Of a stretch of 64,000 nucleotides of DNA, positions 1 to 64,000 are shown one piece after another. Every line of letters starts with the position of its first letter. The stretch's first letter is position 1. This DNA comes from a virus. The notes under the pieces are model-generated. The model saw only the letters and a list, made by a program, of their open reading frames with translations, had not been told where the DNA came from and made no database searches. Position numbers and translations under genes: made by a program. The stretch spans positions 36,148 to 100,147 of the IMG/VR virus record IMGVR_UViG_3300042691_035814. One strand, written 5' to 3'.

Positions 1-37
1 ACAATTTAATTAAAGGACAATTTATATTACAAGATTA

Positions 38-2380
38 ATGAATTACGAAAATCCATTTATAAGAGTAACGTGGGAAGACACTGCAGAAAACTTTACACCA
101 GAAAAAATTAGAAGAGTAAAAACTTATTTTCAAAATAAGTATAACTCAAAAAATGTTCAGGTTGTAACAAAAAATTTATCTGACATTCAAAACACTAAGT
201 TGAAATCATTAGATGTTTCTGATAACATAACTGATAAACAATATCAGAAGAATTTAATGAAAGATTTTATTAGAGAGAATGCTATTGCCGTAAAGTGGGA
301 ACTAATTGATAGGTTAGATAATAAAATAAATGCAGAAATTGATAAATTAAATCCAAATAAAGTTAAGTATAACAAGTGGTTTATAAAAAAAATAAAGTTT
401 TCTAACTTCTTATCTTTTGGTGACAATAATGAAATTGATTACACAAAACTTGAAGGTATCACTGTAATAGAATCGACACCTAAAAACTTTGGTGGCAAGT
501 CCACATCAACAGTAGATTTACTCATGTTTTTGTTTTTTAATTCTACTACAAAAACAAAAACTAACGCAGAAATTTTTAATAAGTTTACCGATAAAGATGA
601 AGTAGTTGTAAGTGGCGAAATTAGTATTGATGGAGAAGATTATGTAATTGAGAGAAAAATCATAAGAAAAAAGTCAAAGACAGGTGATTACACAATAACT
701 AATAAATTAGAATTTTATAAAATAAATTCAGACGGCACTATTCTCAACTTAAATGGAGAACAAAGAAGAGAGACAGAAGAATTTATATCATCCGCTATTG
801 GTACTGAAGAAGATTTCTTATCAACTATTTTGACTACAGGTTACAATCTTGAACAAATGATTGAATCTAAAGCAACCGCGAGAGGACAAATCCTTACTAG
901 ATTTTTAGGATTAGAAAATTTAAAAGTTAAAGAAGAAAGGTGCAAAGAAATATATAATGATTGGTCCAAAAAACTGACATCTAATTCGTATAACATCGTT
1001 CAGTTGGAAACTGATAACTCAAAATATAATGATGGAATAGTAAATTCAGAAAAAGAAATTGAAAAACTTAATGGTTCATTAAATGATTTGAATAAAAAAT
1101 TAAAAAATCTTGAAGATAGAAGAGATGAAATATTAAGTTCAAGAAACAATGACATAGATCAGGATTTAATCAGAATAAATCCTATTATCTTAGAGCAAGA
1201 AATTAAATCTTTGGGTCAACAAAGAGATGAAAAAGAAAAAAGTGCAAACGAAATAGTTGTTACCGAACCATCTGAATTTTATTTGGAAGAGGAACATAAT
1301 AAGATAAAGGAGGAAATTAACAACTTGACTGTGGAAAAAAGAGTTTCATCCACATCTATAACCGGAAATGAAAAATTAATAGAAAAACTTGAAAAAGGTA
1401 CCGTTTGCCCTACTTGTAGTAGACCTTTAGAGGACGTTGACAATACATCTGAAATAAATAAATTAAAAAAAGAGATAATAAAGTTTAAAGAAAAAATAGA
1501 AAAATGTGAAAAAGATTTAAACAACCTTGAAAAAAAAGAACTTAAATTTACCACCCTCAAGAAAGAATATGATGATTATGAAAGAAATAAATTGAGAAGG
1601 TCAAGAATTGAATTAGAGATAGAACAAAAACAATTTGAGATAGATGGAAAAAAGAATAACCTTAAAAGATATGAAGAAAACAAGAAAAAATTAGACGACA
1701 ATAAAAAGATAGATGCGGAAATTGTTACTCTAAGAACCCAAATAGATTCAACAAATGGAGACATCAGACAAACAAACACATCAATAAACAATCACACTGT
1801 GAATATAAACAGTTTAAAAGATAAAATTAAAGTGAACCATGAATTGATTGACAAAATCAAATCAGAGGAAGAGTTGTTGGGTGTATTTAAAACATATCTT
1901 ACCATTTATGGTAAGAACGGAATTTCGAAAGTTATTCTTAAAAATATGATTCCGCTTTTGAACATAGAACTACACAGATTATTGTCAGATAGTTGTTATT
2001 TCATTTTGGAATTGAATATCAATGACAAAAATGAAGTGGAATTTCTTATGATTGATAATGAGACAAGAGTGGTTAAACCATTAAATTCCGGTTCAGGATA
2101 CGAGAGAACAATTTCATCATTGGCAATTAGAAGTGTTCTTACCAAGATATCGTCATTACCTAAACCAAATATAGTAGTTATGGATGAAGTATTTGGTAAA
2201 ATTGCTGACGAGAATTTAGAAATGGTTGGGGAATTCTTCAAAAAAATTAAAAATTATTTTGAACATATAATCGTTATATCGCATAACACATTGATTAGGA
2301 ATTGGTCAGACAATTTGGTAATGATTAATAAAAATGATAATATATCATCTATTGAGTTCGTAACAACAAAAATTTCTTAA
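38..2380 (+). CDS. SbcC/Rad50-like ATPase (T4 gp46-type recombination nuclease subunit)
   Basis: Probably the ATPase half of an SbcCD/Mre11-Rad50 or T4 gp46-gp47 complex, which resects DNA ends for recombination-dependent replication. The 780-residue protein has the split SMC-like layout: an N-terminal ATPase lobe with a Walker A region near residues 147-156 (KNFGGKST), a long charged coiled coil interrupted by a zinc hook CPTC near 455-458, and a C-terminal lobe with a signature-like NSGSGYER (about 683-690), Walker B IVVMDE (about 711-716) and a switch IVISHN. The P-loop lacks the first and fourth glycines of the usual GxxGxGKS, and the signature is not LSGGE. The partner nuclease would lie upstream, outside the window. 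The start follows an A-rich leader with no Shine-Dalgarno site. Confidence 0.88.
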   Translation: MNYENPFIRVTWEDTAENFTPEKIRRVKTYFQNKYNSKNVQVVTKNLSDIQNTKLKSLDVSDNITDKQYQKNLMKDFIRENAIAVKWELIDRLDNKINAEIDKLNPNKVKYNKWFIKKIKFSNFLSFGDNNEIDYTKLEGITVIESTPKNFGGKSTSTVDLLMFLFFNSTTKTKTNAEIFNKFTDKDEVVVSGEISIDGEDYVIERKIIRKKSKTGDYTITNKLEFYKINSDGTILNLNGEQRRETEEFISSAIGTEEDFLSTILTTGYNLEQMIESKATARGQILTRFLGLENLKVKEERCKEIYNDWSKKLTSNSYNIVQLETDNSKYNDGIVNSEKEIEKLNGSLNDLNKKLKNLEDRRDEILSSRNNDIDQDLIRINPIILEQEIKSLGQQRDEKEKSANEIVVTEPSEFYLEEEHNKIKEEINNLTVEKRVSSTSITGNEKLIEKLEKGTVCPTCSRPLEDVDNTSEINKLKKEIIKFKEKIEKCEKDLNNLEKKELKFTTLKKEYDDYERNKLRRSRIELEIEQKQFEIDGKKNNLKRYEENKKKLDDNKKIDAEIVTLRTQIDSTNGDIRQTNTSINNHTVNINSLKDKIKVNHELIDKIKSEEELLGVFKTYLTIYGKNGISKVILKNMIPLLNIELHRLLSDSCYFILELNINDKNEVEFLMIDNETRVVKPLNSGSGYERTISSLAIRSVLTKISSLPKPNIVVMDEVFGKIADENLEMVGEFFKKIKNYFEHIIVISHNTLIRNWSDNLVMINKNDNISSIEFVTTKIS

Positions 2381-2396
2381 CATAAAAAAATTGTTT

Positions 2397-2404
2397 TACA
2401 TTTG
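2397..2404 (+). promoter_or_regulatory. Candidate host-type -7 element (TACATTTG) before the ClpP gene
   Basis: TACATTTG matches the Bacteroidota -7 consensus TAnnTTTG and lies 14 nt before the start at 2419, in a 38-nt gap. The expected -33 TTTG is only weakly matched (TTTC about 20 nt upstream). Transcription by host RNA polymerase is inferred. Confidence 0.35.
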
Positions 2405-2418
2405 TTAAAATTTTAGAA

Positions 2419-3096
2419 ATGACAGAAAAAAACCACAAGGATTTTAAACTATTTGCTAAGGACCAAAACATTAGTTCCTTAAAACTAGATTATTACAACA
2501 AAAGAATTGAAAACAGTCTCACACCATATATTTTGGAAGAAAGACAAATGAATGTCACCATCATGGATGTATTTTCAAGATTGATGATGGAAAGGATTAT
2601 TTGGGTTGCGGGAGTTGTTGACGACCATATGTCAACAATTGTTCAAGCTCAATTGATGTTTTTGGATTCATTAGATAATAATGACATTACTATGCATATT
2701 GATAGTCCGGGTGGAAGTGTAAAATCTGGTTTATCTATGGTTGATGTTATGGATTACATTCGTTCAGATATTAAAACTATAAACACAGGAATGGCGGCGT
2801 CTATGGGTTCAATTTTACTTGGAGCAGGGACAAAAGGTAAAAGAGGTTCTTTAAGATTTTCAAGAACGATGTTACATCAATCTAGTGGAGGATTTAGAGG
2901 AAATATTCAAGATGCAGAAATAGACATGATTGAATGGAAAAAAATGAATGATATTCTTTTTGATTTACTTGGAGGATATTGTGGGAAATCATCTGACACA
3001 ATTAAAAAAGACGCAACAAGAGATTTATGGTTATCATCAGAAGAAGCGTTGGAATATGGAATTATAGATGAAATTGTTGTTAGAAAAAATAAATAA
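2419..3096 (+). CDS. clpP: ClpP-type serine protease
   Basis: Peptidase family S14. The catalytic triad is visible as Ser128 (in GMAASMGS), His153 (in MLHQ) and Asp202 (in TRDLW). The spacings of 25 and 49 residues equal those of E. coli ClpP (S97, H122, D171). The oxyanion-loop glycines are present (DSPGGSVKSG), as is the ending EALEYGIIDEI. At 225 residues it has normal ClpP length, with about 30 extra N-terminal residues that may be a propeptide. No ClpX or ClpA ATPase is in the window, so it may form a tetradecamer with a host unfoldase. Alternatively it may be a prohead maturation protease, since some tailed phages use ClpP-fold enzymes for that. The near-perfect ClpP geometry favours a true ClpP-like peptidase, but context cannot settle its role. 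Confidence 0.9.
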   Translation: MTEKNHKDFKLFAKDQNISSLKLDYYNKRIENSLTPYILEERQMNVTIMDVFSRLMMERIIWVAGVVDDHMSTIVQAQLMFLDSLDNNDITMHIDSPGGSVKSGLSMVDVMDYIRSDIKTINTGMAASMGSILLGAGTKGKRGSLRFSRTMLHQSSGGFRGNIQDAEIDMIEWKKMNDILFDLLGGYCGKSSDTIKKDATRDLWLSSEEALEYGIIDEIVVRKNK

Positions 3097-3099
3097 ATC

Positions 3100-3107
3100 A
3101 TATTTAT
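3100..3107 (+). promoter_or_regulatory. ATATTTAT motif, 15 nt upstream of a start
   Basis: One copy of a motif that recurs before at least 13 genes in this window. It sits in the 26-nt gap before the spanin-like gene at 3123. A role as a phage promoter or translation signal is inferred from recurrence and position. Confidence 0.45.
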
Positions 3108-3122
3108 ATATAAAAAGAGTAT

Positions 3123-3479
3123 ATGACTTCGATAGGAAAACACATAAACACAATATTACTCTTAGTAATAGGCTGTGTAATAGTATATTGGTTATTTTTT
3201 GTTTTATCACCAAATGTAGAAATGTCTGCAGAATCTAAAGCGAAAATTGATTCTTTGAATAATAACATTAAAAAATACGAAGAAGAAAATAAAAAAATTG
3301 ATTCAGTGATTACTCAGTATCATAATGAAATAGAAAAAGTCAATAACAATATAACAAGAATAAAACAAGAAAAAACAATAGTAAAAGAAATATATCATGA
3401 AAAAATTATTAGTATTGATACTTTTAACAGGACTCAGATTGACGAGTTTTTCTCAAACAGATACGGGAATAGACAATGA
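3123..3479 (+). CDS. Membrane-anchored coiled-coil protein, possible inner-membrane spanin (Rz-like)
   Basis: 118 residues with one N-terminal transmembrane segment (about 9-29) followed by a coiled coil rich in Asn, Lys and Glu (about 40-95), the topology of an i-spanin that reaches into the periplasm. The last 83 nt overlap the next gene in the +1 frame, as in the classic Rz/Rz1 nested pair. The C-terminus, FNRTQIDEFFSNRY, is short and aromatic. There is no sequence match to a known spanin that I can confirm; the call rests on topology and gene overlap. A second similar protein lies at 52168. Confidence 0.5.
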   Translation: MTSIGKHINTILLLVIGCVIVYWLFFVLSPNVEMSAESKAKIDSLNNNIKKYEEENKKIDSVITQYHNEIEKVNNNITRIKQEKTIVKEIYHEKIISIDTFNRTQIDEFFSNRYGNRQ

Positions 3480-3813
3480 TGAAAAATGCTTCAAGATATC
3501 AACTATTAGGTTGATAATGAAGGATTTATTGAGTGGAGATTCCGCTAAAGCCGTATTAAAACTAACGGAAGAACATTTGAATGAATGTGAAATCAAGTCT
3601 GTATACAAAGACAGCATCATCAACAAGCAACTGATTAAAATCGATAACCTCAGCGGAATTATTAGTGATGAAAGAACGAAATACGGTATTTTAGAAGATC
3701 ACACAAAAAAACTTGAGACATCATTAAAAGTTCAAAAGTTGAAAAACAAATGGACTTTTGTTTCCGGTGGTATATTAGTTTTAGTTCTTGGGGTACTTAG
3801 CATTGTAAAATAG
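3397..3813 (+). CDS. Exported protein with C-terminal membrane anchor, possible spanin partner
   Basis: 138 residues beginning with a clear signal peptide ending in TSFSQ (about residue 20), a typical Bacteroidota cleavage context, and ending with a hydrophobic segment (about 118-136, VSGGILVLVLGVLSIV). A predicted coiled coil (about 75-115) lies between them. It starts inside the preceding gene in a different frame. There is no lipobox cysteine, so it is not a standard Rz1 lipoprotein. A protein held in the inner membrane at its C-terminus with an exported body could still serve in lysis or in envelope modification. Function unproven. Confidence 0.5.
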   Translation: MKKLLVLILLTGLRLTSFSQTDTGIDNDEKCFKISTIRLIMKDLLSGDSAKAVLKLTEEHLNECEIKSVYKDSIINKQLIKIDNLSGIISDERTKYGILEDHTKKLETSLKVQKLKNKWTFVSGGILVLVLGVLSIVK

Positions 3814-3822
3814 AATACATGA

Positions 3823-4251
3823 ATGAATCAATACATTTTGTTTGTTTATGGACAATTTGAAGACCATGAGGATGTAGAATATTTTTGTAACGAAATTTTT
3901 TCACAATCAGAAACAATTGAATCCGTAAAGTATATTATAGAAAACCTTCAAAACATCATTTTAATCTTTGAATCCTCTACTGACCAAACTAAACTTTCGA
4001 TTGAAATTTTCAATCTTTTGGATAACGAAAATATCAATTATTACTTTCTTTTTCAAAAAAGCGGAATGGTATCTGCACACATTCCAAGTTCAATTAATGA
4101 ACATATTTTCAAATTTAAGGTGGACGAGTTACCAAATACGAATGAGGAAGCGAAGATGGATTTGGATTTAATACTTGACAAAATTAAAAAGGAGGGTATA
4201 GGTAGTCTTACTAAAGATGAAAAAAATTTCCTTGATAATTTTGAAAATTGA
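3823..4251 (+). CDS. Hypothetical protein with DUF6576-like C-terminal motif
   Basis: 142 residues, no signal peptide. The last 28 residues, with the pattern LDLILDKI..EG..SLTKDEKNFL, resemble the short DUF6576 motif at the C-terminus of Bacteroidota rhomboid-family and other proteins. The first 110 residues are alternating beta/alpha with no motif I recognise. The gene sits just before the sigma-factor gene. The motif match is by eye and may be convergent. Confidence 0.6.
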   Translation: MNQYILFVYGQFEDHEDVEYFCNEIFSQSETIESVKYIIENLQNIILIFESSTDQTKLSIEIFNLLDNENINYYFLFQKSGMVSAHIPSSINEHIFKFKVDELPNTNEEAKMDLDLILDKIKKEGIGSLTKDEKNFLDNFEN

Positions 4252-4298
4252 ATTTTTTTAGTTATATTCTTTTTACGCACCCCCATCAATCATTACAA

Positions 4299-5111
4299 AT
4301 GAAAAAATCAATTATAATCAACACAGAAGAAATAAATCAATACATAAAAGATATTCGTAAAATCCCTGTCATAAGTCATGAAAGACAAGAGCAAATTTTC
4401 CAAAAATTAATCGACAATAATTTAACAAAAAATGAAAAAAGAGAACTATACAATGAATTAGTTATAGGTAATCTCAGGTTTGTAATTTCGGTTGCGAAAA
4501 TGTATCAAAATCAAGGGATGGATTTACTTGATTTAATATCTGAAGGCAATTATGGTTTAATCAAAGCAGCGGAAAAGTTTGACCCAACATCAGGGTTAAA
4601 ATTTATTTCATATGCTGTATGGTGGGTAAGACAATCAATAATGGCATCATTAAATGAGAATTCTAGAACAATAAGAATCCCATCAAATCTTGTTCAAGAG
4701 TCACAAAAAATAAAAAAAGAAGAAGTAAAAGAAGAAGATAATTTGTATGAAAGATATAGTGATGACCCATACAATCCAACTAATTTACCATATTGTATTG
4801 GTTTAAGTAAAGAAATTAATGAAGATGGTGACCAACTTATTGATTTACTCCCAAATAAAAATATTGAATCACCGGATGCGATTTTAAATACCCCTGATGA
4901 AATAAAAAAGAAAGTCAATTATATGTTAAGTGTTCTCGATGAAAGAGAAAAAACAATAATTGAAAGATATTATGGATTGACCGGTACTGAATCTAATTTA
5001 GAAGACTTAGGAGAAGAGTTTGGATGTACAAAAGAAAGAATTAGACAATTAAGAGATAAAGCAATAAAAAAACTTAGAAACGAAAGTTTTATGCTATTAA
5101 ACTATTTATAA
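4299..5111 (+). CDS. RNA polymerase sigma factor, sigma-70 (RpoD-like)
   Basis: Sigma-70 family factor of 270 residues that should bind host core RNA polymerase and redirect it to phage promoters. A region 1.2-like start (INQYIKDIRKIPVIS) is followed by region 2 (about 58-125: NLRFVISVAK, DLISEGNYGLIKAA, KFISYAVWWVRQSI) and then region 4 (about 211-265: LDEREKTIIERYYG and a helix-turn-helix ending CTKERIRQLRDKAIKKL). The arrangement is close to the short primary sigma factor of Bacteroidota, so capture from a host is likely. I start at the ATG at 4299, because an in-frame ATG 51 nt upstream would add 17 residues unlike any sigma N-terminus and would overlap the previous gene. A NusG homologue at 13756 may work with it. 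Confidence 0.92.
   Translation: MKKSIIINTEEINQYIKDIRKIPVISHERQEQIFQKLIDNNLTKNEKRELYNELVIGNLRFVISVAKMYQNQGMDLLDLISEGNYGLIKAAEKFDPTSGLKFISYAVWWVRQSIMASLNENSRTIRIPSNLVQESQKIKKEEVKEEDNLYERYSDDPYNPTNLPYCIGLSKEINEDGDQLIDLLPNKNIESPDAILNTPDEIKKKVNYMLSVLDEREKTIIERYYGLTGTESNLEDLGEEFGCTKERIRQLRDKAIKKLRNESFMLLNYL
5103..5110 (+). promoter_or_regulatory. TATTTATA motif, 13 nt upstream of a start
   Basis: Weaker copy of the recurring motif, overlapping the stop of the sigma-factor gene and 13 nt before the start at 5124. Confidence 0.3.
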
Positions 5112-5123
5112 AATAAAAAAATT

Positions 5124-5411
5124 ATGAAAAAATTTATTGAAGAAAAATTCACAATTATTGTTTTAGTGATTATACTATTATCATTTTTTAAATCATGTGG
5201 TGATAGTAGAGAAATTTCTAAAATTAGAAAAGAATTAAAGGATTTAAATGATTCTACTTACAATAAAAAAGAATTGGATATCAGACTACAAATTGAAGGT
5301 TTGAAATCAGAGAAAAGAATGATTCAGTCTACCGATCGTAAAATTCTTGATGTTAATAGACAAACACAAATTGACCAAGAAATAACTACACTTGAAGGGA
5401 AATTAAAGTAA
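5124..5411 (+). CDS. Small membrane protein with coiled coil
   Basis: 95 residues. One transmembrane helix (about 9-24) precedes a charged helical tail with coiled-coil character. It stops one base before the next gene, so the two are probably co-translated. The topology again resembles a spanin or a membrane tether. No family recognised. Confidence 0.65.
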
Positions 5412-5412
5412 T

Positions 5413-6633
5413 ATGAAAACTTGGTTACAGAAAAATTATAAAACATTAATAATTGCTGCATTTTTAATACCAATCTTTACAGTTGCAATAGTATCTATTT
5501 CACACGTAACAAAATGGTATGGAATATCAAATCCGGTAACGTGGTCAATTTATCTTTCAGTAGGTATTGAAATTGCTGCATTATCAACATTAGCCGCGTT
5601 ATCTGCAAATATGGGAAAAAAAGTGTATTTCCCTTTTGCTATTGTAACCATAATTCAATTTATTGGAAATATATTTTTTGCATATAGTTTTATCGACATC
5701 GAAAGTAAATCGTTTCAAGATTGGGTAGGTATGGTTTCACCTATTGTAGAATTTATGGGTGTTGATAATAATGATTTTGTTGGACACAAAAGATTTTTAG
5801 CATTATTTGCTGGAGGTATGTTACCAATTATTTCATTGTCTTTCCTTCATATGTTAGTTAAGTTTACTGAAGAGGAAAAGAAAAAACAACAAACCGTAGA
5901 ACCAAATGTACAACCCGTAGTTGATATTGAAGAAATTAGTAAACAAGCAGGTAAAATTGAAGCAGAAAAAGAAAAACAAAAATATACACCTACTAACGAA
6001 GAGTTGAAAAAATTGGAAGAAGTTTTGATAAAACCATCTCAGGCACCAAAAACCGCATCTGAAATGATGTTGACAAAAAATGAAGACATTATTAATTCAA
6101 TACCACCGGATGATGAAGTTTCCGATTTGGATATTAAACCTGAGAATGAATCAGAAAAAGAAGTAATAGAGGACGAAGAAAAAAAAAACTTAATTCCTGA
6201 ACCTACAGCAACACCTGTTTGGTTTAATAATCTTTTTAATCCTACTGAAACACCCATATCAACACCTGAATTAACATCCACCCCCGTACCAACAGATACA
6301 CCAACACCTACCCCCACACCAACGGATACTCCAACACCAGAACCTACCCATACACCCACACCTGAACCAACGGATACTCCAACACCAACCCCCACACCAG
6401 AACCTACCCATACTCCAACACCAATTCCAACTGATAGTGACGACCAAACTATGGAAGAAAAAAAAAACTTCGAAATATTATCAGAGGAACCAACAAAACT
6501 TTTGGATTCAATCCATTTAGTTGGAAATGACGTTAACAAACCAACAAATTCACCAAAACCGATATTAATAAAAGGAAATAAAAAAACAGTTTTGAGAAAT
6601 GTTGGTAATTCACAACGTAGACACGTTAGATAA
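5413..6633 (+). CDS. Multi-pass membrane protein with Thr-Pro repeat tail
   Basis: 406 residues. Four hydrophobic segments (about 11-31, 38-61, 69-90 and 132-152) lie in the first 155 residues. A charged Lys/Glu-rich linker follows, then a Pro-Thr low-complexity tract (about residues 265-345) built from TPTP, TDTP and EPTHTP units, and a basic tail ending SQRRHVR. The repeat tract probably forms an extended, rigid or glycosylatable stalk. The last 35 nt overlap the next gene. I do not recognise the membrane domain. Confidence 0.75.
6286..6426 (+). repeat. Imperfect tandem repeat encoding Thr-Pro units
   Basis: A run of ACACC/CCAAC-type units inside the preceding gene, with longer repeats of the form ccaacggatactccaacacc present more than once. 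It keeps frame and is far more C-rich than its surroundings. Such tracts can change length by slippage. Confidence 0.85.
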
Positions 6634-7213
6634 CAAAAAACTAAACGTAGTCAAAAGAAGAGTAAAAAAAAATCAAATTTTTTTATACGACACTAATAGA
6701 AGAATTGACGATTTTATTAGTAAATTAAAGTATCGTAAGAACGGAAAATACGAAGATATCCCACATTTTATTGTTTCTAAGTTAGGATTAGTTTACAAAG
6801 TATTTGACACTAATTATTATTCAAGAACTTTTAATGATAATAAATTAGATAAGAGATTTATCAAAATTGCTATAGAAAATTTAGGTTGGTTAAATAAAAA
6901 CACCATAACCGGAATTTTACACAATTGGATAGAAGACCCATACAGGTCAGTACCCGCCACTTCAAATTGGAGAAATCATTTTTTTTGGGACAAATATGAA
7001 GATAATCAAATAGATTCACTGGTTGAATTATGCGAAAGTATTTGTAATGAACATAATATACCATATAATATAGTACCCTCACAAGAATATGATAAAAACA
7101 TTCATAATTTCCGTGGAATTGTATGTAAATCCAATTTTTCAAATATTTATACAGATATAAACCCTTCTTTTAATTTTAAAAAATTTTATGTCAATACAGA
7201 AGAAAACAAATAA
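6599..7213 (+). CDS. Amidase_2-like (N-acetylmuramoyl-L-alanine amidase / PGRP fold) protein with divergent active site
   Basis: 204 residues. The layout follows the amidase_2/PGRP fold: [15 protein letters not shown] (the usual HYVI...DG.I.Q region), [11 protein letters not shown] (the usual IGIE strand), [21 protein letters not shown] (the helix before the second zinc ligand), and [11 protein letters not shown] (the usual K.DPGP.F end). The expected GH..I pair is replaced by RGIVCKSNF, so one zinc-binding histidine seems lost; a Cys there might substitute. It may be a degraded hydrolase, a wall-binding protein or an enzyme with altered ligands. It overlaps both neighbours. Confidence 0.55.
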
Positions 7214-7715
7214 TAGTTACGATGAGATAAGAGGTATGCTTAAAACCATCAGAACAATTAAAGAATCTAAGAATCCTCAAAACATTATAAAAGAGGAGGA
7301 AGAAAAAACAGATTTTAGTACAGACGGAACTGATGAAAAAAGTGACGTAATTGTAATAAATGATGTCGAGACCAAATTAATATCCAGTGATAAATCTGAT
7401 ATGAAACTTGATGAAAAACAAAAAACAGGTATTTCATCTATGATTGATAATTTTAGAACACAAGTTTCTCAAATAGTTGATTTTGAACCTGGTTTTACGA
7501 TTACTGAAAAACAAATAAGATTAGATGGTACATTAACCGATGAAGAGATAAATTTTGTATTTATCGCTGGAGAGGATGGAGGTTTGTATATGAATAGTGA
7601 CATGTTAGAGTTATCTGAAGAAGTTATGATACTATTAGATAAGTTAGTAAAATTTGAGAAGGTGTTTAAAGATGGTATGGAACCACTGATAATACAAAGA
7701 CAAACAAATGTATAA
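7188..7715 (+). CDS. Conserved hypothetical, probable virion-associated protein
   Basis: 175 residues. The N-terminal helix DEIRGMLKTIRTIKES and the following acidic linker resemble the tag-like termini seen in other proteins here. The C-terminal half (about 80-175) looks globular, with DNFRTQVSQIVDFEPGF and a short beta region. It overlaps the amidase-like gene by 26 nt and its stop overlaps the next start. No function assigned; the structural role is inferred from neighbours. Confidence 0.6.
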   Translation: MSIQKKTNNSYDEIRGMLKTIRTIKESKNPQNIIKEEEEKTDFSTDGTDEKSDVIVINDVETKLISSDKSDMKLDEKQKTGISSMIDNFRTQVSQIVDFEPGFTITEKQIRLDGTLTDEEINFVFIAGEDGGLYMNSDMLELSEEVMILLDKLVKFEKVFKDGMEPLIIQRQTNV

Positions 7716-7954
7716 TGGCACTAACAAACGAAGATAAGAGAGAAATTGAAAAAATAGTTAAGAAAGAGATTAAAGATTTTATGGACTCAACACAAGCACA
7801 TAAAATCGTTGTTAAAGTAATTCAAGACGAATTGGGAACGAAAAAGATAGACGATAAAATCGTAGACTTATCTACTAAAGTTGTTGTCGAATTGTTCAAA
7901 ACATTATGGCAAAAAAAGTCATTTTGGGAACAATCCCTTAAAAGTGTAAGATAA
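7715..7954 (+). CDS. Small conserved hypothetical protein
   Basis: 79 residues, highly charged and helical, with no signal peptide or membrane segment. It is linked to both neighbours by TAATG stop-start overlaps, which points to translational coupling. No family recognised. Confidence 0.65.
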   Translation: MALTNEDKREIEKIVKKEIKDFMDSTQAHKIVVKVIQDELGTKKIDDKIVDLSTKVVVELFKTLWQKKSFWEQSLKSVR

Positions 7955-8910
7955 TGAAAAAGAAAAATTATTCTAAAGAAGATATATTAAAATTAGTGAG
8001 TTTAGCACATAAGGATATTACAAGAAAAAAAGGTAAAGACCATAGTCCAAACGTAAATGAATTACAATCTTGGATTGATGAATATATTTCTAAAGGAAGT
8101 GAAGAAAAGACAGAAGTAGAAGAAAAATGGTCACAAAAATACAAACGTTCAATTGATTGCAATAACCCTAAAGGGTTTAGTCAAAGAGCACATTGTCAAG
8201 GTAGAAAGAAAAAAGTTAATGAAGGAGAAAAATTAAAAGGTGGTTTAAGTGATAATAAAACACTTGAAGATATTGCTAAGAAACATAGTAAAAAAAAGTA
8301 CCATGATACTGACAATATGATTACTTTATTGAAAAAGCAATTGAGTATGGGAATGAAGGTTGAAATGGAACATACCAAAAGTAAAGAAAAAGCAAAAGAA
8401 ATTGCACTTGATCACCTATCGGAAGACCCAAATTATTATACTAAATTAAAAAAAGTGGAGGCAAAAGAATCGATGGGTGCAGATTCATCTGGTTCATTTG
8501 AAGCTGGTGCTTTTGGTGGGAAAGTAATTAAGAGAAAAATCACTAATATACCAAATTTCGATACTGAATTGGATGAAGCAACAGATGCAAGTTCTTCAGG
8601 TTCTTACGATGTACCTTTTTTAGGTTCAACAACAAAAGGTCGTAAAAATCCGTTAGAAATTAAAGGACCAGACTCAATTAAGAACAGTAGAGCGGTTAAA
8701 GATAAGAATTTCCCTAAATGGGGTGGTCCCGGTGGAGTTTTTATAAAAATTAAGGATAAATGTAAGAAATTTCCTTATTGTAATCAGGGTGATATTAACG
8801 CATTGGAAGTTTTAAGGGAATCTATCGATGAAATATCTAAAAAAACAGGAATTCCTAAGACTGAAATCGAAAATTTAGTATTAAATGAAATAAAACAGAT
8901 ATTTATTTGA
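7954..8910 (+). CDS. DUF5661-like virion protein candidate with SSGS repeats
   Basis: 318 residues in mosaic form. Parts seen: a lysine-rich N-terminus; a Cys-containing block WSQKYKRSIDCNNPKGFSQ; a DUF5661-like helix pair VEMEHTKSKEKAKEIALDHL (about 130-160); two related short elements DSSGSFEAGAFGG and DASSSGSYDVPFLGS separated by about 35 residues; a Cys/Gly block KFPYCNQGDINAL; and a C-terminal helical tail with TEIENLVLNEI similar to tags elsewhere in this window. Such patchwork proteins are common near virion genes of large phages, as I recall. Role in the particle is inferred. Confidence 0.6.
   Translation: MKKKNYSKEDILKLVSLAHKDITRKKGKDHSPNVNELQSWIDEYISKGSEEKTEVEEKWSQKYKRSIDCNNPKGFSQRAHCQGRKKKVNEGEKLKGGLSDNKTLEDIAKKHSKKKYHDTDNMITLLKKQLSMGMKVEMEHTKSKEKAKEIALDHLSEDPNYYTKLKKVEAKESMGADSSGSFEAGAFGGKVIKRKITNIPNFDTELDEATDASSSGSYDVPFLGSTTKGRKNPLEIKGPDSIKNSRAVKDKNFPKWGGPGGVFIKIKDKCKKFPYCNQGDINALEVLRESIDEISKKTGIPKTEIENLVLNEIKQIFI
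8899..8906 (+). promoter_or_regulatory. ATATTTAT motif, 5 nt upstream of a start
   Basis: Recurring motif placed in the last codons of the DUF5661-like gene, 5 nt before the start at 8912. Confidence 0.45.
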
Positions 8911-8911
8911 T

Positions 8912-10357
8912 ATGAAAGCAAATGAATTAATGAACATTGTGGAAAGTTTTCTTTACGATGAGGTTAAGAAGAATATTCTCAACGAAGGAAAAGATGTGTT
9001 TCACATAAAATGTGAAGGACAATTAGTTGATACATTTAAAACAAAAGAAGAAGCTGAAAGTCATTTAGATATTTATAAAAAAGACCATCCAGGTAAACAA
9101 TTTATAATCGAAAAAGGTATGTACGAATCATACGAAGAAATGATTGATAAATTAGATGAAATGGGTGAAAAACTACAAGAAAAAGAAAATACAGATATGA
9201 AACATCAAGAACCAATGGAAGGTAATGCATTTGTTGCCGCATTAAATAAAGCTAAAGAAGCTGGAGAAGATACATTTACCGTTGACGGTGAAGAATATGA
9301 CGTAAAAGAATCATGGCAAAGTTTGGAAGAAGAAGAAATGATGAATTATGAAGAAGAAATGGGTGAAGGAGAAGATTGTATGGAATGTGGTCAAATGGAA
9401 GAAGAAGAAATAAGTGAAGAAGAGTATTTTGGAATAACAAATAAAACTTCAGAAAAGAGTTTAAAAGAGTCTTTACATCGTCATTTAATGGAATTACACC
9501 CTTCACATGTTGAAGGTGATGACTTTAGTGACCTTGAGTGTATGAAATGTCAAGGTGCTGGTGTGGACTCTATGGGTCATGAATGTAAAGGTTGTGGTGG
9601 TACAGGTATGGAAACACCTCACATTGAAGATATGGGAGATGATGATTATGATTTTGAAGATGAAGTGAATGAAACAGACATGTATGAAGAAAAACAAACA
9701 TGTAATGAGTGTGGAAGTGAAATGAAAGAAGGAATGTGTATGGAATGTGGTTCAATGATGGAATCAAAGAAAAAAATTCGTGTAACTGAGTCTGAATTAG
9801 TTGATATTATTAAGGGTATGGTAAAAGAATCTGTTCGTGGATTAGAAGTTACCAAAAAAGCACAAAAAGGAAGTAAAAAAGACAATGACGAATATATTAA
9901 GAGTGTTGGTGATAAGATGAAAAAAGCAGCTTCTTTTAACAATAATGACAATCCAGAATTCCCTAAACAAATTGGTAAAGGTGAAAAAGCAACTGTAAAA
10001 AGAACAAGTGAAGAAGAAGAATTTATAAGTGATAATAGAGGAGGTGGATTACAAGATTTAAGATATGAATTTGAACCATCAGATAAATTTAAGGATAGAT
10101 TAAAAAAGGCGTTAGAAGGTCATTCAACTATGGGTAATTCACAGGATGCTGCAAATGTTGTTAAAAGTGATTTAGGTAAGAATGTCGCTAAAAATGCAGA
10201 AAGAAAAGAGAAGAAGAGAAAAGAAGCACCGATGTACAACAAAGATGCTCAACCTGTAAAAATTGTTAAAGAATCAGAAAAAAAAGTGCCAGGTGTTTTA
10301 TTAGAAGAAATGAATAAAATGAAACACTTGTTATCTTATAACAAAAAAACTCAGTAA
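8912..10357 (+). CDS. Acidic modular protein with DnaJ-like zinc cluster and terminal tags; probable virion protein
   Basis: 481 residues, very rich in Glu and Met. N-terminal helix MKANELMNIVESFL...ILNE is tag-like. A small domain follows (FHIKCEGQLVDTFKTKEEAESH), then NAFVAALNKAKEAGEDTF. The centre has CxxC clusters: CMECGQ, then CMKCQGAG...CKGCGGTG (spacing like the DnaJ zinc-finger repeats CxxCxGxG), then CNECGSEM...CMECGSMM. After this comes KKKIRVTESELVDIIKGM (about residues 288-305), the same tag type as the N-termini of the genes at 50137 and 48952, and the protein ends LLEEMNKMKHLLSYNKK, like the start of the gene at 46092. It could be an internal head or scaffold-like protein. Not an enzyme that I can recognise. 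Confidence 0.65.
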   Translation: MKANELMNIVESFLYDEVKKNILNEGKDVFHIKCEGQLVDTFKTKEEAESHLDIYKKDHPGKQFIIEKGMYESYEEMIDKLDEMGEKLQEKENTDMKHQEPMEGNAFVAALNKAKEAGEDTFTVDGEEYDVKESWQSLEEEEMMNYEEEMGEGEDCMECGQMEEEEISEEEYFGITNKTSEKSLKESLHRHLMELHPSHVEGDDFSDLECMKCQGAGVDSMGHECKGCGGTGMETPHIEDMGDDDYDFEDEVNETDMYEEKQTCNECGSEMKEGMCMECGSMMESKKKIRVTESELVDIIKGMVKESVRGLEVTKKAQKGSKKDNDEYIKSVGDKMKKAASFNNNDNPEFPKQIGKGEKATVKRTSEEEEFISDNRGGGLQDLRYEFEPSDKFKDRLKKALEGHSTMGNSQDAANVVKSDLGKNVAKNAERKEKKRKEAPMYNKDAQPVKIVKESEKKVPGVLLEEMNKMKHLLSYNKKTQ

Positions 10358-10384
10358 TATCTTCTTTTTATTTTCTTTTATCCT

Positions 10385-10402
10385 TATATTAAATTTAATA
10401 TA
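10385..10402. promoter_or_regulatory. Perfect 18-bp A/T palindrome upstream of a start
   Basis: TATATTAAATTTAATATA reads identically on both strands and lies 4 nt before the start at 10407, in a 49-nt intergenic gap. It could be an operator or part of a promoter. A/T-rich palindromes also arise by chance in such DNA. Confidence 0.35.
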
Positions 10403-10406
10403 GGTT

Positions 10407-10862
10407 ATGGAAAATAATGAGGATTTTATGGAGTATATTACATCAGAAAGTTATAAACATCAAATTGATATTTGGTGTAAAGCGTACAATATAAGTCGTG
10501 AAAAAACAGAACTTTTTTACGACTTTCTAATTTCCTTATACGATTTAGTTGAAGAAACTTATTTAGGTCCTGACGTATTGATATATGAAAAGGATCAAAG
10601 AGGTCATTTTACATGGTGTTGGGACAGAATTATAAATTCATTTAATAAGGAAAAAATACATTTTAAATCCCGGGGTAATCATTATGAGTATTTTTGGAAT
10701 TTCTTCTTAGAAGCATATTATTTTGTTCAACTTGATGGTGAAAAAGTAAAAATATCTGAGTATTTGTTCAAGTTATTTGATTTAAAATATCAAAAAACCA
10801 GATCCGAACTTGATGTGGTGATAGAAGTTTATAAAATGTTTGAAAATAACTTGAAAAAGTAG
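10407..10862 (+). CDS. Conserved hypothetical protein
   Basis: 151 residues, mainly helical and rich in aromatic residues (FTWCWDRII, HYEYFWNFFLEAYYFV). No signal peptide, membrane helix or catalytic motif. It starts a new transcription unit after a 49-nt gap containing a palindrome. Confidence 0.65.
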   Translation: MENNEDFMEYITSESYKHQIDIWCKAYNISREKTELFYDFLISLYDLVEETYLGPDVLIYEKDQRGHFTWCWDRIINSFNKEKIHFKSRGNHYEYFWNFFLEAYYFVQLDGEKVKISEYLFKLFDLKYQKTRSELDVVIEVYKMFENNLKK

Positions 10863-10902
10863 AAAAAAATCCGTATATTAATATTTAAAACAGGATATTA
10901 TT

Positions 10903-11091
10903 ATGGATACGTTAAAAGAAATAAAAGAACTTGTTGAAAAAATGTCTGTTGAAACCCGAAAAGTTTTTGATAAAGGTAATCACAGTGCATCTATTAGGGC
11001 AAGAAAATACGCACAAGAAATAAAAACATTAATTCCTAAATATAGGAAGGAAATTTTAGACGAAATTAAAAAACATGACACAGGAAATTAA
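10903..11091 (+). CDS. Histone H1-like protein Hc1 family
   Basis: 62 residues. The pattern VFDKGNHSASIRARKYAQEIK closely follows the Bacteroidota Hc1-like consensus (KFY.KGNKAAGTR.RK..QE.K). These are small basic DNA-binding proteins. In a phage it could compact phage DNA or alter host nucleoid structure. The A-rich 40-nt gap upstream contains ATATTAATATTT. Its 3' end overlaps the next small gene by 17 nt. Confidence 0.75.
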   Translation: MDTLKEIKELVEKMSVETRKVFDKGNHSASIRARKYAQEIKTLIPKYRKEILDEIKKHDTGN

Positions 11092-11254
11092 AACATTTTT
11101 ATTTATTTTAAGTATTGTATATATTTTAAGATTTGTTGTGGAGTTCGTTTTAAAATTAATGGATAACAATCCATCAGTGTTAAAAGTTTCTAATACTAAT
11201 CAAGTTTTCTTATATTTTGCAATATCTTATTTTATAACTTATTTTCTCATTTAA
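11075..11254 (+). CDS. Small two-helix membrane protein
   Basis: 59 residues starting at the ATG inside the end of the Hc1-like gene. Two hydrophobic segments (about 7-28 and 43-59) flank a polar loop. Uninterrupted, tightly packed between genes. Function unknown. Confidence 0.5.
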   Translation: MTQEIKTFLFILSIVYILRFVVEFVLKLMDNNPSVLKVSNTNQVFLYFAISYFITYFLI

Positions 11255-11261
11255 CACATTT

Positions 11262-11717
11262 ATGTTCGAAACAATAAAATCACTAAAACCATATTTTTTC
11301 TCATTACGGGAAATTGATAACAATGTAAGTTTAGATATTAAATTACCTCTAAATTGGAAATATGATGTAATAGTTGCACCTTATAGGTCAGTAAAAACTA
11401 AAGTTCAAGACAAAAACGATAAATTTAGTTTGTTGTCATTAATTTCTAATGCCAATCAGGAAGGATACGATGTTGTAATAAGTTGTGCGAATGAAATTAT
11501 CACGATTAATAAAGAGGAAGAAGAAAAACAAAGATTGTTTCAGCAGAAAGTAAAAGAATTGCAAGAGTTATTTCAAAAAGAATCATTAAGTAAATTAAAA
11601 GATATAAATTTATTGAACGATTATGGACAAGAGATTACACCAAGGATTGGAATGGTTGAACAAGGAGATGTCGAAGGACAATTTGGAGATACAGAGCCAC
11701 AAGGAGAAAATGATTGA
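11262..11717 (+). CDS. Conserved hypothetical with coiled-coil tail
   Basis: 151 residues. An N-terminal beta-rich domain (about 1-85, with WKYDVIVAPYRSVK and GYDVVISCANEII) is followed by a charged coiled coil and an acidic Gly/Gln tail. No family recognised. Confidence 0.6.
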   Translation: MFETIKSLKPYFFSLREIDNNVSLDIKLPLNWKYDVIVAPYRSVKTKVQDKNDKFSLLSLISNANQEGYDVVISCANEIITINKEEEEKQRLFQQKVKELQELFQKESLSKLKDINLLNDYGQEITPRIGMVEQGDVEGQFGDTEPQGEND

Positions 11718-11820
11718 GGATATAAAAAAATTAGACAAAACAAAAATGTTCGCACCCGAACCTAAAAAAACAATGTTACAAAAAATATTGTTAATATTTG
11801 GATATGGAAAAAAAAGGTGA
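11710..11820 (+). CDS. Very small basic protein
   Basis: 36 residues from the ATG at 11710, which overlaps the previous stop by 8 nt. The same frame is open 87 nt further upstream, but that part lies wholly inside the previous gene. It is Lys-rich with a short hydrophobic end (LQKILLIFGYGKKR). Likely translated by coupling; function unknown. Confidence 0.4.
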   Translation: MIEDIKKLDKTKMFAPEPKKTMLQKILLIFGYGKKR

Positions 11821-12037
11821 TTTATTAAATCAATTGGCTATAGTATCAGATTTATTGGAAAAAATGAATATTGAATCTAAATCGAGAACAATAATTGTAG
11901 AAGTAAGTGAAAATGAATTTGACAGAGTTTTCAATTTAGTCGAACAGAAATATGCAAAAAAATTAGAAAAACCTAAATCAAGTTTTAATATAACTATTGG
12001 AACGGTTGATATTCTTTTTAATACGAGTAGTGTCTAA
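11798..12037 (+). CDS. Small conserved hypothetical protein
   Basis: 79 residues (or 77 from the second ATG at 11804). A helix followed by a beta-rich C-terminus with FNITIGTVDILF. It overlaps the preceding small gene, and its 3' end overlaps the leftward gene by 20 nt. Confidence 0.55.
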   Translation: MDMEKKGDLLNQLAIVSDLLEKMNIESKSRTIIVEVSENEFDRVFNLVEQKYAKKLEKPKSSFNITIGTVDILFNTSSV

Positions 12038-12656
12038 ATAATTCTGTTCTTTTATACCCTTTATCTTCCAACATTTTATAGAGTAAACTTCTTTGGTGTG
12101 TTGTAATATCTTTTACAAATATAAAATTTGTTTTCTTTTTACTTAGTAAATCATTTTTTACAATTTCAAATAATCTGTTAGCGTCTTCAATATTTTTGTT
12201 ACCAAATAATCTCACATCGTTTTCTATCTGAACAAACAATTTATTATTAAGTGTGAATATCTGAGCAATTTCTGTTACTGAATTAATATATTCCATCATT
12301 TGATGGTATCGAATTCTTTTTTTAGTGTTAAAATCATAAATAAGTTCTTCTTTCCAATATGGAATAATTTCTTTAATTCTGAACTTATTATCTTCAATTT
12401 TTGCTTCTACGTTTCTACCTAAACTATCTCTGACATAAGTTTTTGTGGCCCATCTATTATTTGGGAAAATAAGTCCTAATTCAAAGTGAAGTTTTTGTTG
12501 TCTTTTACCACCTTGTTCTTGAACAAATGCAGGTTTTTTCTGAGTCTTGAATTCTCTCCAATACTCATAAACAGTGGTTCTTTTCATACACCGGAATAAA
12601 ATTTTTATTCTTTTCTTATTACAGAAAAGAACTATGAAATATTTTCCGTTTTTCAT
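12018..12656 (-). CDS. Conserved hypothetical protein (leftward)
   Basis: 212 residues, or 189 if translation begins at the internal Met24 (near 12587) that opens the better-folded part (MKRTTVYEYWREF). It contains blocks KLHFELGLIFPNNRWATKTYV, LGRNVEAKI and DITTHQRSLLYKMLEDKGYKRTELF. No known catalytic motif. The first ATG overlaps the stop of the upstream small gene as ATGA, which supports the longer start. It is convergent with the 11798 gene. Confidence 0.65.
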   Translation of the reverse strand: MKNGKYFIVLFCNKKRIKILFRCMKRTTVYEYWREFKTQKKPAFVQEQGGKRQQKLHFELGLIFPNNRWATKTYVRDSLGRNVEAKIEDNKFRIKEIIPYWKEELIYDFNTKKRIRYHQMMEYINSVTEIAQIFTLNNKLFVQIENDVRLFGNKNIEDANRLFEIVKNDLLSKKKTNFIFVKDITTHQRSLLYKMLEDKGYKRTELFRHYSY

Positions 12657-12814
12657 AAAAATTTAGATATCAATGAGAAAAGACCATATAAACCCAAAAG
12701 AAACCAAACTAAGATAAACCAACCACCCCATTTATCAACAAAGTCGGCTCTTCTTTGAAATTTTTCTTCACCAATAACTTCTTTGTTTTTTTGTTTACAA
12801 TTTGAACATGCCAT
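12653..12814 (-). CDS. Small membrane protein with CxxC (leftward)
   Basis: 53 residues: an N-terminal MACSNCK with a CxxC pair, a charged stretch, and one transmembrane helix (about 31-51, WFILVWFLLGLYGLFSLI). Its stop overlaps the next start (ATGA), making a two-gene leftward unit divergent from the Dam gene. A TTTG box at 12848-12845 and an AT-rich TATATATT at 12827-12820 on this strand could form its promoter. Confidence 0.55.
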   Translation of the reverse strand: MACSNCKQKNKEVIGEEKFQRRADFVDKWGGWFILVWFLLGLYGLFSLISKFL

Positions 12815-12897
12815 ATCATAATATATACTATTTTATTCAATTTTCAAAGCATTTTTTTTTATCGTTTTTTTTGTTTATAATTTTTAAAAACAGAACA

Positions 12898-13740
12898 ATG
12901 ATATCTTATATTGGTGGTAAAGCAAGAATTGGTAAATGGATTGTCCCTTTCATTCCAAATGATATAGAAACCTATGTAGAGGGGTTTTCCGGTATGTTTT
13001 GGGTCTTTTTTAATATGGACCTGTCTAAGTACCCAAATCTTAAAACTGTGGTTTATAATGACTTTAATGGTCTTAATGCAAACTTATTTAGTTGTACTAA
13101 GGAATATGATAGACTTTGGGAAGAATTATCTAAATACCCTTGTCAACAACTTGGTGTAGTTGATACACCACCCGAGTACGCACAAATGTTTAAACAATAT
13201 CAATCCGAAATATTTGTTGATAATTTGGTGATAACAGAAGAAAACAAATTTGAGATTGCGTGTAAATATGTCTATGTATTAACGCAAGTTTTTTCTGGTT
13301 CAAAACCTGAAACATCATCATATACCGACTATAAAGGAAAATATCGTTGTAAGGTTCTTATTTTCATGGATAAATTGAAACATCCAAAATATAGAGAACA
13401 TTTTGATAAAATAACATTTATTGAAAATATGGATTTTGAATTGGTTGTTAAAAAGTACGATTCTGAAACCACGTATTTTTATATGGATCCACCATATTGG
13501 AAGACGGAAAATTATTATTCAAATCATGATTTTGACAGAAATGACCATGAAAGATTGGCAAATTGTTTAAAAGACATTAAAGGAAAATTTAGTTTATCAT
13601 ACTATGATTTTCCTCTACTTAATGTTTGGTTCCCACAAACTAATTATAGGTGGGAAAATAAGAATTTCAAAAAAGCGGCAGCAGCTAAAAAAGACGGTAC
13701 ACAGAACGAAGGTACTGAATTGTTGATAATGAATTATTAA
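12898..13740 (+). CDS. dam: DNA adenine-N6 methyltransferase (D12 class, Dam-like)
   Basis: 280 residues. It transfers a methyl group from S-adenosylmethionine to adenine, probably in GATC or a related site. Motif I-like start YIGGKARIGKWIVPFIP and the catalytic motif IV DPPY (Asp197-Tyr200) are clear, and spacing fits T4 Dam and M.DpnIIA relatives. I start at the ATG at 12898, since the 32 residues encoded upstream are Phe-rich and unlike any methylase. No matching restriction enzyme is present, so a protective or regulatory role is likely. It lies at the head of a rightward block with nusG. Confidence 0.88.
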   Translation: MISYIGGKARIGKWIVPFIPNDIETYVEGFSGMFWVFFNMDLSKYPNLKTVVYNDFNGLNANLFSCTKEYDRLWEELSKYPCQQLGVVDTPPEYAQMFKQYQSEIFVDNLVITEENKFEIACKYVYVLTQVFSGSKPETSSYTDYKGKYRCKVLIFMDKLKHPKYREHFDKITFIENMDFELVVKKYDSETTYFYMDPPYWKTENYYSNHDFDRNDHERLANCLKDIKGKFSLSYYDFPLLNVWFPQTNYRWENKNFKKAAAAKKDGTQNEGTELLIMNY

Positions 13741-13743
13741 AAC

Positions 13744-13751
13744 ATATTTAT
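13744..13751 (+). promoter_or_regulatory. ATATTTAT motif, 4 nt upstream of a start
   Basis: Recurring motif in the 15-nt gap between the Dam and NusG-like genes. Confidence 0.45.
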
Positions 13752-13755
13752 TTAC

Positions 13756-14283
13756 ATGGAATCATTTTGGTATGTTATAAAAGTTATGCCGGGTAGAGAA
13801 AGAAAATTAAACGAACAGTTTAATCAACAAATACAGACCGGTAAAATAGAAAATATTAGTAGATTTATTTGTCCAACAGAACACACATCAGTTTCAGTTA
13901 AGGAGAAAAAAATAGTTAAAGAGAAAGTACTTTATAGTGGTTACTTATATTTTGAATCATTTAAAAGATTAAATGATAGTGAATTAAAGTATATTTCAGG
14001 GTTCGAAGGTATCATGGGTATGATGGGAGACAAAACACCTCTTTTGGTTAGAAATGAAGAAGTTGAAAAAATACTAAAAGACGATGCGTTGGAGAATCAC
14101 TTAGAATCAAAAAGGATAAGACTAATGAAAGGGGATGAGGTTTTGGTTTTAGAAGGTCCTTTTCAAACATTTCACGGTATAGTTAATGAGATTAGGGATA
14201 ACAAAGTAGAAATTAATGTAAAAATATTTGGAAGAGATACATCAGTTTCGTTAACTTTGGACCAAATTGAAAAAACACGATAA
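13756..14283 (+). CDS. nusG: NusG-like transcription elongation factor
   Basis: 175 residues. The N-terminal NGN domain (about 1-105) begins FWYVIKVMPGRERKLNEQF and contains LYSGYLYFES and GFEGIMGMMG. The C-terminal KOW domain (about 122-175) has KGDEVLVLEGPFQTFHGIVNE. NusG binds the RNA polymerase clamp, suppresses pausing and links polymerase to Rho or ribosomes. A phage copy next to a phage sigma factor suggests antitermination or processive late transcription. Architecture and length are normal for NusG. Confidence 0.9.
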   Translation: MESFWYVIKVMPGRERKLNEQFNQQIQTGKIENISRFICPTEHTSVSVKEKKIVKEKVLYSGYLYFESFKRLNDSELKYISGFEGIMGMMGDKTPLLVRNEEVEKILKDDALENHLESKRIRLMKGDEVLVLEGPFQTFHGIVNEIRDNKVEINVKIFGRDTSVSLTLDQIEKTR

Positions 14284-14284
14284 T

Positions 14285-14566
14285 ATGTCACCAGAAGTTT
14301 TAATTTATATTCAGAATGTGAAAGATTACTTTAAAAAAAGTAAAGAGACTCGAGATTACTTTATTGGAAAAAAAGATGAAGACACATTTTTTGAATTTTT
14401 AACCGAATTCGCACAAAAAAATTTTGAAGACGCTAATCAACCCGAACTTTCTAGAGAACAATTTGAATTATTAAGAGAAATGGTAAATGGTTCAAATTTT
14501 GAAAAAGAAAAAGATAGTAATCTATTTTTTGAGGTTAATGGTTATGGTTCTATTTGTTTAAATTAA
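14285..14566 (+). CDS. Conserved hypothetical protein
   Basis: 93 residues from the ATG one base after the nusG stop. Helical, acidic, ending in VNGYGSICLN. The in-frame ATG 18 nt upstream lies inside nusG and is less likely. No family recognised. Confidence 0.6.
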   Translation: MSPEVLIYIQNVKDYFKKSKETRDYFIGKKDEDTFFEFLTEFAQKNFEDANQPELSREQFELLREMVNGSNFEKEKDSNLFFEVNGYGSICLN

Positions 14567-14580
14567 TAATAAAAAATTAC

Positions 14581-15720
14581 ATGTCATCATTAAAGTTAAC
14601 GGAAAAAACACGTCCGTCATTCATACAGGTTTACGATACCTCGTATGGTAGTGAAATTCCTGCGGAACAATATTTTGTTGTGAATTTTGATTCAATAGTA
14701 TCAAAATATTCAGATAGTACACACTATTGTCAGAGCATTATAAAATATTTTGAATCAATTGGGTTTGAAAAACACTCGTTAATATCCACCGTTAATAGAA
14801 GAGAAGATAAAGTTTCAAACGCATTGTTTGTAAACGAAAAGTTAAGGATGATGATAAAAATTGATAACCAAATGGGTGATAGCGTTTGGAGTTTCAATTC
14901 ATTCTTTTCTCCCAAAAAAATTGAAACAAATAAAAAAAATGATGATTTAGTTCAAGTTACATTTTTATATGATATAAAATTAGGTAGTTTAGATAAACAA
15001 ATTAATCTAAAGAAAATATCTGAATTTAAGAGAGACAAGAAAAAATCAAGTATCAGTTTGGTTAAAAGTGATATGGGTCATTTAGATGTTGAAGATTATG
15101 ACCTAACAATTCCACCTATGGATTTAGGTTTAAATTATGGTGAAGAATTTATTAAAATACATGATTTAATAGTTAGTAGATTAAATAAACCAAACGGTAA
15201 AGGTATTATTTTACTACATGGTGAACCAGGTACAGGAAAAACTTCTTACATAAAACATTTAACTAGTTTAATTGAAGAAAAAAATATCTTGTTTATTCCT
15301 CCATCAATGGCGGAAATGTTATCTGAACCATCAATTATACCATTTCTTATGTCACACAAAAATTCTATATTAATTATAGAAGATGCTGAAAGAGTAATTG
15401 CGGATAGAGAAGGAAATGGTTCGGCGGTTGGTGTTTCAAACATATTAAACATAACTGACGGTATTTTGGGTGATTGTTTGAATATTCAGATAATTGCAAC
15501 ATTCAATATGAAAAGAGAAAAGATTGATCCAGCATTACTTCGTAAAGGAAGATTAATTGCGGAACATAAATTTGAAAAACTTTCTGTTGAAAATACAAAT
15601 AAACTACTAAAACACCTTGAAAAAGATTATACTTCTACAGAAGAAATGGCTTTAGCGGATATCTATAATGTAGACGTTGAATTTTATAAAACAAATAATA
15701 AAAGTAAAATAGGATTTTAA
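14581..15720 (+). CDS. AAA+ ATPase
   Basis: 379 residues. The N-terminal 195 residues are a domain I do not recognise. The AAA+ module follows: Walker A GEPGTGKT (residues 214-221), Walker B ILIIEDAE (about 262-269), a sensor-1-like ATFNM and an arginine-rich DPALLRKGR. This is the BCS1/RuvB-like central AAA type, used to remodel or unfold protein complexes. I prefer the ATG at 14581, because the 9 residues encoded upstream overlap the previous gene. A gene just before thioredoxin and glutaredoxin may act in virion assembly or replication; context does not decide. Confidence 0.85.
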   Translation: MSSLKLTEKTRPSFIQVYDTSYGSEIPAEQYFVVNFDSIVSKYSDSTHYCQSIIKYFESIGFEKHSLISTVNRREDKVSNALFVNEKLRMMIKIDNQMGDSVWSFNSFFSPKKIETNKKNDDLVQVTFLYDIKLGSLDKQINLKKISEFKRDKKKSSISLVKSDMGHLDVEDYDLTIPPMDLGLNYGEEFIKIHDLIVSRLNKPNGKGIILLHGEPGTGKTSYIKHLTSLIEEKNILFIPPSMAEMLSEPSIIPFLMSHKNSILIIEDAERVIADREGNGSAVGVSNILNITDGILGDCLNIQIIATFNMKREKIDPALLRKGRLIAEHKFEKLSVENTNKLLKHLEKDYTSTEEMALADIYNVDVEFYKTNNKSKIGF

Positions 15721-15721
15721 A

Positions 15722-16027
15722 ATGGAATTTATTGACACAAAAAAATTAGAAGAATTACAAAGTAATAATACAAAAATGTTAGTGGACATAACCGCGTCTT
15801 GGTGTGGTCCATGTAAAACCTTAGTACCAAGATTAGAAAAAATTGAATCAGATTACCCTGATATCAAATTTGTAAAATTAAATGCTGACACAAATAGAGA
15901 TTATTTAATTAATTCTGGTATTAGTTCAGTACCTACCGTTATGTTTTTTGATGGTAATAAACTTATAAGTCGTTCAACAGGAGTACAATTGGAGTCGTTT
16001 TATAGAGAAATTCTAAAAAATATGTAA
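15722..16027 (+). CDS. Thioredoxin
   Basis: 101 residues, the standard thioredoxin length. The redox motif WCGPC has Cys28 and Cys31; the cis-proline region is ISSVPTVMFF. It would reduce disulfides in the cytoplasm, for example as electron donor to ribonucleotide reductase. Directly followed by glutaredoxin. Confidence 0.92.
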   Translation: MEFIDTKKLEELQSNNTKMLVDITASWCGPCKTLVPRLEKIESDYPDIKFVKLNADTNRDYLINSGISSVPTVMFFDGNKLISRSTGVQLESFYREILKNM

Positions 16028-16311
16028 TGAAGAATACTATTGTTATTTTTACACTAAATGGTTGTTCACATTGTTCAAGTTTGAAAGATAGACTTGATGA
16101 AATTAATATCCCATATTTAGATGTTGAAATAACACAAAATGAAAAAATTTGGGAACAAGTAGTAGAACAAACTGGTGAGGATTTAATACCGACAGTTTTT
16201 ATTAAACAAGAAAATTCTGATGACGGATTCATATATATTCCGGGAAAAGATTTCGAAAGTGAAGACGAAATAGTAGAAAAAATAAAAAATCATTATAATG
16301 AGGGGGTTTAA
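16027..16311 (+). CDS. Glutaredoxin-like protein
   Basis: 94 residues with the active-site CSHC (Cys13-Cys16) after an initial beta strand (IVIFTLNG), and a cis-Pro segment LIPTVFI. The start overlaps the thioredoxin stop by one base (TAATG). It is the last gene before a strong terminator. Confidence 0.85.
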   Translation: MKNTIVIFTLNGCSHCSSLKDRLDEINIPYLDVEITQNEKIWEQVVEQTGEDLIPTVFIKQENSDDGFIYIPGKDFESEDEIVEKIKNHYNEGV

Positions 16312-16322
16312 CCCCCTTTTTT
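16302..16322 (+). terminator. Rho-independent terminator
   Basis: GGGGG-TTTAA-CCCCC hairpin followed by six T residues, partly overlapping the glutaredoxin stop. It separates the 12.9-16.3 kb block from the tail-fibre genes. Confidence 0.9.
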
Positions 16323-16346
16323 AATTTATTAAACGTCAAATAAAAG

Positions 16347-16354
16347 TATTTATT
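16347..16354 (+). promoter_or_regulatory. TATTTATT motif, 18 nt upstream of the first tail-fibre gene
   Basis: Variant of the recurring motif, between the terminator and the start at 16373, where a new promoter is expected. Confidence 0.45.
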
Positions 16355-16372
16355 TAAAAGATAAACTTTTAT

Positions 16373-17590
16373 ATGTCGTTACAGAAAATAAATTGGTCAC
16401 AAATTGATACTGACCCATACTTTGGTGATGTTGATTTAGGAACTCAGGAAAATTATCTAAAAAATGTATTTGCGGAAAATTTATTCGTATCGGGTATAAC
16501 CGCAGGTACTATAAATGTCAATAGTAGTGACATACTAACCAAAATAAGTGGTGGTACAGGTATATCTGTTACTGGTGGTAACACAGGTATAACGATAAGT
16601 AATTCTAATCCAGACCAAACTGTAACAATATCCGGTGGTACAAATATTCAAATAACAGGTACATACCCAAATTTTGGTGTAAATTTTACAGGAACAACTG
16701 GTTCCGGTGGAGGAACATTTACAGGTGGTACCGTTGCTGGTCAAACGACATTTCAAGCAGGTTTAACCGCAACAACAATTAGTGGTGGTACGTTTTTTGG
16801 TAATGGTGGTTCATTATCATTTACAAATACAGGTGCAACAACAATACAAGTAGGGGGTATTGCTGAAAATACAATATTAACTGGAAAAACATTTCAAGAA
16901 GTTTGGGATTTATTATTGTATCCATATGAAGAACCGGCATTTTCGTCATTTAGTGTTAGTCCTACGTTACCGACATTTGAATTAGGTCAATCTGTAACAG
17001 CAGGAACAAAAACATATAGTTGGGGAATACAAGATAGTCAAAATTTAAGTGCGGGCACAATATCAATTATAGAGTACACTGGAACATCACAATTCAGAAC
17101 AATATCAAATGGTCTAACAGGTACTTCAAAATCAATAACAACCACATCTCCAACATTTTCAAGTACAACACCAACAACTCAACTTATTTATACAATTAGT
17201 GCGTACGATACTCGAAGTAATTTATTTACTCGTTCAATAAATGGTAACTGGAGATATAGATGGTATTATGGAAAATATTCCGGTACCACCATAACACCAT
17301 TAGAAATTACGGGTTTAACTGATACTGCATTAGTGACAAGTGTCGTTAACAATTATATTACTTGGGACCCAACTGTAAATCCAGAATACGGATACTTAAT
17401 AATTCCAACTGGATTAACACAACCAACAAATTTAAGAAATTCTACATCAGGTTGTCAAGGTTCTAATATACCGTACACAACTGGTGGAACAGTGTCGTTT
17501 ACAAACACATACGGTGTTTCGACAGCGTATATGATATATAAAACAGATAATCAATTCGCAGGTCAATATAATGCTTGGTTATGTCAATGA
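16373..17590 (+). CDS. Tail-fibre or baseplate-appendage protein
   Basis: 405 residues, rich in Thr, Gly and Ser. The N-terminal LQKINWSQIDTD looks like an attachment segment. Residues about 45-165 hold beta-helix-like repeats (GGTVAGQTTFQAGLTATTI, related to a unit in the next gene). The C-terminal half, from TFQEVWDLLLYPYEEP, looks like immunoglobulin-like plus receptor-binding domains. Probably a trimeric fibre subunit. Confidence 0.75.
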   Translation: MSLQKINWSQIDTDPYFGDVDLGTQENYLKNVFAENLFVSGITAGTINVNSSDILTKISGGTGISVTGGNTGITISNSNPDQTVTISGGTNIQITGTYPNFGVNFTGTTGSGGGTFTGGTVAGQTTFQAGLTATTISGGTFFGNGGSLSFTNTGATTIQVGGIAENTILTGKTFQEVWDLLLYPYEEPAFSSFSVSPTLPTFELGQSVTAGTKTYSWGIQDSQNLSAGTISIIEYTGTSQFRTISNGLTGTSKSITTTSPTFSSTTPTTQLIYTISAYDTRSNLFTRSINGNWRYRWYYGKYSGTTITPLEITGLTDTALVTSVVNNYITWDPTVNPEYGYLIIPTGLTQPTNLRNSTSGCQGSNIPYTTGGTVSFTNTYGVSTAYMIYKTDNQFAGQYNAWLCQ

Positions 17591-17615
17591 TAAAAAATAA
17601 AAACATTAATTAATT

Positions 17616-20600
17616 ATGGGTGAAATATCAGGAGGAGTACAAGTTTTAGGTTTCATATCACCGACAAACACTTCAGATCAATATGCAGTTATTGACCCAA
17701 TATATGGTATAGATGGATGGAGAAACGTTGGTTCTTTAGCGGACATGTATGCAATCCCTAATGCGAGGAGAAGAATCGGTATGGTGGTTGGTGTTTCAGG
17801 AACACCGGTAACGTATTATACATTAACAGGAAATACATGGACAGGAGCAGCATCCGATTGGACACCATTCACAATAGGTAGCTCAGGAAATAATTTTTTA
17901 TCTTTAACTGGTGGTACAGTATCAGGAGATACGATATTTCAAAGTGGGATAACAGCAACAACAATATATGCAACATACTATCAAAATTTACCTTCTTTTT
18001 TATCCACGACCGGAGGTACATTAACAGGGCAACTAAATGTACCAACAATATCTGCAACAACAATATCTGGTACCACATTTTATGGTGATGGTCAGTATTT
18101 AACAAACTTACCTAAAATAACAGGATTTACATATCAACCACCAGGACAACCCTCACACAGTTTATTTATTTACACAAACTACAATACAGGATTTAGTGTG
18201 GATTTATCGTCATTGGCTGCAGACGTAACTATTACGGGAGGAACATACAATCCAGGTAATGGAGTAATAACATTTACAAGTAACGGTGCACCTCCTTTTA
18301 ATGTTTCTGGATTAACCTCAGGATTTACTGATACATATATAACAACAACAACATTTAACGATACTAATGGTGAAGTAACAACAACTACAAATACGGGTTC
18401 TAACGCATTTACAATAACAGGATTAACACATGGTTCAGGCACAGACAATAGAGTGGTTGTTTGGGATGGTGCTGGTTCCACCAAAAAACAAAAAGCAAGT
18501 TCATTAATAACCGATAATGACACATCAGTTGGTATTGGTACAACAACTCCAAGTGCGTTGTATATTTTAGATGTTAGTGGTGATACAAGAATTGGTATTG
18601 GTACTGGTGACACTACAACATTTGGTAATGGAATAGTTTTTAGTTTTGGTGATGGTGCACCTAAAATTTCCGGTGGTAGTGAGAAAATTCAAATCGGTGT
18701 TCCAAATAAGTCTGGAACTAGAACTTTTATTGGTACTGTTGGTGGTAATATAATAACAAGTGGGTTTACAGAACTTGAAGTAGGTTTTGGTGATTTGTCA
18801 CAAAATGGAGGAACATTTAATAATACAAAATTAACAGGTAGGGTATTAAGTCAATCTGGTGACACCACATTTAATTTTTTAACTGTTGAACCAATTTATC
18901 AAACGGTTGGTAGTCCATATAGTGGTACAGTTAGAGCATTTTATTATAATCCAAATGTAAGTGCTACATTTAATGGTAGACAGATAGCGTTTGAAAATAC
19001 CAGAGGTGATGTTTTATTTAATACAACATCTGGAGGTGTAGGTATTGGAACAACAGGGATAACTAGTGGTAATATATTGGATGTTGTTGGTAATGTTGAT
19101 ATACAAGGTAAATTAAAATTCTTTGACACAATCAACATACCTCTTAAAACTGCAATTAGAATTGGTTCGGGTGTTGATGATGTTGGTAATGACGACAACA
19201 ATCCACAAGACGGTGTTTTTATAGGTAGAGGGGCTGCAACATCTATTTTGACTGGAGCAACCTCATTAATTTCCATTGGTGTCAATTCCTCGTCATCAAC
19301 AACATCTGGTGGTAGGTACTCAGTTCATCTTGGAAGAAATAGTGGAAGAGGAAACACCACAGGAACACAAAATACATTTATTGGTAGTGGAGATCAAACT
19401 AATATTCCTTCTTCAACAAGTGATTCAATACATATCATTGCTGGTGGTGGATACGAAAATAACGATGCGTCACAAGTACTAACAGGACTAACATCACAAT
19501 ACGCATTTATTGGTGGTGGATTTAATAGTTCATCATATGTAAATAATTTTTATTTAGGTGCGGGACCATATGTTAGTGGTACTTCAAGTGCTAATTTGAA
19601 TTTATATGCACCATCGGCAATTGGTTCAAATGTTGTTGGTTCTAATTTTGAAATTAATGCTGGTAGAGGTACTGGTGGTGGTAAAGGAGGTGACATTATT
19701 TTTAGAACATCAACATCAGGTTCAACAGGTACAAGCATACAGACATTATCACAAAGATTAAAAATAGGTGGTCAAGACGGAAAAATAACCGTAGATAATT
19801 TAGTTGGTTCAGGAACAAGAATGGTTGTTGCTGACACAAATGGTGTTTTAAGTACACAAGCGATATCCGGAGGTACAATTGCAGGCTCAGGAACTTCCGG
19901 AAGAGTTGCATTTTGGAATGGAACCTCTTCGTTATCGAGTGATCAAGATATTGTTTGGAATAATACGGATAAAAGACTAGGTATTAATACACCATCACCA
20001 TCATGTAGACTAGAAGTAACAACAGATAGTGGCAGTACCATTAATGCTATAAGAGCAACTCAAACAAATAGTTCATTAGGTATTGATGATTATACCGCGT
20101 CACTAGCAATTTTAAATAAATCATCGACAACCAATTCTTATTCTTTGATGTCATTTCAACATACCACATCAAACATTGGTATTGCTAGAATAGGTAGTAA
20201 ACTTACATCTACAAGTAGTAATGGGTCTGGTGATTTTGTTTTTCAAATTAAAGAAAATGGCGGTTTCAATGATGCAATTTATATAAAGTCAAACGGTAAT
20301 ATTGGTATAGGAAATACTGACCCTAATAATAAATTAGTTGTTAGTGGTTCAGTTAAAACCACAGGTGTAAATATTTTTGAAAATCTCTCAGGTGCAACAA
20401 CAAGAATGGTTGTTGCGGATAGTACTGGACAACTTAGTACACAAACAATACCTACAGGTGGGTATAGTGTAGTTAAGGTAACTGGTTCAACACATACCGT
20501 ATCGGCAACTACAGGTGAATTAATTATATTGGCTGACGCGGCATCAAATGCAATTACAATTAATCTACCTACAGTAGTCGGTAACACAGCGAAATACACA

Positions 20601-20747
20601 ATTAAAAAAACAGATAACACTAGTAACATTGTGACAGTTGACGCTGACACTTCAGAAACAATTGATGATGGTACAACTGCAGAAATTAAAGTACAATATG
20701 CATCAATAACGTTGATAACAGATAATACAGAATGGTATATAATTTAA
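17616..20747 (+). CDS. Large tail-fibre protein
   Basis: 1043 residues, Thr/Gly/Ser-rich. The N-terminal domain (SGGVQVLGFISPTNTSDQYAV ... GWRNVGSLADMYAIP) resembles phage fibre attachment domains. Repeats include GGT(V/L)(S/T)G units, SVGIGTTTPS..LDVSG, and two copies of TRMVVAD..G.LSTQ.I (about residues 734 and 928), each closing a module. The C-terminal 80 residues (NAITINLPT.VGNTAKYTIKK ... TDNTEWYII) form a common fibre-tip fold. There is no S74-type autoproteolytic chaperone ending. Expected role: reversible host binding. Confidence 0.82.
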   Translation: MGEISGGVQVLGFISPTNTSDQYAVIDPIYGIDGWRNVGSLADMYAIPNARRRIGMVVGVSGTPVTYYTLTGNTWTGAASDWTPFTIGSSGNNFLSLTGGTVSGDTIFQSGITATTIYATYYQNLPSFLSTTGGTLTGQLNVPTISATTISGTTFYGDGQYLTNLPKITGFTYQPPGQPSHSLFIYTNYNTGFSVDLSSLAADVTITGGTYNPGNGVITFTSNGAPPFNVSGLTSGFTDTYITTTTFNDTNGEVTTTTNTGSNAFTITGLTHGSGTDNRVVVWDGAGSTKKQKASSLITDNDTSVGIGTTTPSALYILDVSGDTRIGIGTGDTTTFGNGIVFSFGDGAPKISGGSEKIQIGVPNKSGTRTFIGTVGGNIITSGFTELEVGFGDLSQNGGTFNNTKLTGRVLSQSGDTTFNFLTVEPIYQTVGSPYSGTVRAFYYNPNVSATFNGRQIAFENTRGDVLFNTTSGGVGIGTTGITSGNILDVVGNVDIQGKLKFFDTINIPLKTAIRIGSGVDDVGNDDNNPQDGVFIGRGAATSILTGATSLISIGVNSSSSTTSGGRYSVHLGRNSGRGNTTGTQNTFIGSGDQTNIPSSTSDSIHIIAGGGYENNDASQVLTGLTSQYAFIGGGFNSSSYVNNFYLGAGPYVSGTSSANLNLYAPSAIGSNVVGSNFEINAGRGTGGGKGGDIIFRTSTSGSTGTSIQTLSQRLKIGGQDGKITVDNLVGSGTRMVVADTNGVLSTQAISGGTIAGSGTSGRVAFWNGTSSLSSDQDIVWNNTDKRLGINTPSPSCRLEVTTDSGSTINAIRATQTNSSLGIDDYTASLAILNKSSTTNSYSLMSFQHTTSNIGIARIGSKLTSTSSNGSGDFVFQIKENGGFNDAIYIKSNGNIGIGNTDPNNKLVVSGSVKTTGVNIFENLSGATTRMVVADSTGQLSTQTIPTGGYSVVKVTGSTHTVSATTGELIILADAASNAITINLPTVVGNTAKYTIKKTDNTSNIVTVDADTSETIDDGTTAEIKVQYASITLITDNTEWYII

Positions 20748-20751
20748 TAAC

Positions 20752-21213
20752 ATGGCATATAATCCACAAAATCCAAATGGTCAAGCATTAATGACAGGTT
20801 CAACACCTGTAGTAGTTGCTTCAAATCAATCGACAATAAAAACATCAATACAAGAAACATCAACTGGTGGTGCGAACATTCATCATTATGTATCTCTTTC
20901 GGGTGTGAATCAACAAGTAATAACGTCTTCACCGGCCAGAATAACTGGATGGTACATTTATAACGATTCATTGAATGTAAGAAGAATTAGTTTTTATGAC
21001 AACACTTCTGTACAGTCTGTTGGTTCTATATCAGGGGGATTTAAATTTTCTGTTGTAATTCCATCAAGTGCTGGCGCTAACTGTTCTTTTCCCGGAGGAA
21101 TAAGTTTTAATACGGGTATTACTTACAATGTAGGTACAACAGTAAGTAGTACTGGAACAACATCACCAACTGTAGATAATGAATTAAGTATTAACATTTT
21201 TTATAAGGACTAA
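20752..21213 (+). CDS. Small tail-appendage protein
   Basis: 153 residues, beta-rich (ARITGWYIYNDSLNVRRISFYD). The N-terminal NPNGQALMTGSTPVVVASNQS is typical of small phage structural proteins near fibres. It lies 4 nt after the long fibre gene. Likely a fibre cap or head/tail decoration. Confidence 0.65.
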   Translation: MAYNPQNPNGQALMTGSTPVVVASNQSTIKTSIQETSTGGANIHHYVSLSGVNQQVITSSPARITGWYIYNDSLNVRRISFYDNTSVQSVGSISGGFKFSVVIPSSAGANCSFPGGISFNTGITYNVGTTVSSTGTTSPTVDNELSINIFYKD

Positions 21214-21220
21214 TTAATAT

Positions 21221-24200
21221 ATGGCAATAAGATATTGGTATTTATCTGGTGGAACGGCGAATTGGAACACCTCTCGTTGGTATACAAATGCACAACTTAC
21301 AGGTACACCTGTAAGTATTACTACAGCAGATGACGCTATTATAAATCAAAACTCAGGGCCAGGAACATTAAATATTAATGCGTCAACAACAATCAAAAGT
21401 GTAAATTTTTCGGGATACACAGGAGGATTTTCTACAAGTACATCTGGAATTATTTTAACAATAAATGGTGGGGATGGTAGTGCAAATAATTATTCATTAG
21501 TTGGTTCACCATCAATCTCATCATCTGCACAAATAAGATTAAACGCAACTTCCGCATTATCACGTAAAGTGATTAGAAATGGAATGACAATAAATAATGT
21601 GTTTAGTGTTAACCCAACAGTAACTGGCGCAACTTATGATTTTGATGATTATTTTGAAACAAATTCAGGTGTAACGTTTACATTATCAACAGGTAGGGTA
21701 AATTTTAATGGAGATAACGGAACATATAATGCAACACTTGGTAGTTTTGTGTCAACAACATCAAGTGGTAGAACTGTTACATGTACTGGTATAAGTAAAT
21801 TAAATTTAATTGGTGGTGGAAGTACGACAGGTACATCGGTATTTGTTTGGAATACTTCAACCACAACTGGTTTAACTGTAAGTATAAATTCAATTTATAT
21901 TACTGGAGAATCTTTAGGTAGAAAACTTGTTCGATCTGCTAATAATTTTCAATTAAACGATTTTTACATAAATTGTATAGCTGAAAGAGTTGGATTTGAT
22001 ACACCTCCACCAAACATTAATAATTTATATGTAACTATTCCTTCAGGTACTGGGTTTATTTTTAGTGATGGTCTTATTGTTAGAGGAAATATAGATTTTA
22101 CAACATCCACAGGTAGATGGTTATACACCGCAGCAAATCTTTACTTATATGGTAATTTAACATTGTTTAGTGGTTTAACATTTGACCCAACAAATTCAAC
22201 ATTTGGTGAATTAAATTTTATTGGAAATAACGACCAATATTTTTATGTAAATGGAAATACAACAACCTTCTCATCAGCTTCTGCAATAACCGCGTCTAAA
22301 AATAATACTAAATTAATTATTAGTGGTGACACAAATATAGGTGTACTTAATTTGAGTGGAGTAACTTTTAAAACAGATAATGTATTTTCGGGTAGAACAA
22401 TAAATGTATATAACGGTGGATATATAGATTTTACAAGTAATCCAAATCCATTAATAAGCACACAAATAATGTCTATCTATAACAGATCAGACTATTTTAG
22501 TTGCCCTAATTTAAATTTTGTTAATTTAGATATTCTAAGTGGAGGTAAATTTTTAAATTTAAGTGACGTTTATCAAAATACTGGTGGGTTTTTAGAAATT
22601 TTTACAAGTGGTATAACATACTTAAATTCTGTAAATGGTACTGTTGATTTAAGGAATTTGAACATTACCGGAGGTGAATTATATCTAACTCAGTCAGGCA
22701 CATCGACAGTTACAAATACAATTTTAAAAAGAGAAACACCATTATCAGTTGACCCCATTTTAACTATATCAAACCCATTAGCAAACTATAATTGTAATGC
22801 AATAACGATATCTGCAGGAACATTTACACACAACTGTACTGTAACCCCCACCTCTAATACGTTAATCTATAACAATGGTGTTTTATTAAATAATGGTGGA
22901 TTATTTAGGTCTGATGGTAAAGTATCTTTGTTTGATAATTCTTCAATAAGTGGTATTAATTCTAATGATTACCAATTTATAATTGATAACTTTGAATTTA
23001 ATGGACAATCTTCAGGATATTTTAGTGGTAAGATTTCAATTTCAGGTAATTCCCCAACATATATTGATATAACCGGGACTACAGTACAAGTAGATGGATT
23101 TATAAATGGTTCACCTAGAACTTTATCTTTAAGATCAGGAACACTAATTAGTAATGGTGGAGCAACAATAGGTAAATTTTTAACTAATAATTCAACACCA
23201 AATAGAACATTAACAATTGCTAGTGGCACAACATGGGAAATAACTCAATCAAATGGTTCGGACACTGCAGTTTGGTCAATTGATAACCCCAGCACATTTA
23301 CATTGAACGCCACTGGAAGTACAATAAAATTAACAAATTCAAGTAGTGCGGCAATTGCCACATTTAACGGCGGAAATAAAACGTATGATACTTTTTGGAT
23401 TAACAGAACTGGTAGTACTTCATCGAATCATATCCTTGGTAACAATACATTTAGAGAACTTAAAGACGGAAACGAATATAGTTTATCTGGTCAGAAATTA
23501 ACAAATTTCACAATACCGGCACATTCATTATTGTTTCAAGATGGGTCTACTCAAACAGTTGACATTTTTAATGTAAATGGTATTCCAACCGCAAGAATAA
23601 TTTTAAACAATATTGGTAATTCTGGCAGTACACCACAATACACAATACAAAAAAGTACGTCAACACAATCAGAAATAACAAAATGTTTTTATTTAGACAT
23701 AAGAAGGTCACAAGTAATACCGGTTGAAAATATTTGGTATGCTAGAGGTAGTATTGAAGGTGTTTCTAGCAGTAATTCAGGTTGGACCATAACAGATGAA
23801 AGATATTGGGTTTCAGGTGGTACAAAATCATGGAATTCAACATCAAACTGGTCTGTTTCTTCGGGAGGACCATCTGGTTCTACAGTACCAAGTAGTACGA
23901 TTTCAGCAATATTTGATACTAATTCCGGTAATGAAGTTGTTATAATAACAGGTACAGCAACTTGTTTTGACTTTGATATTAGTACATTTAATGGAACAAT
24001 TAGTGCATATACAACACAAAATTTAACTGTTTATGGTGATATAAATTTAGGTAATAGTATAACAGGTTTTACAAATAGATTACAAGCACAACCGAGAAAC
24101 AATGATATAAATATTTTTAGTAATGGTGTTCAAAATAATTTTCTTTTAGACATATATGATAATATAACACCGCCAGTTAGACACACTGTTAGACTAGGTG

Positions 24201-24907
24201 ATGATTATAATTCCACAAATTATATAGTTCATCGTCATCATAATTTTGACACTAATTCAAAAAATATAACTGCCCCATCATTTATAACTAATTTATTTCC
24301 CTCTGAACTTTATTTGAATAATAGTATTATAACGTTAACTGGTCCTGGAAATCCACAAGCGTCATTATCCGTTTGGGATTTATCTAATGAAGCGCTTATA
24401 TTTGATTGTGGTACAAGTGAAATAGTAATTACTGATTCAACAAATAATGAAATTGGTTTTAACGGTGGGGCCTTTACATACAATAAAGTTAGGTTTGAAA
24501 GAGGTTCAAGTTCCGGTTATACAGTTATGTATTATGGTTCATCAACTAGATTGACAGGAAATAGTTTTGATGAGTTTATTTTTAATTGTACCGAACCACA
24601 TACATTATATTTTACAAGTGACAACGGTGTAGGTGTTACAGGTGTAACTGTATTTAATCAATTTAGAACAAACGGGTTTTCAAATAGTAAAAGATTAACA
24701 TTAGATAGGAATGGTTCAGGACAATATATTTTTAAATCTACAAATCCCGGGAGAATAAAACTGAATAATGTAAATGTTACTCGTTCATATGCGGAAGAAA
24801 CAGGTAAATTTTTCGCAAATATTAAGAATAGTACAATAAGCGCAGACACAACAAATTGGTCTTACTACGTTGATGGTAAAAATCTAGGTTTATTGGGAGT
24901 TGGTTGA
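21221..24907 (+). CDS. Giant beta-helix adhesin / receptor-binding fibre
   Basis: 1228 residues. A module beginning RYW..SGGT..WN....W occurs twice: at the N-terminus (about 4-60) and near residue 860 (RYWVSGGTKSWNSTSNW). Each is followed by DDAI or AIFD and a first beta strand, as in right-handed beta-helix adhesins. The intervening region has Asn/Thr-rich strands of similar length. No catalytic residues are obvious. Probably a host-surface polysaccharide-binding protein. Its 3' end overlaps a leftward gene by 18 nt. Confidence 0.75.
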   Translation: MAIRYWYLSGGTANWNTSRWYTNAQLTGTPVSITTADDAIINQNSGPGTLNINASTTIKSVNFSGYTGGFSTSTSGIILTINGGDGSANNYSLVGSPSISSSAQIRLNATSALSRKVIRNGMTINNVFSVNPTVTGATYDFDDYFETNSGVTFTLSTGRVNFNGDNGTYNATLGSFVSTTSSGRTVTCTGISKLNLIGGGSTTGTSVFVWNTSTTTGLTVSINSIYITGESLGRKLVRSANNFQLNDFYINCIAERVGFDTPPPNINNLYVTIPSGTGFIFSDGLIVRGNIDFTTSTGRWLYTAANLYLYGNLTLFSGLTFDPTNSTFGELNFIGNNDQYFYVNGNTTTFSSASAITASKNNTKLIISGDTNIGVLNLSGVTFKTDNVFSGRTINVYNGGYIDFTSNPNPLISTQIMSIYNRSDYFSCPNLNFVNLDILSGGKFLNLSDVYQNTGGFLEIFTSGITYLNSVNGTVDLRNLNITGGELYLTQSGTSTVTNTILKRETPLSVDPILTISNPLANYNCNAITISAGTFTHNCTVTPTSNTLIYNNGVLLNNGGLFRSDGKVSLFDNSSISGINSNDYQFIIDNFEFNGQSSGYFSGKISISGNSPTYIDITGTTVQVDGFINGSPRTLSLRSGTLISNGGATIGKFLTNNSTPNRTLTIASGTTWEITQSNGSDTAVWSIDNPSTFTLNATGSTIKLTNSSSAAIATFNGGNKTYDTFWINRTGSTSSNHILGNNTFRELKDGNEYSLSGQKLTNFTIPAHSLLFQDGSTQTVDIFNVNGIPTARIILNNIGNSGSTPQYTIQKSTSTQSEITKCFYLDIRRSQVIPVENIWYARGSIEGVSSSNSGWTITDERYWVSGGTKSWNSTSNWSVSSGGPSGSTVPSSTISAIFDTNSGNEVVIITGTATCFDFDISTFNGTISAYTTQNLTVYGDINLGNSITGFTNRLQAQPRNNDINIFSNGVQNNFLLDIYDNITPPVRHTVRLGDDYNSTNYIVHRHHNFDTNSKNITAPSFITNLFPSELYLNNSIITLTGPGNPQASLSVWDLSNEALIFDCGTSEIVITDSTNNEIGFNGGAFTYNKVRFERGSSSGYTVMYYGSSTRLTGNSFDEFIFNCTEPHTLYFTSDNGVGVTGVTVFNQFRTNGFSNSKRLTLDRNGSGQYIFKSTNPGRIKLNNVNVTRSYAEETGKFFANIKNSTISADTTNWSYYVDGKNLGLLGVG

Positions 24908-25075
24908 TTTTTTCTTTTTTAAAGTCACTAAATCATAACATAAGTTTAAAATACCAAGTATTATAATTGTAGTTGAAAAATATTTTTCTATTGACCCACT
25001 AGTACCCAAACCAAAATTTTTTATTAATACACCTAAAATTATTAAGAGTATATTAGTTATTAGTCTCATTTTCAT
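24890..25075 (-). CDS. Small two-helix membrane protein (leftward)
   Basis: 61 residues with hydrophobic segments about 5-22 and 33-50 and a basic Lys tail. It overlaps the upstream leftward gene by 23 nt and the end of the adhesin gene by 18 nt. Function unknown. Confidence 0.5.
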   Translation of the reverse strand: MKMRLITNILLIILGVLIKNFGLGTSGSIEKYFSTTIIILGILNLCYDLVTLKKKKSTNSQ

Positions 25076-25265
25076 CTTCTTTTAATTTTGATATACATTT
25101 ATATAAACAATAAGATTCTTCTAAAGAATACAAACCATTTTGTTGATTGTTAATTATTGAAAGTTCTAATATTTTTATTGCGGATTTTTTATCTATATTT
25201 TTCATAAAATCATCAAATTGTTTTTGTGATTCAAATTGAAATAAACCATTGAAAAGATTTTCCAT
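25053..25265 (-). CDS. Small hypothetical protein (leftward)
   Basis: 70 residues, helical, charged, without membrane segments. First gene of a two-gene leftward unit divergent from the DUF192 gene; the 59-nt divergent spacer must hold both promoters. Confidence 0.5.
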   Translation of the reverse strand: MENLFNGLFQFESQKQFDDFMKNIDKKSAIKILELSIINNQQNGLYSLEESYCLYKCISKLKEDENETNN

Positions 25266-25324
25266 TATACCTTATTTTTATAAAGAATAAGTAAAATATT
25301 CAATAAAGTCAAATAATTATTAGT

Positions 25325-25684
25325 ATGTCAATACTAATTAACAACAAAGTATATAATGCAGAATATCTCCATAAACCTGAGGAGATGGAAAAAGGGATGA
25401 TGGGTAGAGAAGAATTAGACGGTTGTATGGTTTTTAATAAAGGTAAGGGGTATCATTCATTTTGGATGAAAAACTGTCTAATTCCCCTTGATATTGTGTT
25501 TGTACTTAACGATAGGATAAGTAGAATACATTCAAATTGTGAACCTTGTGATGAAGACTGTAATAAAAGATATAGTGGTATTGGTGACCACATTATTGAA
25601 TTTCCTGCGGGTGTCGCAAAAGAATGGAAGGTTGGTGATCGGGTAAAAATGTATCTTGGGACACCACAAAATCCTGTTCGGTAA
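25325..25684 (+). CDS. DUF192 family protein
   Basis: 119 residues. DUF192 hallmarks: EEMEKGMMGREELDGCMVF, then HSFWMKNCLIPLDIVFVL, and a C-terminal EFPAGVAKEWKVGDRVKM. The family is widespread in bacteria and phages and its biochemical role is unknown. The 3' 92 nt overlap the opposing methyltransferase gene. Confidence 0.85.
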   Translation: MSILINNKVYNAEYLHKPEEMEKGMMGREELDGCMVFNKGKGYHSFWMKNCLIPLDIVFVLNDRISRIHSNCEPCDEDCNKRYSGIGDHIIEFPAGVAKEWKVGDRVKMYLGTPQNPVR

Positions 25685-26336
25685 TTATTTTATCAAATTT
25701 ATAATTCACTTTTGGTTTTGTTTTTTGAAAAACCCAAAAATAAGAATGGTATTTTCTTGCGTGTATTTGTCTTGTCCATCTACCACCAAAACTATTAATT
25801 CTCATTTTAGCTAATAACACAAACATATCTTTTGGGTAAAATCCTAATTCAGCAGCCATTTGCATTACCATAACGTGAGTGAAATGATTTCTACCTCCGG
25901 ATACGGTATCTTGACATTTGAATATCACAAAACCATCATCTTTACAAACACGATATAATTCTTTTAATGATTTATAATAATTCTCTTTTAAATCATTGTA
26001 AGTGGTATAACAGACAAATCTTTTAGCGATAATAGAACTACCTTCCTTATTGTCTTTATATGTTTTTCCTGCAATTAAAAACGGAGGGTCGTACATAATA
26101 CTTGACATAGAACCACCATCAAATGGTAGATTTTCCGAATTAGCACAGATAACAGAATCATTTATAGGTGTGATATCTGATTTAAATTTTGGTGAAGGTA
26201 AATTCTTCCAAAAATTACCTTTAGAGTACGTACAATCCAAATCAAATTGTTCAATATTATACAAATTCATTATATTCCTAATAACCTCATAATTAGTATT
26301 GTAAACACTTTTTACGGGTTTAAATGATTTATCCAT
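25593..26336 (-). CDS. DNA methyltransferase, N6-adenine/N4-cytosine type
   Basis: 247 residues. The catalytic motif DPPF (Asp83-Phe86) follows a strand (SSIMY), preceded by the acidic NSENLPFDGGS. A later SAM-domain region has ELYRVCKDDGFVIFKCQD, and RINSFGGRWTRQIHARKYHSYFWVF follows. No restriction partner is nearby. The C-terminal 30 residues are encoded antisense to the DUF192 gene. Confidence 0.75.
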   Translation of the reverse strand: MDKSFKPVKSVYNTNYEVIRNIMNLYNIEQFDLDCTYSKGNFWKNLPSPKFKSDITPINDSVICANSENLPFDGGSMSSIMYDPPFLIAGKTYKDNKEGSSIIAKRFVCYTTYNDLKENYYKSLKELYRVCKDDGFVIFKCQDTVSGGRNHFTHVMVMQMAAELGFYPKDMFVLLAKMRINSFGGRWTRQIHARKYHSYFWVFQKTKPKVNYKFDKIITEQDFVVSQDTFLPDHQPSILLRHPQEIQ

Positions 26337-26399
26337 TTACTTTTTTATTTTAATTTTTTATGTTTATAAAAATATACTTAATAAAAATCAATAAACCAA

Positions 26400-26407
26400 A
26401 TATTTAT
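26400..26407 (+). promoter_or_regulatory. ATATTTAT motif, 15 nt upstream of a start
   Basis: Recurring motif in the divergent spacer between the leftward methyltransferase and the small gene at 26423. Confidence 0.45.
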
Positions 26408-26422
26408 TAAAAAACAATTACT

Positions 26423-26599
26423 ATGGGTTGTGGATGTAAAAAAAAGAACCAAAATCAGCCAGTACAAGTTACACCAACTAGTGTAAATGTAACAATGACA
26501 GAAAGTCAAACTAATCAAACTTCAAATGTTACTTTAACTGAAGAACAACAAAAACAAGTTGATGCGATTGTTGATAAGTTAAATCAAATTAAATCTTAA
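26423..26599 (+). CDS. Small Cys-rich-start protein (MGCGCKKK)
   Basis: 58 residues. It opens with a Gly/Cys metal-binding-like GCGCKKK, has a Thr/Val/Asn linker and ends in a charged helix (EEQQKQVDAIVDKLNQI). It has its own upstream motif and its own terminator, so it is probably well expressed, possibly as a small virion protein. No family name known to me. Confidence 0.6.
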   Translation: MGCGCKKKNQNQPVQVTPTSVNVTMTESQTNQTSNVTLTEEQQKQVDAIVDKLNQIKS

Positions 26600-26605
26600 A
26601 ACTAT

Positions 26606-26630
26606 ACGACACAATTGTGTCGTTCTTTTT
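26606..26630 (+). terminator. Rho-independent terminator
   Basis: Perfect ACGACAC-AATT-GTGTCGT hairpin followed by a T-rich tail, 7 nt after the stop of the 58-residue gene. Confidence 0.88.
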
Positions 26631-26657
26631 ATTTTAACAATATATAAATATATAAAT

Positions 26658-26855
26658 ATGAAATTTCAAACAAAGTTAACAAGTGTTAATGTACTGGAAG
26701 AAGTGTATAAAAAATTTAAATTAAAAACGGTTGAAAATCCAATCAATTTACAAAAATTGGTAAATAGGTGTTTAGATTTATACAACAAAGATGAGTCATT
26801 TAGAAATAAAATAGATAACTATGATGACTTATCATCAAAAGGTTCAAAATTTTAG
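26658..26855 (+). CDS. Small hypothetical, possibly ribbon-helix-helix-like
   Basis: 65 residues. A short beta-like start (KFQTKLTSV) is followed by two helices; length and pattern recall Arc/MetJ-type DNA-binding proteins, but the match is weak. Two TATAAATA copies lie just upstream (26643-26658). Confidence 0.5.
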   Translation: MKFQTKLTSVNVLEEVYKKFKLKTVENPINLQKLVNRCLDLYNKDESFRNKIDNYDDLSSKGSKF

Positions 26856-26905
26856 TTACATAATTTTTATTTTCAAAATAAAAATCTTATAATTTATAAA
26901 AAGAT

Positions 26906-27499
26906 ATGGCACACAAAGAACAAAAAAATTATTTAAATAAATTAAAAGAAACGTTTCCAGATTGGTTTAAAGACAGAAAAGTTTTAGATATTGGATCTTT
27001 TGATGTAAATGGTAATGAAAAACCATGGTTCGATAATTGTGAATTCATTGGGTTAGATATTGGACCTGGTAAAGGTGTAGATGTTGTTTGTCCTGCAAAT
27101 GAATATGATGCGCCAGATGAGACATTTGACACTATAATTTCTTGTGAATGTTGGGAACACAACCCATTTTATAAGGAGAGTATACAGAATGCGGTTAGAA
27201 TGTTGAAAAGTGGTGGATGTTTTATTTTCACCTGTGCAACAACAGGAAGACCCGTACATGGTACAAAAACACAAGACAGAATAGATAGAGAAAAACGTTT
27301 TACATCACAAGGAAATTCATCTGAAAATTGGATAACGATGCCAAATGTTTTTAGAGAGAATTGGGATTCTGAATACTACAAAAATGTGACAGAACAAGAT
27401 ATCCGTGACTGTATTAATATCGACGAAATTTTTTCATCATATCAATTTGAGGTCGAACCAAATCATTGTGATTTATATTTTTGGGGAATAAAAAAATAA
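26906..27499 (+). CDS. Class I SAM-dependent methyltransferase (Methyltransf_11 type)
   Basis: 197 residues. SAM motif I VLDIGSFDVNG, acidic GLDIG at the end of beta 2, a D..I.S motif in FDTIISCECWEH, and a post-motif LKSGGCFIFTCATTG. It opens the glycan operon and so may methylate a sugar or sugar nucleotide. The target is not evident from sequence. Confidence 0.8.
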   Translation: MAHKEQKNYLNKLKETFPDWFKDRKVLDIGSFDVNGNEKPWFDNCEFIGLDIGPGKGVDVVCPANEYDAPDETFDTIISCECWEHNPFYKESIQNAVRMLKSGGCFIFTCATTGRPVHGTKTQDRIDREKRFTSQGNSSENWITMPNVFRENWDSEYYKNVTEQDIRDCINIDEIFSSYQFEVEPNHCDLYFWGIKK

Positions 27500-27514
27500 T
27501 AAAATAATTTATAG

Positions 27515-29020
27515 ATGAGTCTTACAATAGTCATAAGCACCAAAAAAATTGACGAAACTTACAAAAAACACGTAAGGGAAACTTGCGGAATTAATGAGGT
27601 TGAGATTTTAATGTACGAAAATCCAAATGGTGTATCATTAACTGAGATATATAATAAAGGATTAAATGAGTCAACTAACAATATTGTTGTTTTTTGCCAT
27701 GATGATATTATTTTTAATAATCAAAACTGGGGTAAAAAACTAATCAATGATTTTAATGTTTCCGGATATGGTATATTAGGCGTTGCCGGTAGTACTTTTA
27801 TGTCAGATACTGGTAAATGGTGGGAAGATTTTAGTAAAATGGTTGGAATTGTAAAACACTCTAAAGACGGTAAAACGTGGGTTAGTAAATATTCCTCTAA
27901 GTTTAATGATGTTATTGAAACTTGTTGTGTTGATGGTGTGTTTTTTGCTGTAAATAAAAACTTAATTAAAAATAAGTTTGATGAAAACGTAAAAGGTTTT
28001 CATTTTTATGATATTGATTTTAGTTTTGGTAACCATGTAAGTGGTGTTAAAGTTGGGGTTACATTTTCAGTTGAGTTAACGCACAAATCAATTGGAATGA
28101 CTAACGATGAATGGGAAAAAAATAGAATTAAATTTGTTGAAAAATATAATACAATAGAAAAAATCTTACCGTTAAAAATTAAAACTAAAATTTCATATAC
28201 TAATAGAGAATTCAATTTTAAATCAACACCAAAAGTTGAGGTAATAATTCCAAACATTAATAATTACGATTTATTAACTGGATGTATAAACTCTTTTTTA
28301 AATAAATCTAATTACCCAAATTTAAGAATAACTGTTGCAGACACAGGTAGTAATGATACGAACTTAGAAAAAATAAAAAAGTATTGCACAGATAACAATA
28401 TAAAATTAATTGAATACGACTATTATCATTTTGAAAAAATTAATAATGATGTCGTAAGAAATCACTTAGACGAAGACACTGAATTATTATTGTTTACAAA
28501 TAATGATATAGAATTGATTAATGACTGTGTTTCCGAAATGGTTAACTTATATCTAAAAAATAAAAAAAATTGCGGAACAATTGGTGCTAGACTATATTTT
28601 GAAGACAATACAATACAACACGCAGGGATAGATTTATTAGGTACAATTAATTCACAAAATCAATTTGGGTTAAGAATTGGTCATCTTGGTTATAAATCAG
28701 AATACAATTACCCTACAATGGATTTAGTTGATACTATAGGTAATACTGCGGCATTACAAATGATATCAAAAAAACTATTTTTTGATATGGGGTGTTTTCC
28801 CGAATATTATTTAGACTCTTTATCCGACGTTGAATTTAATTTAAAAACTATTTTATGGAATAAAGTAAATTGTTTTGCACACAATGCGGTAGCATATCAT
28901 TTTGAGAGTTTAACTAGATTGGTTAATGGATCAATTAAACAAGAAGATTGGGAAAGAGCAACAAAATATGTTATTGAAAATAAAACAATATTAAATAAAA
29001 TAAAAAAAATCAGAGTATGA
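27515..29020 (+). CDS. Two-domain glycosyltransferase, GT2 family
   Basis: 501 residues with two GT-A-like parts. The first (1-220) has VVFCHDDIIF, GVAGSTFM and a late FHFYDIDFSF. The second (about 235-500) is a classical GT2: VEVIIPNINNYDLLTGCINSFL, LRITVADTGSNDTN, LFTNNDIEL (a DXD equivalent) and the acceptor-region DTIGNTAALQMISKKLF. It probably adds one or two sugars from nucleotide donors. Cytoplasmic; no membrane segments. Confidence 0.85.
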   Translation: MSLTIVISTKKIDETYKKHVRETCGINEVEILMYENPNGVSLTEIYNKGLNESTNNIVVFCHDDIIFNNQNWGKKLINDFNVSGYGILGVAGSTFMSDTGKWWEDFSKMVGIVKHSKDGKTWVSKYSSKFNDVIETCCVDGVFFAVNKNLIKNKFDENVKGFHFYDIDFSFGNHVSGVKVGVTFSVELTHKSIGMTNDEWEKNRIKFVEKYNTIEKILPLKIKTKISYTNREFNFKSTPKVEVIIPNINNYDLLTGCINSFLNKSNYPNLRITVADTGSNDTNLEKIKKYCTDNNIKLIEYDYYHFEKINNDVVRNHLDEDTELLLFTNNDIELINDCVSEMVNLYLKNKKNCGTIGARLYFEDNTIQHAGIDLLGTINSQNQFGLRIGHLGYKSEYNYPTMDLVDTIGNTAALQMISKKLFFDMGCFPEYYLDSLSDVEFNLKTILWNKVNCFAHNAVAYHFESLTRLVNGSIKQEDWERATKYVIENKTILNKIKKIRV

Positions 29021-29790
29021 GATTAGGAGTGAGTTATAATCTTTTCGATGGGGAAGAATTACTTGAAGGATCTATAAATCAAATAAGAAATGAAGTTGAC
29101 TATATAAGTGTTGTTTATCAAAAAGTTTCAAATTTTGGAAATAAATGCGATGATAATTTAATTGATTTATTAAATGATTTAATTAAAAAAAATTTGATAG
29201 ACGAATTGTTTGAGTATAAACCTATAATACAAGGTGACGGTCATGGTCATTTGAATGAAATAACAAAAAGAAATATAGGTTTATCGTTATCATTAAAGAA
29301 TAATTGTACACATCATATGTCAATGGACTCTGATGAATATTACAAACCACAACAATTTAAGTTGTTAAAAAAAGTAATGTTAGAAAATAACTATGATTCA
29401 TCATTTTGTCAAATGAAAACCTATTACAAAGACAAAGATGTTGTTATTACTCCTCCGGAAGACTATTATGTTTCCTTAATTTATAAAATAAGTGATAATG
29501 ATAGTTTTATTATGTCAAGACCATCACCTGTTTTGGTAGACCCAACTAGAAGAATGAATCCGGGTAAATTTAAAATCTTTAACAGAGACGAAGTTCAAAT
29601 GCATCATTTAAGTTATGTTAGAAATAATATTAGAAGAAAATTAGAAAATTCATCATCAATCAATGTTTTTAAAAATAGAATAGATTTATTAGTTAAATAT
29701 CACGAAAATTGGACTTACCCAAGTGAAGCTTTAATGGCAGGGGTCACAGATAAATTTTATAAAACAGAAAAAGTTAAAAAATTATTTTAA
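29017..29790 (+). CDS. Glycosyltransferase (GT-A, GT2-like)
   Basis: 257 residues. N-terminal VSYNLFDGEELLEGSI resembles GT2-like entry strands. The DXD-equivalent is MDSDEYY. It overlaps the stop of the previous gene by 4 nt. Donor and acceptor unknown. Confidence 0.72.
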   Translation: MRLGVSYNLFDGEELLEGSINQIRNEVDYISVVYQKVSNFGNKCDDNLIDLLNDLIKKNLIDELFEYKPIIQGDGHGHLNEITKRNIGLSLSLKNNCTHHMSMDSDEYYKPQQFKLLKKVMLENNYDSSFCQMKTYYKDKDVVITPPEDYYVSLIYKISDNDSFIMSRPSPVLVDPTRRMNPGKFKIFNRDEVQMHHLSYVRNNIRRKLENSSSINVFKNRIDLLVKYHENWTYPSEALMAGVTDKFYKTEKVKKLF

Positions 29791-29792
29791 TT

Positions 29793-30443
29793 ATGATTAA
29801 CGATTTTTTTGATAAAATATATTGTATCAATATAGATAGGAGAACGGATAGGTGGGAAAAATGTTTAATAGAATTTGAAAAACATGGCCTTAATGTTGAA
29901 AGATTTTCAGCAATCGATGGTAACACAGAAAATTATAATTTGGGGTACCCACACGACAACGAATTGGCCGGTTCTATTAGTCATTTAAATTTAATTAAAA
30001 AGGTTAAAGATTTAAACCTTAAAAATGTGTTGATATTGGAAGATGATGTTGAATTTGTCGAAAACGCTAATGATTTATTTGATGAATATGTAAAACAATT
30101 ACCTGAAGACTGGTATGGATTACATTTTGGTGGTAATCATGTTTATGGGTTACAAAGAACAACTCAACCAAATATTGTAAAAATGAATAGATCATACGCA
30201 ATTCACGCATATGCGTTAAACAATAATTCGTTTGACATTTTGATTGAATACTTGACTAAGAAAATAAACGATGTAATTCAAAATGGTAAATCAGTTATTA
30301 AAGAATCTGTTGCAGCTGATTATTTTATTGCTGATTTACATAGAATACTTAATTTTTATTGTTTTGTTCCACATATTGCGTGGCAAAAAGACGATTATTC
30401 AGATATACAAAGAAAAAATGTTAATTATAATTTTTTAAGATAA
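29793..30443 (+). CDS. Glycosyltransferase family 25 (LPS biosynthesis type)
   Basis: 216 residues. GT25 hallmarks: IYCINIDRRTDRWEKCL, FSAIDG, AGSISHLNLIKKV and VLILEDDVEFV. Members add galactose or similar residues to LPS or LOS. The stop overlaps the next start (TAATG). Confidence 0.88.
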   Translation: MINDFFDKIYCINIDRRTDRWEKCLIEFEKHGLNVERFSAIDGNTENYNLGYPHDNELAGSISHLNLIKKVKDLNLKNVLILEDDVEFVENANDLFDEYVKQLPEDWYGLHFGGNHVYGLQRTTQPNIVKMNRSYAIHAYALNNNSFDILIEYLTKKINDVIQNGKSVIKESVAADYFIADLHRILNFYCFVPHIAWQKDDYSDIQRKNVNYNFLR

Positions 30444-31219
30444 TGATAACAAGTTTATTACAAGGAGGTTTAGGTAATCAATTATTTCAAATTGCAACAA
30501 CAACTGCGTTGGCGTTAAGAAATAATGATGTCGCTTGTTTTGACATTGACGGACATAAAATAGGGTTGCAAGGTAGAAATGCGTCCAATTATAAACCAAA
30601 TCTTTATAGAAATTTATTTAACTATAAATTTGATACTGATATTATTTTTAATCAGAACGGACATCATTATGAAGAAATATCATATCAAGAAAATTTGAAA
30701 CTTATTGGTTATTTTCAATCTGAAAAATACTTTGAGGACTATAAAGAATATATTTTAAAACTATTTGAACCAACAGAAGAAATAGTACAATATATAAATG
30801 GAAAATATGGTGAGATTTTAAATAAAAATACTTGTTCAATTAATATTAGACATGGTGATTACCTAAGATTACCAAATCATCACCCGGTTTGTTCTATAGA
30901 ATATTATAAAAAAGCAATCAGTCATTTTAGTGACACTACTTTTTTAATTTTTTCAGATAACATTAACTGGTGTAAATCTGTGTTTGTCGGCAGTGACTTT
31001 ATTTTTATTGAAGGAGAAGAAGATTATATCGATTTATACTTGATAAGTATGTGTAAAAATAATATAATCGCCAATAGTAGTTTTAGTTGGTGGGGAAGTT
31101 GGTTAAACAGAAATGAAAACAAAAAAATAATAGCACCTTCAGTATGGTTTGGTCCTGCATATAGAACATGGATAACAGATGATATATACACAAACAAAAT
31201 GATAAAAATATGTTACTAG
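30443..31219 (+). CDS. Glycosyltransferase family 11, alpha-1,2-fucosyltransferase-like
   Basis: 258 residues. GT11 motifs: LLQGGLGNQLFQIAT at the N-terminus, GYFQSEKYF, the donor-binding INIRHGDYL (the HxR-type motif of alpha-1,2/1,6 enzymes), FLIFSDNINWC and the C-terminal NSSFSWWGSWLN. It should transfer L-fucose from GDP-fucose. Downstream genes at 38856 and 39837 would supply that donor. Confidence 0.9.
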   Translation: MITSLLQGGLGNQLFQIATTTALALRNNDVACFDIDGHKIGLQGRNASNYKPNLYRNLFNYKFDTDIIFNQNGHHYEEISYQENLKLIGYFQSEKYFEDYKEYILKLFEPTEEIVQYINGKYGEILNKNTCSINIRHGDYLRLPNHHPVCSIEYYKKAISHFSDTTFLIFSDNINWCKSVFVGSDFIFIEGEEDYIDLYLISMCKNNIIANSSFSWWGSWLNRNENKKIIAPSVWFGPAYRTWITDDIYTNKMIKICY

Positions 31220-31818
31220 ATTTTAATTCATTAATCAAAAAATACAATATGGATATAAAAGGTGTAATTCATATTGGGGCACATCATGGTCAAGAACATT
31301 CATTATATAAAGATAATAATGTAAAAAATATTGTTTATTTTGAACCACTATCGTCTAATTTTAATATACTTAAAAGTAATGTTGGTGAAGACGCAATTTT
31401 ATATAATTGCGCATTAGGTGATACGGAAGGGGAAGTTGAAATGTTTGTTGAGACTGCAAATCGAGGTCAATCGTCTTCAGTACTGGAACCAGAATTACAC
31501 AAAAAACAATATCCTCACATTGTGTTCCATAATAAAGAAACTGTTTCGATGAAAAGGTTAGATGATATTGGATTACCAAATGAATATAATTTTATCAACA
31601 TTGATGTCCAAGGATACGAATTAGAAGTTTTTAAAGGCGGTTCTGAATACTTGAAGACTATTGATTATATAATAACAGAAGTTAATAGAGACGAGGTATA
31701 TAAAAATTGCCCTATGGTTGAGGATTTGGATAGATTTTTATCTACTTATGGTTTCGAGAGAGTCGAAACTACTTGGGACGGAATAACTTGGGGTGACGCT
31801 TTTTATGTAAAAAAATGA
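31210..31818 (+). CDS. FkbM family methyltransferase
   Basis: 202 residues. FkbM pattern: GVIHIGAHHGQEHSLY, IVYFEPLSSNF, YNCALGDTEGEVEMF, and NFINIDVQGYELEVFKGG. FkbM enzymes O-methylate sugars and other small hydroxyls, so a methylated sugar is plausible in the product. It overlaps both neighbours. Confidence 0.9.
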   Translation: MLLDFNSLIKKYNMDIKGVIHIGAHHGQEHSLYKDNNVKNIVYFEPLSSNFNILKSNVGEDAILYNCALGDTEGEVEMFVETANRGQSSSVLEPELHKKQYPHIVFHNKETVSMKRLDDIGLPNEYNFINIDVQGYELEVFKGGSEYLKTIDYIITEVNRDEVYKNCPMVEDLDRFLSTYGFERVETTWDGITWGDAFYVKK

Positions 31819-32609
31819 GTATAAAATTACCCATATTTGACAATATGTTTTCACATACACATACTAGTAGTTGGTATAATAAATCTTCTATTATGGAATG
31901 GGACAGGAATCTAAATTTGAATTATATATTCACTACAAATCCTAATGTCGATTTTAAAGACAAAAAAATTTATATGTGGTTAATAGAATCTCCGGAAATT
32001 ACCACAAATGATTACCAATATGTAAAAGATAATGCAAATAAATTTGACAAAATTTTTACTTTTAATAGGGAAATATTAGAATCCATATCAAGTAGTAGGT
32101 TTACTCCAATTGGTGGATGTTGGATAAATGAATCTGATAGGAAAATTCATGAAAAAAATAAATTAGTATCTATAATTTCATCCGGTAAAAACCAAACTAG
32201 TGGCCATAAATTTAGAAATCAGATAGTAGATAAATTTTCAAATATAATAGATTTATATGGTAAGGCACATAAACCTATAGAATTCAAAATAGAATCTTTA
32301 AAGGATTACAGGTTTCAAATTGTTGTAGAGAATAACAAATCAGATTTTTATTTTACTGAAAAATTAATTGATTGTTTTCAAACTGGGGTGATACCAATTT
32401 ATTGGGGTTGCCCGTCTATACATAATTTTTTTGATTCTAATGGTATTATAATGTTTAATACAATAGAGGAATTATATTCAATTTTAAAATCGTTATCTAA
32501 TGACTTATATGAATTTAAAATTGAATCGGTAAGAAATAATTTCGAAATTTCTAAAAATTATTTAATTGCTGAAGACTACATTATAAAAAATTATTTAAAA
32601 GAATTGTGA
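31815..32609 (+). CDS. Glycosyltransferase family 10-like (fucosyltransferase)
   Basis: 264 residues. The GT10 donor-binding block is visible: FQIVVENNKSDFYFTEKLIDCF, then VIPIYWGCPSIHNFFD. This is the N/E...TEK..D...GVIPIYWG pattern of alpha-1,3/4-fucosyltransferases. It is shorter than human enzymes, and no stem or membrane anchor is present, so it should act in the cytoplasm. A divergent paralogue follows. Confidence 0.83.
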   Translation: MSIKLPIFDNMFSHTHTSSWYNKSSIMEWDRNLNLNYIFTTNPNVDFKDKKIYMWLIESPEITTNDYQYVKDNANKFDKIFTFNREILESISSSRFTPIGGCWINESDRKIHEKNKLVSIISSGKNQTSGHKFRNQIVDKFSNIIDLYGKAHKPIEFKIESLKDYRFQIVVENNKSDFYFTEKLIDCFQTGVIPIYWGCPSIHNFFDSNGIIMFNTIEELYSILKSLSNDLYEFKIESVRNNFEISKNYLIAEDYIIKNYLKEL

Positions 32610-33571
32610 AAAAATTAAACATAAATTTTTTGGGGTATGGAGACAATGAACAATCATATTTGAATCCTAATTTATCTAACTGGTATACTGATAACATTTT
32701 TTTATTTTTATTAAAAAAAAAGTACGATGTGTCTTTGGTTAAAGATAATCCGGATATTCTAATCTATACCTTGGTTAATAATAACCACTTGAATTTTAAT
32801 AATTGCGTAAAAATATTTCACACAGAAGAACCCGGTTTTTGGAATAAATCAAATTATTTTGAATATTACTCATCACATGATAGGTTTGGTTTATCCGCAC
32901 AAGATGCAAATTTAGTATTGTCGTCTTATTACATAGATAATGAAAATAATTTTAGATTCCCATCCTTTTTATTATACTACTACCAAATGATTTTAGATGG
33001 GAGAATACCCTGTTTTGATTTTTTTTTCAATGATAGAAAAATTACTGATGAAAGTTTATTTGATAGAAAGTTTTGTTGTTACATACATAGAAATAATAGA
33101 CAAGATATGTTTAGGGTTAAATTTTTAGAAAAATTATCTAAATATAAAAAAGTAGATATCATAGAAAACATTCCAGGCCATTCATATGAAAAAACAGAAT
33201 TCGTTAAGAAAAATTATAAATTTTGTTTTGGTATGGAAAATAATAGTCAGGATATTAATTATTACCCTAACATTAAAAATTCTAATTACGTCGATATTGG
33301 TTACACCACAGAAAAAATAATAGAACCTTTTTGTTCTAACACAATACCATTATATTGGGGTAACCCTTTAATAAAAAATGATTTTAATAACGATATGTTT
33401 ATTAATTGGCACGATTATAAAAATGACGAATTGATGATTGAAAAAATAATAGAAATAGATAATGATAAAGAAAAATATTTTTCATATTTAAATGGAACTG
33501 TCTTCAATAAAAATAAAATTGAAGAGATTTTGAACAATTTTATTAAAAAAATAGAATCACTTATCACATGA
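32606..33571 (+). CDS. Glycosyltransferase family 10, alpha-1,3/4-fucosyltransferase-like
   Basis: 321 residues. Start is GTG, overlapping the previous stop as GTGA. GT10 motifs: CCYIHRNNRQDMFRVKFLEKL, YKFCFGMENNSQ, YTTEKIIEPFCSNTIPLYWGNPLI. These align with donor-binding residues of bacterial alpha-1,3-fucosyltransferases. It is a divergent neighbour of the preceding GT10-like gene, so the two may act on different acceptors. Confidence 0.88.
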   Translation: MKKLNINFLGYGDNEQSYLNPNLSNWYTDNIFLFLLKKKYDVSLVKDNPDILIYTLVNNNHLNFNNCVKIFHTEEPGFWNKSNYFEYYSSHDRFGLSAQDANLVLSSYYIDNENNFRFPSFLLYYYQMILDGRIPCFDFFFNDRKITDESLFDRKFCCYIHRNNRQDMFRVKFLEKLSKYKKVDIIENIPGHSYEKTEFVKKNYKFCFGMENNSQDINYYPNIKNSNYVDIGYTTEKIIEPFCSNTIPLYWGNPLIKNDFNNDMFINWHDYKNDELMIEKIIEIDNDKEKYFSYLNGTVFNKNKIEEILNNFIKKIESLIT

Positions 33572-34413
33572 AAACTATAAAAATATACAATCATGCACAT
33601 TATGGGGATATTTTTTATTCTCGAATATTAATTAATGCACTGACTCCACATTTTAATATAGAATATTATCACAGTCAATTAGGTTTAATTTTAAATGACC
33701 TTCCTAATGTTTTAGAATTTACTTATATACCAAAAACTTTTGACATGAATCTTAACTACGTTAAAAATGGAATAGTAAATGCATGGATAGGTCAAAATTA
33801 TATGTCGTATGTTGAAAATGAACAAAGATGTAGTTTTAGTAATCATTTTAAACTAGTTAAAAATATATGCAATGAATTAGAAATTAATTTAAAAAATCCC
33901 TTAGAATATCTTCCATATGTAAATTACCAAAACTTATCAAATATAAATCATCTTGAAGATAAAATGAATTATTATAAAATAAAATATGATAAAACCATTT
34001 TAATATGTGACGGAAACATAAAATCGGGTCAATCTGAAAATTTTGATTTTAGTAGTATCATCATAAAGTTAGCAAACAAATATAAAAATTATTTATTTTT
34101 ATCCACTAATAATAATTTTAATCTTGATAATGTAATATCGACACATCCGAATTTAACATCCAAATTACCTGATTTGTTAGACATAAGTTACATTTCAAAA
34201 TTTTGTGATGTAATCATTGGTCGAGCATCAGGACCTTTTTGTTATACTCAGACCTCTGAAAATTTATTTAATAAAGAAAAAATATTTATATCTTTTACCC
34301 ACAATGAATTTGAAGGTAATTTTTTAGAGGAGTCAACTTGTAAAAAAATATGGTCTAACAATTTTATTTTAGAATCCATATATGATACAATTGATAGTAA
34401 TTTAAAATTTTAA
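33568..34413 (+). CDS. GT-B-like glycosyltransferase (heptosyltransferase-like)
   Basis: 281 residues. N-terminal IKIYNHAHYGDIFYSRILI resembles the GDHI/GD.LL motif of GT9-like enzymes. The C-terminal half has FLSTNNNF, ISYISKFCDVIIGRASGPF, matching a donor-domain strand-loop. It overlaps the previous stop by 4 nt. Donor unknown. Confidence 0.6.
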   Translation: MKTIKIYNHAHYGDIFYSRILINALTPHFNIEYYHSQLGLILNDLPNVLEFTYIPKTFDMNLNYVKNGIVNAWIGQNYMSYVENEQRCSFSNHFKLVKNICNELEINLKNPLEYLPYVNYQNLSNINHLEDKMNYYKIKYDKTILICDGNIKSGQSENFDFSSIIIKLANKYKNYLFLSTNNNFNLDNVISTHPNLTSKLPDLLDISYISKFCDVIIGRASGPFCYTQTSENLFNKEKIFISFTHNEFEGNFLEESTCKKIWSNNFILESIYDTIDSNLKF

Positions 34414-34427
34414 TAAAAATATTTGAC

Positions 34428-35042
34428 ATGAAAAAAAGATTAGTTGTTGCACATTATAATGAAGATTTAGATTGGTTAAAAAATATTAACAGTGATGTTG
34501 AAATTGTAATTTATCATAAAAATCATGATAAAAAATTAACGTACAATGATTGTTTAAAGATAAATGATAACGAATATTTATTATCAAATGTAGGTAGAGA
34601 ATCTCACACATACTTAATGCATATGATTAATTATCACGATAATTATTGTGATATTGAATTTTTCTCACAAGGGTATCCGTTAGAGTACGATGTTGTTAAT
34701 TTAGTTAATAGTGATAATATTCCTGAATATAAACAGTACACCAATTTTTATAGAAATTTTGAATCAATAAATGGTTTTAATGTACCGCATATGAAAGATG
34801 ATGGGTATCCGGACACAAGAGGTATATGGGATAATCTATTTAGTTATGAACCACCAAATATAACTGAAATCGTACCTCACGGGTATATTAAATGTGATAG
34901 GAACACATTAATGTTTCATAATATAGATACATATAAAAAATGTTTGACTTATTTTAAAGACAACAACCCTAAAAATCTTTATGGTTGGTCTTTTGAATAT
35001 TTCTGGGCGTTACTTTTCAATAAAATACATGAAAATAAATAA
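34428..35042 (+). CDS. DUF3431-like protein (putative glycosyltransferase)
   Basis: 204 residues. VVAHYNEDLDWL, VEIVIYHKN, NVGRESHTYLMHMINYH and FFSQGYPL match the DUF3431 layout, a family with GT-A-like features. Its place within the glycan operon supports a sugar-transfer role. Confidence 0.7.
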   Translation: MKKRLVVAHYNEDLDWLKNINSDVEIVIYHKNHDKKLTYNDCLKINDNEYLLSNVGRESHTYLMHMINYHDNYCDIEFFSQGYPLEYDVVNLVNSDNIPEYKQYTNFYRNFESINGFNVPHMKDDGYPDTRGIWDNLFSYEPPNITEIVPHGYIKCDRNTLMFHNIDTYKKCLTYFKDNNPKNLYGWSFEYFWALLFNKIHENK

Positions 35043-35049
35043 TATTACG

Positions 35050-35745
35050 ATGAAAATAAAAGTTTTAAGTTTTTCACTTTACGGAAATAATCCAATATAC
35101 ACACATGGGTGTATAAAAAATGCTGAATTACATAAAAAACATTTTGTGGATTGGGAAATGTGGGTCTATTATAATAATACTGTTTCACAAAATGTTATTG
35201 ATTGTTTAAACGAATTAGGTTGTAAATTAATAAATACAAATCAAGACAGGAATTTAATGAATTCATTGTGGAGGTTTTTACCAATATGTGATGAAAATGT
35301 GGAATATTTTATAAGTCGTGATTGTGATTCAAGAATAAGCGAAAGAGATGAGGTTGGAGTACAAGAGTGGATAAATTCAGGAAAAAAATTTCATATAATA
35401 CGGGATCATCCAATTGGTCATAATTGGCGAATGAACGCCGGAATGTGGGGGTCTAGAAATTTAGCGTTTCCAAATTTTTACGAAAGTATGGAATCTTATT
35501 TAAACACAAATAATAGACAATCAGATAAAAGTATAGACCAATGTTTTTTAAGAGATATTATATATCCTTTTGCTGTTAGTGATGTTATGGTACATGATGA
35601 ATATTTTAATTACGAAGGACACGGGACAAATATAAAAAGAGATAGGAAACTTGATGATTTTGCATTTATTGGTGAATCTGTGGATGAAAACGACAACCCA
35701 AGAGGAGACCAAAGAAGTCCGATTATCGCAAGGTATGTTGGGTAA
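35050..35745 (+). CDS. Glycosyltransferase-like protein (GT-A)
   Basis: 231 residues from the ATG at 35050; an in-frame ATG 69 nt upstream overlaps the previous gene and adds unrelated residues. A DXD-like motif DCDSR (in FISRDCDSRISERDE) follows SLWRFLPICDE. A later HNWRMNAGMWGSRN resembles acceptor-site segments of bacterial GT-A enzymes. Confidence 0.72.
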   Translation: MKIKVLSFSLYGNNPIYTHGCIKNAELHKKHFVDWEMWVYYNNTVSQNVIDCLNELGCKLINTNQDRNLMNSLWRFLPICDENVEYFISRDCDSRISERDEVGVQEWINSGKKFHIIRDHPIGHNWRMNAGMWGSRNLAFPNFYESMESYLNTNNRQSDKSIDQCFLRDIIYPFAVSDVMVHDEYFNYEGHGTNIKRDRKLDDFAFIGESVDENDNPRGDQRSPIIARYVG

Positions 35746-35872
35746 AATAAATCTTATTGATAAATTTTTAAACACACTATTGACATTATACGATAAAAAC
35801 ACTATTATTTATAATAGTTCAAAAATTTATAGTGATGATGGTTTACAAATCCATAATAAACACTATAGATAA
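35735..35872 (+). CDS. Very small protein between glycosyltransferase genes
   Basis: 45 residues (MLGKINLIDKFLNTL...), starting 11 nt before the previous stop and ending 10 nt before the next start. The fit between neighbours suggests a real coupled gene, but no homology supports it. Confidence 0.35.
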   Translation: MLGKINLIDKFLNTLLTLYDKNTIIYNSSKIYSDDGLQIHNKHYR

Positions 35873-35882
35873 TTATAAATTC

Positions 35883-36569
35883 ATGATTTATATCTATCAT
35901 CATTTAGGTTTAGGGGATCATATCATTTGTAATGGATTGGTTAGATTTTTACAAAAAAAACATAATCAAGTATCTTTATTTTGTTATCAACATAATATTG
36001 AAAATGTTTCTTTTATGTATTCTGATAACGAAAATATTAAGTTAATTCCAGTCAACAGTGATTATGAGTGTAAAACCTTTATTCGAGTAAATAATTTAAA
36101 TACAAATAATTTATATAAAATTGGGTTTTCTGAATTAAGTAAATACTTACCATCAATAAAATTTGACGAGGCATTTTATAAAATCGCAGGAATAGATTTT
36201 GAGTCAAGGTTTAATGAATTTTATATTCCAAGAAACAGAAAAAAAGAGTTAGAAGTTTATAAAGAGTTAAACCCTAATGACGAACCTTACATTTTTTTAC
36301 ACGAAGACCAAACAAGAGGGTTACATATTAATCGTAGTAAAATACCAAGTAATATAAAAATTATTGAAAATAATATAAAATATAATATTTTCGATTTATT
36401 AACTGTTTTTGAAAATGCACATGAAATACACTTAATGCAGTCTTCAATTAAAGATTTAATAAATTCATACAAAATGGATAAACCAAAAATATTCTTACAT
36501 AACTACGTTAGAAACTATGCAGAGGATTTAAACTCAATAGGATTGAATAAAATATATGAAATTAATTAA
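35883..36569 (+). CDS. GT-B-like glycosyltransferase (GT9-like)
   Basis: 228 residues from the ATG at 35883. It starts IYIYHHLGLGDHIICNGLVRFL, the N-terminal GDHI motif of heptosyltransferase-like enzymes. Later YIFLHEDQTRG and VFENAHEIHLMQSSIKDLI mark the C-terminal donor domain. An in-frame ATG at 35832 lies inside the preceding small gene and adds residues unlike this family. Confidence 0.7.
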   Translation: MIYIYHHLGLGDHIICNGLVRFLQKKHNQVSLFCYQHNIENVSFMYSDNENIKLIPVNSDYECKTFIRVNNLNTNNLYKIGFSELSKYLPSIKFDEAFYKIAGIDFESRFNEFYIPRNRKKELEVYKELNPNDEPYIFLHEDQTRGLHINRSKIPSNIKIIENNIKYNIFDLLTVFENAHEIHLMQSSIKDLINSYKMDKPKIFLHNYVRNYAEDLNSIGLNKIYEIN

Positions 36570-36570
36570 A

Positions 36571-36918
36571 ATGAATCTTGGTGAAAAAATCGAAGATATT
36601 ATTAAAAACACAACACATAATATCTTAAATAAAAATAAAAATGTTGACTTACCTGAAGATATCATTGAAACAGATAATTTAGGTGAGGTAATTGAAAAAT
36701 TATCTATTCTACATTGTAGAATGTGGTATTTAGAGGACGCAATAAGTGATGCGACTGATGACTCCGAAATCGCAGAATTAAAACGCAAAATAGACATATG
36801 TTTTAAAGTAAAAAGACCAAAATATGTTCAGGCAATAAATAGAATGGTAGAGAATTCAATAATAACCGGAAAGTCTCTCTTGGAAGATTCGGTTAAGCAC
36901 TACAAAGGTTTTAATTAA
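36571..36918 (+). CDS. DUF4254-like protein
   Basis: 115 residues. LGEVIEKLSILHCRMWYLEDAI and AELKRKIDICFKVKRPKYVQAIN recall DUF4254, often found in Bacteroidota glycan clusters. The function is unknown. It may overlap the previous stop if the ATG at 36556 is used. Confidence 0.6.
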   Translation: MNLGEKIEDIIKNTTHNILNKNKNVDLPEDIIETDNLGEVIEKLSILHCRMWYLEDAISDATDDSEIAELKRKIDICFKVKRPKYVQAINRMVENSIITGKSLLEDSVKHYKGFN

Positions 36919-36920
36919 AA

Positions 36921-37715
36921 ATGAATTTAGTAATAGGGAATACTTCACAAATCAGTCATTACTTTCCAAATTCTTACGAAAAAATTTCTTCAAGGAATAT
37001 TGATTTCAAGTCTATTAAGAACAAGAAATATAAGAGAATTTATCTTACGTTCGCAGAACAAAGAACATTTTTAAATGAAGATGAATCTTTTTTTCTTAAA
37101 ACTAATTTTGATTATACAATTTTTGTTATAGACGAACTAAAAAATTATTGTGATAATATTATAATTTTTTCTACGTCTGAATTATGGAATAATTATGATT
37201 CCGCAGTATCAGTCGATATGAAATATGACTATAACTATTCGCCATATATAAAATCTAAAGAAGTACTATGTAACTACATAAATGAAAAAAAATGCGAGTA
37301 TAAAAATGTAATTATAATTTATCCTTTTAATTTCAATACACCATATAGAAATAAAAACTTTCTTTTTGGGAAAATATTCGATTCTATCATAAATAGAAAA
37401 AAGATAAGTGTTGGTGATTTGAATTTTTATAGGGATTTAATTCACCCTTCGGTTATTGTCAATAATTCAATAGAGACAAATCAAGATTTATTGATTGGAG
37501 GTGGAGAACTAATAAATTTATATGATTTCATAAATGATTTATATGCCCTTTATAATCTCAAATTAAATGATTATATTTTAATGGATAACGTCAATAATCT
37601 TAAAAATAAAAGGGAGAATTACTATTCCAAAATAATATATTCTTCTTATAAAGAATTAATCGATTTAACAAGTAATGATTTACAAAAATATATCCTTGGT
37701 CAAGGACACCATTAA
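36921..37715 (+). CDS. SDR-like NAD-dependent epimerase/dehydratase, divergent
   Basis: 264 residues. The Rossmann glycine loop is poor (VIGNTSQISHYF), but the catalytic SDR elements are visible: Ser in IIFSTSELW and YxxxK in SPYIKSKEVL. The C-terminal LIHPSVIVNNSI and INLYDFINDLYAL match extended-SDR substrate regions. It might be a ketosugar reductase or epimerase for the nucleotide sugar made downstream. The weak cofactor loop leaves activity open. Confidence 0.62.
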   Translation: MNLVIGNTSQISHYFPNSYEKISSRNIDFKSIKNKKYKRIYLTFAEQRTFLNEDESFFLKTNFDYTIFVIDELKNYCDNIIIFSTSELWNNYDSAVSVDMKYDYNYSPYIKSKEVLCNYINEKKCEYKNVIIIYPFNFNTPYRNKNFLFGKIFDSIINRKKISVGDLNFYRDLIHPSVIVNNSIETNQDLLIGGGELINLYDFINDLYALYNLKLNDYILMDNVNNLKNKRENYYSKIIYSSYKELIDLTSNDLQKYILGQGHH

Positions 37716-38835
37716 TGAAAAACATCTATCAGATTTGATAGATTGGTTGAAAACGAACCCAAAATTAACCAAAGGTGAACTAAATGTTGAATTTGAAAAA
37801 AAATGGTCTCAATGGTTAGGTTGTAAATACTCAGTATATCTTAACTCAGGTTCTTCTGCTAATCTTGCGATGATATATTCTTTAATTTTATCTAAGAAGT
37901 TGAAGAATAAAAAAATAATTGTACCATCTGTTTCTTGGGTTACTACGGTTGCTCCCGCAATACAACTTGGACTTGAACCAATAATGTGTGATTGTGATAA
38001 AGATAATTTAGGTTTAGACATTGAACACTTAAAAAAATTGATAATTGAACATAACCCTTCTTGTATAATATTAGTTCATGTTTTAGGAATACCAAATCAC
38101 ATGGATGAGATTCTTTCATTATGTGATGAAAATGACATTTATTTACTTGAAGACACTTGTGAATCCGTTGGTTCAAAATACAAAGAAAAAAAACTAGGTA
38201 CTTTTGGTACAATGTCATCATTTTCATTCTATTTTGGTCACCACATTTCAACTATAGAAGGTGGAATGGTGTCAACAAATGATGAAGATTTTTATCACCT
38301 TTTGTTATCAATTAGAAGTCATGGATGGGATAGGGACTTACCCGAAAATAAGAAAAACAATCTGAGATTAAATTACGAAGTAGATGATTTCAGGGCGTTA
38401 TATACTTTTTATTATCCCGGATTTAATCTTAGAAGTACAGATTTACAAGCATTCATTGGTTTGAAACAAATGGAAACTATTGATGAAATTGTAACAAAAA
38501 GAAAAAATAATTTTGACCTTTATAATAGTTTAATTAAAAATGGTATTTGGAAAATTAAACCACCAATTGAGTCATTTGTTTCAAACTTCGCATATCCCAT
38601 AATTACAGAAAATATAAAGGAATTAGTTAAAGAACTACAAGAAAAAAATGTAGAATGTAGACCACTAATTTGTGGATCAATGTCGGAACAACCATTTTGG
38701 TACGAAAGTTATGGAAAAACAATTTTACCAAATGCAACTAGAGTTCATAATTTGGGATTATATCTACCTAATCATAGTGAACTAACTCAAAATGAAATTG
38801 AATTTATTTCAGATATCGTTAACAAAACACTTTAA
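37675..38835 (+). CDS. DegT/DnrJ-family PLP enzyme with ColD-like active site
   Basis: 386 residues. DegT/DnrJ/EryC1/StrS fold: NSGSSANLAMIYSL, VPSVSWVTTVAPAI, YLLEDTCESVGSKY and FGTMSSFSFYFGHHISTIEGGM. The lysine that normally binds PLP is replaced by His189-His190. ColD (GDP-4-keto-6-deoxymannose 3-dehydratase, His188, about the same length) and RfbH share this change. The substrate of ColD is the product of the next gene (Gmd), so a 3-deoxygenating role toward colitose is plausible. A plain aminotransferase is less likely because the lysine is missing. It overlaps the previous gene by 41 nt. Confidence 0.82.
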   Translation: MIYKNISLVKDTINEKHLSDLIDWLKTNPKLTKGELNVEFEKKWSQWLGCKYSVYLNSGSSANLAMIYSLILSKKLKNKKIIVPSVSWVTTVAPAIQLGLEPIMCDCDKDNLGLDIEHLKKLIIEHNPSCIILVHVLGIPNHMDEILSLCDENDIYLLEDTCESVGSKYKEKKLGTFGTMSSFSFYFGHHISTIEGGMVSTNDEDFYHLLLSIRSHGWDRDLPENKKNNLRLNYEVDDFRALYTFYYPGFNLRSTDLQAFIGLKQMETIDEIVTKRKNNFDLYNSLIKNGIWKIKPPIESFVSNFAYPIITENIKELVKELQEKNVECRPLICGSMSEQPFWYESYGKTILPNATRVHNLGLYLPNHSELTQNEIEFISDIVNKTL

Positions 38836-38855
38836 AAAATAAAAAAAACAAAAAT

Positions 38856-39824
38856 ATGAAAAAAGCTATTATAACAGGTATAAATGGACAAGACGGTTCA
38901 TACTTATCAGAGTTTTTACTTGATAAGGGATACGAAGTTCATGGTACACTTAAAAGAAATTCTGTATCTGAAAATCAAACGGCTAGACTTGATTCTGTAT
39001 ACGATAGAATTATTTTACACTACGCAGATATGACTGATTTGTCATCTCTGATTCGTACTATACAAAAAGTGATGCCTGATGAAATTTATAACTTAGCTGC
39101 ACAGTCTCATGTAAGAATATCTTTTGACCAACCAATTTATACAGCAAACGTGACAGGACTTGGAACATTGAATCTACTTGAGGCGGTAAAACTTGTAAAA
39201 CCTGATATAAAAATTTATCAAGCATCTTCATCGGAAATGTTTGGAAATAATATTGATGACGATGGTTTTCAAAGAGAAACAACGCCTATGTGCCCAGTAT
39301 CACCTTACGGATGTGCAAAAGTTTTTAGTTATAACATAAGTAGAAATTATAGGAACTCATATAATATGTTTATTTCGAATGGAATATTATTTAATCATGA
39401 ATCACCTAAGAGAGGGACAAATTTTGTGACAAATAAAGTTTGTAAAGAAGCGGTAAAGATAAAATTAGGTCTTAGTAAAGAATTAAAACTAGGGAATTTA
39501 AATGCGACGAGAGATTGGGGTCACGCTAAAGACTACGTTGAGGCTATGTGGTTAATATTACAACTCGATAAACCTAATGATTTTGTATGTGCGACAGGAA
39601 TTTCTCATTCGGTACGTGATTTATGTGAATATGTGTTTTCCAAATTAGGTTTAAACTGGGAAGACTATGTTAGTTTAGATGAAAAATTCTTAAGACCTGA
39701 GGAGTTGAACGACCTTAAAGGAGATTCAACTAAATTAAAAACTTTAACTGGTTGGAAACCGGAATATACTTTTGAATCTATGTTAGATGAAATGATAACC
39801 TATTGGTTAGATAAATTAAGTTGA
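38856..39824 (+). CDS. gmd: GDP-mannose 4,6-dehydratase
   Basis: 322 residues. Converts GDP-D-mannose to GDP-4-keto-6-deoxy-D-mannose. Seen: TGINGQDGSYL (NADP Rossmann loop), LKRNS, NLAAQSHVRISFDQP, QASSSEMFG, and catalytic Tyr151-x3-Lys155 (SPYGCAK), followed by NHESPKRGTNFVT and the LGNLNATRDWGHAKDYVEAMW block that is diagnostic for Gmd. Normal length for the short Gmd class. Confidence 0.95.
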   Translation: MKKAIITGINGQDGSYLSEFLLDKGYEVHGTLKRNSVSENQTARLDSVYDRIILHYADMTDLSSLIRTIQKVMPDEIYNLAAQSHVRISFDQPIYTANVTGLGTLNLLEAVKLVKPDIKIYQASSSEMFGNNIDDDGFQRETTPMCPVSPYGCAKVFSYNISRNYRNSYNMFISNGILFNHESPKRGTNFVTNKVCKEAVKIKLGLSKELKLGNLNATRDWGHAKDYVEAMWLILQLDKPNDFVCATGISHSVRDLCEYVFSKLGLNWEDYVSLDEKFLRPEELNDLKGDSTKLKTLTGWKPEYTFESMLDEMITYWLDKLS

Positions 39825-39836
39825 TGAATTTAAATA

Positions 39837-40739
39837 ATGAGAAAATTATTAGTAACTGGTGGAAAAGGGTTAGTGGGTTCCGCAATAAATGCTGAAATAA
39901 AGATAGGAAGGGAATACAATCTAATTAACAGGGAAGAATGTGAAAATATGTTTGATATTTACAAACCTACACACGTAATTCATTGTGCAGGTAAAGTTGG
40001 TGGGATTGGTGGTAATATGAGTTTGAAAGGTGAATTTTTTTATGATAATATCATGATAAACACAAACGTAATAGAATCAGCAAGAAAAAGTGGTGTTAAA
40101 AACTTAATTGCGTTCTTGTCAACATGTATTTTTCCTGATAATATCGAATACCCTCTGACTGAGAAAAAAATTCATTTAGGTCCACCTCATACATCAAATG
40201 ACGCGTATGCTCACGCTAAACGTATGTCTGAGGTACAAATCAGGGCGTATAAAGAACAATATGGTCTAAATTATTCATCAGTTATACCAACTAACATTTA
40301 TGGTCCTAATGATAATTTTTCATTAACGAATGGTCATGTTGTACCTATGTTAATGCATAAGATTTATTTAGCACAAAGAAACAATGAAGATTTAGTCGTA
40401 TGGGGTAGTGGTAAACCACTAAGAGAGTTTATTTATTCAAAAGATATTGCTGAACTTTCAGAATGGGCTGTTGAAAATTATAGTGAACCTGAACCAATAA
40501 TATTTTCTAATTCAGAAGAGATAAGTATTTCAGATTTAGTTGATTTATTAGTTAAAGAGTTTAACTTTAAAGGTAAAGTAAAATTTGATTCAACTAAACC
40601 TGATGGACAATTTAGAAAACCGTCAGATAATAGTAAATTAAAATCATATCTACCCGAATTTCAATTTACACCAATAGAAATTGGAATAAAAGAAACGGTA
40701 AAATGGTTTATTGAAAACTATGAGAATGTAAGAAAATAA
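39837..40739 (+). CDS. fcl: GDP-L-fucose synthase (or GDP-colitose synthase)
   Basis: 300 residues. Epimerase/reductase acting on the Gmd product. Fcl hallmarks: VTGGKGLVGSAI, CAGKVGGIGGNM, STCIFP, catalytic Tyr124-x3-Lys128 (NDAYAHAK), and VIPTNIYGPNDNF. Fcl and ColC are close homologues, so with the ColD-like gene the end product could be GDP-L-fucose or GDP-L-colitose. The three fucosyltransferase-like genes favour fucose. Confidence 0.92.
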   Translation: MRKLLVTGGKGLVGSAINAEIKIGREYNLINREECENMFDIYKPTHVIHCAGKVGGIGGNMSLKGEFFYDNIMINTNVIESARKSGVKNLIAFLSTCIFPDNIEYPLTEKKIHLGPPHTSNDAYAHAKRMSEVQIRAYKEQYGLNYSSVIPTNIYGPNDNFSLTNGHVVPMLMHKIYLAQRNNEDLVVWGSGKPLREFIYSKDIAELSEWAVENYSEPEPIIFSNSEEISISDLVDLLVKEFNFKGKVKFDSTKPDGQFRKPSDNSKLKSYLPEFQFTPIEIGIKETVKWFIENYENVRK

Positions 40740-40747
40740 TTTTTATA

Positions 40748-40879
40748 TTATCTACCCTGTCCTCTATATTTTTTCGCTCCTCTATCGTGTCTGTTTCTAG
40801 ATTTAGCCGCTTTACCGGACTTTCTCTTACCGAAACTGATTTTTACAGAACCTGAACCTGTATTTTTACCTTTAGCCAT
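40748..40879 (-). CDS. Small strongly basic protein (leftward)
   Basis: 43 residues from the ATG at 40879, with about 16 Lys/Arg and many Gly/Ser (AKGKNTGSGSVKISFGKRK ... RGAKKYRGQGR). A longer reading frame upstream is unlikely. It has the recurring ATATTTAT motif in its own orientation. Likely a nucleic-acid-binding or DNA-condensing protein. It is convergent with the fucose-synthase gene. Confidence 0.65.
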   Translation of the reverse strand: MAKGKNTGSGSVKISFGKRKSGKAAKSRNRHDRGAKKYRGQGR

Positions 40880-40892
40880 AATTATTTTTAAA

Positions 40893-40900
40893 ATAAATAT
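40893..40900 (-). promoter_or_regulatory. ATATTTAT motif on the minus strand, 13 nt upstream of a leftward start
   Basis: Reads ATATTTAT on the minus strand before the leftward basic-protein gene. The motif follows the orientation of its gene, which argues that it is a directional signal and not only A/T bias. Confidence 0.5.
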
Positions 40901-40921
40901 GGTATTCCCAACTTTTTTCCT

Positions 40922-40929
40922 TATTTTTG
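40922..40929 (+). promoter_or_regulatory. Candidate host-type -7 element (TATTTTTG)
   Basis: Matches TAnnTTTG, 25 nt before the start at 40955. The sequence around the expected -33 position does not contain TTTG, so the support is partial. Confidence 0.3.
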
Positions 40930-40954
40930 TGAAAATCAATTAAAATATCACAAT

Positions 40955-42817
40955 ATGGAAGATTTACTAACCCAACGAATCAATTACGCCAGTATAAACG
41001 TATTTAAGAATTACTGTCCATTAGAGAACAGAAAAGAATATATTTCTGACCCTATCAGTGGAATGGATGATTTTTTTATACAACCAGCAATAGTACGGAA
41101 TATTAATACTAATAAAGTTAAATCCACTTACTTACATTATCCCAAAAATAAAAAAAGAACAAAATATTTTTACTCTGATAATCCAAATGGTGAAAACATA
41201 AATCTTTTTGTGTGTTCAAAAAAACTCCGTTCAACCGATAACATACATGTCTATGATGATACTACTTTCATAACCGATAAAGAAAGACAAATAAAAAGAC
41301 ATTTTGGTAACCCCTTTTCGTCTGTTCATTTTACAACAATAGAAAGGTCAATAAGAAGACATGGGGATAAGGTAACATTCAAATTATATGTTCACAATAA
41401 AATGCGGGATGTTAACGAAATTTATTTTAAAAAGAGTTATCGAGTTATTTCATTAACAGTGAATATGGTGACAGGTAATTTTACAATAAGTAACATTCAA
41501 GATGGTAGAAATATAAAACAAAAAAGATTTAGGGTTAATTCATTTTTAGAGTTAGAACAAATGGTAAAAACGAATAACACTCCTTTCAATATTTCCAATT
41601 ATACAGATAGAGGGATAGTACAAGAGAAATTAGACATAAAAAAAATATTTGATAACAAAATATTCTATAAGGTCGTATCGGATGTTTTCAATGTACCTAA
41701 TATAAATGAAAAAAACATTTTTGATAATTTACTAAAGTTTTTCATTGAAACCAAAAAAATTAAAACACCAGATAACTATAAAGACCTATTAATTTATCAT
41801 TACCCTACGGAGAAATATTTGAAAAAGAATGATAGAAAATTAATCACGTCTATTTTAGATTTTTATGGAATAAAATCAAAAGTTCTTAATAAATTTTTAC
41901 ACAAGTATACCCAAATCAATATACCTGCACTTGCTAGGTTGTGTTATTTGTTTGGTGACAATTTTCAGAAATATGTTGGTAATATAAACCCTGACGCATT
42001 TATTAGTTTAAATAATCCGGACACTTGGATTATGAATGCAAGTATGTTCAAAGCAAATTTCTTTCAGTTTAAAAATCACAACTATAAAATAAGTGAAGAA
42101 GAAAAAGATAATATATTGAAAATAATAATTGGTGGTAGAAAGAAGTTTGTAAATAGGGATAACCATCTTCATATTGATGAAGAGTTTGTAAATCTTTTAT
42201 CAGACCATTTCAATATGTTACAAAAAATAAGAGAATATGACCCTCAAATAAAAATGAGAGCAACGGATTATACTACCTTCCATAATGAACATCAGGAATT
42301 AGCGAAAATGGTTGCAGCAATTAATAAGGGTTGGGTTACCGAATATAAGTTTAATCAACAAATGTTAGATGATGTTCAAAAACCTGTAGATTTAAAAATA
42401 GAACTTGATAATTGTAGTTATGGTGAAATAACTTTTTATCCAGTAATATTAAAGAGAGAAGAAGAATATATTGAGGAAGGTAATTTTATGCATCATTGTG
42501 TTGCAACTTATGCGGATAAAGATAAATCAATCATAATATCTATAAGAACTGAAGATAAATCTGATAGAATAACTTGTGAAATTGATTGTCAAACAGGACA
42601 ATGTATTCAAGCAAGACACTTTTGTAACAAACCAGCACCAGGTGATATGGAACTAGCGTTAAATGAAATATTAGTAAAGACAAAAAAATATGCTAGATTG
42701 GGGATGTTACATAATATTGAAAAAAGAAAAGTACCAATCATCATTAATGGTGTTGAAATATATAGAGAAATTGAACCAACACTTCAAGAACATCTATTTG
42801 ATATTTTACCGATTTAA
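40955..42817 (+). CDS. PcfJ-like protein
   Basis: 620 residues. The C-terminal part has the PcfJ pattern: YPVILKREEEYIEEGNFMHHCVATYADK, SIIISIRTEDKSDRITCEID and QARHFCNKPAPGDME. The middle (about 265-350: YPTEKYLKKNDRKLITSILDF...GIKSKVL...LCYLFGDN) is shared with the next gene. PcfJ proteins occur in conjugative elements and phages; their function is unknown. Confidence 0.75.
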   Translation: MEDLLTQRINYASINVFKNYCPLENRKEYISDPISGMDDFFIQPAIVRNINTNKVKSTYLHYPKNKKRTKYFYSDNPNGENINLFVCSKKLRSTDNIHVYDDTTFITDKERQIKRHFGNPFSSVHFTTIERSIRRHGDKVTFKLYVHNKMRDVNEIYFKKSYRVISLTVNMVTGNFTISNIQDGRNIKQKRFRVNSFLELEQMVKTNNTPFNISNYTDRGIVQEKLDIKKIFDNKIFYKVVSDVFNVPNINEKNIFDNLLKFFIETKKIKTPDNYKDLLIYHYPTEKYLKKNDRKLITSILDFYGIKSKVLNKFLHKYTQINIPALARLCYLFGDNFQKYVGNINPDAFISLNNPDTWIMNASMFKANFFQFKNHNYKISEEEKDNILKIIIGGRKKFVNRDNHLHIDEEFVNLLSDHFNMLQKIREYDPQIKMRATDYTTFHNEHQELAKMVAAINKGWVTEYKFNQQMLDDVQKPVDLKIELDNCSYGEITFYPVILKREEEYIEEGNFMHHCVATYADKDKSIIISIRTEDKSDRITCEIDCQTGQCIQARHFCNKPAPGDMELALNEILVKTKKYARLGMLHNIEKRKVPIIINGVEIYREIEPTLQEHLFDILPI

Positions 42818-42855
42818 AACTACAAAAAGTCATAATGTCCATATATATTTTATAT

Positions 42856-44247
42856 ATGGATATTTTATTTAAACATAGGCAAGAAAAAAGAGAAAAGAAA
42901 TCTAATAAAAATAAATCAACGTGTGATATTGAAATTCGAGGAGATAAGAAGTTTTTAGAGTACAACGGATATTTTTACACTGAATTTAATGCGTTTAATA
43001 AAAAAAAGTCAATCACGTTTCATCACGGGTTTATTTTAGATATTGTTACCGGAGATATTCATTTATCTTATAAAATAAACAATCACAATTTGACTGATGA
43101 AAAATTATTTAGAGATTTAATAAAAAACAAAAAAAATAATTTCAGACAGTTAGAAGATTTAACTGAATCAGGTTTATTAAAAGGTGAAAGAAAACACAAG
43201 TATTGGGGTGTAAAATATGAAAAGGCCACTGATAAAATTTTTGAAATAATTTATAATAAACTAAAAGAAAATTTCAAATCAGATTTCTACAAAAACAAAA
43301 TATACAAAGAAAAATATTCTGTTAATCCTTTTTACGATTTAATAATTGATTACCACTTAGATTGCAAAAATATTAAACCTCATGACGGGGTTTATTTTGA
43401 TATACAAAATAGTTATCCCAAAACAAAATGGTTGAAAAAAAATGATTATAAATTTTTACCCGCAGTTCTTGATGAATTAGGAATAAAATCAAAATATATA
43501 ATTTCAGAATTAAACACAACAAAACAACAAGTACAGATAAGTTCATTAAAATTTTTATGTAATCTTTTTGGTGACAATTATATGGATTACTTAAAAAAAA
43601 TTGATTGGAAAAAAAATTGTTTTGAGGTATCACCAAATAAAAAGGGCCATGTTTTAAAAAATGAATTTGAGAAAAACAACATGGTTAGACTAATAAACAA
43701 TTGGGAAAAGATATCGATGATGAATGAGACTCTTATATACTCAATAAATAAAATTTTGAATACAAGATTGTTTTTGGAAACTAAAGGAATAAACTTAAGG
43801 TTTATCGCTAAAAATGATTTAGAGTTTGAAAATTTATTGTCACAATGGTCTTCAGTAAGAAGACATTATAACAGAGGATATAAAGTTCGATATGATTTAC
43901 CAATTGATTTTGTTAAAATGATTGAAGAAGAGATAATAGTTAATAATTTATCATTTAAACCAAAACTAATTATCTCTGAAGAAGAATTCGCATTAGAAGG
44001 AATTAAAATGAAAAATTGTATGTCAAATCAATTTGTTCATGGTGCAATTTATTTATACGTCTCTTTAGAACACAAAAGGAAAAGGATTAATTTACAATAT
44101 AGAAAAGGATTATTAATTCAATCCTATGGTAAAGCGAATACCGCAGTTGACAATATTTTTCAGGAACCAATAAAAGTATTAACAGACAGGTTTCTGAAAA
44201 ACCCTGAAATTCAATGGAAACGAGAAAAGTACGATATTATTAAGTAA
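42856..44247 (+). CDS. PcfJ-like paralogue of the preceding gene
   Basis: 463 residues from the ATG at 42856 (a start at 42835 would add 7 residues). Shares the middle block (YPKTKWLKKNDYKFLPAVLDELGIKSKYI ... LCNLFGDNYMDYL) and a C-terminal block ISEEEFALEGIKMKNCMSN ... YLYVSLEHKRKRINLQYRKG. Its conserved His in HHC is changed (KNCM). A diverged tandem duplicate. Confidence 0.72.
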   Translation: MDILFKHRQEKREKKSNKNKSTCDIEIRGDKKFLEYNGYFYTEFNAFNKKKSITFHHGFILDIVTGDIHLSYKINNHNLTDEKLFRDLIKNKKNNFRQLEDLTESGLLKGERKHKYWGVKYEKATDKIFEIIYNKLKENFKSDFYKNKIYKEKYSVNPFYDLIIDYHLDCKNIKPHDGVYFDIQNSYPKTKWLKKNDYKFLPAVLDELGIKSKYIISELNTTKQQVQISSLKFLCNLFGDNYMDYLKKIDWKKNCFEVSPNKKGHVLKNEFEKNNMVRLINNWEKISMMNETLIYSINKILNTRLFLETKGINLRFIAKNDLEFENLLSQWSSVRRHYNRGYKVRYDLPIDFVKMIEEEIIVNNLSFKPKLIISEEEFALEGIKMKNCMSNQFVHGAIYLYVSLEHKRKRINLQYRKGLLIQSYGKANTAVDNIFQEPIKVLTDRFLKNPEIQWKREKYDIIK

Positions 44248-44287
44248 TTTTTTTTTCCGAATATTTTTTGTTATATTTTTTACATAA

Positions 44288-44581
44288 ATGGGTAATGATA
44301 TAAACATAGGTTCCGATTATTTTAGTGTAAAGTCAAGTACAATCGTTCAAATGAACGAGGAATTTGTTGTTTATAGTGAAGATGGACCGGTGGTCTTGAG
44401 GACATTAATCACCGCTGATTTTGAAAACATACCTAAAAAGTATCACGAAATTTTTATAAATGTATTAACATCAAAATACATGAATAAAGTTAATTTTGGT
44501 GAAAATCCATTTTCTGAGTGTAAACCGTTAATTAAAAGAAAATGGTGGCAATTTTGGAAATCACAATATTTTACTAAATAA
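44288..44581 (+). CDS. Small hypothetical protein
   Basis: 97 residues. Beta-rich N-terminus, C-terminal basic-aromatic tail IKRKWWQFWKSQYFTK that could touch a membrane or nucleic acid. The upstream spacer has a T-rich tract and TTATATTTTTTA. No family recognised. Confidence 0.55.
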   Translation: MGNDINIGSDYFSVKSSTIVQMNEEFVVYSEDGPVVLRTLITADFENIPKKYHEIFINVLTSKYMNKVNFGENPFSECKPLIKRKWWQFWKSQYFTK

Positions 44582-44592
44582 AACAATAATTT

Positions 44593-44850
44593 ATGCCAAC
44601 ATTTTATGCTGAAGACATCAATATTGATGTAAACGAATTTTTAAGTTCATGTAATAGCGGAGAAATTCAAGAATTGATTGAAGCACTAATTCATGATGGT
44701 CACATTGAAAAACCACGTGAGAAATCCAACGAAAAGATGAGTGCGGGGGAACAAATTTTTGAACACAAATTAAGTAAACTACACGGTATGTGGAATCGTC
44801 TTTCAAAAGAAGACGAAGAAACAATCGTTAAAATCGCAGATAAATTTTAA
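44593..44850 (+). CDS. Small conserved hypothetical protein
   Basis: 85 residues, helical and charged. The stop overlaps the next start by one base (TAATG). Function unknown. Confidence 0.6.
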   Translation: MPTFYAEDINIDVNEFLSSCNSGEIQELIEALIHDGHIEKPREKSNEKMSAGEQIFEHKLSKLHGMWNRLSKEDEETIVKIADKF

Positions 44851-45467
44851 TGAAAGTTCTTGAATTATTCGCGGGTAGTCGGTCTGTTGGCAAAGCAGCA
44901 GAAAAACTAGGTATGGAGGTATTCTCTTCAGATTTGATTCAATTTGAGGGAATACATTATCCTGTAAGTATTTTAGATTTTGATGTTACTAAAGTACCAT
45001 TTAAACCTAATATAATATGGGCATCACCACCATGTACTGGTTTTAGTGTTGCCGCTATTGGTCACCATTGGGGTGGAGGAAAAGGTGCGTACATACCTAA
45101 AACTGAAACCGCTAGATTGGGTATTGAATTAGTTAAGAAGACATTAGAACTTATTGAACATTTTGAACCGGAGTTTTGGTTTATAGAAAATCCAAGAGGT
45201 GTTCTCCGTAAAATGCCGTTTATGGGTAAGTACAAAAGGAACACTGTCACTTACTGTCAATATGGTGATGAAAGGATGAAACCAACAGATATTTGGACTA
45301 ATAGTGAATTATGGGTTCCTCGGAAAATGTGTAAAAATGGCTCACCGTGTCACGTTGCAGCACCAAGGGGATCAAAGACAGGTACACAAGGTAGGTCAAA
45401 CGCATATGAAAGAAGTAAGATACCTGACGAATTATGTATAGAAGTACTTAAAAGTTGTCTATTATGA
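44850..45467 (+). CDS. DNA cytosine-C5 methyltransferase (short)
   Basis: 205 residues. Motif I LELFAGSRSVGKA, catalytic PC in SPPCTGFS (Cys62), motif VI ENP (about 113-115). Usual Dcm enzymes exceed 300 residues, so the target-recognition region and motifs IX-X are missing or very reduced. A short phage-type enzyme is possible. It may protect phage DNA from restriction. Confidence 0.8.
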   Translation: MKVLELFAGSRSVGKAAEKLGMEVFSSDLIQFEGIHYPVSILDFDVTKVPFKPNIIWASPPCTGFSVAAIGHHWGGGKGAYIPKTETARLGIELVKKTLELIEHFEPEFWFIENPRGVLRKMPFMGKYKRNTVTYCQYGDERMKPTDIWTNSELWVPRKMCKNGSPCHVAAPRGSKTGTQGRSNAYERSKIPDELCIEVLKSCLL

Positions 45468-45592
45468 TTATGTTTTTTATTTCTATGTTTATTTTCTTAT
45501 CCATTTTCTGTTGGGTATGGGTTAGTATTATACAGAACACAATCAACAACAAGAAGGAATACCGTGAATTTTTGGACACTTTTATAAAGTAA
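45464..45592 (+). CDS. Very small membrane protein
   Basis: 42 residues with one hydrophobic segment (about 1-23) and a charged tail. It overlaps the stop of the methyltransferase by 4 nt (ATGA). Confidence 0.4.
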   Translation: MIMFFISMFIFLSIFCWVWVSIIQNTINNKKEYREFLDTFIK

Positions 45593-45596
45593 AAAG

Positions 45597-45604
45597 ATAT
45601 TTAT
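45597..45604 (+). promoter_or_regulatory. ATATTTAT motif, 12 nt upstream of a start
   Basis: Recurring motif before the exported NlpC/P60 gene at 45617. Confidence 0.5.
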
Positions 45605-45616
45605 ATTAAAAACTTT

Positions 45617-46048
45617 ATGAAAAGATTCATCTTTTTGCTGTGCATATTATTTTCCACTGTTAGTTATGGACAATATAATCCTAAGTTTTCTTCTTTTATG
45701 AATAAATGGATTGGTGTCCCGTATAAATTTGGGGGAAGTACTATCAAGGGTATTGATTGTTCTAAATTAACCCAAAGATTTTATAAAGACGTTTTTCATG
45801 TTATTATACCTGGAACTGCACCAAAACAATACAGATTTATGGGCAAGGTTCGTTTAAAAAATATGACAGAGGGTGATATAATTTTTTTTAAAAGTAAATT
45901 AAGTCCTAGTGGGTGGCATTGTGGAATTTATTTAGGAAACGACCAATTTTTACATGCCCCAAGAAGAGGTGATAGAGTTAAAATAAGTTCTTTGGACGAA
46001 AACAATTACAGAAAAAACATAATTGGTGGGGGTAGGGTAAAAATGTAA
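45617..46048 (+). CDS. Exported NlpC/P60 peptidoglycan endopeptidase
   Basis: 143 residues. A signal peptide of about 19 residues (ending VSYGQ) is followed by the NlpC/P60 fold: Cys48 in GIDCSK, His101 in SGWHCGIYLG and a possible third polar residue His113 in FLHAP. Family members cut D-Glu-meso-DAP bonds in peptidoglycan stems. Since it has a Sec-type signal, it would act in the periplasm without a holin, in lysis or wall remodelling. Confidence 0.85.
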   Translation: MKRFIFLLCILFSTVSYGQYNPKFSSFMNKWIGVPYKFGGSTIKGIDCSKLTQRFYKDVFHVIIPGTAPKQYRFMGKVRLKNMTEGDIIFFKSKLSPSGWHCGIYLGNDQFLHAPRRGDRVKISSLDENNYRKNIIGGGRVKM

Positions 46049-46077
46049 AATGTTCGGATTTAAATAGAAATTTAAGG

Positions 46078-46085
46078 ATATTTAT
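46078..46085 (+). promoter_or_regulatory. ATATTTAT motif, 6 nt upstream of a start
   Basis: Recurring motif before the modular wall hydrolase at 46092. Confidence 0.5.
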
Positions 46086-46091
46086 AATAAT

Positions 46092-47579
46092 ATGAAAAAG
46101 ACTCTTAAAGAAGACTTAGAAAGAATCCATGGGTTAACCTATGGTAAAAAGGTTCTAAACGAATCGTTTATAGATAATATCTTAAATAAGGTCGGGTTAT
46201 CAGGTAAAGATGATATCAAAAAAGTGGATGACCCTAAGAAGGCGGATTTAGTTACTACCGATGTACAACAATTCTTTGATAACATCAAAAATGCAGCAGA
46301 TGGTGGTGGATTATCTCAACAAGGACAAGGTTCAATGACTTACCAAAAAGAGGTTGAATCAATGCAAATTGGTTTAATGATGCTGGGTTATGAATTACCT
46401 AAACATGGTGTCGATGGACTATTTGGACCTGAGACAGCGTCAGCGGTTGAAAAATTCAAATCCGATAACAATATCAAAGACAATGTAAATGAAAGTGCAG
46501 AAGCAATAAGACAAATTGCAATTGGTCAATATGGTTGGAAAGAGAAGTCAGGACAGTTATCTGGTGGAGGTGAAATCAGTAGTGATCTTTCAAAAATAGT
46601 TAATGAGCTTATTGCCGAATTTAATGAAAAGTATCCTGAATGTGTAGGTACATTCACTTCAGGTAATGATCAATTTCACCAAAACATAACAAGTTATACT
46701 AGTTTACACACAAAAGGACTTGCTGTTGACCTTACCTTACCTTCAAGCTGTCATAGTTCATTTATTGAATTATTAAAACAATATAAAAGTAAGTACAATG
46801 GTTTCAGTTTTATAGATGAATATACAAACCCAACAAAATTGGCTACCGGAGGACATTTTCATGTTTCATATCGTAAAGGTAAACCTGAAGGTGGTGGAAA
46901 ATCGTCAGGTGGAAGTGGTTCAGTAAGTGTACGAAATATTAAAGCGACACCTGAAATGTTAACTAAACTTTTGGAATTATTAAAACAAAAGGGAGTTACT
47001 TCAGAAGATTTAAAAAAGTATATTGATAGTATAACCACAGGTGGTGGAGCGGCGTTTAGTGATTTAGATTTAACAACTGACGAAGGGTTTAAAACATATG
47101 CAGAAATATGTCAAAAATTTATAAATAATCGTCAACCTAATTTATTGGGAATCACTGGTGAAATGATGGCTAAAGGTGCGAGAGAAGCGTTTGATAAATA
47201 CAAAAGATTTGTTCCCGCTGAATTGGCTTTGGCTCAGTTAGCCGCTGAGGGAGGAATAGGTAACAAAGACCCAAATAGCAGACCAATTAGAACTAAAAAT
47301 CCTTTTAATGTTGGAAACACTGATAGTGGAGCCAACATTGAACATGGTCAAGTTCAATCAGGGATAAACGCGTATTATAATCTTATCGCAAGAAATTATT
47401 TAGGGAAAGGTAAAACCGCAAGTGATTTGATACAGAATTTTGTAAATCATAGTGGAAATAGATACGCGTCAGCAACAGGTTATGAAAGTAGTTTAAATAA
47501 ACTCGCTGGAGAAGCAAATAGAGTTGCTAAGACTGTTTTACCATCAACAACTAGTACAGGAGATACCGGAATGGTTTAA
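46092..47579 (+). CDS. Modular peptidoglycan hydrolase: PG-binding, M15-like peptidase, glucosaminidase-like lysozyme
   Basis: 495 residues. An N-terminal tag-like helix (LKEDLERIHGLTYGKKVLNE) is followed by PG_binding_1 (about 87-122, MQIGLMMLGYEL...VDGLFGPETASAVEKF). Next is an M15-like zinc peptidase (His206-x6-Asp213, then His255-x-His257 in GGHFHV). After a Gly/Ser linker comes a glucosaminidase-like domain (from about 353) with LALAQLAAEGGIG (likely catalytic Glu386) and TKNPFNVGNTDSG. No signal peptide. A virion-associated wall-penetration enzyme is the best fit. The three hydrolase-related domains would bind peptidoglycan, cut peptide and cut glycan. Confidence 0.82.
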   Translation: MKKTLKEDLERIHGLTYGKKVLNESFIDNILNKVGLSGKDDIKKVDDPKKADLVTTDVQQFFDNIKNAADGGGLSQQGQGSMTYQKEVESMQIGLMMLGYELPKHGVDGLFGPETASAVEKFKSDNNIKDNVNESAEAIRQIAIGQYGWKEKSGQLSGGGEISSDLSKIVNELIAEFNEKYPECVGTFTSGNDQFHQNITSYTSLHTKGLAVDLTLPSSCHSSFIELLKQYKSKYNGFSFIDEYTNPTKLATGGHFHVSYRKGKPEGGGKSSGGSGSVSVRNIKATPEMLTKLLELLKQKGVTSEDLKKYIDSITTGGGAAFSDLDLTTDEGFKTYAEICQKFINNRQPNLLGITGEMMAKGAREAFDKYKRFVPAELALAQLAAEGGIGNKDPNSRPIRTKNPFNVGNTDSGANIEHGQVQSGINAYYNLIARNYLGKGKTASDLIQNFVNHSGNRYASATGYESSLNKLAGEANRVAKTVLPSTTSTGDTGMV

Positions 47580-47608
47580 TTTTAAATAATTTATTCCAAA
47601 CTTTTATC

Positions 47609-47616
47609 TATTTATA
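47609..47616 (+). promoter_or_regulatory. TATTTATA motif, 34 nt upstream of a start
   Basis: Weaker and more distant copy of the recurring motif in the 71-nt spacer before the gene at 47651. Confidence 0.3.
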
Positions 47617-47650
47617 TACAATGAACATTTAAAAAAAGAGACATAATATT

Positions 47651-48949
47651 ATGGAAATGAATAAAAAAGAATTATTTAGATTAATCAGAGAAAGTCAATC
47701 AATGGAAGTTGACGAAATGGCTCAGTTACAAACTAGAAAGGGTAAGCCAATTGGTAAAAGAGTAATAATAAAATATCAGAATAAAGTATACATTGGTTGG
47801 AAAGATGAGGTGAGTGTTAAACAAAAACCAATAGAGGGGGCAGTAGTAATTGGTTGGATGATTAATGAAGAACCTGTTTTGTTTACTAATGGTAACGAAA
47901 TTGCTGAGTTTATAAGAGAAAATCCTGAAGAATATCAAGCATTAAAAGAAAAATACGGAGCAAATTTAAGATGGACCAATAAAAAAGCAACTAACTATCA
48001 ACCAAGACCAACAGAACCAATTAAGACACAACCTGTACCTGATGTTGAGGGTGGAGAGGAGAAAAGTTTTAATGTTGCGTATGTCCCAACGGGTGCAAAA
48101 CAAAGTGAACAAGAAACAATTAAAAGAATATTCAACCCAATTATAGAAGCGGAATTTGGTGATACTTCTGAAGGTAAAAGATTTACTCAAGTATTAGCTA
48201 AAAGAAGTATACCTGAAATAAAAGCGGTTGACAGACCGTATTTGGATAAATACACCCCAACATGGACAAATGATAGAATAGAATTTAGAGCACATACATA
48301 TAATTCATATAAATCAGCAGAAGATTTTTTAAAGTCAGTATTGGCTAGAATTAAAGGTGTTGAAACACCTGAAATGAGTACATATTATCTTGCTAGACAA
48401 TTTAATAAAGTTTATAGAAATTGGGAAGAAGATAAAAAAAATCAAGAAAGATATTTAGGTAAAACACCGAAATATGAACTTGATGCATTAGGTCTTTCAC
48501 AAATTAAACTTGATGTTTCATTAAAAATGGTTTTTGAAATTACTGGTGAAAAACGCGGTGACACTTTTATATGGAAAATTAGTATGAGAAATAAATTTGG
48601 TAGAAAATCACCTGAAGAATATTCAATTAACACAAGACTAAAAGATGTTGACTACTCAGTACAATTGAAAGAAGGTGGTATTTTAGACGATAGAAGTGTT
48701 GGTGTAACTAAAACTGTACAACTTGATCCTGAAGAACCGGTAAATGAACAAAAAACAATTATGTCTCAATTACCTGTACAATTAGGATTAAAAGAAGCAA
48801 TTAAAGATTTTAAAAATTTGATTGAATCAATAAGTCCAAACTCAGCATTAAGAATTGCAAACATCAGACAATATGATGTCAAAAAAGGTTTGGATGAATC
48901 AAAAACAAATTTTTTATTTAATAAATTAATGAAAAAATTTAAAAAGTAA
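47651..48949 (+). CDS. Probable tagged virion protein, unknown function
   Basis: 432 residues. The N-terminal tag-like helix MNKKELFRLIRESQSMEVDEMAQ precedes a small beta domain (KRVIIKYQNKVYIGW), a Pro/Thr linker (about 115-135) and a mixed alpha/beta C-terminal region. No catalytic motif. The gene forms a unit with the 48952 gene, 2 nt away. Confidence 0.6.
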   Translation: MEMNKKELFRLIRESQSMEVDEMAQLQTRKGKPIGKRVIIKYQNKVYIGWKDEVSVKQKPIEGAVVIGWMINEEPVLFTNGNEIAEFIRENPEEYQALKEKYGANLRWTNKKATNYQPRPTEPIKTQPVPDVEGGEEKSFNVAYVPTGAKQSEQETIKRIFNPIIEAEFGDTSEGKRFTQVLAKRSIPEIKAVDRPYLDKYTPTWTNDRIEFRAHTYNSYKSAEDFLKSVLARIKGVETPEMSTYYLARQFNKVYRNWEEDKKNQERYLGKTPKYELDALGLSQIKLDVSLKMVFEITGEKRGDTFIWKISMRNKFGRKSPEEYSINTRLKDVDYSVQLKEGGILDDRSVGVTKTVQLDPEEPVNEQKTIMSQLPVQLGLKEAIKDFKNLIESISPNSALRIANIRQYDVKKGLDESKTNFLFNKLMKKFKK

Positions 48950-48951
48950 TT

Positions 48952-49182
48952 ATGTCAAGAGTAATTAAATTAAAACAACAAGATATTGAAAATATCGTAA
49001 AAACTATTCTCGAAGAAGAACAACCAACAGAGTTTGATGACTTTGATACAAAAATTCAACCGGAAGAACTACCTGGAGCTAATGATGAAGAATTAACTTT
49101 AGGTCAGGACAAAGAAGGTAATTTTTATGTTTTTATAAATGCGGATGAACCAAATCCTGATATAGTTTTAAAAACAGATTAA
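48952..49182 (+). CDS. Small acidic protein with N-terminal tag
   Basis: 76 residues. Starts SRVIKLKQQDIENIVKTILEEEQ, matching the recurring tag, then an acidic tail with GNFYVFINADEPNPDIVL. Likely virion-associated. Confidence 0.6.
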   Translation: MSRVIKLKQQDIENIVKTILEEEQPTEFDDFDTKIQPEELPGANDEELTLGQDKEGNFYVFINADEPNPDIVLKTD

Positions 49183-49183
49183 T

Positions 49184-49477
49184 ATGAATCCGATAAAAAC
49201 TATAATAGCATTATTTTTAATGGTTGGGGCACCCGCACCAATTGTTTCTGTAAGTTTTTTCGATAGTGAACACAGAGTAATATTAGCACCAATCGCAATT
49301 CTTTCCGCATTTATCGGTACAGGATTAATGTTTGGGTTTACTAATTTTAGAACAAGACCTAAACACATTGGTAATTTCGATAAAGACAACATAAAACCTG
49401 ACATCAATCAAACATGGATGGTTTTCTTTATTACATTGGTAATCAATCTGTTTTTCGCTAATCTTTGTGGTAACTAA
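49184..49477 (+). CDS. Small membrane protein
   Basis: 97 residues with three hydrophobic segments (about 5-24, 33-52 and 76-94). It follows the previous stop by 1 nt. No known family. Confidence 0.6.
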   Translation: MNPIKTIIALFLMVGAPAPIVSVSFFDSEHRVILAPIAILSAFIGTGLMFGFTNFRTRPKHIGNFDKDNIKPDINQTWMVFFITLVINLFFANLCGN

Positions 49478-49501
49478 TTAAAGTTATTAATATATTATTA
49501 T

Positions 49502-49532
49502 ATCCCCAACAAAATGTTTGGGGATTTTTTTT
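49502..49532 (+). terminator. Rho-independent terminator
   Basis: ATCCCCAA / TTGGGGAT stem with an 8-nt loop followed by eight T residues. It ends the block that starts near 45.6 kb. Confidence 0.9.
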
Positions 49533-49559
49533 GTTTATAATATTTTTTTATTAACTTTG
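49530..49559 (+). promoter_or_regulatory. Host-type Bacteroidota promoter TTTG-N18-TAACTTTG
   Basis: TTTG at 49530-49533 and TAACTTTG at 49552-49559 with an 18-nt spacer match the Bacteroidota consensus (-33 TTTG, -7 TAnnTTTG). It begins within the terminator T-tract and lies 15 nt before the start at 49575, so host RNA polymerase could transcribe this gene early. Confidence 0.7.
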
Positions 49560-49574
49560 TGAAAATAAATTTTT

Positions 49575-50120
49575 ATGAAGACATTAATTGTACATCCTAA
49601 GGATGAATCAACAAGTTTTTTGGATATTGTTTATAACCCAATACCAGATAAAACTGTAATCACTGGTGGAATTAGTAAACAAGAATTACATGAACTTATT
49701 GAGTCACACGATAGAGTTATGATGATGGGTCACGGTTCTCCGAGTGGTTTATTTTCCGTGGGACAATTCTCAAAAACACATGGATTTATTATAGATAGAG
49801 AAACTGTCTCGTTATTAGAACAAAAAGATAATAGTGTCTTTATTTGGTGTAATGCAGATCAATTCGTTAACCGTTACCAACTTAAAGGATTTTATTCGGG
49901 TATGTTTATATCGGAGGTAGGTGAAGCGATGTATTGTGGGTTACCCGGAACAAAACAGACAGTAGTTGATGAATCTAATTATGGTTTTTGTAATATCATT
50001 TCAAATTATATAAATGATGATTGTAAATTAATATACGAAAACGTAAAAAAGGAATATGGACTTATTGCCGAAAACAATCCTGTTGCACAGTACAATAACA
50101 AGAGATTATATCTTTCTTAG
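49575..50120 (+). CDS. Hypothetical protein with caspase-like (clan CD) His/Cys pattern
   Basis: 181 residues. RVMMMGHGSPSG (strand then HG, His53) and SVFIWCNADQF (strand then Cys92) resemble the hhhhHG and hhhhxC catalytic blocks of clan CD cysteine peptidases (caspase/gingipain/CHAT-like). No signal peptide. It is the only gene in the window with an almost perfect host promoter, so early expression is likely. If active it could cleave a host protein; this is an inference from two motifs. Alternatives are a Rossmann-like fold with chance His and Cys. Confidence 0.5.
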   Translation: MKTLIVHPKDESTSFLDIVYNPIPDKTVITGGISKQELHELIESHDRVMMMGHGSPSGLFSVGQFSKTHGFIIDRETVSLLEQKDNSVFIWCNADQFVNRYQLKGFYSGMFISEVGEAMYCGLPGTKQTVVDESNYGFCNIISNYINDDCKLIYENVKKEYGLIAENNPVAQYNNKRLYLS

Positions 50121-50123
50121 ACG

Positions 50124-50131
50124 ATATTTAT
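50124..50131 (+). promoter_or_regulatory. ATATTTAT motif, 5 nt upstream of a start
   Basis: Recurring motif in the 16-nt gap before the OmpA-like gene at 50137. Confidence 0.5.
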
Positions 50132-50136
50132 AGTTA

Positions 50137-51378
50137 ATGAGAAAGATAATTATCACTGAAAGTCAGTTTAAAACAGTAATTGATAAATTTATAAACGAGG
50201 CGACATACGGTTCACCAAAAGAAGAAAGAGACGAAATTGAGTATAATATAAATAAATCATTTTCTTCGGGACAATATAAAATTAAAGACAGTAACGAGAT
50301 TGATAACGCAATTTTAGATTTTCAAAAAAGAATGTCTCCAACTGGTAGTTATGTAATTGAGATAATTTCATCTGAATCAAAAGTACCTAATCGTGGAGGA
50401 TTAAAACCTGGTGAATTATCACTTAAAAGAGCCGAAGAAATTAAACGTTATATAGATTCAAAAGGGTTAAACAATATTCAGACAAAAGTAACGTCATTAG
50501 GAGCCCAAGGACCTGAGTGGGAACCTTCAAAAGGTGCGTTTTTTCAAGGTTATACTGATAATCAGTATGTCAGATTGAAGTTATTGGGTAGTAGTCCGAA
50601 AGATAACCCTTGTTTAGTTGATTTACAAATTATTGTTGATTACAAAGGTTCGCAAGGTGTTACATATCCATATCATCAATGTGATGAAGCGTTGTTTAAA
50701 ATGTTCGCGAACGGAGTACCAGTAAAACTTGATGGTGGTGGTGGGGATGTCATAAATTTAAATAATCAATCTGATGGAGGTCCAAGAATTGTTAATTTAA
50801 AAATAAGTGGTGATGATGTTTCACAAATACTAAAAACACAAAAGGATAAAATTAATTTTACGTTACAATGTTTCACGGATACTGAAGGTGGTTGTCATAG
50901 TGATCCGTTACACATAACTATAAAAAATAATAAAGGTAAAATTTTATTAAACCCAACATTTATTACTATAGGTAAAAGAATGAAATTTGGTCAGTGGTTA
51001 AATCTTATGGTAACTGATTCATGTGGTGTTCCAATATCATATAATGAAGCGTCTAATGCTGAAATACAAAACCCTGATGAAAAGTTTTTATCAGATTATA
51101 AAAAATCAAAAGAAAAAATAAAATTGGTGTCAAGTGATAAAAAAGGTGAAATGTACACATCTGAAAGTTTGGCAATAATTTTTGCTTTAGTTATTGATGG
51201 AATTATCAGAATTCCAAAAGATTCTATTCAGAAATATTCCCAACAAATAAATGCATTTAATAATAAACCTTGGCAATATTTAGTTGATTTATGGGAAATA
51301 AGTGATAAACAAATGAAAGAAATTGAAAATATAACTAAAAATTTAAAATCAAATCAAAATATGATTGCAACAAAATAA
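50137..51378 (+). CDS. Tagged protein with OmpA-like peptidoglycan-binding region
   Basis: 413 residues. The tag RKIIITESQFKTVIDKFINEA is followed by a domain with YVIEIISSESKVPNRGG and LSLKRAEEIKRYIDSKGL...VTSLGAQGP (about 75-130), the OmpA_C-type pattern that binds peptidoglycan. The C-terminal 250 residues hold further beta-rich parts and a helical end. No signal peptide, so a virion protein contacting the wall is more plausible than an outer-membrane protein. Confidence 0.65.
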   Translation: MRKIIITESQFKTVIDKFINEATYGSPKEERDEIEYNINKSFSSGQYKIKDSNEIDNAILDFQKRMSPTGSYVIEIISSESKVPNRGGLKPGELSLKRAEEIKRYIDSKGLNNIQTKVTSLGAQGPEWEPSKGAFFQGYTDNQYVRLKLLGSSPKDNPCLVDLQIIVDYKGSQGVTYPYHQCDEALFKMFANGVPVKLDGGGGDVINLNNQSDGGPRIVNLKISGDDVSQILKTQKDKINFTLQCFTDTEGGCHSDPLHITIKNNKGKILLNPTFITIGKRMKFGQWLNLMVTDSCGVPISYNEASNAEIQNPDEKFLSDYKKSKEKIKLVSSDKKGEMYTSESLAIIFALVIDGIIRIPKDSIQKYSQQINAFNNKPWQYLVDLWEISDKQMKEIENITKNLKSNQNMIATK

Positions 51379-51402
51379 AAAATGAAATAGTTTTTTTTAC
51401 AA

Positions 51403-51439
51403 AAAAAAAGTGTTATAATTTATACATAACACTTTTTTT
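51403..51439. terminator. Bidirectional hairpin terminator
   Basis: AAAAAAAGTGTTAT / ATAACACTTTTTTT arms around a 9-nt loop: a long stem with T-tracts on both strands. The next start (51440) directly follows the T-tract, so that gene would need its own promoter in this hairpin or read-through. Confidence 0.75.
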
Positions 51440-51565
51440 ATGCAATTTAAATTAGGAAAAAAATTAAGTATTTCACTTCAAGTGATGTGGTTTTTATTAA
51501 AAGTATCTGTTGGATTGATGGCGTTGACCTACATAATCTATAGAATAAACGAATTTGTAAATTAA
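51440..51565 (+). CDS. Very small single-helix membrane protein
   Basis: 41 residues with one transmembrane segment (about 14-34) and basic N-terminus. It lies directly before the endolysin gene, so a lysis role is possible. Confidence 0.4.
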   Translation: MQFKLGKKLSISLQVMWFLLKVSVGLMALTYIIYRINEFVN

Positions 51566-51572
51566 TTTAATT

Positions 51573-51989
51573 ATGGTAACTTCAGCACAATGTTTAAAAA
51601 AGTATGGTAATCCTGAATTGGAAAAAAGTATGGTTGTTTGGGATGTACCTACAGAATTGGAAATCGGTATGATTCCGAAGAAAATCTATTGTAATAAAGA
51701 TATGGTTAAACCATTGAGTACCGCATTCAAAAATCTAATTGATACCGGTAAAGTTAAAGAACTAAAAACTTGGGACGGATGTTTTAACATTCGAAAGAAG
51801 AGAGGTTTATCAAGTATGTCGTTACACTCATGGGGAATTGCAATTGACGTGAACGCTGCGTGGAATGGTCTTAATAAAGAACCGGTATTAAGTGCTGGGT
51901 TTGTGAAATGTTTTACCGATGCTGGTTTTGAATGGGGTGGAACATGGAAAAGGAAGGACGGAATGCATTTTCAATTATCATCAATTTAA
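51573..51989 (+). CDS. M15-family peptidase, probable endolysin
   Basis: 138 residues. VanY/L-Ala-D-Glu peptidase type: zinc ligands His85 (SLHSWG) and Asp92 (AIDVN), later His132 (GMHFQL). The His-x6-Asp spacing equals that in the modular hydrolase at 46092. No signal peptide, so it needs a holin; a holin-like gene follows. Confidence 0.88.
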   Translation: MVTSAQCLKKYGNPELEKSMVVWDVPTELEIGMIPKKIYCNKDMVKPLSTAFKNLIDTGKVKELKTWDGCFNIRKKRGLSSMSLHSWGIAIDVNAAWNGLNKEPVLSAGFVKCFTDAGFEWGGTWKRKDGMHFQLSSI

Positions 51990-51995
51990 TAACAC

Positions 51996-52157
51996 ATGGA
52001 AAAGAAAGAATCAAAAACATCTAAACATTTTTGGTTTAGTATGATTAAATCATTTTTACGTATAGTCGGTTGTTTTGTACTGGCATATCATGATTTTGTC
52101 GGTGCTGCAATATTATTAGGTGTTGCAGAAATTTTAGGTATTGTTGAAGAACTTTAA
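51996..52157 (+). CDS. Holin-like small membrane protein
   Basis: 53 residues. Charged start (EKKESKTSK), then FWFSMIKSFLRIVGCFVLAYHDFVGAAILLGVAEILGIVEEL with two hydrophobic helices. As I recall, small proteins ending AEILGI.EEL are common next to endolysins in Bacteroidota phages and prophages. Located 6 nt after the endolysin stop. Confidence 0.55.
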   Translation: MEKKESKTSKHFWFSMIKSFLRIVGCFVLAYHDFVGAAILLGVAEILGIVEEL

Positions 52158-52167
52158 AAAAATTAAC

Positions 52168-52461
52168 ATGTTTAAAAAATTTTACAACTACCTTATTGAA
52201 TTCAAAAGAGAATTTTTAATTGTTACTTTAACATTATTCTCAATTTCAATGAGTCTTTTTTATTTTAATGGTAAAGACAATATTGATAGATGTCATAAAC
52301 AATTAAAACAAAAAGAGGAGATAATATTTTTATTACAGGATTCCATTTATGTTATGCAACTACAACACATGAGAATGGGAATCGCAATTGATATATTGTT
52401 AGAAGAAAATCCTGAAATAGAAGATAGGTACAACGAGATTTATAATCACGAAACAGAATAA
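52168..52461 (+). CDS. Membrane-anchored coiled-coil protein, possible spanin
   Basis: 97 residues from the ATG at 52168 (27 nt inside the longest reading frame, where the upstream part overlaps the holin-like gene). One N-terminal helix (about 16-33) then a coiled coil. The third gene of the endolysin cassette. Confidence 0.55.
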   Translation: MFKKFYNYLIEFKREFLIVTLTLFSISMSLFYFNGKDNIDRCHKQLKQKEEIIFLLQDSIYVMQLQHMRMGIAIDILLEENPEIEDRYNEIYNHETE

Positions 52462-52464
52462 CAA

Positions 52465-52977
52465 ATGAATATCGAATTAAAAATATCAATTTTAATTGCC
52501 ATCATTACCGGCATAAAATGGGTATACGAGTATACTAAACAACTTCAATGGGAAAAAAATAAATACCTAGTTGACAGATTAGATTTATTTAAGAGTAAAG
52601 AACATGTAAAGATTACTCACAAATTATTAGATTGGAATAATGTGACAGTTAACATAAACGGTAACGATGTAAAAGTAGATGATGAAACATTATACGAAGC
52701 ATTATATCCTCACAATGTAAAACATAAATTTACCACGTTAGAATCTGATTTAAGAACATTGTTCGATAACTACTTTGATGATTTAACTGAGTTATTGATA
52801 TTAAGTGATATGGGACTTGTAGATGATGTGAATTTGGAAAAGTATATGAAATACTGGTTTGATATTTTAAGAGGTAAATCAGGAAAAAAAGAGTTAAGAT
52901 TAATAAACCAAATTCATAACTACTTGGAACACTATGGTTATGAAGATTTATATTATTATTTAAATTTTAAAAACTAA
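52465..52977 (+). CDS. Membrane-anchored hypothetical protein
   Basis: 170 residues. N-terminal hydrophobic segment (about 5-21) and a helical cytoplasmic or periplasmic body of charged residues; similar in layout to DUF4760 proteins, but the match is weak. Confidence 0.5.
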   Translation: MNIELKISILIAIITGIKWVYEYTKQLQWEKNKYLVDRLDLFKSKEHVKITHKLLDWNNVTVNINGNDVKVDDETLYEALYPHNVKHKFTTLESDLRTLFDNYFDDLTELLILSDMGLVDDVNLEKYMKYWFDILRGKSGKKELRLINQIHNYLEHYGYEDLYYYLNFKN

Positions 52978-52982
52978 AAAAT

Positions 52983-53309
52983 ATGTCAGAAAAAAGAATT
53001 TTTAATGTGGGTTACATTGAATACCCAAACACTACATTGATTTACGATTCAGTTGAAATCGACGCATCAAATTATCCTGAATTAGAAGGGAAAACAGATG
53101 ATGAGGTTATTGAATACATTAAAGAAAATGCTTGGGAAATGAATCCAACTAATCCGGATGTTTATGATTCTCTTGGTGAAGAACTTAGTGATCAAGACAT
53201 TATTAGAGAAAAAATTCCACATGTTGATTCCGAGGTATGGGCTGAAGTTTCTTCTAGCGATAATAACACAGAAGTTAATGAAGAAGAAGACAATGATGAT
53301 GACGAATAA
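52983..53309 (+). CDS. Acidic hypothetical protein
   Basis: 108 residues with a strongly acidic C-terminus (EEEDNDDDE). Contains a tidy mixed domain (VEIDASNYPELEGKTDDEVIEYIKENAW). Function unknown. Confidence 0.6.
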   Translation: MSEKRIFNVGYIEYPNTTLIYDSVEIDASNYPELEGKTDDEVIEYIKENAWEMNPTNPDVYDSLGEELSDQDIIREKIPHVDSEVWAEVSSSDNNTEVNEEEDNDDDE

Positions 53310-53310
53310 A

Positions 53311-53721
53311 ATGATTAAATTACTTTTTCTTTTTATATCAATAACATCAAATTCTTTTTCACAAGGAGTTACTCTAAAAGGACATGTGATTAGAAAAGAT
53401 TATTGTCAATTCTCTGATTTAGGTGGGTATGTTGTCAAAAAGTATAATAAAGTTTATGACACTTATTTTAAACTAACTGACTACGAACTTTCTTTCAAAG
53501 GAAGAATAAGAGGGACTTACAAATTATCGGACAAACAAGTTGAGAATAGTAATGAAGGAATTATTATTCACTACTATGGGACAAATAACCGTAACCTTTA
53601 TATAGTTGGCGTAAGAGAATGTGACAACAAAATTCAAGTTGCATTATTTCCTACTGATGGAAGTTCTGAGTTTCTTCAATACACAATAAAATTATATCAA
53701 CCGAACACTTATAAAAAATGA
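53311..53721 (+). CDS. Exported hypothetical protein
   Basis: 136 residues from the ATG one base after the previous stop. A signal peptide ends near residue 17 (ITSNSFSQ), followed by a beta-rich domain with two Cys. The longer frame upstream overlaps the previous gene and lacks a signal peptide. Confidence 0.65.
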   Translation: MIKLLFLFISITSNSFSQGVTLKGHVIRKDYCQFSDLGGYVVKKYNKVYDTYFKLTDYELSFKGRIRGTYKLSDKQVENSNEGIIIHYYGTNNRNLYIVGVRECDNKIQVALFPTDGSSEFLQYTIKLYQPNTYKK

Positions 53722-54143
53722 ATTACAAACTAAAAGAAAAACCGCAAGAGGTTTATTGGTCAACAACAAAACAGTTTACGATTGTTGATGAAGAAGGGCG
53801 TGAATACGAAATAAGAATTGGAGATAGTTCAAAAACAATAGAATGGTTTATGTGGCATGAACCAGGTGGTTGGGACGAAATTATTGATGTTTCCATTTTA
53901 GATTATTTGGAAAATAACTTTCCTGATGATGAATCTGATTTTGAAGAAATCGAAAGAAAGGAAGAAGAAAAAAAGATGGATGAAGTAATGGAAAAATTTG
54001 TACAAGAAAATGGTGAAATAAAAGAAGTCAAACAATTTGATGATTTGGTTTCAGAAATGATGAAAGTTCAAGATTACACTAAAACTTTTTATGAAAGATT
54101 TTATCTCGCGGTACACCGGGCTAAAAAATTACTTGGAAAGTAA
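53718..54143 (+). CDS. Hypothetical protein
   Basis: 141 residues: a beta-rich N-terminus (EVYWSTTKQFTIVDEEGREYEIRIG) and a charged helical C-terminus. It overlaps the previous stop by 4 nt. Confidence 0.6.
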   Translation: MNYKLKEKPQEVYWSTTKQFTIVDEEGREYEIRIGDSSKTIEWFMWHEPGGWDEIIDVSILDYLENNFPDDESDFEEIERKEEEKKMDEVMEKFVQENGEIKEVKQFDDLVSEMMKVQDYTKTFYERFYLAVHRAKKLLGK

Positions 54144-54145
54144 CT

Positions 54146-54310
54146 ATGGAAACACACGACATCTATCTATTATGTTTTTTATCACTTTTAGGATTTTTCC
54201 TTAATAAAAAAATAAAGGATGAGGATGTTTGTATTGCTATCAACACAATACTCTTTTGTTTTATCTTTGGATACTTAACTTGTCTAGGACTAAATTTTAT
54301 ATACAAATAA
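54146..54310 (+). CDS. Small two-helix membrane protein
   Basis: 54 residues with hydrophobic segments about 6-20 and 29-53 around KKIKDED. Tightly packed after the previous gene. Confidence 0.45.
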   Translation: METHDIYLLCFLSLLGFFLNKKIKDEDVCIAINTILFCFIFGYLTCLGLNFIYK

Positions 54311-54321
54311 AAAAAAACAAT

Positions 54322-54417
54322 ATGGAATACGTTATCGGAATAGCAATACTTCTTGTATTCGCAGTAGGAATCCTCGGTTTAATAGATGTCATTAGACAAA
54401 TCAGTAAATTAAAATAA
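54322..54417 (+). CDS. Very small single-helix membrane protein
   Basis: 31 residues (MEYVIGIAILLVF...), one transmembrane segment. It stops 4 nt before the thymidylate synthase start. A longer frame upstream overlaps the previous gene. Confidence 0.35.
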   Translation: MEYVIGIAILLVFAVGILGLIDVIRQISKLK

Positions 54418-54421
54418 AATT

Positions 54422-55519
54422 ATGAATAATATAGACAAATCGTATCAAAACCTACTTCAAGACATACTTGATAATGGTCTTGTAAAAACTGACAGAACCG
54501 GTACAGGAACTATAAGTGTATTCGGTAGACAAATCCGACACAAAATGAAGGATGGCTTCCCGCTTCTAACAACAAAGAAGATGGCTTGGAAGTCGATCGT
54601 AACAGAGCTGTTATGGTTTCTACGTGGTGATACAAACATAAAGTATTTGGTTGATAATGGATGTCATATTTGGGATGGTGACGCATTTCGCAACTACGAG
54701 AAAAAAGCAGTAGTTGGTAATGTTATAGACAGTCATTATGAGCCAGCAACTGATAAATGGCATTTGTATAATAAAGAAGAGTTTATTGACCGTATAAAAA
54801 CCGATAATGAGTTTGCAAAGAAGTGGGGTGAATTAGGATCGATTTACGGTAAGCAATGGAGAAAATGGAAAATCAATCTAATCGACCCTAATACTATGGA
54901 GTTTGTACCTCCAATAGACCAAATCGCAAACCTAATATCAGAACTCAAAACAAATCCAGACAGCCGTAGGTTAATGGTTAATGCTTGGAATGTAGGTGAA
55001 TTAGACCAAATGGTTCTTCCACCATGTCATTATGGATTTCAAGTTTATACGAGAGAGTTGAGTTTGGAAGAAAGATTAAAGTTAATAACAAAAAATAATG
55101 ATTTTATAAATGATATCACAAATAAGGAATGGATTATTGATGTAAAAGAGGTTTGCGAGGAATATCTAAATGAAAAAAACATACCAACCAGAGCAATCTC
55201 TCTAATGTATAATACTAGAAGCCAAGATGTTCCATTGGGGACACCATTCAACATCGCAAGTTATGCTCTACTTTTAGAAATTATTGCCAAAGAAGTTAAT
55301 ATGGTTCCTGATGAATTAATTGCGAATATGGGGGATTGTCATATTTACCTTAATCAAAAGGAAGGTGTTGTAGAACAATTAACAAGAGAACCATATCCAT
55401 TACCAAAGTTAAAAATATTAGATAGGAAAGTTGATGATATTGCACATTACGAAATTGGTGATTTTATTATAGAAGGATACCAAAGTCATCCTGCAATAAA
55501 AATGCCGCTTTCTAATTAA
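54422..55519 (+). CDS. thyA: Thymidylate synthase, ThyA type, with insertions
   Basis: 365 residues. Converts dUMP and methylene-tetrahydrofolate to dTMP. Motifs: DRTGTGT.S.FG, FPLLTTKK, TELLWFLRGDTN, catalytic Cys202 (LPPCHYGFQVY), and RSQDVPLGTPFNIASYALL. It is about 100 residues longer than E. coli ThyA because of two insertions (near 105-150 and 212-250). Active-site residues I can see are present. Confidence 0.95.
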   Translation: MNNIDKSYQNLLQDILDNGLVKTDRTGTGTISVFGRQIRHKMKDGFPLLTTKKMAWKSIVTELLWFLRGDTNIKYLVDNGCHIWDGDAFRNYEKKAVVGNVIDSHYEPATDKWHLYNKEEFIDRIKTDNEFAKKWGELGSIYGKQWRKWKINLIDPNTMEFVPPIDQIANLISELKTNPDSRRLMVNAWNVGELDQMVLPPCHYGFQVYTRELSLEERLKLITKNNDFINDITNKEWIIDVKEVCEEYLNEKNIPTRAISLMYNTRSQDVPLGTPFNIASYALLLEIIAKEVNMVPDELIANMGDCHIYLNQKEGVVEQLTREPYPLPKLKILDRKVDDIAHYEIGDFIIEGYQSHPAIKMPLSN

Positions 55520-55573
55520 TTTTTTACAAAATCAATAGGTTTTTTAAATATTTTTCTTTATATTATTAAAGTT

Positions 55574-55825
55574 ATGTTGAACAAAATTTTAGAAGATTAT
55601 CCAGAACAAGACATCATAAAATTTGATGGGTTTGATGATTGTATAATTGGGTGTGACATTGATAGTGAAAATGTTAGATTAATATATTCAGTATCTATGA
55701 TGGTTAAGAAATTAATTGAAGTAGATAAAATGGATGAAATAGATGCGGTGGAACACTTCGAATTTAATATAAGGGGGACTAAATTAGGAAATAACACACC
55801 AATACTTTGTCAAGATGACTTCTGA
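55574..55825 (+). CDS. Small acidic hypothetical protein
   Basis: 83 residues, acidic, with Asp-rich start (DFDGFDDCIIGCDIDSENVRL-like composition). Preceded by a 54-nt T-rich spacer. Its end overlaps the next gene by 11 nt. Function unknown. Confidence 0.55.
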   Translation: MLNKILEDYPEQDIIKFDGFDDCIIGCDIDSENVRLIYSVSMMVKKLIEVDKMDEIDAVEHFEFNIRGTKLGNNTPILCQDDF

Positions 55826-56213
55826 AATCAAACCAATACACAAATTTAATGGAGGCGTAGGAGCCACATTATGTAACACCTGTAGAAAAATTATTGCCAC
55901 AGGATTGACCGATGATTTATACTGTGATGAATGTGATGTAAATGAACCTAAACACAAATACTATTTGTTTAGAGTTGATGATGGTCTTAAAAAGAGAGGT
56001 GATAAAATTATTTGGATTGAATTTGGTGATGACGGTTTATATGAGAGTAAATACGACGAACCTGCAGTGGGTAGAAATTTGGTTTTAGACTTTTGTGGAA
56101 TCACATTCAAATGGATGACCACAACTATTAAAGAAATTTTAGAACAAAGAGAAGATTACATAAAGTTCGTAACCAAAAATAGTACTTACGAATTATTTAT
56201 ATATAAAGATTAA
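55815..56213 (+). CDS. Zinc-ribbon hypothetical protein
   Basis: 132 residues. An N-terminal zinc ribbon CNTC...CDEC (about 20-40) is followed by a beta-rich domain (KYYLFRVDDGL...KIIWIEFGDDGLY). Probably binds nucleic acid or protein. Confidence 0.6.
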   Translation: MTSEIKPIHKFNGGVGATLCNTCRKIIATGLTDDLYCDECDVNEPKHKYYLFRVDDGLKKRGDKIIWIEFGDDGLYESKYDEPAVGRNLVLDFCGITFKWMTTTIKEILEQREDYIKFVTKNSTYELFIYKD

Positions 56214-56217
56214 CGTT

Positions 56218-56445
56218 ATGAGTAAAATAGACGAAGTATATGATAATTTCATATATTATCAGACAGCAATTAAATTTAACAATAGAATGATGATTGGTAA
56301 TAATTTGACAAAAGAAGAATTTATTGAAAAATTATTAACTGATGATGATTTCAACAATTCAAACAGTAATGGTTGTACTATAGAACTTACTGAGGAAGAA
56401 AAGTTGACTAGTCCTCCGGGACATAAAAGAAAGTTAATTGATTAA
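56218..56445 (+). CDS. Small hypothetical protein
   Basis: 75 residues, charged and helical. It lies 4 nt after one gene and 2 nt before another. No motif recognised. Confidence 0.5.
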   Translation: MSKIDEVYDNFIYYQTAIKFNNRMMIGNNLTKEEFIEKLLTDDDFNNSNSNGCTIELTEEEKLTSPPGHKRKLID

Positions 56446-56447
56446 TA

Positions 56448-57137
56448 ATGAAAATTAATCATCCATTAGTTAAGGGTTATGTAAAAAAAGTAAAACCGTT
56501 CATATATTCAGTTGTAATTGAAGACGCATATGATAGATGTATGTTGTTTTGTAGATACCAAGAATTTTACGAATCACCAGTAAAAGGTGTAAGAGGTCAA
56601 TATATTTCTTTTTTTAGGTTCATGAAAAAATATAAAGACTTTTATAAGAAAGATAACTTTACGTACCCTATAGATTGGGCTGGGTTTAATATTCCGTCAG
56701 AAATTTTAATCAAAGGAATTAATAAATTAAAGTTAGAAACTGAATATGATGAAATAATGGGTGAAATCATTTCATTTTGTCAAAAAGATACATACAAAGA
56801 ATCTAAAGATTTAAAAACTAAATGGTATCTAATTAGTGCTGACACACCCGATTCAAAATTAATGGATCATGAACTTGCACATGGTATGTACTATACAAAC
56901 AAAGACTATAAAAAATCATGTGATTTATTTACAAACAATTTACCAAAAACAGTATACAACAAAATCAAAAAAGAATTAATTAAATTGGGTTACTTGGATA
57001 ATAAAAAAATAATTGACGATGAAATTCAAGCATACCTTTCAACTGAACTATATCAAACATTTAATACTAAACAAGTAAAAGAGTATAGTAAAAAGTATAA
57101 AAGCAATTTCAAAAAATTTAAGAATGGATTTAAATGA
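56448..57137 (+). CDS. Zinc metallopeptidase-like protein (HELAH, gluzincin-type)
   Basis: 229 residues. The zincin motif HExxH is present as His141-Glu-Leu-Ala-His145 (MDHELAHGMYY), and a downstream DDEIQAY provides Glu192, 47 residues later, consistent with a gluzincin third ligand. No signal peptide. Substrate unknown; a cytoplasmic phage protease could act on host proteins. Confidence 0.65.
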   Translation: MKINHPLVKGYVKKVKPFIYSVVIEDAYDRCMLFCRYQEFYESPVKGVRGQYISFFRFMKKYKDFYKKDNFTYPIDWAGFNIPSEILIKGINKLKLETEYDEIMGEIISFCQKDTYKESKDLKTKWYLISADTPDSKLMDHELAHGMYYTNKDYKKSCDLFTNNLPKTVYNKIKKELIKLGYLDNKKIIDDEIQAYLSTELYQTFNTKQVKEYSKKYKSNFKKFKNGFK

Positions 57138-57420
57138 CGATTCTATTTTAGATTTTGATGATGAAAAGTATCAAGATTTCTTACTTAATTTTCAAATACA
57201 ATTATCAAATCAACCAGAACATATAAGAATAAATTTTATGAATTTTATGGATAAGGTTATTGAAAGTACTTACCAAAAAATGATTAAAAACGAATTTAAT
57301 AAGGAAGACCCATACTATCCTCTATTACTGAATAATTTACTTGGTCTTTACGAAGAGAGAGAAGAATACGATAGATGTATTGAATTAAAAAAATTAATTG
57401 ATAACATAAAATCGGAATAA
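57124..57420 (+). CDS. Hypothetical protein with UVR-like helical hairpin
   Basis: 98 residues. The C-terminal LYEEREEYDRCIELKKLIDNI resembles the UVR motif of UvrB/UvrC and of McsA-like proteins. It overlaps the previous gene by 14 nt. Confidence 0.5.
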   Translation: MDLNDDSILDFDDEKYQDFLLNFQIQLSNQPEHIRINFMNFMDKVIESTYQKMIKNEFNKEDPYYPLLLNNLLGLYEEREEYDRCIELKKLIDNIKSE

Positions 57421-57440
57421 TTATATATAAATCTAAAACT

Positions 57441-58049
57441 ATGAATAAAACATTATTAACATTACTTTTTCTATTTTTATCGCTATTTACTTTTTCTCAA
57501 TCAAATTGTATAACTGTAAATTCAGCGGTTTTTACGAACCCATCAGGTGACGACACTACGTTTACTTTAACTATTAATTGGTCAACTCGGGGTATGAATC
57601 ACTTAGTAACATATGTTATGAGTGGAAATGACACAATATATGATGCGTGTACACAGGTTTCAAATCCTGGTTCATCTAGTGGTTCAATAACATACAATAA
57701 TATAATCGCACATGGAGGGTTATCCACACTATCCGCGGTTTTTGAAAGATGGTCAGGACCTTGTGGTGGAGGTTCTATTTGTGGACCAAATCAATTTATA
57801 CCACCGGGCGGAGTTTTAAATATTAAATTTGAAAAAATAACTGCACGTAGATTAAATTCATACACCACAGAAATTAGATTTAAAGTGGCGTCTACTTTTG
57901 GTTCAAAAAACGCAACATTTAATCTTAGAATGAAAAGTGGTGAAATTAAAAAATACAATGTTCAAATGCCACAAAATTTAAGGGCAGGAGAATCGTGGAT
58001 GGTAGTCCTTAACCATAAAACTGGTAGTTACACAACAATAAAATTATAA
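57441..58049 (+). CDS. Exported beta-rich protein
   Basis: 202 residues. Signal peptide ending near residue 20 (FTFSQ), then a Thr/Ser/Gly-rich beta-sandwich-like body with a Cys/Gly segment (GPCGGGSICGP). May be a secreted or surface-associated protein. No family recognised. Confidence 0.6.
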   Translation: MNKTLLTLLFLFLSLFTFSQSNCITVNSAVFTNPSGDDTTFTLTINWSTRGMNHLVTYVMSGNDTIYDACTQVSNPGSSSGSITYNNIIAHGGLSTLSAVFERWSGPCGGGSICGPNQFIPPGGVLNIKFEKITARRLNSYTTEIRFKVASTFGSKNATFNLRMKSGEIKKYNVQMPQNLRAGESWMVVLNHKTGSYTTIKL

Positions 58050-58053
58050 ACAT

Positions 58054-58218
58054 ATGAAAAATAAAAACCTTCTCGTCTTAATGTCTTTCTTGTCTCTTGT
58101 TATGGTACTACTAATTACATGTACTAAAAGTGAAGTAGTAACAACTGTAGATGACGAACCAATCACAATCAGTATTTCAGTTGATGGGTATAGTTCAAGT
58201 GAAGAAAGAGTATATTAA
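58054..58218 (+). CDS. Small lipoprotein-like protein
   Basis: 54 residues. Basic start, hydrophobic core, and a lipobox-like LITC at about residues 20-23, followed by an acidic mature part. A candidate outer-membrane lipoprotein. Confidence 0.5.
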   Translation: MKNKNLLVLMSFLSLVMVLLITCTKSEVVTTVDDEPITISISVDGYSSSEERVY

Positions 58219-58243
58219 AATAATAATTTAATTATTTTAACTA

Positions 58244-58273
58244 AAATCATTCATTTTTGAGTGATTTTTTTTT
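58244..58273 (+). terminator. Rho-independent terminator
   Basis: AAATCATTC / GAGTGATTT stem (one G-T pair) with a 6-nt loop and a run of T residues. It ends the 57.4-58.2 kb unit. Confidence 0.75.
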
Positions 58274-58318
58274 ATTTCAAAATTTTTTTCTTATTATTGT
58301 ATAAATAAAACAATAAAA

Positions 58319-58573
58319 ATGGCAGAAGCAATTTTAAAATTTAATTTGTCGGATCCTGATGATAGAGTGGAATTTGAAAGAACCTCCAAATCTTTAGATA
58401 TGGCATTGTCTCTTTGGGAATTTGGATATAACACAAAAAAAGGATTTGAAAGAGAACTTGAATCAGATGAAAAGACAACTGACCGGGAATTTGAATTGTT
58501 AGATAAAGTGTATCAAAAGTTTTGGGATATACTTAATGAACATAACATAAACATAGATTCAATAGTACAATAA
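58319..58573 (+). CDS. Small conserved phage hypothetical protein
   Basis: 84 residues: AEAILKFNLSDPDDRVEFERTSKSLDMALSLWEF is a pattern I recall from many phage proteins of unknown function. Cytoplasmic, acidic. Confidence 0.6.
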   Translation: MAEAILKFNLSDPDDRVEFERTSKSLDMALSLWEFGYNTKKGFERELESDEKTTDREFELLDKVYQKFWDILNEHNINIDSIVQ

Positions 58574-58576
58574 TTA

Positions 58577-58960
58577 ATGAACAGAGAAAAAATATGTGGT
58601 AATTGTAAACATTGTTTATTCATGATAGGAATTGGTCAAGGATTACAATGCGGATTAAAAAAAGAAAAAATAGAAAATAGAAAACACACATGTGAACTAT
58701 TTGAACTTAACACTAATATTATATATCAAATGAAAAAACCAAAAGGGTTCATTGTGTTATTAAAACATAACCCAACACAAGAAATGGATGAAATTTATAT
58801 TAATTCCATGATGATTACATCCGTATCCACTGCAAAAGATTTGACTTGTGATAAATACTATACAAGAGTTACTACTATGGATGGTAATAGTTACAATGTA
58901 CAAGAAACAGTACAAGAAATATTTGATTTAATTGAACATTCAAATAAAATTCGTTTATAA
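58577..58960 (+). CDS. Cys-rich hypothetical with FlbD-like C-terminal region
   Basis: 127 residues. The N-terminus has a metal-binding cluster CGNCKHC...QCGLKKEK...HTCELF. The C-terminal half (INSMMITSVST...ATV-like, GNSYNVQETVQEI) resembles the small FlbD fold. Its stop overlaps the next start (TAATG). Confidence 0.55.
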   Translation: MNREKICGNCKHCLFMIGIGQGLQCGLKKEKIENRKHTCELFELNTNIIYQMKKPKGFIVLLKHNPTQEMDEIYINSMMITSVSTAKDLTCDKYYTRVTTMDGNSYNVQETVQEIFDLIEHSNKIRL

Positions 58961-59430
58961 TGAATATTTTTTTTCTTGATTGGGATGTAAAAAAATGTGC
59001 ACAGTATCATTGTGATAAACATGTTGTTAAAATGATATTAGAAACTGCACAACTTCTTTGTTCAGCACATCATATGGTATCTGTTGAGAATACAGGTATT
59101 CCATATAAATTGGCACATAAGAATCACCCATGTTCAATATGGGTAAGAGAATCATTATCAAACTATTTGTATTTGTGTGAATTAGGTTTAGAACTATGTG
59201 AAGAATATACATACAGATATGGTAAAAAACATAAATCACAACAGGTCATTGAATGGTGTATAGACAATAAAATAAAACTTATCGATAAAGGATTAACAGA
59301 ACCACCAAGAGCAATGCCTATTGAATGTAAAGTAGGTTCTGTGATAGATTCATATAGGAAATATTATATGGAACATAAACGAAGTTTTAGTAAATGGAAG
59401 AATAGAGAAGTACCTGAATGGTTTAAATAA
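58960..59430 (+). CDS. Conserved phage protein of unknown function
   Basis: 156 residues. FFLDWDVKKCAQYHCDKHVVKMILETAQLL, HKNHPCSIWVRES, PPRAMP and YRKYYMEHKRSFSKWKNR recur in many large phages, as I recall, with conserved His, Asp and Trp suggesting a nuclease or DNA-repair role. I do not assign one. Confidence 0.6.
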   Translation: MNIFFLDWDVKKCAQYHCDKHVVKMILETAQLLCSAHHMVSVENTGIPYKLAHKNHPCSIWVRESLSNYLYLCELGLELCEEYTYRYGKKHKSQQVIEWCIDNKIKLIDKGLTEPPRAMPIECKVGSVIDSYRKYYMEHKRSFSKWKNREVPEWFK

Positions 59431-59438
59431 ATTTAAAT

Positions 59439-60599
59439 ATGGAAAATGTAAACAGCTGCTGTTACGTAGCAAAAATAGATGAGATAAAAGAAATACCGGG
59501 CGCAGATAATATTGAACAAAGTGTTATTGGTGGATGGAATTGTATCATCAAAAAAGGAGACTATAAAGTAAATGATTTAGTTATTGTTGCGACCACAGAC
59601 GCCGTTATTCCTTTTAGTTTATCTGAATCCATGAATGTCACAAATTACTTAAGAAAGGGTGGTAGAGTTAAAACAGTTAAACTAAGGGGAGTTTATTCTG
59701 AGTGTTTGATTATACCATTAACTTTTACTCCAAGACCGGCAACGTACAAAGAAGGTGATGATTTGATGAAAGAATTAAACATCTTCAAATATGAACCACC
59801 TGCTAAGATGATTCAATTATCATCAGGGAGAAAGATTAGGTACCACGAAAATCCAAACTTCTTGGTGTACTATAAATTCCCTAATTTAAAAAATGTCGTA
59901 GGAATGTTTAATGAACTAGATATGGTTCAAATAACAAGAAAAATACATGGTACAAATGCTAGATATGGTATTGTGAAAAAAAATAAATTAACTTTATTAG
60001 ACAAAATTAAAGTTGGAATTGCTAAAAGAATAAATCCAGATTGGGTTTGGTCTGAATATGAATATGTTTACGGATCACATAATGTGGAAAAAGGTTCTGA
60101 CTCACAAGGGTTTTATGATACTGATGTATGGAAAGAAATTGCTGACAAGTACGATATAAAAAATAAACTTTGGAAGTTTGTTAAAAATCATAAACCAAGT
60201 GAAATTGGTTCGGGTATTGTTGTATATGGTGAAATATATGGTAAAGGTATTCAGAAAGGATATGAGTATGGGTTAGATGACATTAAGTTTACTGGATTTG
60301 ATGTTATGTGGAATGGTCATTACCTGTCAACCCATGGAACATATTTTACAATTACCAATGAACCTACTGATTTCGTTGGTGGAGTTGGTTTACCACATGT
60401 TGAAATATTGTATACTGGTTTATGGAATCAAGAAATTCAAGATAAGTACGTCTTCAATAATTTCATCAATGGGTCTAAAGTACCACACGAAGGTATTGTT
60501 ATAAAACAACTTACTGGTGAGAGAAGTAAAGTGGCTAAAGTAATAAACCCCGACTATCTAATTTATGGTGAGAAACATGATATCGGAGACTCCCACTAG
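59439..60599 (+). CDS. RNA ligase (Rnl, DraRnl-like)
   Basis: 386 residues. Adenylyltransferase motif I KIHGTNARYG with nucleophile Lys168; motif III-like VVYGEIYG, motif IV EGIVIK and motif V KVINPDYL. The N-terminal 150 residues (OB-like, GADNIEQSVIGGWNCI) match the Deinococcus-type (Rnl5) layout. It would seal RNA nicks, for example to repair tRNAs cut by host anticodon nucleases. No polynucleotide kinase is in the window. Confidence 0.85.
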   Translation: MENVNSCCYVAKIDEIKEIPGADNIEQSVIGGWNCIIKKGDYKVNDLVIVATTDAVIPFSLSESMNVTNYLRKGGRVKTVKLRGVYSECLIIPLTFTPRPATYKEGDDLMKELNIFKYEPPAKMIQLSSGRKIRYHENPNFLVYYKFPNLKNVVGMFNELDMVQITRKIHGTNARYGIVKKNKLTLLDKIKVGIAKRINPDWVWSEYEYVYGSHNVEKGSDSQGFYDTDVWKEIADKYDIKNKLWKFVKNHKPSEIGSGIVVYGEIYGKGIQKGYEYGLDDIKFTGFDVMWNGHYLSTHGTYFTITNEPTDFVGGVGLPHVEILYTGLWNQEIQDKYVFNNFINGSKVPHEGIVIKQLTGERSKVAKVINPDYLIYGEKHDIGDSH

Positions 60600-60600
60600 T

Positions 60601-60608
60601 ATATTTAT
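60601..60608 (+). promoter_or_regulatory. ATATTTAT motif, 5 nt upstream of a start
   Basis: Recurring motif in the 14-nt gap between the RNA ligase and the next gene. Confidence 0.45.
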
Positions 60609-60613
60609 TTTAT

Positions 60614-61138
60614 ATGAGTAACACGACTTATTTTTTTATAGGATTCTTTGTTGCGTTATGGTTATCTTCTTTTGTTAAAAGATTAATCAAAAAGAGTAAA
60701 AAACACATCAGTAAAGACTGGAAAATAGGTGATTTAATTAAAGTAACTGATTCGGGCACAACAATTAGTGACACAAAAATGCTTCACAAATTATTAGGGT
60801 GGAATGAAAATAATGTTTTTGTTGAAGAAGATTACGTTGCACATAAATGTACATGGTCTCAAATATTATTTAACAAGTCAGCGGAATGGAGAAAAAATTA
60901 TGATGATTGTGAAAAATTTATGGGTTCAAAACCACACATCCCAAGAGTCATTAAAAATTTAGATGAGTACATCAAAGAAGTTGAAGAATCATCAGAAGTA
61001 GGTCCAACATATTATGATAAAGAAATAAACAAATTAAGCGAAACTGAATGTATCGTTCTTCTTAATAAAGCAATAGAAGAAGAAAATTTTGAAATGGCGG
61101 AACTTATTAAAAGAAGAATGGAATCATTAAAATCATGA
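60614..61138 (+). CDS. Membrane-anchored protein with UVR-like tail
   Basis: 174 residues. One N-terminal transmembrane segment (about 5-20), a basic linker, a small domain (WKIGDLIKVTDSGTT), and a C-terminal UVR-like hairpin LLNKAIEEENFEMAELIKRRMES. It overlaps the next start by 4 nt. Confidence 0.55.
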   Translation: MSNTTYFFIGFFVALWLSSFVKRLIKKSKKHISKDWKIGDLIKVTDSGTTISDTKMLHKLLGWNENNVFVEEDYVAHKCTWSQILFNKSAEWRKNYDDCEKFMGSKPHIPRVIKNLDEYIKEVEESSEVGPTYYDKEINKLSETECIVLLNKAIEEENFEMAELIKRRMESLKS

Positions 61139-61533
61139 GTAAAAAAATACCTGACCTAGTTGTATATAGTGAAGAAAAAGGTTATTACGCAAGAGAATTA
61201 ACGTATGGTAGTAATTTAGGTGCTCCTGCAATAAAAGCGGATAATATTTCATCGTGGAAACAAGGTAATGTACTAAACGTAAATGAACAGTTCAGTACCA
61301 AATATGATGAAATTAAAAAAGAATACGAAAAACTAATGGACGAATATAATTGGAACAACATAATTTATACAAAAGCGGATTATAATTTCCAACCAGTAAT
61401 CGGTCACACATACCACTTATATTTAAGAAAAGACGATAGTTTATTTCTTTCATTGATTAATCCATCGTCTTGGTCACAAAAACATATTGGAAGTTTCCAA
61501 CTTAATTCAGATAATAAATGGGTTAAGATATAA
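61135..61533 (+). CDS. DUF2452 family protein
   Basis: 132 residues. The pattern YGSNLGAPAIKADNISSWKQ, Y-rich YEKLMDEYNWNNIIY, FQPVIGHTYHLYLRKDDSLFLSLINPSSW fits DUF2452. Function unknown. Directly followed by a structured stretch. Confidence 0.72.
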   Translation: MSKKIPDLVVYSEEKGYYARELTYGSNLGAPAIKADNISSWKQGNVLNVNEQFSTKYDEIKKEYEKLMDEYNWNNIIYTKADYNFQPVIGHTYHLYLRKDDSLFLSLINPSSWSQKHIGSFQLNSDNKWVKI

Positions 61534-61540
61534 AGATACC

Positions 61541-61590
61541 CCGGGTTTGAAGACCCGGCTTAGGACCGGAATGGTTATATTCCGCAAATT
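61541..61590 (+). ncRNA. Possible structured RNA: two hairpins in a GC-rich island
   Basis: Hairpin 1: CCGGGT (61541-61546) with ACCCGG (61553-61558). Hairpin 2: CGGAAT (61567-61572) with ATTCCG (61579-61584). The stretch is much more G+C-rich than its neighbours and ends at the terminator hairpin. It may be an RNA gene, a 3' processing element or a regulatory leader for the 61638 gene. It does not fold as a tRNA that I can see. Confidence 0.4.
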
Positions 61591-61623
61591 AGGGACAAGA
61601 ATTCGCTACTCTTGTCCTTTTTT
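61591..61623 (+). terminator. Rho-independent terminator
   Basis: GGACAAGA / TCTTGTCC stem, 9-nt loop and a T6 tail, following the structured stretch. Confidence 0.85.
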
Positions 61624-61625
61624 AT

Positions 61626-61633
61626 ATATTTAT
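61626..61633 (+). promoter_or_regulatory. ATATTTAT motif, 4 nt upstream of a start
   Basis: Recurring motif between the terminator and the start at 61638, a position where a new promoter is expected. Confidence 0.5.
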
Positions 61634-61637
61634 TGTT

Positions 61638-61973
61638 ATGAAAATGTTCGATTTAATTAACGAATCAGAAAAATCTGAGTTTGAAGAATTCTCCGAAAAG
61701 AGATTAGCAGGTGCAACTAAAATTGTTAATAACGCAAAAGAAAAAGGTGGTCCCGCAATGTTGACCTATCATCACTTTGTTGTAAAATTACCATATTATA
61801 AAAAAGCGTCCGAAGGTAAATTCGATGTGGAAAGAGGAAAAAAACAATTTACTCAACATCTTAAAAAATTGTGTAAATTAAATGAAGATGTTAATATGGA
61901 TCAGATAGAATTTCAAAAAGAAATGGGTATTATTGAAGTGTTAGGTGAATTAATTATAAAACACAAAAAATAA
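61638..61973 (+). CDS. Small protein with N-terminal tag
   Basis: 111 residues. N-terminus MKMFDLINESEKSE resembles T4 capsid-targeting segments in size and spacing. The rest is basic and helical (FVVKLPYYKKASEGKF). It lies alone between a terminator and an 81-nt spacer. Possibly an internal virion protein. Confidence 0.55.
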   Translation: MKMFDLINESEKSEFEEFSEKRLAGATKIVNNAKEKGGPAMLTYHHFVVKLPYYKKASEGKFDVERGKKQFTQHLKKLCKLNEDVNMDQIEFQKEMGIIEVLGELIIKHKK

Positions 61974-62054
61974 TATTGTTATATAAATATTTTTTTAAAA
62001 AAAAATAGTCTTAAATTTTGAATTACCGGGAAAATAGTATATCTTTTTTATACT

Positions 62055-62486
62055 ATGGCAAGAAAACCTAAAATCATCAATCCCGGAGACCAATTTAACC
62101 ATCTCACAGTCATAAAGCATGTTGGTAGATACGAAACTCCAAATGGAACTGTCAGAAGAATATTTGAATGCAAGTGTTCTTGTGGATCAGTTAAACAGTA
62201 TGAGTATTTCTCTCTAAGGAAAATTTACTCTTGTGGTTGTAAAAGAAAACCAAGAATCAGAAAAGATATTATAGGGAATCAATTTGGTCGTTTAGTTGTA
62301 CTAAAAGAATTAGACAATAAAAAATATGAATGTCTGTGTTCTTGTGGGAATACTAAAGTAACAAACTACTACTCTTTAATAAGTAAAAAAGGAGGGACAA
62401 AATCCTGTGGTTGTCTTCAAAAAGAAAAGACAAGAGAATATGCGAAAAAAAGAAAAATAACACAAAACGTAAACAATGCAGGGTAA
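62055..62486 (+). CDS. Zinc-ribbon protein with two tandem modules
   Basis: 143 residues. Two copies of a module with G.(Q)F..L.V, then CxCSCG...SCGC (about residues 10-61 and 72-123). This arrangement is common beside AP2 or HNH DNA-binding domains in phage homing nucleases, but neither nuclease motif is present here. Probably a DNA-binding protein or remnant. The upstream spacer has a hairpin AGTATA...TATACT. Confidence 0.7.
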   Translation: MARKPKIINPGDQFNHLTVIKHVGRYETPNGTVRRIFECKCSCGSVKQYEYFSLRKIYSCGCKRKPRIRKDIIGNQFGRLVVLKELDNKKYECLCSCGNTKVTNYYSLISKKGGTKSCGCLQKEKTREYAKKRKITQNVNNAG

Positions 62487-62712
62487 ACTAATTAAAAAAG
62501 AAAATACTTGGGTTGTTAGTTACAAAAAGGATAAAGACTTAGTTGCAACTGATGGAGGTGAAATACCAGTATATCCGGGAGATGCGATATATTGTTTTGA
62601 AATCGACATCAACAAAGAAGTAGAATTCGATTTGATTGACGAATTTTCTCATCCTCATTTATATGAAGGTATTGGATGGGGTGACGGAGTAACATATGCT
62701 AAATTAAGATAA
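62476..62712 (+). CDS. Small conserved hypothetical protein
   Basis: 78 residues, beta-rich and acidic (WVVSYKKDKDL...IPVYPGDAIYCFEID). It overlaps the previous gene by 11 nt. Confidence 0.6.
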   Translation: MQGKLIKKENTWVVSYKKDKDLVATDGGEIPVYPGDAIYCFEIDINKEVEFDLIDEFSHPHLYEGIGWGDGVTYAKLR

Positions 62713-62713
62713 A

Positions 62714-63115
62714 ATGAAAAAAATAATTACAACAATTATTCTGTCTCTATTCACTTTGTGTTCATTTGCACAATTTGAAACAAAAATAACAACATATAAA
62801 AATTGTTATGGTAGATACAATGAATACAAGAAAAAATATGACTTTGATGAATTTCATTACGCAGAAATAGTTTTTACTTTTTATGAAAAGTATATTACTG
62901 TTGACGATATAGGTCACTCATTGTACAGAATTACTGAAACATTACCTATAAGAAAAACAAGTAATTCAGAAACAAGAAGTGTAAAGTGTTTAGATGAAAA
63001 TAACAAAGAATGTGTTTTCGCAATTATGTCATTTGATGATGGGACCGCATCAATTGGTGTCATATACGATGAAAAAATGTTTGTGTATGTAATCAAAACA
63101 AAAAACATTGAATAA
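62714..63115 (+). CDS. Exported hypothetical protein
   Basis: 133 residues. Signal peptide ending near residue 19 (LCSFAQ), then a small beta-rich domain with two Cys. Start one base after the previous stop. Confidence 0.65.
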   Translation: MKKIITTIILSLFTLCSFAQFETKITTYKNCYGRYNEYKKKYDFDEFHYAEIVFTFYEKYITVDDIGHSLYRITETLPIRKTSNSETRSVKCLDENNKECVFAIMSFDDGTASIGVIYDEKMFVYVIKTKNIE

Positions 63116-63116
63116 C

Positions 63117-63332
63117 ATGAAAGTAAGTGAATTAATTAAACAACTATCTGACTTAAACCCCGAACTAGAAGTATACGTTGAAGGTTACGAAGGTGGTTAT
63201 GATAGTCCTGTAATTAGTGATGTCAAAAAGTTTAAACTTAATTTTTATAAGGATTGGTATTATGGTAGTCACGAAGAAAGAAAAGACGGTGACGTTGAAG
63301 GAATTATTTTACAAAAACCAGACAAAAGATAA
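63117..63332 (+). CDS. Small conserved phage protein
   Basis: 71 residues from the ATG at 63117; a TTG at 63108 in the same frame is less likely. The pattern MKVSELIKQLSDLNPELEVYVEGYEGGYDSP recurs in phages, as I recall, with unknown function. Its stop overlaps the next start (TAATG). Confidence 0.6.
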   Translation: MKVSELIKQLSDLNPELEVYVEGYEGGYDSPVISDVKKFKLNFYKDWYYGSHEERKDGDVEGIILQKPDKR

Positions 63333-63982
63333 TGACAGAGTTACTCATTTTATTAAACATAATACTTTTAGAAATAGTTTTAAGTATTGATAACGCGGCA
63401 GTACTTGCCACAATGGTAAAACAATTACCAAAAGAACAACAAAAGAAATCACTAACATATGGTATAGTCGGCGCGTATCTTTTTAGAGGATTGGCGTTAG
63501 TGTTTGTATCAATACTAATTAACATCACTTGGTTAAAAGTTGTTGGTGGTTTGTATCTAATTTATCTTTCATATAAATCACTTTTTGGGAAAGAAAAAGA
63601 AAATGATGACATAAAACCAATTAAACTTCCTTGGTTAAATACTTTTTGGTCCACTGTTGTTATGATTGAAGTTATGGATCTCGTTTTCAGTATAGATAAC
63701 GTATTCGCGTCTGTAGCATTCACAAATAATTTATGGATTATCTGTGGTGGAGTATTCGTAGGAATATTAGGGATTAGGTTTGCAACTACTAAGTTCATTA
63801 AAACTATGGAAGAAATACCCGTCTTAGAAAAAGTTGCGTACTGGGTGATATTAGTGTTAGGTCTTAGATTAATTGGTAGTTATTGGATGAAAAATATGAA
63901 TACCGAGTACATAGATTTAATATTCTCAATATTAACACTTTTTGCGTTTATTACCCCAATTTTAATTAAAAAATTAAAATAA
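63332..63982 (+). CDS. TerC family integral membrane protein
   Basis: 216 residues with about seven transmembrane segments. TerC hallmarks are two copies of the conserved acidic motif: EIVLSIDNAAVLA near the start and EVMDLVFSIDNVFA in the middle. TerC and its relatives are tied to tellurite resistance, metal export and, in some bacteria, protein folding at the membrane. A TerC gene is unusual in a phage. It could protect the infected host membrane or export a metal. Confidence 0.88.
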   Translation: MTELLILLNIILLEIVLSIDNAAVLATMVKQLPKEQQKKSLTYGIVGAYLFRGLALVFVSILINITWLKVVGGLYLIYLSYKSLFGKEKENDDIKPIKLPWLNTFWSTVVMIEVMDLVFSIDNVFASVAFTNNLWIICGGVFVGILGIRFATTKFIKTMEEIPVLEKVAYWVILVLGLRLIGSYWMKNMNTEYIDLIFSILTLFAFITPILIKKLK

Positions 63983-64000
63983 AAAAAATACGAAAAAAAA

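What the first reader, a model, noticed from the sequence alone, without database searches (positions are those of the whole stretch)
49575..50120. Possible caspase-like cysteine protease under a host-type early promoter
Hydrophobic strand-HG (His53) and strand-C (Cys92), 39 residues apart, recall clan CD catalytic blocks. The gene sits alone behind a terminator and the best host-type promoter in the window (TTTG-N18-TAACTTTG), the profile of an early host-takeover or counter-defence gene. Phage-encoded clan CD proteases are little described, as far as I know.
Basis: inference. Interest (0 to 1): 0.65.

Follow-up and report, generated by a model that had tools for sequence, protein, structure and literature searches.

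The report
Phage-encoded caspase-like protease family
A small gene found in hundreds of viruses of Bacteroidota bacteria has the fold and catalytic pair of caspases, the protein-cutting enzymes of cell suicide; its distant bacterial cousins sit in what look like anti-virus gene clusters, so the viruses may use a borrowed defence enzyme early in infection.

Summary
ORF 49575-50120 (181 aa) is a real gene of a large family: 200 IMG/VR stretches and 21 genome contigs encode relatives, yet it matches no Pfam, NCBIfam, PHROG or PADLOC family. Of 181 positions, eight are identical in all 69 aligned phage, Bacteroidota and distant homologues: D10, L16, G52, H53, G54, L59, C92 and S113. AlphaFold2 (pLDDT 96) places His53 at the end of strand 3 and Cys92 at the end of strand 4, the caspase order. 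A chromosomal homologue's model has SAVED-CHAT as its best PDB match (probability 1.00), with caspases and separase further down. Profile comparison links the phage family to a bacterial set (99%), and that set to caspases (81%), dyad on dyad. The bacterial set is, in 4 of 4 genomes, the last gene of a four-gene operon: C5 methyltransferase, GHKL ATPase, receiver-like protein, caspase-like protein. Other chromosomal members lie among AAA/vWA/peptidase genes. The promoter and terminator are as described; similar promoters precede many relatives. Best reading: an early-expressed clan-CD cysteine peptidase taken once from bacterial conflict systems and used alone against a host or rival target. 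Activity, substrate and timing are inferred, not shown.

The parts
49575..50120 (+). Gene for the 181-aa caspase-like (clan CD) protein
   Evidence: ORF; more than 200 viral relatives; AF2 pLDDT 96; profile bridge to C14
49731..49736 (+). Codons of His53-Gly54, putative catalytic His and following Gly at the end of strand 3
   Evidence: identical in 69/69 homologues; aligned to the catalytic SGHG of C14 through the cassette set
49848..49850 (+). Codon of Cys92, putative nucleophile at the end of strand 4
   Evidence: identical in 69/69 homologues; aligned to the DAC-x-S block of C14 through the cassette set
49602..49604 (+). Codon of Asp10 after strand 1, candidate acidic S1-pocket residue (inference)
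   Evidence: identical in 69/69 homologues; placement after strand 1 in the model
49530..49559 (+). Bacteroidota host-type promoter TTTG-N18-TAACTTTG
   Evidence: sequence; only strict match within 90 bp of any of 86 window genes; enriched upstream of relatives
49502..49533 (+). Intrinsic terminator (8-pair hairpin plus T run) of the preceding gene

Best explanation
The gene encodes a compact, single-domain, cytoplasmic cysteine peptidase of the caspase-like (clan CD) fold with a His53-Cys92 dyad. It is transcribed from its own host-sigma promoter with a very short leader, so it is probably made early, before the phage's own sigma factor acts. It then cleaves one or a few specific proteins in the infected cell, possibly after a basic residue because Asp10 sits where acidic S1 residues sit in metacaspases. 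The most likely purpose is host takeover or counter-defence. The family probably came once from Bacteroidota conflict cassettes, where relatives are the presumed effector; phages kept the effector and dropped the sensor genes. Shown here by computation: family, fold topology, invariant dyad, cassette context, promoter. Inferred: peptidase activity, early timing, specificity, target and purpose.
For: Eight columns invariant in 69 sequences, including G52-H53-G54 and C92. AF2 pLDDT 96 (window) and 92 (L098) with strand-helix order matching caspases. Foldseek: SAVED-CHAT 8tl0 probability 1.00, E 2.3e-4, TM 0.43-0.51; caspase-8 0.85; separase 0.87; gingipain R had the highest TM (0.47-0.48) among the 50 hits listed for the window model. 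hhalign: phage family to cassette set 99%, E 2.7e-18; cassette set to C14 81%, E 1.2e-5, dyad aligned; known pair C14-CHAT 90%; flavodoxin and receiver controls at most 4%. Cassette in 4/4 genomes. Chromosomal members near AAA, vWA and Zn-peptidase-like genes. Phage members form one clade beside chromosomal ones. Promoter; phage sigma factor.
Against: No direct significant hit to any clan CD family for the phage sequences themselves. The window model's PDB matches are mixed with flavodoxin-like folds and none reaches E 0.001. The dyad's side-chain geometry was not measurable. About a third of representative loci have no such promoter within 600 bp. The window gene lies between virion/lysis-type genes rather than among obvious early genes. 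No substrate, toxicity or infection data exist.
Confidence: 0.62

Rival explanations
1. It is an active caspase-like peptidase used against other phages: a phage-borne effector for superinfection exclusion or abortive infection, keeping the defence role of its bacterial relatives.
For: Relatives lie in bacterial defence-like cassettes and AAA/vWA islands; expression from a host promoter would allow activity independent of the phage programme.
Against: No sensor or regulator gene travels with the phage copies; most carriers are large phage contigs without sign of lysogeny here.
Confidence: 0.16
2. It is a peptidase for processing phage proteins, such as virion maturation or release of internal head proteins.
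For: In the window it lies between wall-degrading and virion-type genes; in L101 the domain is fused behind an N-terminal extension in a run of phage-like genes.
Against: Host-type promoters in many relatives; most relatives lie among small auxiliary genes and DnaA-domain genes, not head genes; paralogues in some genomes.
Confidence: 0.1
3. It is a catalytically dead or non-proteolytic mimic that binds a partner of the bacterial cassette and blocks it.
For: Homology to the presumed cassette effector makes a decoy plausible.
Against: A decoy need not keep H53, C92, D10 and S113 unchanged in 69 of 69 sequences.
Confidence: 0.07
4. It is a flavodoxin- or receiver-like Rossmannoid protein whose His and Cys only look catalytic.
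For: Many PDB matches of the window model are flavodoxin or dehydrogenase folds.
Against: Control profiles of flavodoxin and receiver families give 0.2-1.1% for the phage family and cassette set, against 81% for C14 with the cassette set; best PDB match of a homologue is SAVED-CHAT; invariance centres on the His/Cys strand ends.
Confidence: 0.05

Closest known systems
SAVED-CHAT protease (PDB 8tl0)
   Same: Caspase-like fold; best structural match of the chromosomal homologue L098; immune-signalling context (own knowledge)
   Different: SAVED sensor fused to CHAT; the phage protein is a single short domain with no sensor; no significant sequence similarity
Peptidase_C14 (caspases, metacaspases, orthocaspases)
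   Same: His-Gly at end of strand 3 and Cys at end of strand 4; cassette homologues align to bacterial C14 over both blocks (81%)
   Different: No p10-like half recognised; no direct Pfam match
Peptidase_C25 (gingipain R / PorU)
   Same: Window model's highest TM among the 50 listed PDB hits; distant homologue L217 has a weak C25 hit, E 0.03; family-to-C25 hhalign 12%
   Different: C25 enzymes are large secreted proteins; this is a 181-aa protein with no signal peptide evident in the sequence
Response_reg_2 / HEF_HK paraMORC cassettes with C5 methyltransferases (PMC8011034)
   Same: Methyltransferase, GHKL ATPase and receiver-like gene order resembles the four-gene operon that carries the distant homologues
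   Different: The published survey reports Vsr nucleases downstream and does not mention a peptidase; our receiver-like and ATPase proteins did not match PF19192 or PF19191
vWA-MoxR/AAA ternary conflict systems (PMC7159879)
   Same: Chromosomal homologues lie with AAA ATPases, vWA proteins and other peptidase-like genes; that paper describes caspase domains as effectors
   Different: Other components and gene order not shown to match

Membership tests
Clan CD (caspase-like fold) cysteine peptidases | Catalytic His (usually followed by Gly) after strand 3 and Cys after strand 4, in that order | tested here: met
   Model strands 47-52 and 87-91 end at H53 and C92; 69/69 invariant
Clan CD (caspase-like fold) cysteine peptidases | Caspase-like three-layer fold | tested here: met
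   SAVED-CHAT probability 1.00 for L098, caspase-8 and separase further down; window model weaker: gingipain R at rank 4, no hit under E 0.001
Clan CD (caspase-like fold) cysteine peptidases | Detectable sequence homology to a named clan CD family | tested here: inconclusive
   Indirect: phage family to cassette set 99%, cassette set to C14 81%; direct comparison only 0.2-12%
Clan CD (caspase-like fold) cysteine peptidases | Peptidase activity dependent on the Cys | not testable with these tools
   needs an assay
Peptidase_C14 (Pfam PF00656) | Score above the family cut-off | tested here: not met
   No match for any of 46 members
Peptidase_C25 (Pfam PF01364) | Score above the family cut-off | tested here: not met
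   No match for phage members; L217 14 bits against a cut-off of 23
CHAT (Pfam PF12770) | Score above the family cut-off | tested here: not met
   No match; hhalign 0.2%
Response_reg_2/HEF_HK cassette effector | Encoded beside receiver-like and GHKL genes | tested here: not met
   Met by 4 of 4 distant homologues but not by the phage genes
Known anti-phage defence protein families | Match to a PADLOC model | tested here: not met
   No match for the window protein; best among the 46 members E 0.007, for one member only

The most novel reading that the evidence does not exclude
A whole family of phage-encoded, stand-alone caspase-like proteases, taken from the effector position of a bacterial methyltransferase-GHKL-receiver immune operon and turned by large Bacteroidota phages into an early weapon that proteolyses host defence or regulatory proteins; the bacterial operon itself would be an undescribed immune system with a caspase effector.
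Probability: 0.35. Interest if true: 0.85.

Novelty: new variant of a known kind. Interest (0 to 1): 0.62.

Why it matters
Caspase-like proteases are known as bacterial immune effectors; a conserved phage-borne family would show the same tool in the attacker's hands. It gives a name and testable residues to a family present in at least 200 viral stretches and without a match in Pfam, NCBIfam or PHROGs. It also points to a candidate immune operon (C5 methyltransferase, GHKL ATPase, receiver-like protein, caspase-like effector); the published survey of related systems reports no peptidase.

Tried and rejected
Direct sequence searches of Pfam, PHROGs, NCBIfam, PADLOC and PDB gave nothing significant; the weak hits (SopE, S12, methionine aminopeptidase) are chance level. 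The viral structure library gave only Rossmann/flavodoxin-type matches below significance. Plasmid collection: no match. The promoter count in the whole window is at chance level; only its position and recurrence in relatives support it. Upstream terminators in relatives are only slightly enriched (9/58 against 55/765, p 0.03), so not used as strong evidence; the loci share ancestry, so all such p-values overstate. An N-terminal L/I-x-E (prohead cleavage-like) motif in neighbouring genes was tested and is at chance level over the window (6 against 6.8 expected), so virion packaging was not argued from it. The Lak phage copy sits on a very long branch and its place in the tree was not interpreted.

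Full report
What is there. The window is bases 36148-100147 of a 100,147-base virus record. ORF 49575-50120 encodes 181 residues. The next gene upstream, 49184-49477, ends before an 8-pair hairpin with a T run at 49502-49525. A Bacteroidota-type promoter, TTTG-N18-TAACTTTG, follows at 49530-49559, about 15 nt before the ATG. The next gene downstream starts at 50137, so the gene stands alone on its upstream side only.

Promoter. Three strict matches exist on the + strand of the window against 1.65 expected, so the number alone means nothing. Position does: of 86 window genes only this one has a strict match within 90 bp upstream. In 58 representative loci, 23 family genes have a looser match within 60 bp against 101 of 777 other genes, and 36 of 58 within 500 bp against 148 of 726. 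In many relatives the -7 box ends four to five bases before the ATG, which would make the transcript almost leaderless. The phage has its own sigma factor at 4248-5111 (Sigma70_r2 and r4), so a host-type promoter suggests expression before phage-directed transcription. That is inference.

Family. A protein scan of IMG/VR confirmed 108 relatives and a profile scan 200. Genome contigs gave 21, nearly all Bacteroidota MAGs; one was binned as a methanogen (L101). Phage records add Lak megaphages and a gut phage scaffold. No profile library has a family for it. Some phages carry two copies.

Catalytic residues. Over 69 sequences (47 phage, 18 from genome contigs, 4 distant homologues) eight columns are identical: D10, L16, G52, H53, G54, L59, C92 and S113.

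Fold. AlphaFold2 gives pLDDT 96 for the window protein and 92 for chromosomal homologue L098. Strands 3-6, 26-29, 47-52, 87-91 and 105-108 alternate with helices, a small hairpin follows H53, and C92 follows strand 4. Foldseek with L098 ranks SAVED-CHAT 8tl0 first (probability 1.00, E 2.3e-4), with separase and caspases further down. With the window protein itself no hit passes E 0.001; among the 50 listed, gingipain R has the highest TM-score (0.47-0.48), among flavodoxin-like folds.

Bridge to clan CD. A search of 401 genomes of one Bacteroidota order found two distant homologues and a phylum search two more. In all four genomes the homologue is the last gene of one operon: C5 methyltransferase, an 810-840 aa GHKL ATPase (HATPase_c_3 plus HATPase_c; split into two reading frames in L347), a 240-aa receiver-like protein, the caspase-like protein. 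hhalign gives 99% (E 2.7e-18) between the phage family and this set, and 81% (E 1.2e-5) between this set and bacterial C14 domains, with GHG on the catalytic SGHG and the Cys block on DACxSG. For scale, the known relatives C14 and CHAT give 90%, C25 and C14 20%, CHAT and C25 1.6%; for the phage family and the cassette set, flavodoxin and receiver controls stay at 1.1% or below. Direct comparison of the phage family to C14, C25 or CHAT gives only 0.2-12%, so the link is indirect and is supported mainly by fold and dyad.

Context in bacteria. Members on Bacteroidota genome contigs recur beside AAA ATPases (5 loci), vWA proteins (4), SprT/DUF2268-like Zn-peptidase candidates (5) and an unnamed 375-aa family (4). 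Some of these contigs may be misbinned phage; L095 in Daejeonella lies in a 222-kb contig among ordinary chromosomal genes. The operon resembles the Response_reg_2/HEF_HK/C5-methylase cassettes of PMC8011034, which does not mention a peptidase; our proteins did not match those two Pfam models. AAA/vWA systems with caspase domains are described in PMC7159879. A role in immunity is therefore likely but not shown.

Context in phages. The gene travels without those partners. In one large group it follows a DnaA-C-domain protein (Bac_DnaA_C) and small auxiliary genes; in the window it lies between wall-degrading and virion-type genes. The 46 phage members other than Lak form one clade (support 89/92) beside the chromosomal ones, with the operon set as outgroup. 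One transfer from bacteria to phages is the simplest reading; support is moderate and long branches are present.

Mechanism. Most likely an early, cytoplasmic, sequence-specific cysteine peptidase acting on a host protein. Orthocaspases cleave after basic residues with a His-Cys dyad (PMC6426788 abstract). Asp10, after strand 1, would match the acidic S1 residue of metacaspases (recalled from knowledge of trypanosome metacaspase 2, not tested), hence the guess of Arg/Lys specificity. A bacterial caspase homologue, MaOC1, lies beside a toxin-antitoxin pair and is reported to cleave the antitoxin (title of PMC7935541), a precedent for a regulatory substrate. Purpose (counter-defence, takeover or exclusion of rivals) cannot be told apart here.

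Noticed in passing
L220:7908-13043; L219:8144-13369; L346:6272-11354; L347:8043-13126: Conserved four-gene operon (C5 methyltransferase, GHKL ATPase, receiver-like protein, caspase-like protein) that looks like an undescribed immune cassette; in PADLOC only the methyltransferase matches strongly.
   Followed up: partly
L222:7913-17110; L083; L086; L089; L090: Bacteroidota islands combining AAA ATPase, vWA proteins, Zn-peptidase-like, retropepsin-like and caspase-like genes, with an unnamed duplicated 375-aa family (starts like MPNVWLVRSPEYS).
   Followed up: partly
window 44850-45467: A 205-aa protein at the cut-off of the C5 DNA methylase family (22.4 bits against 22), possibly a short or divergent phage methylase.
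   Followed up: no
upstream of the family gene in L013, L017-L022, L024-L028, L035: The promoter spacer often holds a near-palindrome (TTTGGAATATTCCAAA-like) between the -33 and -7 boxes, also seen before other genes of the same phages: a possible operator.
   Followed up: partly
L101:5350-6288: Caspase-like domain fused behind a roughly 210-residue N-terminal extension in a phage-like contig binned as a methanogen.
   Followed up: no
window 4248-5111: Phage-encoded sigma-70 family factor (regions 2 and 4).
   Followed up: partly
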